Source: Chloroflexota bacterium
GTDB taxonomy: Bacteria > Chloroflexota > Anaerolineae > Promineifilales > Promineifilaceae
Assembly: GCA_018004935.1 (NCBI GenBank)
Contig: JAGNBF010000079.1
Span: 1-36,879, forward strand
Length of the DNA: 36,879 nucleotides
Direction of reading: 5' to 3'
The notes below the pieces were generated by a model, which had not been told where the DNA came from, did no database searches, and saw nothing but the letters and a program-made list of their open reading frames with translations. How positions within the stretch are numbered: position 1 is the stretch's first letter; every line of letters starts with the position of its first letter. This document shows positions 1 through 36,879 of the stretch, one piece after another. Position numbers and translations under genes: made by a program.

Positions 1-75
1 AAAATAACTTCCTGGTTTAGACCGGACAGGTTTCCGAAAAACTACCCGGTCTGAGGGGAACTTATTTTTGGACGA
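1..75. repeat. AAAATAAC small inverted-repeat element, window edge
   Basis: Begins AAAATAACTTCC and closes with GGAACTTATTTTTGGACG. Its central stem pairs AGACCGG with CCGGTCT instead of the CTGACAGG stem found in the 5783 copy. It may extend left beyond the window. Confidence 0.6.
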
Positions 76-202
76 TTACCAGGTATGGCCTCTATACTGT
101 TTGCGGTCAGTTATTGCGCTTTTACACTGGGGCCGGTCTCCTGACCGCGCCACCCATATGTGACTGTGATGGCCTCTAGCTGGGTCAACTCAGGCTAAAA
201 CC

Positions 203-1057
203 TCAATAAATACCTTTGGTCAGTATAACAATAAATCGGTCTTTCCCTGCATAATCCGGATCACACCGGATAAGAGCGTGCGGGAAGTAATGTTGTGCCA
301 GGAGCAATGCGGCCGCGCCTTGTTGCCAACCAATTTCCAAGAAAATCGCCCCACCGGGCTGTAATTTCTCTTGCGCCTGTGCCAGAAGGGGCCGAATGAG
401 GTCTAGCCCATCTGCCCCACCCCGCAACGCTAATGCAGGTTCATACGATTTTACCCCGTCGTCTACGAGTGTCCATTCATCATCACCAATATAAGGTAGA
501 TTGGCCACGATCAGGTGTGGCGGGGTGGTAATGGGGGTTAATAAGTGGCCTTGATAGAAGCTGATCTGGTGATGAACCCCGGCATTATGGGCATTTTCCT
601 TAGCTAATTCTAAGGCGGCCGCGGAAACATCTACGGCGTCAATGTAAGCCTGGGGCAACTGTCGGGCCAGCGTAATAGCAATACAGCCACTACCAGTACC
701 TACATCTACAAGTTGTGGAGTGGGCCAGCGCTGTTGCCTGAGCCAACGAAGGACAATTTCTACCAGTTGTTCTGTTTCTGGCCGGGGAATCAGAACGGCC
801 GGAGAAACTTTCAGGTGCAGATCAAAGAAGGGGGCCTGCCCGAGAATGTAGGGGATAGGTTCGCCCTGTTCGGCGCGGTCCAGGTAAGTATGATAGGTGA
901 CAAGGGCCGCGGCCGCGCACGTTTCATCCCCATGAGCCAGCAGATAACTCTGTCCCACACCCAACACCTGAGCCAGCAGATACCGCGCCTCAGCCCCCGC
1001 GCCATAACGGTGCCATAAACGTCTTTGCCCCTCACCTAATACCGCATCAATTCGCAT
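203..1057 (-). CDS. prmC: Peptide chain release factor N5-glutamine methyltransferase
   Basis: Class I SAM-dependent methyltransferase that methylates the GGQ glutamine of release factors RF1 and RF2 in the cytoplasm. The 284-residue protein has an N-terminal helical substrate-binding part (about 1-75), the PrmC signature LIPRPETE (89-96), the SAM-binding loop GTGSG (120-124) and the catalytic motif NLPY (186-189). The family standard is NPPY; the Leu is a conservative deviation. The open frame extends to a GTG at 1072, but I chose the ATG at 1057 because AGGTG lies 5 nt upstream and the family N-terminus fits. No prfA lies beside it. A 14-bp hairpin separates it from cysC upstream, so it may be transcribed separately. 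It contains three GCGGCCGC palindromes, read as Ala-rich stretches. Family assignment is secure. Confidence 0.93.
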   Translation of the reverse strand: MRIDAVLGEGQRRLWHRYGAGAEARYLLAQVLGVGQSYLLAHGDETCAAAALVTYHTYLDRAEQGEPIPYILGQAPFFDLHLKVSPAVLIPRPETEQLVEIVLRWLRQQRWPTPQLVDVGTGSGCIAITLARQLPQAYIDAVDVSAAALELAKENAHNAGVHHQISFYQGHLLTPITTPPHLIVANLPYIGDDEWTLVDDGVKSYEPALALRGGADGLDLIRPLLAQAQEKLQPGGAIFLEIGWQQGAAALLLAQHYFPHALIRCDPDYAGKDRFIVILTKGIY

Positions 1058-1074
1058 GCCTGCACCTGACACAC

Positions 1075-1107
1075 AAACGTCAGAGGTCTACTTGACCTCT
1101 GACGTTT
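1075..1107. terminator. Perfect 14-bp hairpin between cysC and prmC
   Basis: Arms at 1075-1088 and 1094-1107 are exact inverse complements around a 5-nt loop (TACTT). The arms end in AAA/TTT, so the hairpin could act as a weak terminator on either strand, most usefully at the end of the minus-strand sat-cysC unit. The T-run is short, so attenuation or a repeat relic is also possible. Confidence 0.5.
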
Positions 1108-1148
1108 CTCATAACTACCTTGAGTTCCCCGCAAATAACTTTTGAGTT

Positions 1149-1202
1149 TGCTGTGGCCGGTCTTCTGACCGAGCCACCCAACTTAATTTTGAGCGAACCC
1201 CT
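1149..1202 (-). repeat. GGTCAGGAGACC dispersed repeat, partial copy
   Basis: A segment containing GGCCGGTCTTCTGACC, followed by GCCACCCAACTTAATTTTGA and GCGAACCC. Near-identical segments lie at 4457-4510 and, more diverged, at 5113-5168; the GGTCAGGAGACCGGCC core recurs at 131-153, 5898-5954 and 28975-29038. The core folds on itself (GGTC/GACC). It is non-coding, although several spurious ORFs run through it. Confidence 0.7.
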
Positions 1203-1292
1203 TGACATAGGTGTTAAATGGCCTCGCCCAAAGCAATAACCAACCCCAGCATAAACCAAATACCAATCAAAAACACACCTGACGACCACCCA

Positions 1293-1847
1293 TTATAACT
1301 GGACCAGCGGAATAAACCCCATGTCTTCCAGGTCGCCTAATATTTTGCCCGCACTTTCCAACGGTGTCTGTAAATCGGTGCGTACATGAATAAAAGGGAT
1401 AACGGGCTGTTCAAAAGGATCAGAAATACCGGTAAAATTGGGAATTTGTCCGGCGATAGCCTTTTTGTACATTCCTTTAACATCACGTTCGATAACCGTT
1501 TCCAGGGGGGCATCTACATATACCTGCACATAATTCGTTACATTTTCCTTCACATGATCCCGAAGCGTGTTATAAGGGGAAATGAAAGAACAAATGCAGG
1601 CTACTCCATTACGAGAAAGTAATTTGGCCACAAAAGTGACGCGCTCAATATTTTTGCGCCGATCATCAGCCGAAAATCCCAGATCGTTGGTAAGACCCTC
1701 CCGTACGACATCACCATCCAGGCGTTCAACCTTCAAGCCCCGATTCCGCAATTCTTCTTCCAGGAGTAAGGCGATGGTCGTTTTCCCCGCTCCCGATAAG
1801 CCTGTCATCCAGACGACGAATCCTTTTTGCTCAGATTGTTGTGACAT
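1293..1847 (-). CDS. cysC: Adenylylsulfate (APS) kinase
   Basis: Cytoplasmic kinase that phosphorylates APS to PAPS, the activated sulfate used for reduction or sulfation. The 184-residue protein carries a canonical P-loop GLSGAGKTT (16-24), then the DGDVVR motif, LGFSADDRRKNI and a RDVKGMYKKA/NFTGI region matching the family. The start at 1847 was preferred to the frame's first ATG at 1871 because GAGGAA sits 3 nt upstream of it. The gene begins 24 nt after the stop of the Sat-APS kinase fusion, so they form one operon and provide two APS kinase domains in tandem. Unlike most neighbours it lacks a GCGGCCGC site. No PAPS reductase is present in the window, so reduction versus sulfation cannot be decided. 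Confidence 0.93.
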   Translation of the reverse strand: MSQQSEQKGFVVWMTGLSGAGKTTIALLLEEELRNRGLKVERLDGDVVREGLTNDLGFSADDRRKNIERVTFVAKLLSRNGVACICSFISPYNTLRDHVKENVTNYVQVYVDAPLETVIERDVKGMYKKAIAGQIPNFTGISDPFEQPVIPFIHVRTDLQTPLESAGKILGDLEDMGFIPLVQL

Positions 1848-1871
1848 AATTTCCTCGATAAGTATAAACAA

Positions 1872-3620
1872 TTAGGCTAATTGATTATGAATAACTTCCT
1901 CACGTACAAAACCTTGATCCATGAGATAGGCCAGGATTTTGTGCGCGTTGATTTCGGCACTCACCGTAACTGAGTCCAGGTGCAAGTCAGGATGGCGTGG
2001 TGATTCATAAGGGTCATCAATACCGGTAAAGCCTCGGATTTCCCCTCGTCTGGCTTTAGCATAGAGACCTTTGGTATCACGGTTTTCGCAAACTTCCAGC
2101 GGCGCATCCACAAATACTTCTACAAAATGGTCTGATCCGACAATGTTACGGACTTCGTTACGGGTGGAGCGATAAGGGCTGACAGCGGCACAAATAACGA
2201 CGCCCCCATGTTGGATAATTTCTGAAGCGACAAAACCAATCCGGCGCACATTGGCATCGCGCCCTTCTTTGCTAAAGTCCAATTCGTCAGAGAAATGGGT
2301 TCGAACAATATCACCATCGAGTAGGGTCACATTGCGGCCGCGTTCCTGCAACAATATCGTCAAAATCTGCGCCGTCGTAGATTTCCCCGCCTTAACCAAT
2401 CCCGTCAGCCATACACAAACCCCCTGCCGGTAACGTGGTGGATTCATCTCCGCCAGAATTTCCGCTACTTCTGGACGCGTAAACCATTCCGGTAACGACC
2501 GACCATTCAGTAAATACTCTTCCCGTACCTGCGTCCCCGAGATATTAGCCGTGCGTGTTTCCGCAGCAATTTTGTCCACTTCCTCATAACGATTCTCATC
2601 CGGCAAATATACCAGCATCCGAAATGGAACCGCCTTCACCCCAACCTCTTCGCTATGTGCTTCAACCAATTCCTGGGCATCATACGGGCCATAAAAAGGC
2701 TTCCCGTCCGAATCATTACCTGGCCCGGCATGGTCCCGACCAACAATAAGATGATTAGCACCATAATTGCGCCGAATAATTGCATGCCACAGCGCTTCAC
2801 GGGGCCCACCCATCCGCATAGCCAGCGGTAACAACGAAAAGAGAATACGATCCTGGTCATAATAACGATTCGCCAGGGCCTTGTATGTTCGTACCCGGGT
2901 ATAAGAATCAACATCTCCAGGGCGCGTCATCCCTACAACCGGGTGTAAGAGCAAAACCCCATCCATTTCTTCAATCGCCCGCTTTGTCAATTCCTCATGT
3001 ACCCGATGTAAAGGATTACGTGTCTGGAACGCAATCACATTTTTGTGCCCGGTCATCTCTAAACGGGCACGCGTTTCGGCAGGCGTCAGACGCAAATTTT
3101 GGAAATCATAATGCCGTGGCAATTGAATAACTCTCAGGGGGCCAGAAATATTGCAGGTACCCCAACGGTGCATTTCCGCCACCAGAGGATGCCGTGAATC
3201 CTGTGTCCCAAATACCTTCTGCGCCACCTCTTCCCGATCCCATTCATACATTTCTTCTACGATCATCAGAGCCAAAATCTCATTACTGGAATCGCGTAAC
3301 GCTATTTCTTGCCCTACCTCAAATCCATCTTCATGATTGACAGTCAGTGTGATAGGCATAGGAAATAATATGCCATTACTCAGGCGCATTTTATCTAAAA
3401 CCTGCTGATAGTCAGCCTGCCCCATAAAGCGATCAAGTGGCGAAAACGCCCCTACTGCCAGCATTTCCAGATCACAAACAGCACGCCGCGAGAGTTGTAA
3501 TGAGGGCAGATGGCTGGCATGCTCGCGCAGAATAGCTACTTCCGTTGACGGCACAAGTAAGTCAATTAATTGGCCGCCATAAGGTGTAATTAAATGAGTT
3601 TGATGGGTTAAAACAGTCAA
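1872..3620 (-). CDS. Bifunctional sulfate adenylyltransferase/APS kinase
   Basis: Fusion catalysing ATP + sulfate to APS, then APS to PAPS. Residues about 1-390 are the ATP sulfurylase: PUA-like N-terminus, catalytic QTRNPLH (199-205), GRDHAGPG (294-301) and ISGTQVR (360-366). Residues about 400-575 are an APS kinase domain with P-loop GLVKAGKST (407-415), a variant of the usual GLSGSGKST, and intact DGDIVR, RDTKGLY and FTGID motifs. Total 582 residues, as expected for such fusions. The start is TTG, supported by an excellent AAAGGAG seven nt upstream; no ATG lies nearby. It heads the minus-strand operon with cysC. I recognise no promoter with confidence in the AT-rich stretch upstream. Confidence 0.93.
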   Translation of the reverse strand: MTVLTHQTHLITPYGGQLIDLLVPSTEVAILREHASHLPSLQLSRRAVCDLEMLAVGAFSPLDRFMGQADYQQVLDKMRLSNGILFPMPITLTVNHEDGFEVGQEIALRDSSNEILALMIVEEMYEWDREEVAQKVFGTQDSRHPLVAEMHRWGTCNISGPLRVIQLPRHYDFQNLRLTPAETRARLEMTGHKNVIAFQTRNPLHRVHEELTKRAIEEMDGVLLLHPVVGMTRPGDVDSYTRVRTYKALANRYYDQDRILFSLLPLAMRMGGPREALWHAIIRRNYGANHLIVGRDHAGPGNDSDGKPFYGPYDAQELVEAHSEEVGVKAVPFRMLVYLPDENRYEEVDKIAAETRTANISGTQVREEYLLNGRSLPEWFTRPEVAEILAEMNPPRYRQGVCVWLTGLVKAGKSTTAQILTILLQERGRNVTLLDGDIVRTHFSDELDFSKEGRDANVRRIGFVASEIIQHGGVVICAAVSPYRSTRNEVRNIVGSDHFVEVFVDAPLEVCENRDTKGLYAKARRGEIRGFTGIDDPYESPRHPDLHLDSVTVSAEINAHKILAYLMDQGFVREEVIHNQLA

Positions 3621-3725
3621 AGTAAAACTCCTTTGGATGGGTGAAGGGGTAAAGCCTTGTCAAACTACTCCTCACACCATAATCCTATTTTATAGTCGCA
3701 TTGTTGTACCTATGGGAATTTTTTC

Positions 3726-3826
3726 GTATCTTCTCAATAAAGTGTGATGAAGTTGGTTGAGCCTGTCAAAACCAACGTCCTTCGACAAGTTCAGGCCTCG
3801 TTTGCCCCGAAATATTGAGAAGATAC
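3726..3826. repeat. 101-bp MITE-like element, copy 1
   Basis: Perfect 13-bp terminal inverted repeats, GTATCTTCTCAAT at 3726-3738 and its complement at 3814-3826. The interior has an inverted repeat around TTGAGCCTGTC and GACAAGTTCAGG. Other copies are at 3981-4081, 6123-6223 and 31439-31538, all 100-101 bp. No coding capacity; a non-autonomous element mobilised in trans is the likeliest reading. Confidence 0.8.
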
Positions 3827-3980
3827 ATTTTTCCCCCTAAAGCACAACAACAAAGTTTTGCCAGATGTCACACCGTCTTGGCACTTCCTTTTCTTATCGC
3901 TCATTTTGGCAACACATAGAGAGAGCTAGAGGAAACAGTTTGTTCCTCTAGCTCTTTTGATCCCATAATGAGGTTGGTAT

Positions 3981-4081
3981 GCATCGCCTCAATAAAGCAG
4001 GGTAACGTTGGTTGAGCTTGTCGAAACCCACGTCACCCCACAAGCTCAGGCCATGTTTCCCACGAAACATTGAGAAGATAC
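3981..4081. repeat. 101-bp MITE-like element, copy 2, degenerate left end
   Basis: The right terminus ATTGAGAAGATAC (4069-4081) is intact. The left terminus is decayed to GCATCGCCTCAAT (3981-3993). Interior and length match copy 1. Confidence 0.75.
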
Positions 4082-4114
4082 TGCGGTTCTTTCGGAACTC
4101 GCGAGTGTGGCTAC

Positions 4115-4173
4115 CTGTAAGGGCTGGCCTTATGCCTGCCCCGTCTCGGACAACTACAAGGCCAGTCCCTACA
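4115..4173. repeat. Imperfect inverted repeat, GTAGGG family
   Basis: CCTGTAAGGGCTGGCCTT near 4115 is complementary, with mismatches, to AAGGCCAGTCCCTACAGG ending at 4173. Related segments with GGGCAGGCACAA(A/G) and CAGTCTCTAC or CAGCCCCTAT occur at 5010-5070 and 27643-27699. Confidence 0.55.
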
Positions 4174-4456
4174 GGTGGTGTCAATCCCCTGAAATCCTGA
4201 AGACCCGAAAGTTGCGCGATTACATAACAAAAAGGCATTGCTTAACGCAATGCCCCGGCGATTATAACGAGTAACCAAGGCTGTGGCTATAGCCGTCAGA
4301 TACATATACAGATACATACAGGTCAAATGGGGTAATTTACGTGTGTTCACATCAGGGCCATTTGTTACCGAAACCTGTCCCCTATTGCTGAACACTGCCC
4401 CAGAGAGGGGAGAATTTATTTGAGCATAAGTAATCGTCTAAGAATAATATCCCTTT

Positions 4457-4510
4457 TTGCTGTGGCCAGTCTCCTGACCGCGCCACCCAACTTAATTTTG
4501 AGCGAACCCT
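4457..4510 (-). repeat. GGTCAGGAGACC dispersed repeat, partial copy
   Basis: Almost identical to the copy at 1149-1202, including the tail AACTTAATTTTGAGCGAACC. It abuts a segment (about 4528-4600) shared with 17296-17362, showing that repeats nest here. Confidence 0.7.
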
Positions 4511-4677
4511 TAGTCGTCATGTTTTCCCCCAATAATACAGGCATAGAATGACTCCCACGAAAGACCCATCCCCCTGCTATCCTAGTGGGAAGGGGGAAAC
4601 CTTTCACCGCCTCAATCCGCAACCTGGGCGGTAGCACCCCTTCCCAGTTGTTCATTAAATTTTTAATCGGGTAACGC

Positions 4678-4816
4678 CTTCATTGACCCCATCCCCCCTG
4701 CCGATTCCCGAGGGAAGGGGGGGAATTCCCATGGGGCATTTTTCGGGGCATTCGCCCCGAAAATGCCCCTTAGAAAAGTTCCCCGCCCCTGGGGTTAGGG
4801 GTGGGGGGGATTCCAT
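4678..4816 (+). repeat. Variable-palindrome element, copy
   Basis: Frame sequence CCCATCCCCCCTGCCGATTC, then a palindrome at 4733-4769 (arms GGGGCATTTTTCGGGGC and GCCCCGAAAATGCCCC, one bulged T), then AGAAAAGTTCCCCGCCCCTG and GGGTTAGGGGTGGGG. The flanks are shared with other copies; the palindrome is not. Confidence 0.7.
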
Positions 4817-4847
4817 TACCTGATTAATTTTTTAAACTATAAGCGGG

Positions 4848-4945
4848 AAGGGGTGCTACCGCCCTTCGTGTCATTTTTCGCGGGCAGACGCCCGCGAAAA
4901 ATGACACGAGAAAAAGTTCCCCGCCCCTGGGGCGGGGGAAGCTTC
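4848..4945 (+). repeat. Variable-palindrome element, second copy
   Basis: A perfect 19-bp stem (arms 4867-4885 and 4890-4908, loop AGAC) followed by the constant AAAAAGTTCCCCGCCCCTGG. Its stem sequence is unrelated to that of the copy at 4733-4769 although the flanks are the same. Confidence 0.7.
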
Positions 4946-5009
4946 ATATCGGTATTAATTTGTTCAATCTCAATATCCGTTGGTTAAATTGAGAGGGCCT
5001 TACGATTTT

Positions 5010-5070
5010 GTAGGGTACGGGCGACCCTTGTGGTTGCCCCACCCTGGGCAGGCACAAAGCCAGTCTCTAC
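5010..5070 (+). repeat. GTAGGG-family repeat
   Basis: GTAGGGTACGGGCGACCC, CTTGTGGTTGCCC and GGGCAGGCACAAAGCCAG ending in CTCTAC. A close relative lies at 27643-27699. Non-coding. Confidence 0.55.
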
Positions 5071-5165
5071 ATTTAGGTACACCCCGCAAATTCCTAAAGA
5101 ACCACTTTTGATTTGGTGGGGGTGGGCCTTTTGACCAGGCCACCTCCCTTAATTTTGAGTGAACC

Positions 5166-5714
5166 CTAGGGGTAGGCAGGACTGGGAACGGCTTGGTTAT
5201 TCCCAGGGTAACTAGGTGCAATGGTGGTGGGTAATGACCCTGGTACGGCTCCCGCATTAACGATGTCCACTTCCAAAACGCCCACATCTAATATTTGACC
5301 AACAGTGGGAGTAAAAATTTGGGCAGAACCATCAGGATTTGCCAGGGGTACGTTAACGCCAAAGAGATCTCCGATCACAATAACATAATCCCGTACTTCG
5401 ATATTGCTGAACGTAAAAAAGCCAGCTTCATTGGTTATGGTAATGGGGCTAGTAGCATCATCCAGATAAAAAGCTCCGTCGGATTTGTCCTCATTCCAGG
5501 CGATGTAAGCGAGACGAACTTCTGTGGCTACTAAGGGTTCTCGTTGGCCACCACTAATGGAAATGGCCTGTCCGGTTATACCAGCCAGGTCAGGGGCCAG
5601 GGTTACAACCACTGACTCACGGGTTGCATTATTTTCATTGTTGTTGGCGGCTCCACAAGCAGAAAGAAGAAAAGCCAGAACGACGAGGGAGCCAAAAAAG
5701 AGACGGCGGATCAT
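5166..5714 (-). CDS. Small secreted lipoprotein, carboxypeptidase-regulatory-like
   Basis: A 182-residue exported lipoprotein. The start at 5714 has AGAGGAG eight nt upstream and gives a textbook signal: MIRR, a hydrophobic core, and the lipobox LSAC with the lipidated cysteine at residue 20, followed by an Asn-rich linker. The rest is predicted beta-rich, with the pattern ITNEAGFFTFSNIEVRDYVI, which resembles the transthyretin-like carboxypeptidase regulatory fold (a value modified, then a step expressing how it is rendered). No catalytic motif is seen, so an extracytoplasmic structural or binding role is likely. The last codons run into a repeat (5113-5168), so the C-terminus may have been reshaped by an insertion. 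It stands alone between repeats. Confidence 0.75.
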   Translation of the reverse strand: MIRRLFFGSLVVLAFLLSACGAANNNENNATRESVVVTLAPDLAGITGQAISISGGQREPLVATEVRLAYIAWNEDKSDGAFYLDDATSPITITNEAGFFTFSNIEVRDYVIVIGDLFGVNVPLANPDGSAQIFTPTVGQILDVGVLEVDIVNAGAVPGSLPTTIAPSYPGNNQAVPSPAYP

Positions 5715-5782
5715 ATTGTTTACTCCTCTAAAAATTGGTCCACGGATTAATGGGCAGGTGTATATGGATTTAGTGAACATCT

Positions 5783-5866
5783 AAAAATAACTTTCCGATT
5801 TAGCCCTGACAGGTTTCCGAAAACCTGTCAGAGGTGGATGGAACTTATTTTTGGACGATTACTAAG
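5783..5866. repeat. AAAATAAC small inverted-repeat element
   Basis: Ends AAAAATAACTTTCC (from 5783) and GGAACTTATTTTT (5840-5852) are inverted repeats with a small mismatch. The centre is an 11-bp hairpin, CTGACAGGTTT-CCGA-AAACCTGTCAG. A related copy is at 1-75, with a different central stem, and a more diverged hairpin lies at 28887-28925. An adjoining tail, GGACGATTAC, is shared with the copy at window start. Confidence 0.65.
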
Positions 5867-5897
5867 GAATGAAAACTAAATAACTTGTTCGCTGGGA

Positions 5898-5954
5898 GTG
5901 GCACGGTCAGGAGACCGGCCACAACAAACTCAAAAGTTATTTGCGACCGAACCC
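5898..5954 (+). repeat. GGTCAGGAGACC dispersed repeat, partial copy
   Basis: GTGGCACGGTCAGGAGACCG, GCCACAACAAACTCAAAAGT and TATTTGCGACCGAACCC. It lies between the lipoprotein and secreted-protein genes, a 667-bp gap that otherwise holds the 5783 element, the 6123 MITE and a structured leader. Confidence 0.65.
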
Positions 5955-6122
5955 TAAGGATTGAGTGTTGAGTTCGGCTATTCCTGCAAGTTCCCGCAGA
6001 TTGTAATTGTATGTCGGTTACAACTTTATGGGGCAATGGTACTCCATTTTGGGGTGAAAGATTAAATCGGAATTAATAGAGAACCTGAGCTATCATGCTG
6101 TGTGATTTTTCAGGGCATTTGT

Positions 6123-6223
6123 GTATCTTCTCAATGTGTTGGGGGGAACGAGGCCTGAGCTTGTCGAAGGCCGTTGGTTTTGACAAGCTCAACCAACGTC
6201 ACCGCGCTTTATTGAGAAGATAG
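6123..6223. repeat. 101-bp MITE-like element, copy 3
   Basis: GTATCTTCTCAAT at 6123-6135 and ATTGAGAAGATA(G) at 6211-6223. The interior is in the opposite orientation to copy 1 (AGGCCTGAGCTTGTCGAAGG first). It lies in the upstream region of the secreted four-repeat protein. Confidence 0.8.
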
Positions 6224-6241
6224 GCATTTGTCCCGAAAAAC

Positions 6242-6309
6242 TACACCAAAAAATTCCCCATCTGGTGTATAACCCCGCCTAAAGGGGATAAATAACCCCT
6301 TTGGGTTAT
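6242..6309 (+). promoter_or_regulatory. Two hairpins in the leader of the secreted protein
   Basis: TACACCA (6242-6248) pairs with TGGTGTA (6263-6269). A second imperfect stem pairs ATAACCC..AAAGGGG (6269-6287) with CCCCTTTGGGTTAT (6296-6309). They sit 70-140 nt before the start codon and could stabilise the mRNA of an abundant surface protein. No ligand-binding riboswitch is recognised. Confidence 0.35.
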
Positions 6310-6381
6310 CGACAGTAAACAGGGCAGTGGCTATTATTGGACATGCTTAAAGCCTTTTATTCCTTACAAGGAGAGTACAGA

Positions 6382-7869
6382 ATGAAAACATTGCGTAAGT
6401 TTATGGTTCCTGTTTTAGCCCTGGTGCTGATGCTGGTTCTCTTTACCGGGAGCGCCAGTGCCAGTGCACGTACGGCCAGTTGGACTGTTTCTGTGACTTA
6501 TCAGAACGTCGGTGCCGCGGCCGCGTCTCTGGTTGTCAATTTTTATGCCGAAAATAGCTCTACCCCGATTTCTTTTGACCCGCTCAATGGTGGCACGTTA
6601 GCCCCCGGTGCTGGTCGCTCTTTCTTCATCGGTGCCGTTTCCAGCGTCCCGGCTGGTTTCCAGGGTAATGCGGTCATCTCTGCCGACCAGCCCCTGGTGT
6701 CTACAGCGGTGCAATTCTCCCAAGACGCAGGTTTCAAGATGCGTCTTCTCTATAATGGGTTCTCCTCAGGCCAGGCTTCTAACCAGGTTTTGGTTGCCAC
6801 TGTGCTGAAGAACAAATTCAATCGTACCACCGTTTTCTCTATCCAGAACACAGAGAACGAAGCGGTCAATGCCACAGTCAAATTCTATGATGCGGACAAC
6901 AATGGCACGCTGGCGGCTACTGTAACTCACAATATTCCGGCCAACTCCTCTAAATTCATTGAAATGGATAGCCAGACGGACACGGGTATCAGCGCTACTG
7001 TCTTCAATGGGTCGGCAATTGTGACGGCCGTGAAGGTGAATGGTGGTGCAAGTGCGAACGTGGTCGCGGCCGCGAATGAGTATTATACCAACTCTAATGT
7101 TGCGGCTAGTTTTGAAGGGATTCCCCTCACCAATGCCGCTAACACCATCTACATGGCGACAGCCTTGTGCGAACGATTCGGCCTCGATACTTTCTACGCT
7201 GTTTCTAACGCCCTGACTTCCGGCAATGCCCAAATCACGGTCAATTACTACAACACCAACGGTACAGCCGCTGGCAGTGATGGTCCTTACACCATTGGTG
7301 CAGGCCAGAAGAAAAGTATCACCACCTGTCAGGCAGTTTCCCCTGGCTTCACTGGCTCCGCTGTCATCACCAGCACAGGCAATGCCATCGTAGCTATTGG
7401 TAAAGCCCAAAACTCCATCAATGCCGGTACCACTGGCACACAAGATGTTTTCACCATTTTCCTGGGCGAACAAAATGGGGCCACAGAACTGGCGATTCCC
7501 TTCGTTCGTTGGGCCAACAACACTGATTTCCAGGCTACTAGTAATACTGGTGGAAAACAACGTACCTATATTGCTATTCAGAACCTCGGTTCCTCTACCA
7601 TCTCTGTCACCTGTGATTACAAGGACAAAAATGGGGCGACCGCCGGAAGCCAGACCCTCACGATTGCCGGTAATTCCAAGGGGAATACGGATGCCAGCAC
7701 CGCCAGTGCGTTGGGTGCCTCTGGTATGCTCACAGACTCCTTCGGTTATTACACCGATGGTACAACCGGTGGTGGTGTAACCTGTACATCGGCCGGTTCC
7801 TTCATCGCTATTGCTCGTTCACAACATCCAGGTGCTGGCGAAGACGTGAATGCTTCACGGATTCCCTAG
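6382..7869 (+). CDS. Secreted protein with four beta-rich repeat modules
   Basis: A 495-residue exported protein of unknown function. The start at 6382 has AAGGAG eight nt upstream and yields a standard signal peptide: MKTLRKF, a hydrophobic core, then a likely cut near SASA-RTA. After the signal I see four diverged modules of about 100-130 residues. Each has an opening VTYQN / FSIQN / YAVSN / IAIQN strand, a VxFYdxdgt strand, an IpAgssk turn, and a closing F(Q/N/T)G(N/S)AVI..vAi.k(a/q) strand. This resembles tandem Ig- or invasin-like folds on cell surfaces. No sortase or GPI-like tail is present; it ends DVNASRIP. It is mono-cistronic, with a 20-bp terminator just downstream, suggesting strong expression. 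Two GCGGCCGC sites encode Ala triplets. I do not recognise a named family. Confidence 0.8.
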   Translation: MKTLRKFMVPVLALVLMLVLFTGSASASARTASWTVSVTYQNVGAAAASLVVNFYAENSSTPISFDPLNGGTLAPGAGRSFFIGAVSSVPAGFQGNAVISADQPLVSTAVQFSQDAGFKMRLLYNGFSSGQASNQVLVATVLKNKFNRTTVFSIQNTENEAVNATVKFYDADNNGTLAATVTHNIPANSSKFIEMDSQTDTGISATVFNGSAIVTAVKVNGGASANVVAAANEYYTNSNVAASFEGIPLTNAANTIYMATALCERFGLDTFYAVSNALTSGNAQITVNYYNTNGTAAGSDGPYTIGAGQKKSITTCQAVSPGFTGSAVITSTGNAIVAIGKAQNSINAGTTGTQDVFTIFLGEQNGATELAIPFVRWANNTDFQATSNTGGKQRTYIAIQNLGSSTISVTCDYKDKNGATAGSQTLTIAGNSKGNTDASTASALGASGMLTDSFGYYTDGTTGGGVTCTSAGSFIAIARSQHPGAGEDVNASRIP

Positions 7870-7887
7870 GCTTTCCTGATGTTTAAG

Positions 7888-7930
7888 TAAAATAAAAAGG
7901 CAGTGCCATTGGCACTGCCTTTTTATTTTA
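7888..7930 (+). terminator. Rho-independent terminator, 20-bp perfect stem
   Basis: A perfect stem of arms 7888-7907 and 7911-7930 around ATT, GC-rich core GGCAGTGCC/GGCACTGCC, A-tract before and T-tract after. It can function in both directions, ending the secreted-protein gene at 7869. Confidence 0.93.
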
Positions 7931-8046
7931 CGGCTAACCGCAGAAGTTCATTTAACTATGCCCTCTGGCCCTAAAATTTTTGTGACAATTTATGACTGTG
8001 ATAAGTGTAGGTACAGTCTGTGCTGGCATGTTCTGCTTATATAACC

Positions 8047-9213
8047 CTATCCCGTTCGATCAGGCAGAGCTGTTTTTTTAAGCTGTTGGTAAATTTGAGT
8101 ATAGGCCGCGGCCGCGTTCTGAATCGTAAATTGGCTGGCAAAAATGCGGGCTTGCCGCGCCAACGCCTGGGTCTCTGTAGGGTGGTCCAGCGCTTGAATG
8201 ATCGTTTCGGCCCATTGAACCGGATTTTGGGGGGGCAGGCAATACCCCGTCTGGCCGTGGCGCACTAATTCTTTGCTTCCAGCGACATCACTGGCAATCA
8301 CGGGCACATTTTGAGCCATGGCCTCCAGAATGACGGTGGGAAACCCTTCCCATAGTGAAGGAATGACAAATAGATCGAGCGTAGCCAAAAGAGGCCAAAT
8401 ATCTGAGCGGGAACCCAGAAAATGGACATACGACGCCAGACCCAACTGTTGGGTTTGTTGCTGTAAGGCCTGACGCTCTGGCCCTTCGCCAATAATCAGC
8501 AGGTGAACGGGCGTTTTTTTGTGTACCAGGGCAATGGCTGATAACAAATCGGCGTGCCCTTTTTGGGTGGTAAGGCGACCAATGATACCCAACCGCGGCC
8601 GCGCATCCGGCACACCTTCCGGTAAAGGATGGGGTAGGGGGTGGGGCGGGGCCTGGAACGCGGCCGCGTCAATGCCGTTATAACACACTGTCACCCGCTC
8701 GGGTGAATGCCCCTGGGCTAGCAGTAGTTCTTTTAAAACCGCTGAAACCACACATTCATGGGCCAGAAACTGTGGTAACAGGGAATCTTCTAGCCACGGG
8801 CCAATTTGGGGATGGGTACGCCACCGTTGATCAATGTGAATGGTGCGTACCGCCAGTGGGTGCACCGGATGACTTAGATGGAGGGCTATATTGAACAAAT
8901 CACCCCGTTCAGAATGGGTGTGGATAATGTGTGGTTGAAAAGTATGCACAGCTTTAACCAACGCCCGCCACATCGCCCACCAGCCCTGTTCGCGAGGTAT
9001 AAGTCCCCATAGAGGTAAACCTGCGGCCGCGATCACCTCCTCCCATTTTTGTTCGGTGGGGTCATGGTAGCGCCACATGGGAAACAGTGCCGCTTCTACT
9101 AACTCTGGGTTGAAACAGCGCGTCATTTGCAGAGCATGAAGCTCGGCTCCCCCTACCTGATTGCCAATGGCAATACCACTGATGAGATGCAAAACGCGGA
9201 TACGGGTCATCAT
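8047..9213 (-). CDS. Glycosyltransferase family 4 protein
   Basis: A 388-residue GT-B glycosyltransferase likely to add a sugar to a lipid-linked polysaccharide precursor on the cytoplasmic face of the membrane. The N-terminal Rossmann half begins RVLHLISGIAIGNQVGGAE; the acceptor loop GGAE is characteristic. The C-terminal donor-binding half shows LGIIGRLTTQKGH, then EGFPTVILEAMA (the EX7E motif) and PVIASDVAG. It is the last gene of the five-gene operon; its ATG overlaps the preceding stop as ATGA, indicating translational coupling. Four GCGGCCGC sites lie within it. Donor and acceptor cannot be told from sequence. Confidence 0.88.
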   Translation of the reverse strand: MMTRIRVLHLISGIAIGNQVGGAELHALQMTRCFNPELVEAALFPMWRYHDPTEQKWEEVIAAAGLPLWGLIPREQGWWAMWRALVKAVHTFQPHIIHTHSERGDLFNIALHLSHPVHPLAVRTIHIDQRWRTHPQIGPWLEDSLLPQFLAHECVVSAVLKELLLAQGHSPERVTVCYNGIDAAAFQAPPHPLPHPLPEGVPDARPRLGIIGRLTTQKGHADLLSAIALVHKKTPVHLLIIGEGPERQALQQQTQQLGLASYVHFLGSRSDIWPLLATLDLFVIPSLWEGFPTVILEAMAQNVPVIASDVAGSKELVRHGQTGYCLPPQNPVQWAETIIQALDHPTETQALARQARIFASQFTIQNAAAAYTQIYQQLKKTALPDRTG

Positions 9214-10496
9214 TTTATGTTATCTTTTACTTCGCGTAGCCAGTAAGAATTTTGAGCTTGTAATGTAATAAGATGATGCTGAATTTGGGTGCCAATGGTT
9301 TCTCGCTCGGCCAATAGGGTCGTAAGCCGTTCCTGTAACCATGCGGCCGTGACGGCTTCGATAGGGCGACAATACGCTTCCAGGTGGAAAGCGGTAATCA
9401 TGCCCTGTGATTTAGGTTGATAGCCAATGATCAGGACAGGGGTTTCGTTGCTCAAGGCAAAAATGGCGGTGTGCATTCGGGTGGCGATCACACCATCCAT
9501 TTGACGGTAGGCGGTTTTGAGGGTTTGGGCATCGCGAAAATGCTCCCACACAAAGAGTGCCGGGCAATGCGGCCGCAACCGTTCCGCCAATCGTTTGGTC
9601 ATCAGCCGGTCGTCTTGATCAGAACTGGGGCCATAACATTGCACAAACAAATGTATTTCGGCCTGTTCTACCTGGGCGAAATGGGTCAATACTGTCACCA
9701 GAGCCTCTTCATATTGATTTTGCCCCTGGAATTCTCGGTTTTGTGCCCCCCGATTTAGCACACTCAGCCCCAGCCGCATCCTTGCCCCAGGCCTATTCAC
9801 TGACTGTTCATCCATTCCCTGGGGTTTGTCGGCATTTGTGCTACTTTGTCCCAACCCAAACGCCAGATCTGGTAATAAACGCATGGGGGTACGAAGCCGT
9901 AATGTCTTCTGTAAAAACTGAACGGAGATGGCTTCCCGGCACATGATGAGGTTAACCCGGTTTAAGACCAGACGGGCAAGGAGTTGCTGACCGCGGCCGC
10001 GCACAGGGCCAAATGATTGTGGTAACATCAGCACCGGTTTACCCAGCCCACGGGCCAGCGCCAACGTCATCAAGTTCCAGAAAAAGGCCGGACTGGGCGA
10101 GTGGTGGGCATAAAAATTGCCCCCCCCACAACTGAGTACCAGGTCGGCCTGGTAATATGCCTCGAGCAATTGTCCCTGTTCCGGGCGGCCAAAAGGCCAA
10201 CGCCACGCCAGCAACCGCCATAGAATTACCACCCCCGTGAGCCAAAACAGGTAAAACGGTGTTTTGATGAGACTTTGTCGCCATTGACCCAGGCGGGCAT
10301 CCGCTACCCAGTTGCTAAGTGAAGGCAAAATAGACACCGTTGGTGAAGTGTAATCCTGCCAGCTTTGCGGATCATTCGCCGCTATAGTGATGTGAACCTG
10401 GGGGAAAGCCTGTTGTAATGAACTCACTGTTACAGCCATAATCGCTTCATCACCCAGGTTGAGTGCGGAATGGACATTGAGCAGAAGAATTTTCAT
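9210..10496 (-). CDS. Polysaccharide pyruvyl transferase family protein
   Basis: A 428-residue member of the CsaB/WcaK-like family, which transfers pyruvate from phosphoenolpyruvate onto sugar residues of cell-wall polymers. Visible family features are the N-terminal NVHSALNLGDEAI, the SCGGGNFY glycine-rich loop, LPQSFGPVRG, and the C-terminal ATRMHTAIFALSNETPV stretch ending with GYQPKSQG. It lies fourth in the operon, starts 18 nt after the flippase stop without an obvious Shine-Dalgarno sequence, and its stop overlaps the last gene. In this context it probably decorates the exopolysaccharide with ketal pyruvate, giving it negative charge. Two GCGGCCGC sites occur inside. Confidence 0.86.
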   Translation of the reverse strand: MKILLLNVHSALNLGDEAIMAVTVSSLQQAFPQVHITIAANDPQSWQDYTSPTVSILPSLSNWVADARLGQWRQSLIKTPFYLFWLTGVVILWRLLAWRWPFGRPEQGQLLEAYYQADLVLSCGGGNFYAHHSPSPAFFWNLMTLALARGLGKPVLMLPQSFGPVRGRGQQLLARLVLNRVNLIMCREAISVQFLQKTLRLRTPMRLLPDLAFGLGQSSTNADKPQGMDEQSVNRPGARMRLGLSVLNRGAQNREFQGQNQYEEALVTVLTHFAQVEQAEIHLFVQCYGPSSDQDDRLMTKRLAERLRPHCPALFVWEHFRDAQTLKTAYRQMDGVIATRMHTAIFALSNETPVLIIGYQPKSQGMITAFHLEAYCRPIEAVTAAWLQERLTTLLAERETIGTQIQHHLITLQAQNSYWLREVKDNIK

Positions 10497-10514
10497 AGGG
10501 TTTAGTTAATCGGA

Positions 10515-11807
10515 TTAATGGCCAGCTACCGGTGAATGACTCCGCCAGATGGGCCAGCACAAGAACAGGTAGCCGAGGGCCAGAATGGTTTCACTGCCGA
10601 CATAAACGGCGGCTACGCCGGGCAACCCATACGGACGAATGACAATAACATTAGCGACAACGGCAAAGATCGCGGCCGCGACTTGCACTTTGGTTCTGGC
10701 GGGCTGTTTTTGGGCTGAGGCCAAAATGGCCCCCAGGGCAAAATTGCTCGCCCGAAGCAGGGGAATGGGACTAAGCCAGCGCAATATATCCCCCGCGGCC
10801 GCGTACTGTTCCTGATATAGCCAGGTAATTAAGGCTGGTCCTAGAAAAAACAATACGGGTGTGATAACCAGACCAACGGCTATTTGGGCCACAAATTGTT
10901 GCCCACTGCGTAGCCTAAAAAGGGTTGGACGAGTCGTATACAGGCGCGAAAGGGCCGGTACGACGAAAAAGAACAGGGCACGGGGAGCCAAAAATGTGGC
11001 TTGAAGCAGATTGATGGCGGGGCCATAAAGGCTGGTTGCCAGGGAGCCAAGTAGGAGCGAAACCAATGTCAAATCGGCACGGATGTAGACGACAGTAGCT
11101 AACTCGGCCACCATGAAGGCCCGTGAAGCCTGGAGAATTTCCCGCGATGGGGTGATTGGTTGAGGTTCTCGGCGGAATTGGCGACCCAATTGACCGCCAA
11201 TCAACCCCATGACGCCCAGCGAAAGCAGGGTGCGCCCCCAGGCAAACCAGGCAATATGTCCCTCTCCTACCGGTACACCCCAGGCTAATCCCAGCAAAAC
11301 CGCCGCCGAACAGGTTTGCCAGATAGTAACGGCCTGGTGTCGCCCCTGAAGGCGGAGAGCGGCAAAGGTAATGAGGAGCATCTGATCGAGGGCCACACCC
11401 AAAATGGTAGGCCATAAAAGGACGGCGGGGTAGGTTTCTTGCGGGAGAATGAACCCTAAAAATACCATCCCTACGGCCCAGGCCATCAGCAAGCCCACAC
11501 GGGAACGAATGGCACTGTACCAGAGGGCAGTCGCGGCCGCGGCCGATGGCGGCGTTTGTGTCAGTAACCAGGCATCCAGCCCAAATCCAGGCAACACAAC
11601 CAAAAAACTCGTCAGGCTAAAACAGGCCAGATACTGCCCATAGGCTATTTGACTGACACGCGGAGCAATGACAATGAGGGCAAACGCGTTGAACCCGTTG
11701 TAGAGTAACAAACCACTCAGAATAATGCCCCAGTTAGTCAATGTCTGCCAGAGAGGGCGGGTCCGTGATGAATTCTGATTAGACAACAGTAGCCTCATCC
11801 AGCCCAT
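10515..11807 (-). CDS. Wzx-like polysaccharide flippase
   Basis: A 430-residue integral membrane protein of the MATE/polysaccharide-transporter superfamily. It has about 12 hydrophobic segments (for example WGIILSGLLLYNGFNAFALI, VGLLMAWAVGMVFLGFIL, VGLVITPVLFFLGPALITWL) separated by short basic loops. It should move undecaprenyl-linked repeat units across the inner membrane. The start at 11807 has AGGTG five nt upstream and overlaps the preceding gene by 13 nt; an in-frame ATG at 11798 would give an ATGA overlap instead. A matching polymerase (Wzy) is not in this window. Three GCGGCCGC sites. Confidence 0.85.
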   Translation of the reverse strand: MGWMRLLLSNQNSSRTRPLWQTLTNWGIILSGLLLYNGFNAFALIVIAPRVSQIAYGQYLACFSLTSFLVVLPGFGLDAWLLTQTPPSAAAATALWYSAIRSRVGLLMAWAVGMVFLGFILPQETYPAVLLWPTILGVALDQMLLITFAALRLQGRHQAVTIWQTCSAAVLLGLAWGVPVGEGHIAWFAWGRTLLSLGVMGLIGGQLGRQFRREPQPITPSREILQASRAFMVAELATVVYIRADLTLVSLLLGSLATSLYGPAINLLQATFLAPRALFFFVVPALSRLYTTRPTLFRLRSGQQFVAQIAVGLVITPVLFFLGPALITWLYQEQYAAAGDILRWLSPIPLLRASNFALGAILASAQKQPARTKVQVAAAIFAVVANVIVIRPYGLPGVAAVYVGSETILALGYLFLCWPIWRSHSPVAGH

Positions 11808-12991
11808 TGATACACCTGAACAAATTCCTGCACGAGACGATCCCAGTACCAGTGCTCCCGTTGCCGAAGGGCGTTGACGGTCATTTGCTGGTGTAAGAGG
11901 GGATTGGCCAGGATAGTCAGCAAACCCTCGGCCAAAGCCTGGGGATTGCCGGGGGCTACCAGGTGGCCCACCAACCCATCAGCCAGAAGAGTACGCCGGT
12001 CGCCCACATCGGCGGTGACAATGGGAATGCCCATAGCCAGGCTCTCGAACAGTTTCAGGGGAGAACGGGCACGGGCTACCAGATCGTCGTAAACGGGATC
12101 GACGGTGACGGTAGCCAGCGAAAGATAAGTAGGGATGGTTTCTGGGGGCACGCGGCCGCAAAAAATCACCTTTTCGCCAATACCGAGGGTATGGGCGGCC
12201 TCTTGCAGGGTGACAAAATCCTCGCCCCCACCCACTAACATCAGTCGGGTTTGCGGCCGCGACTGGCTGAGGATCTGAAATGCTTCTAGAAGTAAATCTA
12301 CCGGGTGACTTTTACGCCCCAAGGTGCCCACATACAGCACCAACTCTTCATGGGAAGTGAGGTGCCACTGCTGGCGGAGCGCGGCCGCGTCCCCTACCTG
12401 GCCAAACCGTGACCTTTCGACCCCGTTCGGCACATAAATGATCCGTTCGGCCGGGAAACCTAATGCGGCGTAACGGGCTTGCGCGAAGCGGGTATTGACC
12501 GTCAGCCCCCGCGCCAGCCCGATGATGCTATCTTCAAAATAGCGCACGATGCTCTTTTGCCACTGGCCAGAAAACTGATTGGTTTCCGCTTCGTAATCAT
12601 CACAATCACAAAAGATAGGGCGTTGGCGACCGCCCAAGCGAGCCGCCAGCACATTAAATGGTTGCGCCTTGCCTAATTGGATAATCTGCGCCTGGGAGTG
12701 GCGCAAGGCTTGAGCCAGTTTCAGGGTGGCTTGTAGAGAGACCCGTAATAATTGGGCGGGGCTGAAATATTGTTTGTGCGAGCCAGATTTACGCACATGC
12801 ATTTGAGCCACATAATGGACGTGAACCCCAGCCTCGTAAAACTGCTTTTGGGCCAACGTATCCCAGGCGGGATGCAGGGCGAATAATTCAACCGAGTGCC
12901 CCATCCGGGATAATTCGCGGGCCAGCGGGCCATAGCGGCCCAAACCACTGGGGCTATCCAGGCTTTGGGTCAGTACGAAGGCGATTTTCAT
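11795..12991 (-). CDS. Glycosyltransferase family 4 protein
   Basis: A 398-residue GT-B enzyme. It begins with KIAFVLTQSLDSPSGLGRYG, where the SGLGRY loop corresponds to the acceptor-side glycine loop. The donor half has VLYVGTLGRKSHPVDLLLEA, LMLVGGGED and the segment SPLKLFESLAMGIPIVTADVGD, a typical ExxxxG(I/V)P site. It is the second gene of the operon: its ATG overlaps the previous gene's stop as ATGA, and its own end overlaps the flippase start. Three GCGGCCGC sites lie within 240 bp (12152, 12253, 12381). Sugar specificity is unknown. Confidence 0.88.
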   Translation of the reverse strand: MKIAFVLTQSLDSPSGLGRYGPLARELSRMGHSVELFALHPAWDTLAQKQFYEAGVHVHYVAQMHVRKSGSHKQYFSPAQLLRVSLQATLKLAQALRHSQAQIIQLGKAQPFNVLAARLGGRQRPIFCDCDDYEAETNQFSGQWQKSIVRYFEDSIIGLARGLTVNTRFAQARYAALGFPAERIIYVPNGVERSRFGQVGDAAALRQQWHLTSHEELVLYVGTLGRKSHPVDLLLEAFQILSQSRPQTRLMLVGGGEDFVTLQEAAHTLGIGEKVIFCGRVPPETIPTYLSLATVTVDPVYDDLVARARSPLKLFESLAMGIPIVTADVGDRRTLLADGLVGHLVAPGNPQALAEGLLTILANPLLHQQMTVNALRQREHWYWDRLVQEFVQVYQWAG

Positions 12992-14121
12992 AGCTGGGCC
13001 AGTTGGCGTAACGTTGTTTCCAGGTGAGACCAGGAGAAGCGGTTGTTGGTTTGTTGAATGTTTTGTTGCAGGTTGGCTCTGAAGAGGGACTCCTGGTTTT
13101 GAGTCAAGTAATGATTAATTGCGGCCGCGAGTGCTGTGGGGTTCTCTGGGGGAACAACCAACCCGGTAACACCATCCTCTACCGCTTCGGCCAGCCCCCC
13201 TACATTCGTGGTGATCACCGGGCAGCCATGCCCCAGCGCCACCTGTACCACCGCGCTTTGTGTGGCACTGCGGTATGGCAAAATGGCGACGTTGGCCCGT
13301 TGCACATAGGCTATCAGTTCTTCATCGGGCACATAACGGTCAATAAGGGTGATATGCGGCCGCAAGCCCAATCGCTCAATTTGTTCCTCATACCTTTCTG
13401 CTCCCTGCCAAAATTCCCCCACGATGACCAGATGCACCGGGCGTTGGGCCAGTACCAGCGGCAACGCCTCTAACAGCACGTCCAACCCTTTGTAGGGACG
13501 CACGAAGCCGAAGAAAAGCAGAATGGGGCGGTCGGTGGGGAGAGAGAGGGTGGGGGATGCGGCCGCGGATTGTCCCAACCCTTCATACGTGGGCAAAGGT
13601 GTTACCTGCACCCGCGCCTCAGGCCAAATGCCCCGTAATCGCTGTCCATCCGCCTGCGAATGGACGATAAACCCATCACCTGATGACAAGGCCAGCCGCA
13701 AAGCTAACTTATCCAACCGGCTCTCTTCATGCGGTAGCACATTGTGGCAGATAAACAGCAATCTAGGCGGCCCAGGTAGCCGCTTGATACCCCAACCCAG
13801 ATAAGCCCACACCGGTGCCCAAAAGGGAACCCACCAGGGAATCACCACCACATCCGCCTGCCAGGTTTGAATACGTTGCAGGGTTTGTCGCCAACTCCAG
13901 GGGTTGAGCGAGTCCAGAAGGTATTCGGCAGGGGTAGTGAGGGGGTTTTGGCTGGGATCCCGATCATCACGACCAGGGAATAACCAGCGGGGATATTGGC
14001 GCGAAAAGGAGATGAGTAAGACCTCATGCTCCTGGCGTAAATGTTGAGCCAGCAAGGTGGTGTAATGAGCAATGCCACCCCGGTATGGATAAGTTGGGCC
14101 GATCAAACAAAAACGAGTCAC
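12988..14121 (-). CDS. Glycosyltransferase family 4 protein, first gene of the operon
   Basis: A GT-B glycosyltransferase of 377 residues. The open frame extends to an ATG at 14274, but that extra N-terminus has no family similarity and crosses a repeat. The GTG at 14121 begins exactly where homology should (VTRFCLIGPTYPYRGGIAHY, with the GGIAHY acceptor loop). The donor half contains LLFFGFVRPYKGLDVLLEAL, EFWQGAERYEEQIE and ATQSAVVQVALGHGCPVITTNVGG. TATAAT ends seven nt before the GTG, so the transcript may be leaderless; there is no Shine-Dalgarno sequence. The remaining operon genes follow with overlaps. Three GCGGCCGC sites. Confidence 0.85.
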   Translation of the reverse strand: MTRFCLIGPTYPYRGGIAHYTTLLAQHLRQEHEVLLISFSRQYPRWLFPGRDDRDPSQNPLTTPAEYLLDSLNPWSWRQTLQRIQTWQADVVVIPWWVPFWAPVWAYLGWGIKRLPGPPRLLFICHNVLPHEESRLDKLALRLALSSGDGFIVHSQADGQRLRGIWPEARVQVTPLPTYEGLGQSAAASPTLSLPTDRPILLFFGFVRPYKGLDVLLEALPLVLAQRPVHLVIVGEFWQGAERYEEQIERLGLRPHITLIDRYVPDEELIAYVQRANVAILPYRSATQSAVVQVALGHGCPVITTNVGGLAEAVEDGVTGLVVPPENPTALAAAINHYLTQNQESLFRANLQQNIQQTNNRFSWSHLETTLRQLAQL

Positions 14122-14128
14122 AGGATGG

Positions 14129-14157
14129 ATTATAACGATGGAGAAGAGACGGGTAAA
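14129..14157 (-). promoter_or_regulatory. Sigma-70-type promoter of the polysaccharide operon
   Basis: On the minus strand TTTACC (14157-14152), a 17-nt spacer, then a perfect TATAAT (14134-14129). The predicted start point falls at or beside the GTG at 14121, so the mRNA would be leaderless. Confidence 0.6.
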
Positions 14158-14317
14158 ATGGTTAGTAACTATGTAGGTGGGATACGGCTCTGCCTGCGCT
14201 TGTTGAAGCCCGTTTGCCTTCGACAAGCTCAACCCTTGAGAATGTGTATATCCTGCCAAAGGGCATAATCTCACATTTTCCCGCCGTGTTGCCCTGTCGC
14301 CGCGTCAGGCATAGCCG

Positions 14318-14440
14318 GGGGTCTCCCCCACCCCTAACCCCGCCCCCAGAGGCGGGGAACCTTTCTCGGCGCGGTTTGGGGGCGTCCGCCCCAAACCGCG
14401 CCGGTGGGTTTCTCCCCCAGGGGATGGGGGATGGGTCTTT
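14318..14440 (-). repeat. Variable-palindrome element, copy
   Basis: CCCCCACCCCTAACCCCGCC and GGCGGGGAACCTTTCTC precede the palindrome at 14368-14402, whose arms are GGCGCGGTTTGGGGGCG and CGCCCCAAACCGCGCC (one bulge). A CCCCCAGGGGATGGGGG segment follows. Same frame as 4678-4816 in inverse orientation, different stem. Confidence 0.7.
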
Positions 14441-14669
14441 AGCCCGAACCTACTCAGGCTGTGGCCGCTGTGGCCGCCAACAACAGCAATTCTCAATTTG
14501 GCCTGAGCCTCAACAAAGGCAGAGGCCGCCCGGCCGTAAAACGGACCGGGCTATACTTATGAAGGCCGTTGGCCTGGGGTCTTAGCCCGTAGGGCTTGGT
14601 ACTGATAGCCCGGCGGTTTGACTGTCGGGCGGATTAAGGGAATGCTTACCCTTCAAATTGAGAATTGCG

Positions 14670-14709
14670 GCGCCAACAAAATGTCACTTTATGACCGTGG
14701 TCGGTATAG
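14670..14709 (-). repeat. Unoccupied copy of the target of the 27.2-kb insertion
   Basis: Read on the minus strand this gives CTATACCGACCACGGTCATA, AAGTGACATTTTGTTGGCGC. The same sequence, interrupted by a 165-bp element, is at 27177-27386 on the plus strand. It serves as an internal empty-site control. Confidence 0.75.
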
Positions 14710-14743
14710 TTACAAATGGTTAATGATCGTAACTATTCAAAAC

Positions 14744-14831
14744 TTAGGACTTACGCGCTGTGGCCGATGTTCCCACTGAGCCACACCGAGTACGGTCAGG
14801 AGACCGGCTCGAGCAACTCCGTAAGTCCTAA
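14744..14831 (+). repeat. 88-bp MITE-like element carrying the GGTCAGGAGACC core
   Basis: Perfect 12-bp terminal inverted repeats TTAGGACTTACG (14744-14755) and CGTAAGTCCTAA (14820-14831). The interior has GCTGTGGCCGATGTTCCCAC and CGGTCAGGAGACCGGCTCGA. A second copy of the same length is at 25516-25603. It ends 12 nt before the ATG of the SDR gene. Confidence 0.8.
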
Positions 14832-14843
14832 ACTAAAAACAGT

Positions 14844-15677
14844 ATGATTCTTGTCACTGGAAGTACAGGCTTTGTGGGACGGTCGGTGGTGCGCTGGTTA
14901 GAGTTGGAACAGCGGCCGCATATTGTCTTTCGCGGCCGCATCAATGATCCTGTCGCTCTTCGTGAACCTTTACAGGGAGTAGATACTATCATCCATCTGG
15001 CCAGTGCGGAAAGGCGAGGGAGTAACCGTGCCCTGCATTATGTAGACAGCGAAGGCACCAGCCAACTCCTCCGCGCCGCCCAAAGCGCCGGAGTGCGCCG
15101 CATCATTTATTTGAGCCGCCTGGGTGCGGATCCCAATGCGGCCCCCCCTTTACTCCGGGTAAAAGGGGAAGTTGAGCGGCTCCTTCGGCGCAGTAACCTC
15201 GCCTATACCATCTTGCGAGCATCATCCCTGTATGGCCGTGAGGATCGTTTCCTCAATATGCTGGTTCGTATCACCCGTTGGACCTGGCCCCTGGTGATTT
15301 TGCCTGGTGGGGGAGAGATTGCCATGCAACCACTCTGGGTGGAAGATGTGGCCCGTTGCCTGGTGGCTTGCCTGGATCGGCCTGATTTGCAGGGGCAGAC
15401 GTTAATGCTGGCGGGAGCGGAGCGGTTTCGTTTTAAGGAAATGATGGAACTGGTGGTAGACGCGGCCGCGATGCGGCGTTATCCCTTCTACCTACGCATG
15501 CCCTTCACCCGTGTTTTTGCCATTTTATTATATGGCTGGCGTTTTCATCCCCCTATCAGCCGTTACTTTCTGGACCGCCTTTCCATCCCTGAAGTCGCTG
15601 ATCTGGACACAGTGCGCCGTATTTTTGGTTTCCAACCGGCCCGTTTGCGCGAAACCATTGCCTACTTGCGCCGCTGA
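14844..15677 (+). CDS. NAD(P)-binding SDR, complex I NDUFA9-like
   Basis: A 277-residue atypical short-chain dehydrogenase/reductase with the N-terminal dinucleotide motif VTGSTGFVGR (4-13), then VDTIIHLAS, the strand RIIYLSRLGAD and a YTILRASSLYGR segment in place of the usual catalytic YxxxK. This layout fits the NmrA/NDUFA9-like group, which binds NAD(P)H and often has no demonstrated dehydrogenase activity. No Shine-Dalgarno sequence precedes the ATG; the 88-bp repeat ends 12 nt upstream, so the native leader may have been displaced. The stop codon lies inside an 11-bp direct repeat flanking another element. Three GCGGCCGC sites, two only 20 bp apart (14912, 14932). Confidence 0.8.
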   Translation: MILVTGSTGFVGRSVVRWLELEQRPHIVFRGRINDPVALREPLQGVDTIIHLASAERRGSNRALHYVDSEGTSQLLRAAQSAGVRRIIYLSRLGADPNAAPPLLRVKGEVERLLRRSNLAYTILRASSLYGREDRFLNMLVRITRWTWPLVILPGGGEIAMQPLWVEDVARCLVACLDRPDLQGQTLMLAGAERFRFKEMMELVVDAAAMRRYPFYLRMPFTRVFAILLYGWRFHPPISRYFLDRLSIPEVADLDTVRRIFGFQPARLRETIAYLRR

Positions 15678-15684
15678 ACCACTT

Positions 15685-15864
15685 AGGGCGATTGCATACT
15701 CACCAAAATAAACCCATCCCCCTCCCCCCTTCCCGAAATCGGGAAGGGGAAACCCACTCGGCGGGCAAAATCGGGGCGAAGCCCCGATTTTGCCCGCCTT
15801 AAAAAACTCCCCGCCCCTGGGGGCGGGGTTGGGGGTAGGAGAAATCCGAATATGCAATCGCCCT
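15685..15864 (+). mobile_element. 180-bp non-autonomous element, complete copy
   Basis: Terminal inverted repeats AGGGCGATTGCATACTC (15685-15701) and GAATATGCAATCGCCCT (15848-15864), 16 of 17 matching. The 11-bp GCTGAACCACT occurs at 15673-15683 (one T before the left end) and again at 15865-15875, consistent with a target-site duplication that includes the upstream gene's TGA. Inside are a CCCCTTCCCGA/TCGGGAAGGGG hairpin and the perfect 18-bp palindrome at 15760-15798, then TCCCCGCCCCTGGGGGCGGG. It is the best-preserved member of the variable-palindrome family. Confidence 0.8.
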
Positions 15865-15944
15865 GCTGAACCACTCAGGCAACTGGGTTTGGGCTGATTC
15901 TTTGTGATAAAATGGCCCCATCTCAACATCTTATGGAGAACCAC

Positions 15945-17282
15945 ATGGCAACCGAAGCACGCATCGAAAATATTGCTCAATATGAAGGGCAAGAAGTTAC
16001 CTTGAAAGGTTGGGTATATGCCACTACCGGTAAGGGTAAATTACAATTTCTCCGTCTGCGTGACGGATCGGGCATTATTCAGGCGGTCGCCTTCCGACCT
16101 GATCTGGGGGATGAACTGTTTGAAACTATCAAAGGATTAGGGCAGGAATCATCAGTTATCGTCACCGGCAAGGTACGGGCAGATAGCCGTGCGCCCGGTG
16201 TGCCGGGCGGCTTTGAATTGGGTATTACCAGTTTGACAGTCGTGCAAAACGTGCGTGAATATCCCATCACCCCCAAAGATCACGGGGTGGAGTTTCTTAT
16301 GGACAATCGCCACCTCTGGCTCCGTTCCAGCCAGCAATGGGCGATTATGCGGGTGCGGACTACGATAAAGCGGGCCATCATGGCTTTCCTGGATGACCAG
16401 GGTTTCCTGAATATAGACACACCAATTATCACCCCCGCGGCCGCGGAAGGAACAAGTACCCTCTTTGAAGTCGCCTACTATGATGACAAGGCCTTCCTGG
16501 CTCAAACTGGACAACTGTACAACGAAGCCAACATCATGGCCTTTGGCAAGGTGTACTGCTTTGGCCCCACCTTCCGCGCCGAAAAATCCAAAACCCGCCG
16601 CCACCTCTCTGAATTTTGGATGGTAGAGCCAGAAGTGGCTTTTTGTGATCTCGATCAGTTAATGGAACTGGAAGAGCAATTTGTCAGCCACATCGTTCAA
16701 ACGACCCTACGCGAACGGCGGGCTGAATTGGCCCTCTTAGAGCGGGATATTACGGCCCTGGAACGTATCATCCCGCCATTTCCGCGCATCAGCTATGACG
16801 AAGCCATTGCCCGTCTCATCGCCATTCGTGACGCTGAAACCGACCCCGAACGGCGTGAGATGTTGGCTATTGAGTGGGGTGACGATTTTGGTTCGCCTCA
16901 TGAAACAGAACTCACCAAACAGTTTGACAAACCTGTGTTTGTCTATGGCTATCCTACCGCTGTCAAAGCCTTTTACATGGAACCGTGGCCTGGTCGCCCG
17001 GAGGTGTGTAAGAGCGTAGATCTGCTGGCCCCGGAAGGGTATGGCGAAATTATTGGTGGTAGTGAACGGATGAGTGATCCTGATCTTTTGGTGGCCGCCA
17101 TTCAACGGCATGAGTTACCGTTGGAGCATTATCAGTGGTACATTGATTTGCGTCGTTATGGCACGGTACAACACAGTGGTTTTGGGTTGGGGTTGGAGCG
17201 TACCGTGGCCTGGATTTGTGGTATTGAACACATTCGCCAGACCAGCCCATTCCCGCGCACATTGAACCGGCTCACCCCATAA
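15945..17282 (+). CDS. asnS: Asparaginyl-tRNA synthetase
   Basis: Class II aminoacyl-tRNA synthetase charging tRNA-Asn. The 445-residue protein has an N-terminal OB-fold anticodon-binding domain (about 1-110; [23 protein letters not shown]), motif 2 around [20 protein letters not shown], the asparagine-type WMVEPEVAF segment and motif 3 [15 protein letters not shown] followed by [11 protein letters not shown], the ending typical of AsnS. The frame opens at 15912, but ATG 15945 is the better start: GGAG precedes it by six nt and the family N-terminus matches. Aspartyl-tRNA synthetase was considered and rejected because the insertion domain is absent and the ending is of the Asn type. It stands alone on the plus strand, just after the 180-bp element. 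Confidence 0.93.
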
Positions 17283-17295
17283 TTGAGTTTTTCCA

Positions 17296-17370
17296 CAATA
17301 ATACAGGCATAGAATAAACTACCACGAAAGACCCATCCCCCTACCGATTCCTGGAGGGAAGGGGGGTGGG
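17296..17370 (+). repeat. Fragment of a repeat shared with 4528-4600
   Basis: AATAATACAGGCATAGAAT, CACGAAAGACCCATCCCCCT and a GGAGGGAAGGGGGGTGGGGG end. The first two blocks occur almost unchanged near 4528-4580. It lies between the convergent asnS and GNAT genes. Confidence 0.65.
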
Positions 17371-17375
17371 GGCTT

Positions 17376-18308
17376 TCAGGCAAAACCCACCAATCGTTTG
17401 AGCATTAAAATGCGCGGTTGGGTGTGTATGATGAAGCCCAGGGGAGTAAGAAAGGTCGCGGCCGCGGTGTGATGCTCGCTACTCCCCAGGTGCAAATCAA
17501 TTACTCCCCGTTGTCCCCCAATCTTTTCCAAGAGTAGCTGGATAAAAGTGAGAGTTGGTTCACGCTTACCCCACCATCTCGGCTCCAACAACAAAACAAG
17601 CACATTTCCTTGTGGGCTAGAGTCTGCCCACGCGTACCCAATTTCTTGGCCGTGCCACAAACAACACCATTCCTGGCCTTGTTCTGGCCGGGGGAGTGGG
17701 TACTCATCGCCGACCAGGGTGGCGGCCCAGGCATCGCCCCGGTCACGTTCCAGGGAGGCAAAATGGTGGTATAACACGCGGCCGCGACCCCAGGAATGGG
17801 TCAGTTCGGCCCCGGGGACCGTGGTTTGTGTGAACCAACGACTATGTTGCCAATGCCAAAAATGGGGGTGATAGGGTTTATACCCCAACATCTGATACAG
17901 ATTACGGGCCGGAGTATTGCCTTCATCTACCTGGAGGACAGCCCAATGGCGACCCTGGCGGCGAATTTCTTGCTCCAGGTGGCGCATAAGGGTTTGTCCC
18001 AGCCCCAGGCGGCGGAACGGGTGATCTACTACCACATTATAGATATAGCCAGAACGCGGCCGCAGACTTAAATAAGCAAAGGCGGCAATTTGTTCATCCC
18101 GTTCAATCTTAAACCCGGCTCCAGATGTCAGTAAATAAAATGGGATAGATAAATAATTGTAGAGTCGGGCGAACCGGTGGCGGGTCATCGCCGTAAACTG
18201 CTGATCCACTCCCGTCATATTGGCGAAAACCAACCGGGTGATCGTCCCTAAATCCGTCACCTGTATTGGCACGACCTTCACAGACTGTTTAGGCGTAATA
18301 GCCACCAT
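17376..18308 (-). CDS. GNAT-family N-acetyltransferase
   Basis: A 310-residue protein. Residues about 10-150 form a complete GNAT domain: YIYNVVVDHPFRRLGLGQTL contains the acetyl-CoA pyrophosphate loop RxxGxG/A in the form RRLGLG, followed by VLQVDEGNTPARNLYQMLGY, the conserved N..A..LY..LGF element. The C-terminal half is a second, weaker alpha/beta segment that may be a degenerate GNAT repeat. The substrate is unknown. The ATG at 18308 lies only six nt after a TACAAT, suggesting a leaderless mRNA. Three GCGGCCGC sites. Convergent with asnS. Confidence 0.82.
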   Translation of the reverse strand: MVAITPKQSVKVVPIQVTDLGTITRLVFANMTGVDQQFTAMTRHRFARLYNYLSIPFYLLTSGAGFKIERDEQIAAFAYLSLRPRSGYIYNVVVDHPFRRLGLGQTLMRHLEQEIRRQGRHWAVLQVDEGNTPARNLYQMLGYKPYHPHFWHWQHSRWFTQTTVPGAELTHSWGRGRVLYHHFASLERDRGDAWAATLVGDEYPLPRPEQGQEWCCLWHGQEIGYAWADSSPQGNVLVLLLEPRWWGKREPTLTFIQLLLEKIGGQRGVIDLHLGSSEHHTAAATFLTPLGFIIHTQPRILMLKRLVGFA

Positions 18309-18314
18309 ACAGGC

Positions 18315-18343
18315 ATTGTATCACCGCTGAAACCCTTCCCCAA
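18315..18343 (-). promoter_or_regulatory. Possible leaderless promoter of the GNAT gene
   Basis: Minus strand TTGGGG (18343-18338), 17-nt spacer, TACAAT (18320-18315), then six nt to the ATG. The -35 match is only 3 of 6, so this is tentative. Confidence 0.4.
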
Positions 18344-18394
18344 AACATTACAGGGCTTTTCCCAAGCCCGATTTTTTAGTTCTAGCCTATACCC

Positions 18395-18505
18395 GTGACG
18401 GCTTTCCCCTACCCCTAAACCCACCCCCCAGGGGCGGGGAACTTTCTCCATTTCGGGAATTGTTAGGGCGAGGGGTTCATTCTGGGGAGTATGCAATCAT
18501 CCTGC
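18395..18505 (-). repeat. Variable-palindrome family, decayed copy
   Basis: CCCCTACCCCTAAACCCACC, GGGGCGGGGAACTTTCTCC, TTCATTCTGGGGAG and the terminal motif GAGTATGCAATCATCCT. The frame and right end match the element at 15685-15864; the central palindrome has been lost. Confidence 0.6.
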
Positions 18506-18522
18506 CTTCACTCTTTATATGC

Positions 18523-18552
18523 TTGTCAGTGTAAATAGCAGTATGGTATACT
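18523..18552 (+). promoter_or_regulatory. Promoter of the two-component operon with overlapping palindrome
   Basis: TTGTCA (18523-18528), 18-nt spacer, TATACT (18547-18552). The -10 box is embedded in the palindrome GCAGTAT-GGT-ATACTGC (18538-18554), which could be an operator, for example for autoregulation by the response regulator encoded next. Confidence 0.6.
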
Positions 18553-18617
18553 GCCTTCGAGTACTAGTACCCACTCTGGTACCCCTCTTCTTATGTAAGC
18601 CCGTAGGAGAAACCAAT

Positions 18618-19313
18618 ATGACTCAGCCTATAAAACTGCTTATCGTGGATGATCATCCGGTGTTCCGGCAAGGATTGCGGGACGTTTTAGAAACAGATCC
18701 GCGCATTCAGGTTGTCGGTGAGGCGGCAGATGGCGAAATTGCGATTGAACTGGCCTATCAACTGAGTCCTGACGTGATTCTCATGGATATCAATCTGCCG
18801 ACCATTAACGGTTTGCAAGTTACCCGGAAAATTCGGAGCCAACTTCCTCACATCAACATCATCATGATTACCGGGTATGATGATGCTGAACAAGTCTTTC
18901 ATGCCTTACGCTCCGGGGCTTCTGCCTATTGCCCCAAAGACATCACCCCCGAAGCCTTACTTCATACCATCTTTGCCGTGCATGAAGGTTTATATGTTGT
19001 CGGGGAAAAGAAAATGACCCATGATGAAGTAATCGAATGGGTTGACACTCGGGTAGGCCGATTGGCTGGTACTATTACCAATGAGGCGGAAGATCTCTTT
19101 GTTCCCCTCTCCCCCCGAGAAATGGAAATATTGGAATATGTGACCCGGGGTCTAAGCAACAAAGAAATTGCTTATAAACTGGGAATCAGCCACCAGACAG
19201 TCAAAAATCACATGACTGCAATTTTGCGGAAATTACGGGTAGATGATCGCACCCAGGCCGCTGTTTATGCTTTGCGCCGGGGTTGGGTTCGCCTGGAAAA
19301 TGTGCGTACCTGA
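18618..19313 (+). CDS. NarL/FixJ-family response regulator, DegU-like
   Basis: A 231-residue transcription factor. The receiver domain (about 5-125) has the acidic pair D11-D12, phospho-acceptor D57 in VILMDINLP, switch T85 and K107. The LuxR-type helix-turn-helix (about 164-222) reads LSPREMEILEYVTRGLSNKE, IAYKLGISHQTVKNHM. The frame opens at 18519, but ATG 18618 has AGGAG eight nt upstream and starts at the receiver. The next gene encodes a soluble histidine kinase resembling DegS, so this is its presumed partner. Target genes are unknown; the Tad cluster downstream is an attractive candidate. No GCGGCCGC site. Confidence 0.92.
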   Translation: MTQPIKLLIVDDHPVFRQGLRDVLETDPRIQVVGEAADGEIAIELAYQLSPDVILMDINLPTINGLQVTRKIRSQLPHINIIMITGYDDAEQVFHALRSGASAYCPKDITPEALLHTIFAVHEGLYVVGEKKMTHDEVIEWVDTRVGRLAGTITNEAEDLFVPLSPREMEILEYVTRGLSNKEIAYKLGISHQTVKNHMTAILRKLRVDDRTQAAVYALRRGWVRLENVRT

Positions 19314-19441
19314 GGCGGATGGGCCACAAAGTGTAATGATTCTGGTTTGGGGTGGGACACCCCCCAGGTTTTAGACCAGAAGCTGATCTCAGGACGAAAC
19401 CAGCAGAAGGGCAAGCAGTTGCTACGAATGAGGAAAAGAGC

Positions 19442-20512
19442 ATGTCTAGCCGATTGAATGCAGGGTTAAATATTCAGGCATTTTCTGATACGGTGTTGGC
19501 GGAGTATGAGCAGGTACAGCGAGAACTGCGCGAAATTGATATTTTGGTAAAACAGAGTGCCGCTGAAGTGGAACGCCATGCGCAACGGAATGCCCAGGTT
19601 TCTGGGTATGTCCGCCAGATGGAACCAAACTTTGAAACGACGCCTCGTGCTGATATTAAAGAAGCCTACGAAGCTCTTCTCAATGCGCAACAACGGCTTT
19701 TTACGATGCGTGGGCAATTGGAAAAACTGCAAAGTGATCAGCGGAATCTCGATCGGTTGGCCCAGATTCAGCGGCAAGTGCTGGAGTTATTGGAAGGGGA
19801 AGATGTGTTGGCCCATACGGCTCAGAAACGCTCTGCTCCGCGCAGTGATGCCTCTAATGTGATCCGTATTATCCAGACGCAGGAAACAGAACGGCAAAGC
19901 CTGGTACGCCGAATGCATGATGGCCCGGCTTCTTCTTTGAGTAACTTTATTCTGCAAGCGGAGATTTGCCAGCGTTTTTTTGAAACGGATCCACAACGAG
20001 CGCGGGTAGAACTGAATGCCCTTAAAGACGCGGCCGCGGGCACATTTGGTGCTGTCAAAGATTTTATTTTTGACTTACGGCCCATGATGCTAGACGACCT
20101 GGGCGTGGTGCCCACCCTGCGCCGTTATGTGGAATCGGTACAAGAAAAGGGCAATTTACCTGTTTCTATCACCGTCACCGGTACAGAACGGCGCCTGGAA
20201 AGTCACATTGAAGTAACGATTTTCCGGGCGGTACAGGAATTATTAAATAATGCGCGTAATCATGCGCAGGCAACTCAGGTGCAGGTGGTACTGGATATTG
20301 CTCCAGAACGTGTAACCATTGTTGTGGAAGATAATGGGATTGGGTTTAATGTAGAAGAGGCTATGGATAAAAATAATCGTGATACCATAGGTCTTTCTAC
20401 TTTGCGGGATCGTATTGAAATGCTCAATGGCGAACTGCGTATTCAGAGTGGCCGCGGCCGCGGAACCCGTGCTGAATTCTCCGTGCCTGTGGAAGCAGAT
20501 CTCATCATTTAA
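19442..20512 (+). CDS. Cytoplasmic sensor histidine kinase, DegS-like
   Basis: A 356-residue kinase without transmembrane segments or a named sensor domain. Residues about 15-120 are strongly heptad-like (EYEQVQRELREIDILV, QQRLFTMRGQLEKLQSDQ) and predict a coiled coil, as in Bacillus DegS. The HisKA_3 dimerisation box ETERQSLVRRMHDGPASSLS has phospho-acceptor H159; the DLRPMMLDDLGVVPTLRRY block is also DegS-like. The HATPase domain shows the N box (ELLNNARNHA), G1 DNGIGF and G2 GRGRGT. The start at 19442 is preceded by GAGG and AAGAG; the frame opens at 19352. It should phosphorylate the preceding regulator. Terminated by the hairpin at 20541-20586. Confidence 0.9.
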   Translation: MSSRLNAGLNIQAFSDTVLAEYEQVQRELREIDILVKQSAAEVERHAQRNAQVSGYVRQMEPNFETTPRADIKEAYEALLNAQQRLFTMRGQLEKLQSDQRNLDRLAQIQRQVLELLEGEDVLAHTAQKRSAPRSDASNVIRIIQTQETERQSLVRRMHDGPASSLSNFILQAEICQRFFETDPQRARVELNALKDAAAGTFGAVKDFIFDLRPMMLDDLGVVPTLRRYVESVQEKGNLPVSITVTGTERRLESHIEVTIFRAVQELLNNARNHAQATQVQVVLDIAPERVTIVVEDNGIGFNVEEAMDKNNRDTIGLSTLRDRIEMLNGELRIQSGRGRGTRAEFSVPVEADLII

Positions 20513-20540
20513 CCCCTTGTTATTTGACCCAATACCAAAC

Positions 20541-20586
20541 AAAATAAAACACGCCCCGCATCTTTTTGCGAGGCGTGTTTTGTTTT
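20541..20586 (+). terminator. Rho-independent terminator after the histidine kinase gene
   Basis: AAAACACGCCCCGC pairs with GCGAGGCGTGTTTT around a T-rich loop, with A-tract before and TTTTGTTTT after. It separates the two-component operon from the Tad operon. Confidence 0.88.
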
Positions 20587-20614
20587 CCCAGGTGTGTACC
20601 AGAGTAAATTTTTC

Positions 20615-20642
20615 TTGACTTTGCCCTTGAACCGAGTATGAT
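20615..20642 (+). promoter_or_regulatory. Promoter of the Tad operon
   Basis: TTGACT (20615-20620), 16-nt spacer, TATGAT (20637-20642). It would give a leader of about 110 nt before the cpaE-like start. Confidence 0.65.
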
Positions 20643-20759
20643 GAGAAAGTACCAGGCAAAAGCATTGCCCAAATTCACAAGATTATGTACACTGCTACAT
20701 AATAGATTGATAGAATCCAAACCCCATCACCAATATTAGAGAAAGGTTCCTCATCAAGC

Positions 20760-22022
20760 ATGGCTGATAAAATCCGTATACTGATCGTAGACGACCTGCC
20801 CGAAACACGTGAAAACGTGCGGAAATTATTGCAGTTTGAGTCTGACGTCGAAGTGATTGCCCAGGCGGGCAACGGCGAACAAGCCATTGAAATGGCTAAA
20901 AAGCATGTGCCAGATGTTATCCTCATGGACATTAACATGCCTGGGATTGATGGTATTGGTGCCTGTCAGCGTATTACTCAAGCTGTACCAGTCTCCCAGA
21001 TCATCATTATGTCGGTGCAGAGTGAGTCCGATTATCTGCGCCGGGCGATGTTGGCTGGCGCACGCGACTTCCTCACCAAACCGATGTCTGGTGAGGAGCT
21101 GACGACGGCTATCCGGCGAGTCTATAACTCGCGTCCGAAGGTAGCCCCTGTAGTTACCCAGACTTTTTCTGGTACACAGGGAACAGGCACGGTCGCGGCC
21201 GCGCCGCAGATACGTCATGGCAAAGTTATCGCCGTGTATAGTCCCAAAGGGGGGATTGGCTGTACCACTATTGCCACCAATCTCGCTGTCGCTCTGGCTC
21301 AAAGTGGGCAAGATACCCTCATTATTGATGGAAGCCTACAGTTTGGTGATGTGGCCGTAATGCTTAATATGAAACCCACCACCAGTGTGGTAGATCTGAT
21401 TGACCGCATGACCGACTTGGATCCAGACCTGGTGAGTAGTGTGGTAATGAGCCATAAAAGCGGCGTTAAGGCCCTCCTGGCCCCGCCCCGCCCCGAAATG
21501 GCCGAGTATGTCACCCCCGAATTGATAGATTTACTCATCACGCGGACCCGGCAGATGTATAACTACATCATTATTGATACCGCCTCTGCCCTGACCCCCA
21601 TCACACTCGGCTGGTTAGATGTAGCCGACAAAGTCCTCCTCATTGCCAGTCAGACATTACCCAGTTTGACCAACACCAGTCGCTATTTTGACCTTGCCAC
21701 CCAGTTGGGGTATACCACCACCAAAGTATTATTAGTCATTAATGAAGCCAATCCCAAAAGAGGTATCTCCATTAAAGACGTTGGCGATACCCTCAAACGT
21801 CAGGTTTTTGCCACCATTCCTACTGATGAGGCTACTGTAGAAGCGGCCATAGACCAAGGTATTCCCATCGTTATTGGTAGTTTGCAAAAACGACCCAGTG
21901 GTCTGGCTATTACCGAAATGGCCGCCAAAGTGATTGAGTCGTTTAAAGCCCCTGAAAGCAAAGATCCAGCCAAAGATGACAAAACGAAACGTTCAGGTCT
22001 TTCCCGACTCTTTGGCCGGTAA
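20760..22022 (+). CDS. CpaE/TadZ-like receiver-ParA ATPase
   Basis: A 420-residue hybrid that localises Tad machinery in other bacteria. The receiver domain (1-125) looks functional, with D11-D12, D57 in VILMDINMPG, S85 and K107; many CpaE homologues have lost the phospho-acceptor. A short linker containing an Ala triplet from GCGGCCGC leads to a MinD/ParA-type ATPase with deviant Walker A PKGGIGCTT (162-170), the IIDGSLQFGDVAVML segment, and YIIIDTASALTP as Walker B. It ends in a basic tail. It heads the four-gene Tad operon. The Shine-Dalgarno match AAAGG is far from the ATG, so initiation may be weak. Confidence 0.88.
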   Translation: MADKIRILIVDDLPETRENVRKLLQFESDVEVIAQAGNGEQAIEMAKKHVPDVILMDINMPGIDGIGACQRITQAVPVSQIIIMSVQSESDYLRRAMLAGARDFLTKPMSGEELTTAIRRVYNSRPKVAPVVTQTFSGTQGTGTVAAAPQIRHGKVIAVYSPKGGIGCTTIATNLAVALAQSGQDTLIIDGSLQFGDVAVMLNMKPTTSVVDLIDRMTDLDPDLVSSVVMSHKSGVKALLAPPRPEMAEYVTPELIDLLITRTRQMYNYIIIDTASALTPITLGWLDVADKVLLIASQTLPSLTNTSRYFDLATQLGYTTTKVLLVINEANPKRGISIKDVGDTLKRQVFATIPTDEATVEAAIDQGIPIVIGSLQKRPSGLAITEMAAKVIESFKAPESKDPAKDDKTKRSGLSRLFGR

Positions 22023-22056
22023 CATACGTGAAGTACAGGTGCCGTAGGAGGTAACC

Positions 22057-23445
22057 GTGTCTCTGCTTAAACGAATCGAAAGAAATCAAGCCCCGGCGAC
22101 TACAGGAGATATACAATCTTCTAAATTACAGGAATTGCGCGTCAAACGAGCCGCCCCTACACCTGGTTCCCGCGATGCGTATACGGACCTGAAAAATCGA
22201 ATTCAGCAGAAATTAATCGCTGAACTTGATCCTAGTATGGATGTTACCAAAACCAATGAGGTGCGGGCGACAATTAAAGAAATGTTTGAAACGATGCTTG
22301 TGGAAGAACAAATCGTTTTGAGCCGTAGTGAAAAACAGACATTATTTGAGCAAATTGTGGCCGAAATCCTCGGCTTCGGCCCGTTGGAGCAATTTCTTAG
22401 TGTTGAGGGGCTGACGGAAATCATGGTTAATGGCCCCAAAAATGTCTATGTAGAAAAATCGGGCAAGATCACACGGGCCAATATCACTTTTGAAAGCGAT
22501 GAGCACCTGATGCGTATCATTGATCGTATTGTTGCGCCCCTGGGTCGTCGTATTGACGAAGCCTCGCCGATGGTAGACGCTCGTTTACCTGATGGTTCTC
22601 GTGTGAATGCTGTTATTCCCCCGATTTCACTGAATGGACCCACATTGACGATTCGTATGTTTGCGAAAATTCCGTTGACCATTGACAACCTGGTGGAGTT
22701 TGGCTCCATTACGCGGGAAGCGGTTGAGTTTTTGAAGGCCTGTGTTATCGCTCATACCAATGTTGTAGTATCTGGGGGTACGGGTTCCGGGAAAACGACC
22801 CTGTTGAATATTCTTTCGAGCTTTATTCCAGATAATGAACGAATTATCACGATTGAAAACGCGGCGGAATTACAGTTGCGACAGGAGCATGTGGTGACAT
22901 TGGAGTCGCGGCCGCCAAATGTGGAAGGTCGTGGCGAAGTGCAAATTCGTGACCTGGTGATCAACTCCTTGCGTATGCGACCTGATCGTATCGTTGTAGG
23001 AGAGGTGCGTGGGGGAGAGGCTCTGGACATGCTCCAGGCGATGAATACTGGTCATGACGGTAGCCTAACCACAGCCCACGCCAATAATCCGCGTGATATG
23101 CTGGCTCGTATGGAAACAATGGTGCTGATGGCTGGTATGGACTTGCCGCATCGGGCTATTCGGGAACAAATTTCTTCGGCGATTCATCTTATCATTCAAA
23201 CCAATCGTTTGCGCGATGGGACACGTAAAGTCACTTCCATCAGTGAAATTCAGGGTATGGAAGGTGACGTCATCACGATGTCGGAAATTTTCCGTTTTGA
23301 ACAAACAGGCATGGAAAATGGGCGTGTCATTGGGAGATTGCGCCCCACAGGTTTACGACCCAAATTTATGTACAAGATTCAAGAAGCGGGCATTATGTTA
23401 CCTCCTTCGGTGTTTGGTTTAGGGGGACAGCGGACAGCTCGTTAA
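22057..23445 (+). CDS. cpaF: Tad/CpaF secretion ATPase
   Basis: A 462-residue hexameric ATPase of the type II/IV secretion superfamily that powers Flp-type pilus assembly. It has the CpaF N-terminal domain (GPLEQFLSVEGLTEIMVNGP), Walker A GGTGSGKTT (240-248), the Asp box and Walker B in MRPDRIVVGEVRGGEALDML, and the His box TAHANNPRDMLARM. The start is GTG with a strong AGGAGGT five nt upstream. It follows the cpaE gene by 34 nt and precedes tadB by 48 nt. One GCGGCCGC site, read as Arg-Pro. Confidence 0.95.
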   Translation: MSLLKRIERNQAPATTGDIQSSKLQELRVKRAAPTPGSRDAYTDLKNRIQQKLIAELDPSMDVTKTNEVRATIKEMFETMLVEEQIVLSRSEKQTLFEQIVAEILGFGPLEQFLSVEGLTEIMVNGPKNVYVEKSGKITRANITFESDEHLMRIIDRIVAPLGRRIDEASPMVDARLPDGSRVNAVIPPISLNGPTLTIRMFAKIPLTIDNLVEFGSITREAVEFLKACVIAHTNVVVSGGTGSGKTTLLNILSSFIPDNERIITIENAAELQLRQEHVVTLESRPPNVEGRGEVQIRDLVINSLRMRPDRIVVGEVRGGEALDMLQAMNTGHDGSLTTAHANNPRDMLARMETMVLMAGMDLPHRAIREQISSAIHLIIQTNRLRDGTRKVTSISEIQGMEGDVITMSEIFRFEQTGMENGRVIGRLRPTGLRPKFMYKIQEAGIMLPPSVFGLGGQRTAR

Positions 23446-23493
23446 GGGCGTTTTGTCGTAACTGGTTTTATACCAGTTTGTGGCGGGAGGATA

Positions 23494-24498
23494 ATGACCA
23501 TGCCAACGATTGTACTTGTTATAGGTGGCATTCTGGCTCTCTTCTTACTGATAGGAGCCAGTGTAGCCTTTATCAGCAGTAGTGGTCAGCGTACTGTAGA
23601 TGAACGCCTGGAGCAGTTTGTTGGTGGTGTTTCGGCGGATGAAATGGCTGAGGCCGTTGAAGTGGCCTCTAACCGCACGGATGTAGCCGACCGGTTAGAC
23701 AAGGCGATGGTGGGGCGAGGTTTCGCCGACCGCATTCGCATACGGATTGCTGAAGCGGACGTTAAATTGCGGGTGACGGAGTATATTATCCTGCAAATTC
23801 TGTGTGCCGTAGGGGGAGCTGTTGCTGGTTATTTTTTGTTTAGTGGAAACGAGATTTTTGCCGCACTGGGGGCCGTTCTTGGGCTACGTTTACCAAAAAT
23901 GTATATGACGAACGCGGCCGCGTCCCGATTGCGCAAATTCGATAGCCAGCTCAGTGATACATTAAATCTTTGGGTAAACTCATTACGTTCCGGTTATAGT
24001 GTATTGCAGGGTATGGAAGCCATTGCTACCGAATTGGCTCCACCCGTCTCAAGAGAATTTGAACGAGTTGTGCAAGAGGTGCGGCTCGGTTTGAGTTTGA
24101 GTCAGGCACTATCTAATATGTTGCGCCGTGTCCCTAGCGAAGACCTGGACCTGGTCAATACAGCCATTAATATTCAGCGTGAAGTCGGTGGTAATCTGGC
24201 CGAAATTCTAGACATCATCAGCTTCACCATTCGGGAACGAGTGCGTATTAAAGGTGAAATTCGTACCCTGACCGCCCAACAACGTGCCTCCGGTTGGATT
24301 ATCAGTCTTTTGCCGGTTGCTTTGGCTGGTATCCTCTTCTTGATTAATCCCAACTATATGAATGAGCTGTTTACCAGAGAAGCCCCCTGGATTTTCCCCA
24401 ACGTAATTCCCTGTGGTTGGGCGATTGTGGGTTTTACGGGTATTATGATTTTCATTGGTTTACAGGCCATCCGGAAAATCGTGGACATTGAGGTTTAG
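23494..24498 (+). CDS. tadB: Tad inner-membrane platform protein TadB
   Basis: A 334-residue polytopic membrane protein with a type II secretion F domain. It has an N-terminal membrane helix (IVLVIGGILALFLLIGA), a pair of helices around 92-130, a cytoplasmic four-helix T2SF domain (LRKFDSQLSDTLNLWVNSLR through IQREVGGNLAEILDIIS) and two C-terminal helices. GGGAGG stands close before the ATG. It forms the inner-membrane platform with TadC above the CpaF ATPase. One GCGGCCGC site. Confidence 0.9.
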   Translation: MTMPTIVLVIGGILALFLLIGASVAFISSSGQRTVDERLEQFVGGVSADEMAEAVEVASNRTDVADRLDKAMVGRGFADRIRIRIAEADVKLRVTEYIILQILCAVGGAVAGYFLFSGNEIFAALGAVLGLRLPKMYMTNAAASRLRKFDSQLSDTLNLWVNSLRSGYSVLQGMEAIATELAPPVSREFERVVQEVRLGLSLSQALSNMLRRVPSEDLDLVNTAINIQREVGGNLAEILDIISFTIRERVRIKGEIRTLTAQQRASGWIISLLPVALAGILFLINPNYMNELFTREAPWIFPNVIPCGWAIVGFTGIMIFIGLQAIRKIVDIEV

Positions 24499-24547
24499 CT
24501 TTTCACAACCCGTTTACGACTGATCGGAACGAGTAAGGAGAGTGGTG

Positions 24548-25489
24548 ATGACCCTGTTAATCCCAATACTTGTGGGGTTTTTGATTCTTGTGATTGTTGT
24601 TGGGGTGGTTTTTGTTTTGCCCCGTACAGAACAAGATCCGTTGATGACCCGTATCAATGAATACGCTTCCCGTGAAGAGGTTGCCTCGATTGAGGAGATC
24701 GAACTTTCTTTGCCGTTAATAGATCGTATTTTTGTACCGATCATGAAACGGCTGAGCAATTTCGTGGTTCGTTTTACACCCCAGTCATCGCTGGAACGCA
24801 CGGCCCGTATGATTGAACTGGCCGGGAGTCCGCGCAACATATCGGCCGCCAATTTGTGGGTGGTACGGTTTGTTTTGATGGTTGTGTTTGGCGTATTGGT
24901 TTTTGTGGTAATGATTCGTTTTGGGGCTGAACCAAGCCGCCGTTTTCTTTATGCGGTGGGCGCGGCCGCGTTGGGTTATTTCATGCCTGTTCTGTTGTTG
25001 CGGGCCATGATTGATAGACGTAAACAAGCCATTACCAAGAAGTTCCCTGATGCCCTCGATCTGATGACCATTTGTGTAGATGCTGGTTTGATTTTTGACG
25101 CGGCTATGCAAAAGGTGCATGAAAAATGGGATGATGCCCTGGCGCGAGAGTTTGGGCGAGTCACTTATGAGTTGCAATTGGGTAAATCCCGTCGTCAGGC
25201 CCTGAAAGATATGTCTGACCGCATGGATCTCCCTGATGTGACTAGTTTTGTGGCGACAATTTTGCAAGCCGAACAGTTAGGTGTCAGTATTGGGAAGGTC
25301 TTACGGATTCAGTCGGAGCAGATGCGTTTGCGTCGGCGGCAACGGGCCGAAGAAAAAGCTCAACAGGCCCCGGTCAAGATGCTTTTTCCGATGGTTTTCT
25401 TGATTTTCCCTGCGATGTTTGTGGTGTTGTTGGGACCCGCAGGCCTACGGATTTTGCGTACCCCGGCGCTACGTAATATATCAGGTTAA
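24548..25489 (+). CDS. tadC: Tad inner-membrane platform protein TadC
   Basis: A 313-residue paralogue of TadB with the same architecture: one N-terminal membrane helix, two central helices, a T2SF domain (KKFPDALDLMTICVDAGLIF through TFVATILQAEQLGVSIGKVL) and a C-terminal hydrophobic pair. The ATG at 24548 has AAGGAG seven nt upstream; GTG codons at 24542 and 24545 are also in frame but too close to it. Last gene of the Tad operon; no pilin, prepilin peptidase, CpaB/RcpC or secretin follows in the window. Confidence 0.9.
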   Translation: MTLLIPILVGFLILVIVVGVVFVLPRTEQDPLMTRINEYASREEVASIEEIELSLPLIDRIFVPIMKRLSNFVVRFTPQSSLERTARMIELAGSPRNISAANLWVVRFVLMVVFGVLVFVVMIRFGAEPSRRFLYAVGAAALGYFMPVLLLRAMIDRRKQAITKKFPDALDLMTICVDAGLIFDAAMQKVHEKWDDALAREFGRVTYELQLGKSRRQALKDMSDRMDLPDVTSFVATILQAEQLGVSIGKVLRIQSEQMRLRRRQRAEEKAQQAPVKMLFPMVFLIFPAMFVVLLGPAGLRILRTPALRNISG

Positions 25490-25515
25490 GCCAGGCGTAT
25501 GTTTGAGCTAACAAC

Positions 25516-25603
25516 ACAGGATTTACACGCTGTGTCCAGTGTCCCCACCGAGCTATACCGAGCACGGTCAGGAGACCGGCTCGAGCAACCTCGTAAACCC
25601 TAA
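25516..25603 (+). repeat. 88-bp MITE-like element, second copy
   Basis: Left end AGGATTTAC and right end GTAAACCCTAA; interior GCTGTGTCCAGTGTCCCCAC and CGGTCAGGAGACCGGCTCGA match the copy at 14744-14831. The terminal repeats have begun to diverge. The rest of the interval to comF shows nothing recognisable. Confidence 0.75.
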
Positions 25604-25766
25604 ACAGATAGGTGGGGAGTTTATCCGGTGGTTTTGTTGAGGCAAAACGTGAGGATTCATTCGTTGTACGCTCAACACGATGGCAAATTTGGGGTTTGGT
25701 CACATGATTGGCTTCAACCAAAAGAGCCAAACGTGTCTGGGTTCCGTAGAAACGAACACCTCATGA

Positions 25767-26528
25767 TTGATCACACGAGAAGGTAGGTGGCAGTTGTCTG
25801 GTAGTGCGCCAGTATCTGCTTTTTCCCGACGACCCTTTTGGGGGCGATGGGTGCGCTCGGTTCTTGATTTTGTTTTGCCGCCTACCTGTATCGTTTGTAA
25901 ACGTCCGGGAGGCTTACTTTGTGCGGAGTGTACAACGACAGTGGCCTGGGTTTACGGGTCTATGTGCCATCGTTGCGGCCGCATAACGGAAACGCCTGTT
26001 TCTGCCTGTTGGTCTTGCCGCCAAAAGCCTCATGCCCTGAACCAGATACGTACGGCTGTCTGGTTTGAAGGGGCCGTGCCAGAATTGATCCACGCCTTAA
26101 AATACAACCAAAACTTTGCCCTGGCCTCTTTATTAGGCCAGTATATGGCTACAGCCTGGCCCGATTGGGATGAGCCAGTAGATGTTATCCTACCTGTTCC
26201 CTTGCACCCAGATCGAGAAAGGCAACGTGGGTTTAATCAGTCAGCATTGCTGGTAGAAGTATTGAGTGAATATCAGTCATGCCCTTGGGATGGTGCGGCC
26301 TTACGTCGTATCCGTTATACGCGGCCGCAGGTAGGTCTTACCGCTGGTCAACGGCATACTAATTTACGCGGAGCTTTTGTCGCTGATCCGGCTAAACTGG
26401 CTGGTCAGCATGTGTTGCTGGTAGATGATGTGTATACAACCGGTTCTACCTTGCGCGAAGTGGCTCAAGTTGCCCGGGAAGCCGGAGCGCGCCGGGTGTC
26501 TGGTTATTGTTTAGCGCGAGCAAAATAA
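25767..26528 (+). CDS. comF: ComF family phosphoribosyltransferase-like protein
   Basis: About 253 residues. An N-terminal zinc-binding region (CIVC, CAEC, then CHRC and CWSC; four CxxC pairs between about 38 and 83) is followed by a type I phosphoribosyltransferase fold with the PRPP-binding loop VLLVDDVYTTGSTL near the C-terminus. Homologues take part in DNA uptake in competent bacteria. Both candidate starts are TTG: 25767 as given, or 25794, which has the better AGGTGG upstream and is probably correct; no ATG fits. hpf follows 20 nt later, the same gene order as in Bacillus. Two GCGGCCGC sites (Gly-Arg and Arg-Pro readings). Confidence 0.88.
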   Translation: MITREGRWQLSGSAPVSAFSRRPFWGRWVRSVLDFVLPPTCIVCKRPGGLLCAECTTTVAWVYGSMCHRCGRITETPVSACWSCRQKPHALNQIRTAVWFEGAVPELIHALKYNQNFALASLLGQYMATAWPDWDEPVDVILPVPLHPDRERQRGFNQSALLVEVLSEYQSCPWDGAALRRIRYTRPQVGLTAGQRHTNLRGAFVADPAKLAGQHVLLVDDVYTTGSTLREVAQVAREAGARRVSGYCLARAK

Positions 26529-26548
26529 TGCAAGCATAGGAGGCAGAA

Positions 26549-27112
26549 ATGAATCTCACAGTCCACGCTCGTAACATGGAAATCACCCCACGCCTGCAAA
26601 ATTACGTGGAAAAGAAGACAGGGCGTCTGGATCGGTATATGCCTAACCTGGCTGAGGTACGGGTAGACCTCTCCGAACAAAAGGCACGGAATGCTGTCCA
26701 GCGTCAAGTGGCTCAAATCACTGTGCGGGACGACCGGGGCACTATTCTGCGGGCAGAAGAACAGAGCAATGATATGTTTGCCGCTGTGGATGCCGTAGTG
26801 GACAAACTCTACCGGCAAATTAATCGGTATCGAGGCAAGCGGCAACAGCGGTGGCGTCCGACCGGAGATGGGAATGAGGTGATGGGTGAGCCTCTGCCTA
26901 TCGAAGCAAGCGACGAAGAGTCGGAAGAACGGCGGATTGTCCGGCAAAAGGGATTTTCTTTGCGCCCTATGTTGCCCGATGAAGCGCTGGATCAGATGGA
27001 GCTATTAGGGCATGACTTCTTCGTGTTCTTTAACGCCGAGAATGAGTTAGTGAATGTCGTTTATCGGCGGAAGGATGGCGATTACGGATTGCTGATGCCT
27101 GATCTGGTTTAA
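26549..27112 (+). CDS. hpf: Ribosome hibernation promoting factor, long form
   Basis: A 187-residue protein that dimerises 70S ribosomes into inactive 100S particles in stationary phase. It has an N-terminal S30AE domain (1-100; LTVHARNMEITPRLQNYVEK) and the short C-terminal dimerisation domain (from about 128; IVRQKGFSLRPMLPDEALDQ, ending VVYRRKDGDYGLLMP), as in long-form HPF. AGGAGG lies six nt before the ATG. It is co-transcribed with comF and followed by a clear terminator. Confidence 0.95.
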   Translation: MNLTVHARNMEITPRLQNYVEKKTGRLDRYMPNLAEVRVDLSEQKARNAVQRQVAQITVRDDRGTILRAEEQSNDMFAAVDAVVDKLYRQINRYRGKRQQRWRPTGDGNEVMGEPLPIEASDEESEERRIVRQKGFSLRPMLPDEALDQMELLGHDFFVFFNAENELVNVVYRRKDGDYGLLMPDLV

Positions 27113-27135
27113 ATTGTTTGAGTGAGACAATGAAA

Positions 27136-27172
27136 ATAGGGCAATCGCCTCTGCGGTTGCCCTATTTTTTTT
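27136..27172 (+). terminator. Rho-independent terminator after hpf
   Basis: ATAGGGCAATCG pairs with CGGTTGCCCTAT (one mismatch) around CCTCTG, followed by a T8 run. Confidence 0.9.
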
Positions 27173-27205
27173 GCTACTATACGTACCACGGTCATAAAAT
27201 GACAT

Positions 27206-27370
27206 TGGGTGTGTTTCATTTCGGTTGAGAGAAAGAAAATAATTAATCGGTGAATTTGTGAATTGTTGAATGATTAACGAGAGGAGCGTCTACCGCTTTA
27301 TTAACAGTTCAACAATTCAACAGTTCAACAGTTCAACAATTAATTATTCAACTCATTTGAAACACACCCA
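27206..27370. mobile_element. 165-bp non-autonomous insertion with target duplication
   Basis: Perfect 13-bp terminal inverted repeats TGGGTGTGTTTCA (27206-27218) and TGAAACACACCCA (27358-27370), flanked by ATGACAT at 27199-27205 and 27371-27377. The surrounding sequence without the insertion is present at 14670-14709 on the other strand. The interior has no gene; it holds near-tandem copies of CAGTTCAACA (27304-27337) with an inverted counterpart near 27258-27276. Confidence 0.85.
27304..27350 (+). repeat. Short tandem repeat, 9-10 bp unit
   Basis: ACAGTTCAAC and ACAATTCAAC units occur four to five times in succession, with GTGAATTGTTGAATG upstream as a partial inverse. It is internal to the 165-bp insertion. 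Confidence 0.75.
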
Positions 27371-27394
27371 ATGACATTTTGTTGGCGGTAATAG

Positions 27395-27550
27395 ATTGGA
27401 TAGGCCCCGGCTGAAAACGCATCCTCCAGCGATCCCAGAGGGAAGGCGGAAACCCAACAGCGCGATTTGACGGGCGTCCGCCTGCCAAACTGCGCCAGAA
27501 ATAGTTCTCCGCCCCTGGGAGCGGGGTTAGGGGTGGCCTCGGATATGCAC
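27395..27550 (-). repeat. Variable-palindrome element, decayed stem
   Basis: GATCCCAGAGGGAAGGCGG, a damaged palindrome around 27460-27496 (GCGCGATTTGACGGGCG against CGCCTGCCAAACTGCGC, 13 of 17 paired), then CCGCCCCTGGGAGCGGGGTT and AGGGGTGGC. The only copy whose stem has drifted. A GTAGGG-family repeat follows at 27643-27699, and nothing else is recognisable before the next gene. Confidence 0.6.
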
Positions 27551-27761
27551 GGCTCGGCGATAAAGCGACACGACAATAGGGCGAGAAAACCGCAGATTGT
27601 GCCAGTTGCCAGTGCATAACGTTTAAGTAAAAGATTTTGGCGGTAGGGGCAACCCATGTGGTTGCCCTCTTCTGGGCAGGCACAAGGTCAGCCCCTATCC
27701 CCAATCATTATCTTGAGATCTATATAGCCTTTCGTACGGAAACTTTGTGAGGGGATAAGGC

Positions 27762-28841
27762 ATGATTACAGCTGTTGTTATGGTAGAAGCACAATTAAGT
27801 GATGGTATTGTGGGTTGGGTGCAGGGAGCCAGGCGTGCGGCCGCGGCTGACCTCATCGAACAATTAACGCTATTCCCAGAGTTAGAGCGTATTATTTTGG
27901 TTTCGCCAAAACCGCTAGACCTGGCAATAACCCACCTGCATCATTGGCCTAGTAAACCCGAGGGGGTGCATGTGGGTGAACAATTGGTTGCCATTGCCCG
28001 GCATTATCAGACCGAACGACTCCTTTATTTTGGGGGTGGGTCCGCCCCTTTGTTGGACGGGGAGCAATTGAATGAGGTCATTACTCGTTTGCAGGGGGCT
28101 GAACGGTTAGTGTTTACGAATAATCAGTTTGCCAGTGATTGGGCGGGAATAGTACCGGCAAGTCGCATTGGGGAATGGCTACCCCGCCTGGCCCGGGATA
28201 ATGGTTTGGGGTGGGTGTTAAGTCAGGAAGCCGGACTGCCCATCGAAACATTGCCCTTTGCGGCCGCAACCCGGCTGGATATTGATACACCAACGGATTT
28301 GCTTACCTTACGCCTGCATCCGGGCACGCGGCCGCGGTTACACCACTTTTTAGCTAACCTGCCCTTCACTACCGAACCCTTGAAGAAAGCCCTGGACATC
28401 CTGGCTACCCCGGCCAGCCGTGTTTTCATCAGTGGCCGTTTTGCCCCCGATGTCTGGCAACAACTCAACCGTAAAACCCGCGCCTGGCTCCGCGTCTTCT
28501 CCGAAGAGCGGGGTATGGTTTCCAGCGGTCGTCAGGGAGTGGGGCAAGTTCATTCTTTGTTAGGTGAATATATTCAAGTTGTGGGTTTGCCTCGGTTCTT
28601 CCAATTATTAGCGGAATGGGCTGATGTGGCGTTTATAGATACCCGTGTTTTACTAGCTCATCTGGGGCAATGGCCGGATGATGGAGAGCGTTTTGCCTCT
28701 GATGTGGGTCAGGTAGCCGATATTCGAGGGGACTGGTTGCGTGAGTTTACGCAATTGGCCCAAGAAGCTCCCATTCCGATTCTCCTGGGCGGGCATTCGT
28801 TGCTGGCCGGAGATATGCTGGCTTTGTGTGAATTACTCTAA
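27762..28841 (+). CDS. Uncharacterised protein with nucleotidyltransferase-like N-terminus
   Basis: A 359-residue protein that I cannot assign to a named family. The N-terminal ~195 residues have the alternating strand/helix pattern of a GT-A/nucleotidyltransferase fold: ITAVVMVEAQ, RIILVSPKPL, RLLYFGGGSAP at the usual metal-site position, then ATRLDIDTPTDLLTL, where DIDTPxDL is the terminal motif of CofC/MobA-like enzymes. The usual nucleotide-binding GxxxRxG loop near the start is absent. Residues about 196-359 form a second alpha/beta domain (SRVFISGRFAPDVWQQL, VAFIDTRVLLAHLG, PIPILLGGHSLLAGDM) of no known family. It stands alone and contains three GCGGCCGC sites. The ATG is preceded by GTGAGGGG eight or so nt upstream. 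Confidence 0.65.
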   Translation: MITAVVMVEAQLSDGIVGWVQGARRAAAADLIEQLTLFPELERIILVSPKPLDLAITHLHHWPSKPEGVHVGEQLVAIARHYQTERLLYFGGGSAPLLDGEQLNEVITRLQGAERLVFTNNQFASDWAGIVPASRIGEWLPRLARDNGLGWVLSQEAGLPIETLPFAAATRLDIDTPTDLLTLRLHPGTRPRLHHFLANLPFTTEPLKKALDILATPASRVFISGRFAPDVWQQLNRKTRAWLRVFSEERGMVSSGRQGVGQVHSLLGEYIQVVGLPRFFQLLAEWADVAFIDTRVLLAHLGQWPDDGERFASDVGQVADIRGDWLREFTQLAQEAPIPILLGGHSLLAGDMLALCELL

Positions 28842-29279
28842 CCAGGTACGGATCGCACTAAGGGCCTGTAAATGATTAAGTTCCGCCAAGACCTGACACG
28901 TTTCTGAAAACCTGTCAGGTCTAAACCGGGAAGTTATAGTTTTACGCACCCTAAGTGAGCATCTGAAAATAAGTTTGGTGGCACGGTCAGGAGACCGGCC
29001 ACAGCAAACTGGGAAGTTATTCTTAGACGGTTACTAAGGTTTCTCCCACCCCTAATCCTGCTCAGAGGGGGGAACTTCCTCATGTGCGGGGTTTCGACTG
29101 CATTGGGGCGCTCGAAAATCGGCACTCCTGGTATTTTCCCCTTCCCACCGGGAATCGTAGGGGGATGGGTTCATTCTGGTGTAGGCAATCGCTCTGCCCG
29201 ACAAAATAGAGAGATGACCATTCTGTTGGGGTGGGCTAAAATAGCCAACTACTTAACCTTTGAGGAAGGGAGTCTGTTT
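28842..29279. other. Non-coding region of stacked repeats
   Basis: From left: a hairpin AGACCTGACA../TGTCAGGTCT at 28887-28925; a GGTCAGGAGACC repeat at 28975-29038; a variable-palindrome frame at about 29040-29199, ending GGTTCATTCTGGTGTAGGCA. The last 80 nt hold the leader of the phosphatase gene. Confidence 0.6.
28975..29038 (+). repeat. GGTCAGGAGACC dispersed repeat, partial copy
   Basis: GTGGCACGGTCAGGAGACCG, GCCACAGCAAACT and AAGTTATTCTTAGACGGTTA. Closest to the copy at 5898-5954. Confidence 0.65.
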
Positions 29280-29759
29280 ATGCCGCACATTCTGATTGTC
29301 TGTACTGCCAATATTTGCCGTTCCCCTGTGGGCGAAGCTTTGTTGCAAGAAAAATTGCGTAGCAATGGTTATGAAGGATGGACGGTGGCTTCAGCCGGTA
29401 CGTGGGCGCAAGATGGTCGGCGGGCGGCCGAGTTTAGCCAATTACTGATGAGCGAGCGGGAGCTAGATATTTCTGGTCATCGTTCGCGCAATATTACGAC
29501 GGAAATATTAGCCGATGCAGACCTGGTGCTGTGCATGGAGTCTGGTCATGCTGAGGCGTTGCGGGCGGAATTTCCGGCGCAGGCATCCAAAATATATTTG
29601 TTGACGGAGATGCGCGGCCGCAAATACAGTATCAATGACCCCTATGGTGGCCCCCTGGAAACGTATCAACAAATGGTGCAAGAATTATCGGAAGTGATTG
29701 AGGCTGGGTTTCCCCGTATTGTGGAATTGGGGCAGAAGCCAACAAATCATAGGGCGTAA
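29280..29759 (+). CDS. Low-molecular-weight protein-tyrosine phosphatase
   Basis: A 159-residue cytoplasmic phosphatase. The catalytic P-loop CTANICRS (8-15) gives the CX5R(S/T) signature with nucleophile C8 and R14, at the expected N-terminal position; the general acid is D120 in NDPYGG. Bacterial members often dephosphorylate tyrosine kinases that regulate polysaccharide export, although arginine phosphatases share the fold. The frame opens at 29082 through a repeat; ATG 29280 has GGGAG seven nt upstream and starts at the family N-terminus. No kinase gene is adjacent. One GCGGCCGC site. Confidence 0.9.
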   Translation: MPHILIVCTANICRSPVGEALLQEKLRSNGYEGWTVASAGTWAQDGRRAAEFSQLLMSERELDISGHRSRNITTEILADADLVLCMESGHAEALRAEFPAQASKIYLLTEMRGRKYSINDPYGGPLETYQQMVQELSEVIEAGFPRIVELGQKPTNHRA

Positions 29760-29762
29760 AAC

Positions 29763-29848
29763 CGTAACGACTAAGCCGTTGCCTCTGTTTGTCGAAGGCA
29801 ATATAAGGCTTCGACAAGCTCATCTCCTCGAGAGCCTTAGTCGTTACG
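29763..29848. repeat. 86-bp inverted-repeat element between convergent genes
   Basis: Perfect 13-bp ends CGTAACGACTAAG (29763-29775) and CTTAGTCGTTACG (29836-29848), with GTCGAAGGC and GCTTCGACAAGCTC inside. It could serve as a bidirectional terminator between the phosphatase and HNH genes. A variant copy lies at about 30508-30596. Confidence 0.7.
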
Positions 29849-29869
29849 TAAAATCACAAATCTGTTTTG

Positions 29870-30391
29870 TTACCAGCCGTGGATAAAAGGTTCCCACTCG
29901 TGGTATTGCTCAGCCTGGCGACCAAAACGATATTCAGCGGAAGGGTTAGGTTCATAAGGCTGGCGTAAGAGGTGCATACCTGCCTGTTCCAATGTTTTGC
30001 CCCCTTTTTGGCGATTACAGGTGTGGCACGCGGCCGCGAGATTTTCCCAGGTGTGTTTTCCCCCCATATGTCGGGGTTGCACATGATCAATCGTCAGGTT
30101 GGTAGATTTCTTGCCGCAATATTGGCAGGTGAAATTATCCCGGCGCAGGATTTCTCGCTTGGAGAGGGCAAGGCGGGTTCGCGGCCGCTTCACCATATAA
30201 ATCAGGCGAATGACTGATGGGGCTTCAAACTCCTGCGTACTGGTGCGAATCACTCCCCGCCCATTCACGACCACTTCGGCCTTATGGGTCATAATGAGAG
30301 CAATGGCTCGCCGCATATTACAGGCGTGAAGCGGCTCGAAGTTAACGTTTAAGAGCAAGACCGGCTCGTTTAACATGTTAGAGGCCAGCAT
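29870..30391 (-). CDS. HNH endonuclease family protein
   Basis: About 173 residues. An N-terminal segment (PVLLLNVNFEPLHACNMRRA) typical of a widespread, mostly uncharacterised HNH group is followed by a zinc-ribbon HNH nuclease: CQYC, then IDHVQPRHMGGKHTWENLAA, then CHTCN with QKGG. The catalytic His lies in IDHV. A frame continues to 30430, but a promoter occupies 30402-30430, so translation starts at the ATG at 30391 or the one at 30376. Not obviously linked to a restriction system or mobile element here; it is unlike a group I intron homing enzyme. Two GCGGCCGC sites. Confidence 0.85.
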   Translation of the reverse strand: MLASNMLNEPVLLLNVNFEPLHACNMRRAIALIMTHKAEVVVNGRGVIRTSTQEFEAPSVIRLIYMVKRPRTRLALSKREILRRDNFTCQYCGKKSTNLTIDHVQPRHMGGKHTWENLAAACHTCNRQKGGKTLEQAGMHLLRQPYEPNPSAEYRFGRQAEQYHEWEPFIHGW

Positions 30392-30401
30392 ACCAGAAAA
30401 A

Positions 30402-30430
30402 AGTATAACAATGGTGCCTGACAGCGTCAA
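30402..30430 (-). promoter_or_regulatory. Sigma-70-type promoter of the HNH gene
   Basis: Minus strand TTGACG (30430-30425), 17-nt spacer, TATACT (30407-30402). The predicted start point is a few nt before the ATG at 30391, giving a very short or absent leader. Confidence 0.7.
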
Positions 30431-30507
30431 TGTAGGGCGATTGCCTACTCACCTGAATGAACCCATCTCCCTAACCCCAGCTATGGGCAAAATAGGTATG
30501 GTTAAAA

Positions 30508-30596
30508 GTCGGTAACTACTAAGGCTCTTGCGGGCTGAGCATGTCGAAACCTTGTGTTGCCTTCGACAAGCTTAGGCCATAGCTTAGTGGTTGCAA
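30508..30596. repeat. Diverged copy of the 86-bp inverted-repeat element
   Basis: GGTAACTACTAAGGCTC on the left and AGCTTAGTGGTTGC on the right are inverted with mismatches; the interior has CATGTCGAAACC and GCCTTCGACAAGCTTAGG. Confidence 0.5.
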
Positions 30597-30661
30597 AAGT
30601 AGGCGCAAGCCACAAACTTGATGTATCCCTCGGAAATGAATCTGCAAGTGAGGTAACGAGC

Positions 30662-31414
30662 ATGAAAGTGATAATCGCGGGCGAATCGCCTTTAGTGGAA
30701 GAAGCGGCTGAATTCTGTATTCAGGCGGGCCATGATACGACTATGTATCTGGTAGAAGACTTTCTCAGTGCCATACAAAGCGGGTTTGTTTTGGAAGGTA
30801 CAGATGTGGATGTGGTGATAGAGGTGCATAATGAATCGCCAGCGGCTAAGCAAGAGCTGTTATTAGCGCTGGGTCGGGTGATTTCGCCGAATACCCTGGT
30901 GCTGACATCGGCTTTGGCTACCAGTACTACCCAGGCGGCGGCCTGGATGGTGGCCCCGGAGCGGGTGGTTGGTTTTGGTGTTGTGCCGCCCCTAGCCGAT
31001 ACGGGTGTGATTGAGATCGCGGCCGCGCTCCAGACCGTCCCTGAAGCCTTGACCTGGGCCACCCATTTTTGGCAGGGATTGGGGTTTGAGGTGGTGCAGG
31101 TAGCTGATGCCCCCGGGTTAGTACGGATGCGCACCATTGCCTGCCTGGTCAATGAAGCCGCCAGTGCATTGATGGAAGGGGTTGCCACACCCGCCGCTAT
31201 TGATCAGGCCATGAAACTTGGCACTAATTACCCCCATGGCCCCCTCAGTTGGGGGGATCTCATCGGTTTAGATACAATTCTAGGCGTATTAACGGGTCTT
31301 TTTACCGAGTATGGCGAAGATCGTTACCGTCCCTGTCCCCTTCTGCGCCGGATGGTCGCCGCCGGACAACTGGGACAAAAAAGCGGCCGCGGTTTTTATA
31401 GCAACCACAATTGA
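30662..31414 (+). CDS. 3-hydroxyacyl-CoA dehydrogenase homologue, probably degenerate
   Basis: A 250-residue protein matching 3-hydroxybutyryl-CoA dehydrogenases over its whole length. The C-terminal domain is well kept (CLVNEAASALMEGVATPAAI, NYPHGPLSWGDLIGLD, GRGFY). The functional positions of the N-terminal half are not: the Rossmann loop GAGTMG is replaced by AGESPL, the HFFNP region reads GVVPP so the catalytic His is missing, and the VNR Asn is replaced by Met in GLVRMR. I infer that it cannot perform the normal NAD-dependent reaction; a binding or regulatory role is possible. The ATG at 30662 has AGGT eight or so nt upstream; the frame opens earlier through a repeat. Two GCGGCCGC sites. 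Confidence 0.8.
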   Translation: MKVIIAGESPLVEEAAEFCIQAGHDTTMYLVEDFLSAIQSGFVLEGTDVDVVIEVHNESPAAKQELLLALGRVISPNTLVLTSALATSTTQAAAWMVAPERVVGFGVVPPLADTGVIEIAAALQTVPEALTWATHFWQGLGFEVVQVADAPGLVRMRTIACLVNEAASALMEGVATPAAIDQAMKLGTNYPHGPLSWGDLIGLDTILGVLTGLFTEYGEDRYRPCPLLRRMVAAGQLGQKSGRGFYSNHN

Positions 31415-31438
31415 TCTCTTTTGTTTTATGTGTGTAAC

Positions 31439-31538
31439 GTATCTTCTCAATATTTCGGGCAAACGAGGCCTGAGCCTGTCGAAGGCCGTTGGTTTCGACA
31501 GGCTCAAGCAACTTCACCGCGCTTTATGGAGAAGATAC
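31439..31538. repeat. 101-bp MITE-like element, copy 4
   Basis: GTATCTTCTCAAT at 31439-31451 and ATGGAGAAGATAC at 31526-31538 (one mismatch in the right end). The interior is in the same orientation as copy 3. It lies between the dehydrogenase homologue and the zinc miniprotein. Confidence 0.8.
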
Positions 31539-31605
31539 TGTGTAATTTCAGCAAACAACCTACCAAAGACTTTCGTATTAACGTCCGAGCGTTCTCTCCC
31601 TAATT

Positions 31606-31842
31606 ATGGCATCCTGTTATCTGTGTGATGAAAATCCTCTGGACCGCCAACGTTACAGCGATCAAGCTGATATCACCCCCTGCCCCCTGTGTTATCGGCC
31701 GACATGCCGTTATCATCTTACCGTAGTACGCTGGAAATGGCGGGATAGCGGCCGCACTGATTCCGCACTCATCTGCAAAAATTGTCGCCGTACTTATACC
31801 CACCGGAACTGGGATACCTATCACCGTGACTGGATCACCTGA
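31606..31842 (+). CDS. Small zinc-binding protein with eight ligands
   Basis: A 78-residue protein with C4-x2-C7, C26-x2-C29, C34-x2-H37 and C57-x2-C60: eight potential ligands in four pairs. This spacing suits two zinc ions in a treble-clef or cross-brace arrangement, as in RING, ZZ or AN1-type domains, but I recognise no specific family. The C-terminus is rich in Arg, Trp and Tyr, which could contact nucleic acid. No Shine-Dalgarno sequence precedes the ATG. Support for its being real: the regular cysteine pattern, and a GCGGCCGC site (31748) of the kind confined to genes here. It may pair with a downstream target through its basic tail; function unknown. Confidence 0.65.
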   Translation: MASCYLCDENPLDRQRYSDQADITPCPLCYRPTCRYHLTVVRWKWRDSGRTDSALICKNCRRTYTHRNWDTYHRDWIT

Positions 31843-31899
31843 TGCCCTACCCATTAAGACACATTCGACCATAACGTTCGACGAATTATGGTGAACCCC

Positions 31900-32181
31900 T
31901 TATATTGAATCACGCGGATACCGTTCCACCCCTGGCTCAATAAACGCTTCAAATAATGCCAGAATTTCCCCTGGTTCTGCGTGTCGCCCCATTTCTTTCT
32001 TAGAATACAGCAGGGTATCATCCACTTTCACATCAAAGACGCCTTTACTCCCCATCACTAACTCAAAACGCGCAATAATGTGCTGATAATTTCTCAACAG
32101 GTCCTCCGTCACCCGGACGGCGCGTGCGCTGTAGTCTCAAGGCACACAATATTCAAGGGTAAGCGTATATTTTTTGTTCAT
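31900..32181 (-). CDS. SelW/SelT/SelH-like (Rdx family) selenoprotein with in-frame TGA
   Basis: A 93-residue thioredoxin-like redox protein, read from ATG 32181 through a TGA at 32139-32137 decoded as selenocysteine. The N-terminus MNKKYTLTLEYCVPU has the family CxxU redox motif (C12-U15) at the end of the first strand, and the remainder (ELVMGSKGVFDVKVDDTLLY, SKKEMGRHAEPGEILALF) is a full Rdx domain. Homologues without selenium carry Cys at this place. Frames match exactly across the TGA, and TAG lies three codons before the ATG, so no other start is possible. A GGAG lies 13 nt upstream. A SECIS-like hairpin lies at 32106-32120. Ordinary calling would report only 70 residues from the GTG at 32112. 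The genes selA, selB, selC and selD are not in the window. Confidence 0.88.
32106..32120 (-). promoter_or_regulatory. Bacterial SECIS-like hairpin in the selenoprotein gene
   Basis: On the mRNA CCGUC-CGGGU-GACGG forms a 5-bp stem with a 5-nt loop whose second base is G. The loop begins 21 nt after the UGA. These match the known bacterial pattern, a G in the first two loop positions and 16-37 nt spacing. Coding sequence and hairpin overlap, as usual in bacteria. Confidence 0.7.
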
Positions 32182-32194
32182 AAGTTTCTATTTA

Positions 32195-32315
32195 CTCCTG
32201 AGAAAATAGCCACGGATAGTGGAAACACGGATAGGAAGAAACACGGATAGGAATGAAAAATGGTGGCGTTATTTTCATTCCTCTTGGTGTGCCGTAGGCT
32301 CATGGGGAACTCCTA
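32195..32315 (+). repeat. 120-bp inverted repeat, left copy
   Basis: CTCCTGAGAAAATAGCCACG to CATGGGGAACTCC. Its inverse complement, about 90 percent identical by eye, is at 35881-36000. Together they bracket the metalloprotease gene. The left edge supplies the GGAG before the selenoprotein start. Confidence 0.8.
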
Positions 32316-32667
32316 CGAAAATGTAGGGCGATTTTACCAAATCGTCCTACAGGTTTTCATTCCTCCCTTCGGCAAGCTCAGGTCAGGCTTGGTAAGCGTT
32401 CCGTTCATGGGGAACCCCTTTGAAAACGGCTCCTGATATGAAGAAACGCGGATAAGGAATGAAAGCAACTGGCCTTATGGATGAAACTATTTCTTGGTTC
32501 GAGCCAGTAGATCCGATTACATCCATTCGGCCTAATCCCCATAAAAAAGTATAGCGAGATAAAGGTTTAGATTCAATATAGGTATAATTTATAGTTTGTG
32601 TCTAGATGTTCTACAAGGACACATAATATTTCTCCACCGATAGTGGGGCCAAAGCAAAGGAGCTAAA
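32316..32667. other. Leader region of the metalloprotease gene
   Basis: A hairpin TGTAGGGCGAT/ATCGTCCTACA (32322-32351), further fragments of the CATGGGGAAC repeat near 32403-32417, and TATAAT at 32583-32588 as a candidate -10 box without a good -35. No gene is seen. Confidence 0.5.
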
Positions 32668-35385
32668 ATGTTTTCAGATGGATTTTTGTTATTGAAGAAG
32701 CAGTATATGCGATTTATCTGGTTGCTATTCTGCTTATTCCTGGTCATATTTGGAGTAAGCGTGCCGGAGCCGTCCGCGGCCGCAACATCTGACCTTAGCC
32801 AACTGAGCCAACACCTCTGGTCAGATGTCAATCAGACTGATATCGTTCTTCAAGGTGAACGGCGCATCATTCCTGATCACTACCGTACCCTGGCTTTAGA
32901 TGAAAGCACCCTCAAAGCCATTCTGGCCACCGCACCAATGGAATTTAGCGCGGCCGCGACCCCTTCAGAAATCTGGCTTCCCTTGCCAGACGGCAACATG
33001 GAACGTTTCCACTTTGTCGAATCCCCTATCATGGAACCTGGCCTGCAAGCCAAATACCCCGAAATTAAATCCTACGTCGCCCGAGGCATAGACGACCCTA
33101 CCGCCTATTCCCGTTTTGGTTGGACCTACAAAGGATTTCATGGCATCATCTTCTCGGACCAACACCCCACCGTTTTCATTGATGCGTACAGTATCAATGA
33201 CACAATTCACTACATCAGCTACTTTCGCACGGACTACAGCCGTGCCTTTGCCGAACCCTTCGTGCAACAAGAACCACTTGTAGACCCCGAAATTGCCGCT
33301 CAAATCGCCGACATCATTGCCAGTGGGCAACAGCCCCTCATTGGGGAACAACTACGCACCTACCGTCTGGCCCTCGCCGCCACCGGTGAATACTCCACCT
33401 TTCATGGTGGCACCAAACCCCTTGTCCTTTCCGAGATGGTCATTGCCATGAATCGGGTCAATGGTGTTTATGAACAAGATACTGCTGTACGGATGGTACT
33501 CATTGCCAATAACGATGCCATCATTTACCTCAATGGTGCGAGTGACCCATACACCAATAACAATGGCAGTACCATGTTAGGCCAAAATCAATCTAACCTG
33601 GATACTGTTATCGGTACGGCTAACTACGATATTGGTCATGTTTTTAGTACCGGTGGTGGTGGGGTGGCTTATTTAGGTGTTCCCTGTCGGGCTGGCTGGA
33701 AAGCGGGAGGCGTTACAGGCCTCTCCAGCCCAAGCGGGGATCCCTTCTATATTGACTATGTGGCTCATGAGATGGGGCATCAATTTGGGGCCAATCACAC
33801 CTTCAATGGCAATGCAGGCTCTTGCGCCGGGGGTAATCGTAACGCTTCTACCGCCTACGAACCTGGCAGTGGGACGACGATCATGGCTTATGCCGGTATT
33901 TGTAGTCCCCAGGATATTCAAAACAACAGTGACGACCATTTCCACACCCACAGCATCCAGGAAATCGTCGCTTACACAACGGCTGGCAGTGGTAATACTT
34001 GCCCGGTAACAACAAGCACAGGTAATAATGCTCCCACCGCCGAAGCGGGTACGGGCGGTTTCACCATCCCGATCAACACCCCCTTTATTCTTACCGGCTC
34101 TGCTACCGATCCCAACAGTAACGATGTTTTAAGCTATAACTGGGAAGAATATGATTTAGGTTCGGCAGGCCATCCGAATAGCCCGGTAGGTAACGCCCCT
34201 ATTTTCCGTTCGTTCCCCTCTGTCTTTCAACCGTTCCGTTACTTCCCCAGAATTTCCGACATCGTCAACAATACCCAGACTATGGGAGAAATTCTGCCCA
34301 GCTATACACGTAGCCTTAATTTCCGCCTGACCGTACGCGACAACAATCAATATCCCAGTGCGGGCGGTGTTCACTACGATCTTATCACCTTTAGTGTCAC
34401 CAATCAGGCTGGTCCCTTCCTCGTGACCGCTCCCAACACCGCAATTGTCTGGGATGCAGGCTTTTCAGAAGCGATCTCATGGAATGTTGCGAATACAACA
34501 GCCGCCCCCGTGAGTTGCGCCAATGTAGACATTAACCTGTCAACCGATGGGGGGTATACCTATCCGATTACGCTGGCTACCAATACCCCCAATGATGGTA
34601 CAGAGATGATAACGGTACCCAATAATGTTACGGCTCAGGCCCGTGTCATGGTGAAGTGTGCCACTAATGTCTTCTTTGACATTTCAAATGTCAATTTTAC
34701 CATCCAAAATCTCACACCATATGCTGACCTGGACCTTAGCAAGACAGTGACCCCCGCAGGGCCAGTAGCCCCTGGTACACCACTGACGTATACCATTGTT
34801 GTGACCAATGCAGGCACGCTGGCCGCCAGTACCACAATTACCGATACGTTCCCGATGGGTGTCGTGAACCCGGTGTGTAATAGCGTGCCTGGCGATATTA
34901 ATACAACGGTCAACATCGCGGCCGCGAGCCTCACCACCTTCAACTGTACCGCCCAGGTCGCAAGCGACATCAGCATTGATCTGAGCAAAACGGTAGACCA
35001 AACAGTAGTCAACGCTGGCGATACCGTGACCTACACTATCGTTGTCACCAATACCAGCCCCACCTATACCCTCACCGATGTTGTGGTCAGCGACCCGAAT
35101 GTGTCTGGCTGTAGTCCCGTATTGAGCACGCCTATCACATTGGCTCCATTGGCTTCCCAAACCTATATCTGCCCCAATGTGGTTATTAACGCCACAACCA
35201 CGAACACCGCCACCGTGACCGGTCACTTCATCATTATCAATGAGGCCACGGCCTCAGCACCGCAAGACACGGGCGGCCCAGTGAGCGATAACGCCCTTAG
35301 TGATGTCACCGTGACCGCCTCTGATTCTGTCACGGTTACGACTGAAAATCAGATCATCTTCATCCCGCTTCTCTTCCGGGATTAG
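32668..35385 (+). CDS. Secreted metzincin metalloprotease with two DUF11 domains
   Basis: A 905-residue exported protease. ATG 32668 follows AAGGAG by five nt. A signal peptide (MRFIWLLFCLFLVIFGVSV core) precedes a propeptide-like region to about 230. The reprolysin/M12-type catalytic domain holds HEMGHQFGANH (367-377), the HExxHxxGxxH zinc site with three His ligands and catalytic E368, and a downstream GTTIMAYAGIC Met-turn. A PKD-like region (about 455-560) and two DUF11 domains (about 690-770 and 773-865; DLDLSKTVTPAGP and ISIDLSKTVDQTV, each with TYTIVVTN) follow, probably as a stalk or cell-wall spacer. It ends IIFIPLLFRD, a hydrophobic-basic tail. Three GCGGCCGC sites. It may degrade protein substrates in the environment. 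Confidence 0.9.
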   Translation: MFSDGFLLLKKQYMRFIWLLFCLFLVIFGVSVPEPSAAATSDLSQLSQHLWSDVNQTDIVLQGERRIIPDHYRTLALDESTLKAILATAPMEFSAAATPSEIWLPLPDGNMERFHFVESPIMEPGLQAKYPEIKSYVARGIDDPTAYSRFGWTYKGFHGIIFSDQHPTVFIDAYSINDTIHYISYFRTDYSRAFAEPFVQQEPLVDPEIAAQIADIIASGQQPLIGEQLRTYRLALAATGEYSTFHGGTKPLVLSEMVIAMNRVNGVYEQDTAVRMVLIANNDAIIYLNGASDPYTNNNGSTMLGQNQSNLDTVIGTANYDIGHVFSTGGGGVAYLGVPCRAGWKAGGVTGLSSPSGDPFYIDYVAHEMGHQFGANHTFNGNAGSCAGGNRNASTAYEPGSGTTIMAYAGICSPQDIQNNSDDHFHTHSIQEIVAYTTAGSGNTCPVTTSTGNNAPTAEAGTGGFTIPINTPFILTGSATDPNSNDVLSYNWEEYDLGSAGHPNSPVGNAPIFRSFPSVFQPFRYFPRISDIVNNTQTMGEILPSYTRSLNFRLTVRDNNQYPSAGGVHYDLITFSVTNQAGPFLVTAPNTAIVWDAGFSEAISWNVANTTAAPVSCANVDINLSTDGGYTYPITLATNTPNDGTEMITVPNNVTAQARVMVKCATNVFFDISNVNFTIQNLTPYADLDLSKTVTPAGPVAPGTPLTYTIVVTNAGTLAASTTITDTFPMGVVNPVCNSVPGDINTTVNIAAASLTTFNCTAQVASDISIDLSKTVDQTVVNAGDTVTYTIVVTNTSPTYTLTDVVVSDPNVSGCSPVLSTPITLAPLASQTYICPNVVINATTTNTATVTGHFIIINEATASAPQDTGGPVSDNALSDVTVTASDSVTVTTENQIIFIPLLFRD

Positions 35386-35638
35386 CTTATCTTTCAGGCA
35401 GACCTGATAAGTTTCAAAAACCTGCCAGCCCCTCACCCTGGCCCTCTCCCCAGGGAGAGGGAACTAACTCCCCTCTCCCGCTTCGGGAGAGGGGGCGGGG
35501 GTGAGGGTCAGCGGTTTCATCTTCTCATTCCCCGCTCGGCGTCGTGTAGGACGCCGAGCGTCCCAGAGGGAATTCCCACGCTTGGCGTGGGAATAAGTTG
35601 TGACACCTGAATAGTTACAAAAAAATAGTCAGGTAATA

Positions 35639-35765
35639 GGGTTTCCCCCACTCCTAACCCCGCCCCCAGGGCGGGGAACTTTCTCCTGTGCCGGTTATCG
35701 AGCGCGGCCGCGCTCGATAACCAGCACGCCTGGTGTTTCCCCTTCCCGCCGGAAATCGCAGGAGT
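35639..35765 (-). repeat. Variable-palindrome element centred on GCGGCCGC
   Basis: CCACTCCTAACCCCGCCC and CAGGGCGGGGAACTTTCTCC lead to a perfect 30-bp palindrome at 35693-35722 (arm GGTTATCGAGCGC), whose centre is the only non-coding GCGGCCGC (35704-35711) of the window. CCCCTTCCCGCCGG follows. Same frame as the copies above. Confidence 0.75.
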
Positions 35766-35811
35766 TCCCCATGAGCGGGCGCTCACCAAATGGAATGAAA
35801 ATAGTGAGTAG

Positions 35812-35861
35812 GCGAGTAGCGAGTGGGCGAGTAAGCGTTTACTCGCCCACTCGCTACTCGC
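35812..35861. repeat. Perfect 23-bp hairpin
   Basis: Arms 35812-35834 and 35839-35861 around GCGT, built from GCGAGTAGCGAGTGGGCGAG units. It lies between two copies of a unit starting GGAGTTCCCCATG and containing GGAATGAAAATA. Confidence 0.85.
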
Positions 35862-35880
35862 CACTCGCAACTTATTTTCT

Positions 35881-36000
35881 CAGGAGTTCCCCATGGGCCA
35901 ACGGCGCACCAAGAGGAATGAAAATAACGCCACCATTTTCATCCCCATCCGTGTTCTTTCCTATCCGTGTTTCCACCATCCGTGGCTATTTTCGCAGGAG
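35881..36000 (-). repeat. 120-bp inverted repeat, right copy
   Basis: CAGGAGTTCCCCATGGGCCA to GGCTATTTTCGCAGGAG. Complementary to 32195-32315 with scattered differences; the separation is about 3.6 kb. Confidence 0.8.
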
Positions 36001-36137
36001 AATGGGCGAATCAACTCATTCCCCGATTAATCATTTAATCAACAATCGCCCCCGATTTTGCCCGCCTTAAAAAATTCCCCATCCTGGTAGGGGTGGGGCA
36101 CTCCGAGTATGCAATCGCATCAGGTCTGCTCCTACCC

Positions 36138-36166
36138 TTGACAACAACCGGTCGCTGGGGTACTAT
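36138..36166 (+). promoter_or_regulatory. Promoter of the first tRNA-Ala gene
   Basis: TTGACA (36138-36143), 17-nt spacer, TACTAT (36161-36166), 13 nt before the mature 5' end. The strongest promoter match in the window. Confidence 0.75.
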
Positions 36167-36179
36167 TCTCGACGCTTCT

Positions 36180-36252
<73 letters not shown>

Positions 36253-36304
36253 TTGCACTTTACAATTGAAAATGAAAGGCTACGAACAGGAGTAGTAAGC
36301 GAAG

Positions 36305-36482
36305 AAAGTAAACAGTGACCAGTGAACAGTGGTGACTGTTGGTAGAGAGTGGGGTCAGCGGCTGAAAGCCTCACGGAATATGCTGAACTCGCCTGGGAGC
36401 CGCATTGGTGAAAGCCAGTGAACCGTTAGCAGTAAACAGTGAACCGTAACACACTGTTGACTGTCACTGTTTACTGTTCATT
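36305..36482 (+). repeat. CAGTGAACAGT minisatellite-like repeats inside the T-box
   Basis: Two clusters, 36305-36342 and 36417-36482, of AGTAAACAGTGA, CAGTGAACAGT and inverse ACTGTTTACTGTTCA. They fall in the upper part of stem I and between stem I and the stem II/III-like part, where extra sequence is tolerated. Confidence 0.65.
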
Positions 36483-36582
36483 TCTAGCCCGTGCCGGGTT
36501 GCACACGTTATGTGCCTTAAGTGGGTGGTAAAAACTGGTCAACCACAATGAATGTGGTAAAATTCCAGTCGTTCACAAAGAC

Positions 36583-36655
<73 letters not shown>

Positions 36656-36689
36656 TCATCATACACCACCAAACAGAGTGGTACCGCGG

Positions 36690-36735
36690 AACCCTTCCGT
36701 CTCTGAGTGAGATGGAAGGGTTTTTTGTTTTTCAA
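36690..36735 (+). terminator. T-box terminator hairpin
   Basis: AACCCTTCC..TCTC pairs with GAGA..GGAAGGGTT around a short loop, followed by a T6 run. It overlaps the antiterminator GTGGTACCGCGG and would also terminate the second tRNA gene. Confidence 0.85.
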
Positions 36736-36808
36736 TTGGTGTATTCGTCTATTAGCTCACGGTTCGGTCAGATTTAGGCTAGTTTAGAAAATGCGGTAAG
36801 GTTCCTGT

Positions 36809-36879
36809 ATGACAACAGAAAACCCTACCATAACCATAGAACGAGTGGACGATATACCCTTACTTGTGGCACAAGCCAA
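36809..36879 (+). CDS. Start of an IS1634-type transposase, cut by the window edge
   Basis: The first 23 residues, MTTENPTITIERVDDIPLLV and AQA. The ERVDDIPLL segment resembles the N-terminus of DUF4277 domains found in IS1634-family (IS4 superfamily) DDE transposases. The start codon is ATG at 36809; AAGG lies near but spacing is uncertain. The remaining protein and right terminus are outside the window, and I cannot fix the left terminus. An insertion here would explain why no leucine gene follows the T-box. Confidence 0.55.
   Translation, partial: MTTENPTITIERVDDIPLLVAQA

Follow-up and report, generated by a model that had tools for sequence, protein, structure and literature searches.

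The window, by which we mean the whole stretch of 36,879 nucleotides analysed here, is contig C60 of a draft genome (7.98 Mb in 229 contigs, 96.6% complete). Downstream of a gene at 26549-27112, it carries a copy of a dispersed repeat, hereafter the host repeat, which is broken by a short element; the start of a second host-repeat copy holds the same target without this element (Table 1).

Table 1. Coordinates of the element, its target sites and the autonomous elements with matching ends in related genomes.
Feature	Position	Strand	Remarks
MITE, no coding sequence	27207..27369	+	163 bp; left end 27207, right end 27369
Left terminal inverted repeat GGGTGTGTTTCA	27207..27218	+	
Right terminal inverted repeat GGGTGTGTTTCA	27358..27369	-	
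22-bp left end	27207..27228	+	Identical to the G015 IS; 1 mismatch versus the G028 and G011 IS
22-bp right end	27348..27369	-	Identical to the IS of G015, G028, G011 and G031
Target duplication, left copy AATGACATT	27198..27206	+	
Target duplication, right copy AATGACATT	27370..27378	+	
Four 8-bp units GTTGAACT (as read on the minus strand)	27306..27337	-	One unit altered
Host dispersed repeat TATACTTACCACGGTCATAAARTGACATTTTGTTGGCG..., broken by the MITE	27178..27620	+	Right limit approximate
Second copy, start of host repeat, target without MITE	14671..14710	-	
Empty target AGTGACATT	14680..14688	-	One base different from the 9 bp of the occupied site
G015 element	Contig C312		Both ends bracket 1672 bp; encloses 517-aa protein P0001 (NCBIfam ISKra4, E 4.4e-87, 292.9 bits versus cut-off 205)
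G011 element			1724 bp; ISKra4 match over cut-off; contig stops at right end
G031 element			1575 bp; ISKra4 match over cut-off; exact 9-bp duplication ATTAAATTG
G028 element	Contig C236		1626 bp; degenerate (173.3 bits, under the family cut-off); flanks unequal

A preliminary description of the window had read the element as a 165-bp insertion with perfect 13-bp ends, flanked by 7-bp ATGACAT duplicates. That it is an insertion, and that it has inverted ends and a target duplication, is confirmed, but all three lengths need adjustment. TGGGTGTGTTTCA does form a perfect inverted pair at 27206-27218 and 27358-27370, with ATGACAT duplicated next to it; the outermost T/A pair, however, belongs to the duplication, so that the element is 163 bp long, its perfect ends 12 bp and the duplication 9 bp. 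The precision claimed for the boundaries was therefore one base off on each side of the element and two bases off in the duplication. The sister copies have the corrected limits, as their alignments mostly span positions 2 to 164 of the 165-bp sequence. Overall, the two ends of the element agree at 18 of 22 positions (by eye), and the element terminates in CCC.

When folded as RNA, the element forms one strong long hairpin (z -8.35). This is consistent with a build of two complementary halves and should not be read as evidence for an RNA function. Since it carries no gene and adopts this long-hairpin fold, we assign it to the MITEs; it is also short (163 bp), with 12-bp perfect terminal inverted repeats and a 9-bp target duplication, as is characteristic of this class. 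It is a fresh member of an already known class, and the window copy on its own is ordinary.

The element is present at many unrelated sites in its own genome. A search with the 165-bp query gave at least 40 matches, each 100 bp or longer (E 5e-34 or better), a lower bound, as scoring covered 40 of the 200 first-look candidates. Genome-wide, the 12-bp end is present 303 times at one mismatch or fewer, compared with 22 for the reversed-pattern control, which is beyond chance and again as expected of a MITE in many copies. Duplication lengths, whose listing the preliminary description had proposed as a check, were determined for 30 fetched copies selected without regard to duplications, with the ends set at query positions 2 and 164: the longest match between the flanks is exactly 9 bp in 19 copies, no other length above 1 occurs among the 30, and the remaining 11 lack an exact duplication. 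Identity to the consensus averages 96.0% over the 27 copies that could be aligned; three copies (L025, L027 and L029) were left out since they do not extend to both ends. Most sister copies are 155 bp long, and relative to these the window copy has one extra 8-bp unit in its right half. Pairs of ends flanked by a duplication measure 147-164, 242, 306, 364 or 458 bp, and we therefore distinguish several MITE subfamilies with common ends. At one locus (L048, 4234-4642 of contig C92), two members of this end family, of 245 and 155 bp, are separated by only 9 bp.

The flank of the MITE agrees with the region near 14671-14710 (minus strand) at 92.5% over 40 bp. The preliminary description had noted the same flanks at both loci, which is confirmed; the empty target (AGTGACATT) differs at one base. 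A 31-mer of the host repeat around the target is found at 198 uninterrupted places in the genome at three mismatches or fewer, whereas the control gives none. The earlier reading of one repeat family inserted into another is thus supported, both by these uninterrupted targets and by the exact 9-bp duplication. With 198 copies of the host repeat uninterrupted, the direction is insertion and not deletion, and the occupied site at 27 kb is the derived state. Twenty fetched loci of the host repeat begin sharply on the left near TATACTT, and most of them then continue alike; the left edge of TATACTTACCACGGTCATAAARTGACATTTTGTTGGCG is sharp and its right part diverged.

The second copy had also been described as uninterrupted. 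This is correct for the target itself, but the copy is not intact: a different insert of 187 bp, at 14484-14670, lies 9 bp from the MITE-free target. It has near-perfect 17-bp inverted ends, CCGCAATTCTCAATTTG and CAGCAATTCTCAATTTG, and its own 9-bp duplication, TTGTTGGCG (coordinates by eye), and its interior matches other loci of the genome at 75-90%.

The likely source of the mobility of this MITE was found in related organisms. In a set of 198 genomes, comprising its own and those of relatives, short end matches of 22-27 bp are present in 13 relatives, while the matches in the remaining relatives are interior pieces. The preliminary description had suggested a search for matching ends with a transposase gene between them. 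Such genes exist in the relatives: elements with the same ends in G015 (P0001), G011 and G031 carry an ISKra4 transposase over the family cut-off (NCBIfam NF033572, 205 bits). None was found between matching ends in the genome of the window; the ends are shared with autonomous elements of 1.6-1.7 kb in the relatives only. Apart from the ends and the GTTGAA motifs, the MITE interior has nothing recognisable in common with the autonomous elements, and in the G031 element the left end diverges from that of the window copy beyond the first 12-13 bp. An ISKra4 match occurs in 11 of the 13 relatives with end matches, as opposed to 63 of the 184 others, a comparison that is confounded by relatedness.

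No ISKra4 transposase was found in the MITE's own genome, in a search that returned matches in 74 of the 198 genomes; this is the usable negative, as an earlier search of the same genome had a silent control and was uninformative. With PF01609, which as a control did give matches in 9 of 14 genomes, there was likewise no match in this genome. With PF06782 there was nothing either, but its control was equally silent, which renders this result uninformative. We also inspected 20 stretches around mostly unpaired ends, together with the frames adjoining these ends, and recognised no transposase among the candidates listed. These comprised host frames, a repeat array and a DNA methyltransferase-like frame, and were rejected. 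Given that the ISKra4 transposase was not found in this genome, the MITE copies look orphaned, or dependent on a parent that has been lost or was not assembled.

The ISKra4 group corresponds to p-MULT 4 of the prokaryotic Mutator superfamily, and has been reported from Chloroflexi among other phyla, according to the accessible part of Guerillot et al. 2014 (PMC3942029). These families, in the same portion of that work, make 8- or 9-bp duplications and have inverted repeats with a terminal C. The transposase family of the elements with the same ends agrees with this, as do the 9-bp duplications (19 of 30 copies, and the G031 element) and the inverted repeats, of which a length of 18-39 bp is expected and which here agree at 18 of 22 positions and end in CCC. 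The window element differs in being gene-less, and also in that the insertion upstream of promoters described in PMC3942029 is not seen. There, a sigmaA promoter lies 13-17 bp from the insertion in several ISKra4 members (13), so that it is not defining for all. With simple consensus scoring, 0 of 48 flanks in the own genome and 2 of 96 in other genomes score at least 9/12 at 10-20 bp (controls 3/192 and 9/384).

We conclude that the element is, with high probability, a non-autonomous MITE of the ISKra4 group that was presumably mobilised in trans into a second dispersed repeat. In the proposed sequence of events, an ISKra4 transposase supplied in trans would recognise the 22-bp ends of the MITE with their GTTGAA motifs, and would then cut or copy the element into a target with a 9-bp stagger within a copy of the host repeat; repair of the gaps by fill-in would generate the duplication AATGACATT. 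The chemistry and the order of these steps, as well as the role of the GTTGAA motifs, are to be taken as a proposal. Against it stand the fact that the partner transposase is one we infer from the sequences of relatives only, the unlike interior, the diverging left end in G031, the 11 copies without an exact duplication and the degenerate state of the G028 element.

Three other accounts were weighed. The presence of an occupied and an empty form within one window could also mean that the 27-kb form is ancestral and that the copy at 14.67 kb lost its element by precise deletion, which the preliminary description had named as the outcome that would overturn its reading. This idea failed against the 198 uninterrupted copies of the 31-mer (control 0), the exact duplication of 9 bp that the occupied site carries and the occurrence of the MITE at many unrelated sites; it has a negligible probability and is in practice already refuted. 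Another transposase family might instead move the MITE, the match to the ISKra4 ends being a by-product of shared end sequences. The missing ISKra4 gene in the own genome would fit, and 9-bp duplications are also produced by other families, e.g. ISAba12/MITEAba12 (in the available part of PMC6382973). Nevertheless, the 22-bp end matches are with elements that enclose ISKra4 transposases, and a PF01609 transposase is just as absent from the own genome, hence we regard this account as very improbable.

The third account is a variant that leaves the main claim unaffected, namely that the organism does have the ISKra4 parent and that the 229-contig draft lacks it. In its favour, the assembly is a draft (96.6% complete), contigs stop within 250 bp of several of these element ends, and the copies are young (mean 96.0% to the consensus). 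However, fragments of the parent at contig ends should still give a match, as they do elsewhere (e.g. 87-bp pieces), and none is seen in the own genome. We therefore consider a missed parent rather unlikely, and mobilisation by an ISKra4 element that was probably lost from this genome remains our preferred reading.

A close parallel to such an arrangement is MITEAba12 with ISAba12, where a short element, likewise gene-less, has the ends of an autonomous IS, with 9-bp duplications and a proposed mobilisation in trans; it differs in its ends (GGCTTTGTTGCA...), in having the parent IS in the MITE's host, and in showing no trend in its duplicated sequence (PMC6382973, in the part available).

In the own genome, the sister copies of the window element mostly lie in REP-like palindromes. 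CGATTTNNNAAA precedes 171 ends in the own genome (at two mismatches or fewer; control 0), and the full core CGATTTNNNAAATCG has 983 exact occurrences (control 0), amounting to 0.18% of the genome. The cores are often paired, with GTAGG/CCTAC at the outer sides. Of the own copies with a duplication (one mismatch or fewer), 19 of 28 are within a core at two mismatches or fewer and 12 of 28 in an exact one, at a central position; set against a genome cover of 0.18%, this exceeds chance for these copies, among which the window copy is not counted. The latter is outside a REP-like core (7 mismatches). In other genomes, by comparison, 48 copies have an exact duplication; only 1 of them is in a core, and the duplications follow WWWT(C/G)AWWW. 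As the two fractions mix genomes that have the palindrome with others that lack it, the P value for their difference is no clean test. The pairs were kept only if their 9-bp flanks differ at no more than one base, which sets the duplication length partly by construction; the 48 exact copies from other genomes derive from 58 pairs, after those with a one-mismatch duplication were dropped; one 848-bp composite pair was also left out. Across 59 genomes, counts of the palindrome range from 0 to 983 and are high only within the same family. Some members of that family that have the palindrome also bear copies at other sites, e.g. G010 at AAATGATTA.

A base preference alone fails to explain the concentration in REP-like units because, with a matrix built from the 48 other-genome copies, 1276 of the 36871 9-mers of the window score as high as the palindrome centre TTTACCAAA or higher. 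A purely palindromic preference within the 9 bp found no support in either set: the duplication halves are no more complementary than shuffled ones, since 699 of 2000 shuffles (other genomes) and 1961 of 2000 (own genome) reach the observed value. It follows that, in the own genome, the effect of the palindrome stems from the surrounding REP-like unit and not from a match between the duplication halves. Co-amplification of REP and MITE as a block looks unlikely too, as the outer flanks of the own copies (70-400 bp) share only short or diverged repeat pieces, the longest being 262 bp at 66%, in a check made in repeat-rich surroundings.

Tentatively, then, the ISKra4 transposase of this Anaerolineae lineage might insert both IS and MITEs at the exact centre of REP-like hairpins; what it recognises would be the palindrome, perhaps when extruded, and not the 9 duplicated bases. 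Against such targeting speak the duplication halves, which are no more complementary than shuffled ones, and the copies at other sites in family members such as G010; insertions in REP-like units may also simply be tolerated. REP-targeting IS include IS1397, ISKpn1, IS621, ISRm22 and others, from the families IS3, IS110, IS4, IS256 and IS5 (PMC1525189, in the part available). Like these, the sister copies insert into high-copy extragenic palindromes; unlike them, ISKra4 is not among the families listed in that part of the source, and the window copy itself is outside such a palindrome. REP-like palindromes as a target of ISKra4 are not mentioned in the available part of PMC3942029, the stem 'palindrom' is absent from its main text, and no title returned by our literature searches concerns ISKra4 MITEs or ISKra4 in REPs. 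If targeting is real, ISKra4 would join the five IS families listed as REP-targeting in the accessible part of PMC1525189, and the nearly one thousand cores would be a bank of safe landing sites.

What the locus offers is a well-delimited bacterial MITE of Mutator-like type, for which related genomes hold the likely parent, in a lineage where this MITE mostly lands in REP-like palindromes. It is this concentration of sister copies that is worth following, and the target choice of ISKra4 becomes testable, as the same ends are found at one kind of target in some genomes and at another kind in others.

Some further loci deserve mention. In MAGs that carry the labels Anaerolineales, Herpetosiphon and Chthonomonas, loci such as L134 and L136 bear short MITEs with the same ends, many of 109-113 bp, whose duplications follow WWWTSAWWW. 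At L031 (1931-2782 of contig C11 of the own genome), paired REP-like palindromes form a tandem array with a 102-bp period and at least nine units. A search for a REP-associated tyrosine transposase (RAYT) yielded a single weak match to PF01797, which lies within a larger frame of 389 aa (L222, 643-1809 of contig C65, also of the own genome), where the weak Y1 transposase match is in the C-terminal part. The neighbouring frame is one we take to be polymerase I-like, and the Y1-like part of the 389-aa frame is perhaps a domesticated domain.

Follow-up and report, generated by a model that had tools for sequence, protein, structure and literature searches.

A predicted SelW-like selenoprotein gene with an in-frame UGA and a downstream SECIS-like hairpin in a Chloroflexota genome

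A minus-strand reading frame in the contig analysed here (hereafter the window, a stretch of 36,879 nucleotides that forms contig 60 of a draft Chloroflexota assembly of 7.98 Mb, 96.6% complete) extends from an ATG at 32181 to a TAA at 31902-31900 and contains a sole in-frame TGA at 32139-32137, raising the question of whether this triplet ends a gene, damages one or is translated as selenocysteine (Sec). A preliminary description of the locus favoured translation as Sec in the frame EYCVP-TGA-DYSARAV, and both its coordinates and its motif are reproduced exactly in the translation, the product being MNKKYTLTLEYCVPUDYSARAVRVTEDLLRNYQHIIARFELVMGSKGVFDVKVDDTLLYSKKEMGRHAEPGEILALFEAFIEPGVERYPRDSI. 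The features of the locus are:

31900..32181, minus strand: predicted gene for a SelW-like (Rdx) selenoprotein of 93 residues with Sec as residue 15; the coordinates include the TAA
32137..32139, minus strand: in-frame TGA predicted to be read as selenocysteine (C-V-P-U), conserved as TGA, with a Cys codon at that place in five homologues
32195..32199, minus strand: AGGAG, a probable Shine-Dalgarno sequence lying 13 nt upstream of the ATG, farther away than in most relatives
32106..32120, minus strand: bacterial SECIS-like hairpin with a CCGUC/GACGG stem and the apical loop CGGGU, showing conserved pairs and covariation

When translated through the TGA, the protein matches the Pfam Rdx domain (PF10262; Bitscore: 60.2; cut-off: 22.6; e-value: 2.2e-16) and the NCBIfam model CXXU_selWTH (TIGR02174; Bitscore: 50; cut-off: 34.2), in agreement with the earlier claim of a frame that continues through the TGA into a complete Rdx domain. 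This gene, with its one internal TGA, is the only match in an Rdx search of the whole genome. Its CxxU motif contains an in-frame UGA, and homologues of the Cys type have Cys in place of the U. Two solved Rdx proteins, 3dex and 2fa8, align with the product and share its domain, but carry a CxxC motif, with Cys opposite the Sec, and do not need the Sec machinery. The Cys residue expected opposite the TGA is thus seen both in these two proteins and in the five Cys homologues. Among the NCBIfam models the best e-value was obtained with SelTWH_Campy (NF041051; e-value: 1.4e-21), but the score of 76.5 bits falls below the model cut-off of 88, and the window protein is therefore not assigned to this subfamily. 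On the strength of these sequence comparisons and those described below, we hold it to be very nearly certain that the window gene encodes a SelW-like selenoprotein of the Rdx family; the UGA would be read as Sec by means of a downstream hairpin.

The preliminary description had implied a Sec system elsewhere in the genome and named the absence of selC or selB as evidence that would count against its reading; selA, selB, selC and selD, the complete Sec trait, are all present in the assembly. The tRNA-Sec gene selC has the anticodon TCA and scores 63.2 bits, over the gathering score, with ARAGORN concurring; the assembly also contains selB (Bitscore: 363; cut-off: 242), selA (TIGR00474; Bitscore: 517; cut-off: 268) and selD (Bitscore: 376). 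The selD frame contains a TGA of its own in the motif SCAGUAAK, with a strong hairpin downstream of it (-18.7 kcal/mol), and selD is itself a predicted selenoprotein gene (L019; G000:C207:94470-95402, minus strand). Furthermore, a peroxiredoxin-like (AhpC-TSA) gene on the minus strand (L070 200-655; G000:C22:31799-32254) has an in-frame TGA in HFGUIFC, giving a UxxC motif, and encodes a probable third selenoprotein. Given selABCD and three genes with a Sec-type in-frame TGA, the organism has the Sec trait, with three or more predicted selenoproteins. No SelB match over the cut-off was found in four draft genomes that carry the SelW-like gene (G002, G027, G029 and G038); the co-occurrence of SelB and the gene carries no information, since SelB is found in almost every relative.

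Among the 59 genomes searched for relatives of the gene (58 related genomes and the window's own), homologues are present in 35 of the 58, each with an in-frame TGA (36/36 when the window gene is counted). Residues Y11, C12, U15, Y17, G47, F49, S60, K61, R66, H67 and E72 are invariant in 25 aligned sequences. A class-wide sample of 249 genomes yielded 114 matches from 110 genomes, and 109 of the 114 contain an in-frame TGA, its position being verified only in the loci that were read out. In the five exceptions the codon at precisely the site of the TGA is TGT or TGC, and one of these homologues, L054, is otherwise a typical SelW with the GRHAEPGE segment. Only three loci were recovered when a collection of contigs was scanned with a single SelW-like protein as query.

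These comparisons bear directly on the alternative explanations of the TGA. A pseudogene, or a sequencing or assembly error by which an ordinary codon was turned into TGA, would fit a TGA confined to one draft assembly; the remainder of the window frame is, however, intact, and the identical TGA at the CxxU site is found in every homologue read from 29 relative genomes (29/29 loci translated), with the protein downstream of it conserved. Because the relatives share this TGA and the Cys forms have a Cys codon in its place, an error or pseudogene, which the preliminary description had already considered unlikely, is excluded with a confidence bordering on certainty. A genome-wide reassignment of UGA to a standard amino acid, which would permit read-through without selenium, is extremely improbable. 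No support for it was found in this analysis, tRNA-Sec and SelB exist, and TGA terminates eight of the 23 long open reading frames of the window as well as many SelW homologues that also have an internal TGA (e.g. L023, L028, L031, L033, L034, L036, L039, L041 and L043), from which it follows that UGA has not been reassigned.

A further alternative, in which a shorter gene begins at the GTG at 32112, after the TGA, and the TGA is the ordinary stop of something else, agrees with the starts to which a gene caller using translation table 11 is confined; such a caller would miss or truncate the window gene and its homologues. Starting there would, however, cost the protein its first beta strand as well as its CxxU motif, both among its most conserved parts, with Y11, C12, U15 and Y17 invariant; the GTG itself sits in the loop of the hairpin. 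The preliminary description had allowed that homologues might normally start at this position. Instead, they start 10-15 codons before the TGA, mostly behind a Shine-Dalgarno-like sequence. This rules out the GTG after the TGA as the genuine start and leaves this alternative with a negligible probability. The interpretation of 31900-32181 first put forward is thus supported, and the window almost certainly contains a SelW-like gene with a Sec-coding TGA, as in its relatives.

The putative SECIS element is formed by nucleotides 17-21 after the TGA (CCGUC; 32120-32116) and 27-31 (GACGG; 32110-32106), which enclose the 5-nt loop CGGGU (32115-32111). A hairpin with a G-containing loop had been described as starting 21 nt after the TGA; this holds for the loop, whereas the stem already begins 16 nt after the TGA. 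In the published model of bacterial SECIS elements, a loop of 3-9 nt with a G in its first two bases closes an upper stem of 4-16 bp at 16-37 nt from the UGA, with an MFE of ≤ -7.5 kcal/mol (PMC13188914). The window hairpin, which is kept in relatives, fits this model, as the comparison with bacterial SECIS spacing in the preliminary description had anticipated: five base pairs, a G in the second position of the loop CGGGU, a distance of 21 nt and an MFE of -11.9 for the 45 nt after the UGA. The energy value varies with the stretch that is folded, the hairpin segment alone giving only -6.7 to -7.5 kcal/mol. Stability above that of shuffled sequences was not found for the single window hairpin (z -0.7 and -0.05), and 6-41% of the TGA triplets in the window, depending on the strictness of the rule, precede some SECIS-like hairpin, so that the hairpin is a weak argument on its own; a hairpin at this exact place occurs after nine of 1,265 window TGA triplets. 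An Rfam scan of the window found only two tRNAs. The assignment rises above chance through the Rdx match that spans the TGA, together with the conservation and covariation of the hairpin in relatives.

All five pairs are formed in 35 of 42 Sec loci (27/32 in a first set and 8/10 in a further one), the stem being incomplete in seven, and in none of the five Cys loci. The strongest pair between codon third positions in the region, 18/30, is formed in 27 of 31 sequences compared to an expectation of 21.0 from shuffles that ignore the relatedness of the sequences (p 1e-4) and occurs as C-G, U-A or G-C. The five sequences with U-A are scattered on the protein tree, corresponding to five changes, on a topology in which most forks are weakly supported. 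The class SECIS consensus, CCGUC-CGUGU-GGCGG with the loop starting 21 nt after the UGA, is nearly fixed.

With the frame intact, the family membership clear, the TGA and hairpin conserved and the Sec machinery of the genome complete, we infer that Sec is inserted at the window UGA. SelB carrying GTP and Sec-tRNA(Sec) would bind the hairpin that closely follows the UGA and deliver selenocysteine once this codon is in the ribosomal A site, after which translation would run on until the TAA (31902-31900). The product would be a small protein of thioredoxin-like fold, in which Cys12 and Sec15 probably form a reversible selenenylsulfide and take part in thiol or peroxide redox chemistry. Such a redox role is suggested by the motif and fold family, and a redox partner is likewise presumed.

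Bacterial SelW-like CxxU selenoproteins have been known since at least 2005, and formed the most abundant selenoprotein family in the Sargasso Sea survey, with 48 genes (PMC1088965). A 2026 review includes SELENOW-like proteins in its Table 1 (PF10262; CxxU), as 'predicted with high confidence' (PMC13188914). The window gene resembles this family in its Rdx domain, the CxxU motif near the N-terminus, the in-frame UGA, the SECIS element inside the coding sequence and the presence of selABCD in the genome. It differs in its lineage (Chloroflexota, Anaerolineae), which is no difference of kind, and thus adds a new member while leaving knowledge of the family unchanged. The YCVPU and GRHAEPGE segments are common to its own taxonomic family.

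Very few or no Cys homologues of SelW-like proteins have been reported in Sec-using organisms (PMC1794560), a scarcity which the pattern in this class resembles. Given that the Sec form makes up 109/114 of the sampled matches and that the minimal SECIS is nearly fixed, we tentatively raise the possibility that in this class the Sec form is ancestral and has been strongly retained, and that a single hairpin, short and conserved, is what the SelB of the lineage recognises. Dependence on selenium appears to be shared by a large group of Chloroflexota, most of them uncultivated, and the Sec homologues, together with five natural Cys forms that have no full hairpin, constitute a clean comparative set for SECIS recognition. 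Second copies in two genomes (L064 in G240 and L065 in G258) are divergent Rdx paralogues with C-x-E-U (TGA), in which the GRHAEPGE segment is absent and the hairpin is the same as in the SelW homologues. MAG contigs bearing the labels Acidimicrobiales and Gammaproteobacteria also contain homologues with a TGA (L052 and L053), which may reflect mislabelling or gene transfer.

Downstream of the selenoprotein gene, and convergent with it, lies a 3-hydroxyacyl-CoA dehydrogenase gene (30554-31414). The same arrangement is found in 12 loci, comprising the window and 11 relatives, and this neighbourhood supports orthology while giving no hint of function. The region upstream of the gene (32222-32470) is non-coding and contains short direct and inverted repeats, with GAAACACGGATAGGAA present twice in tandem along with a diverged copy, as well as repeats of ATGGGGAACYCCT.
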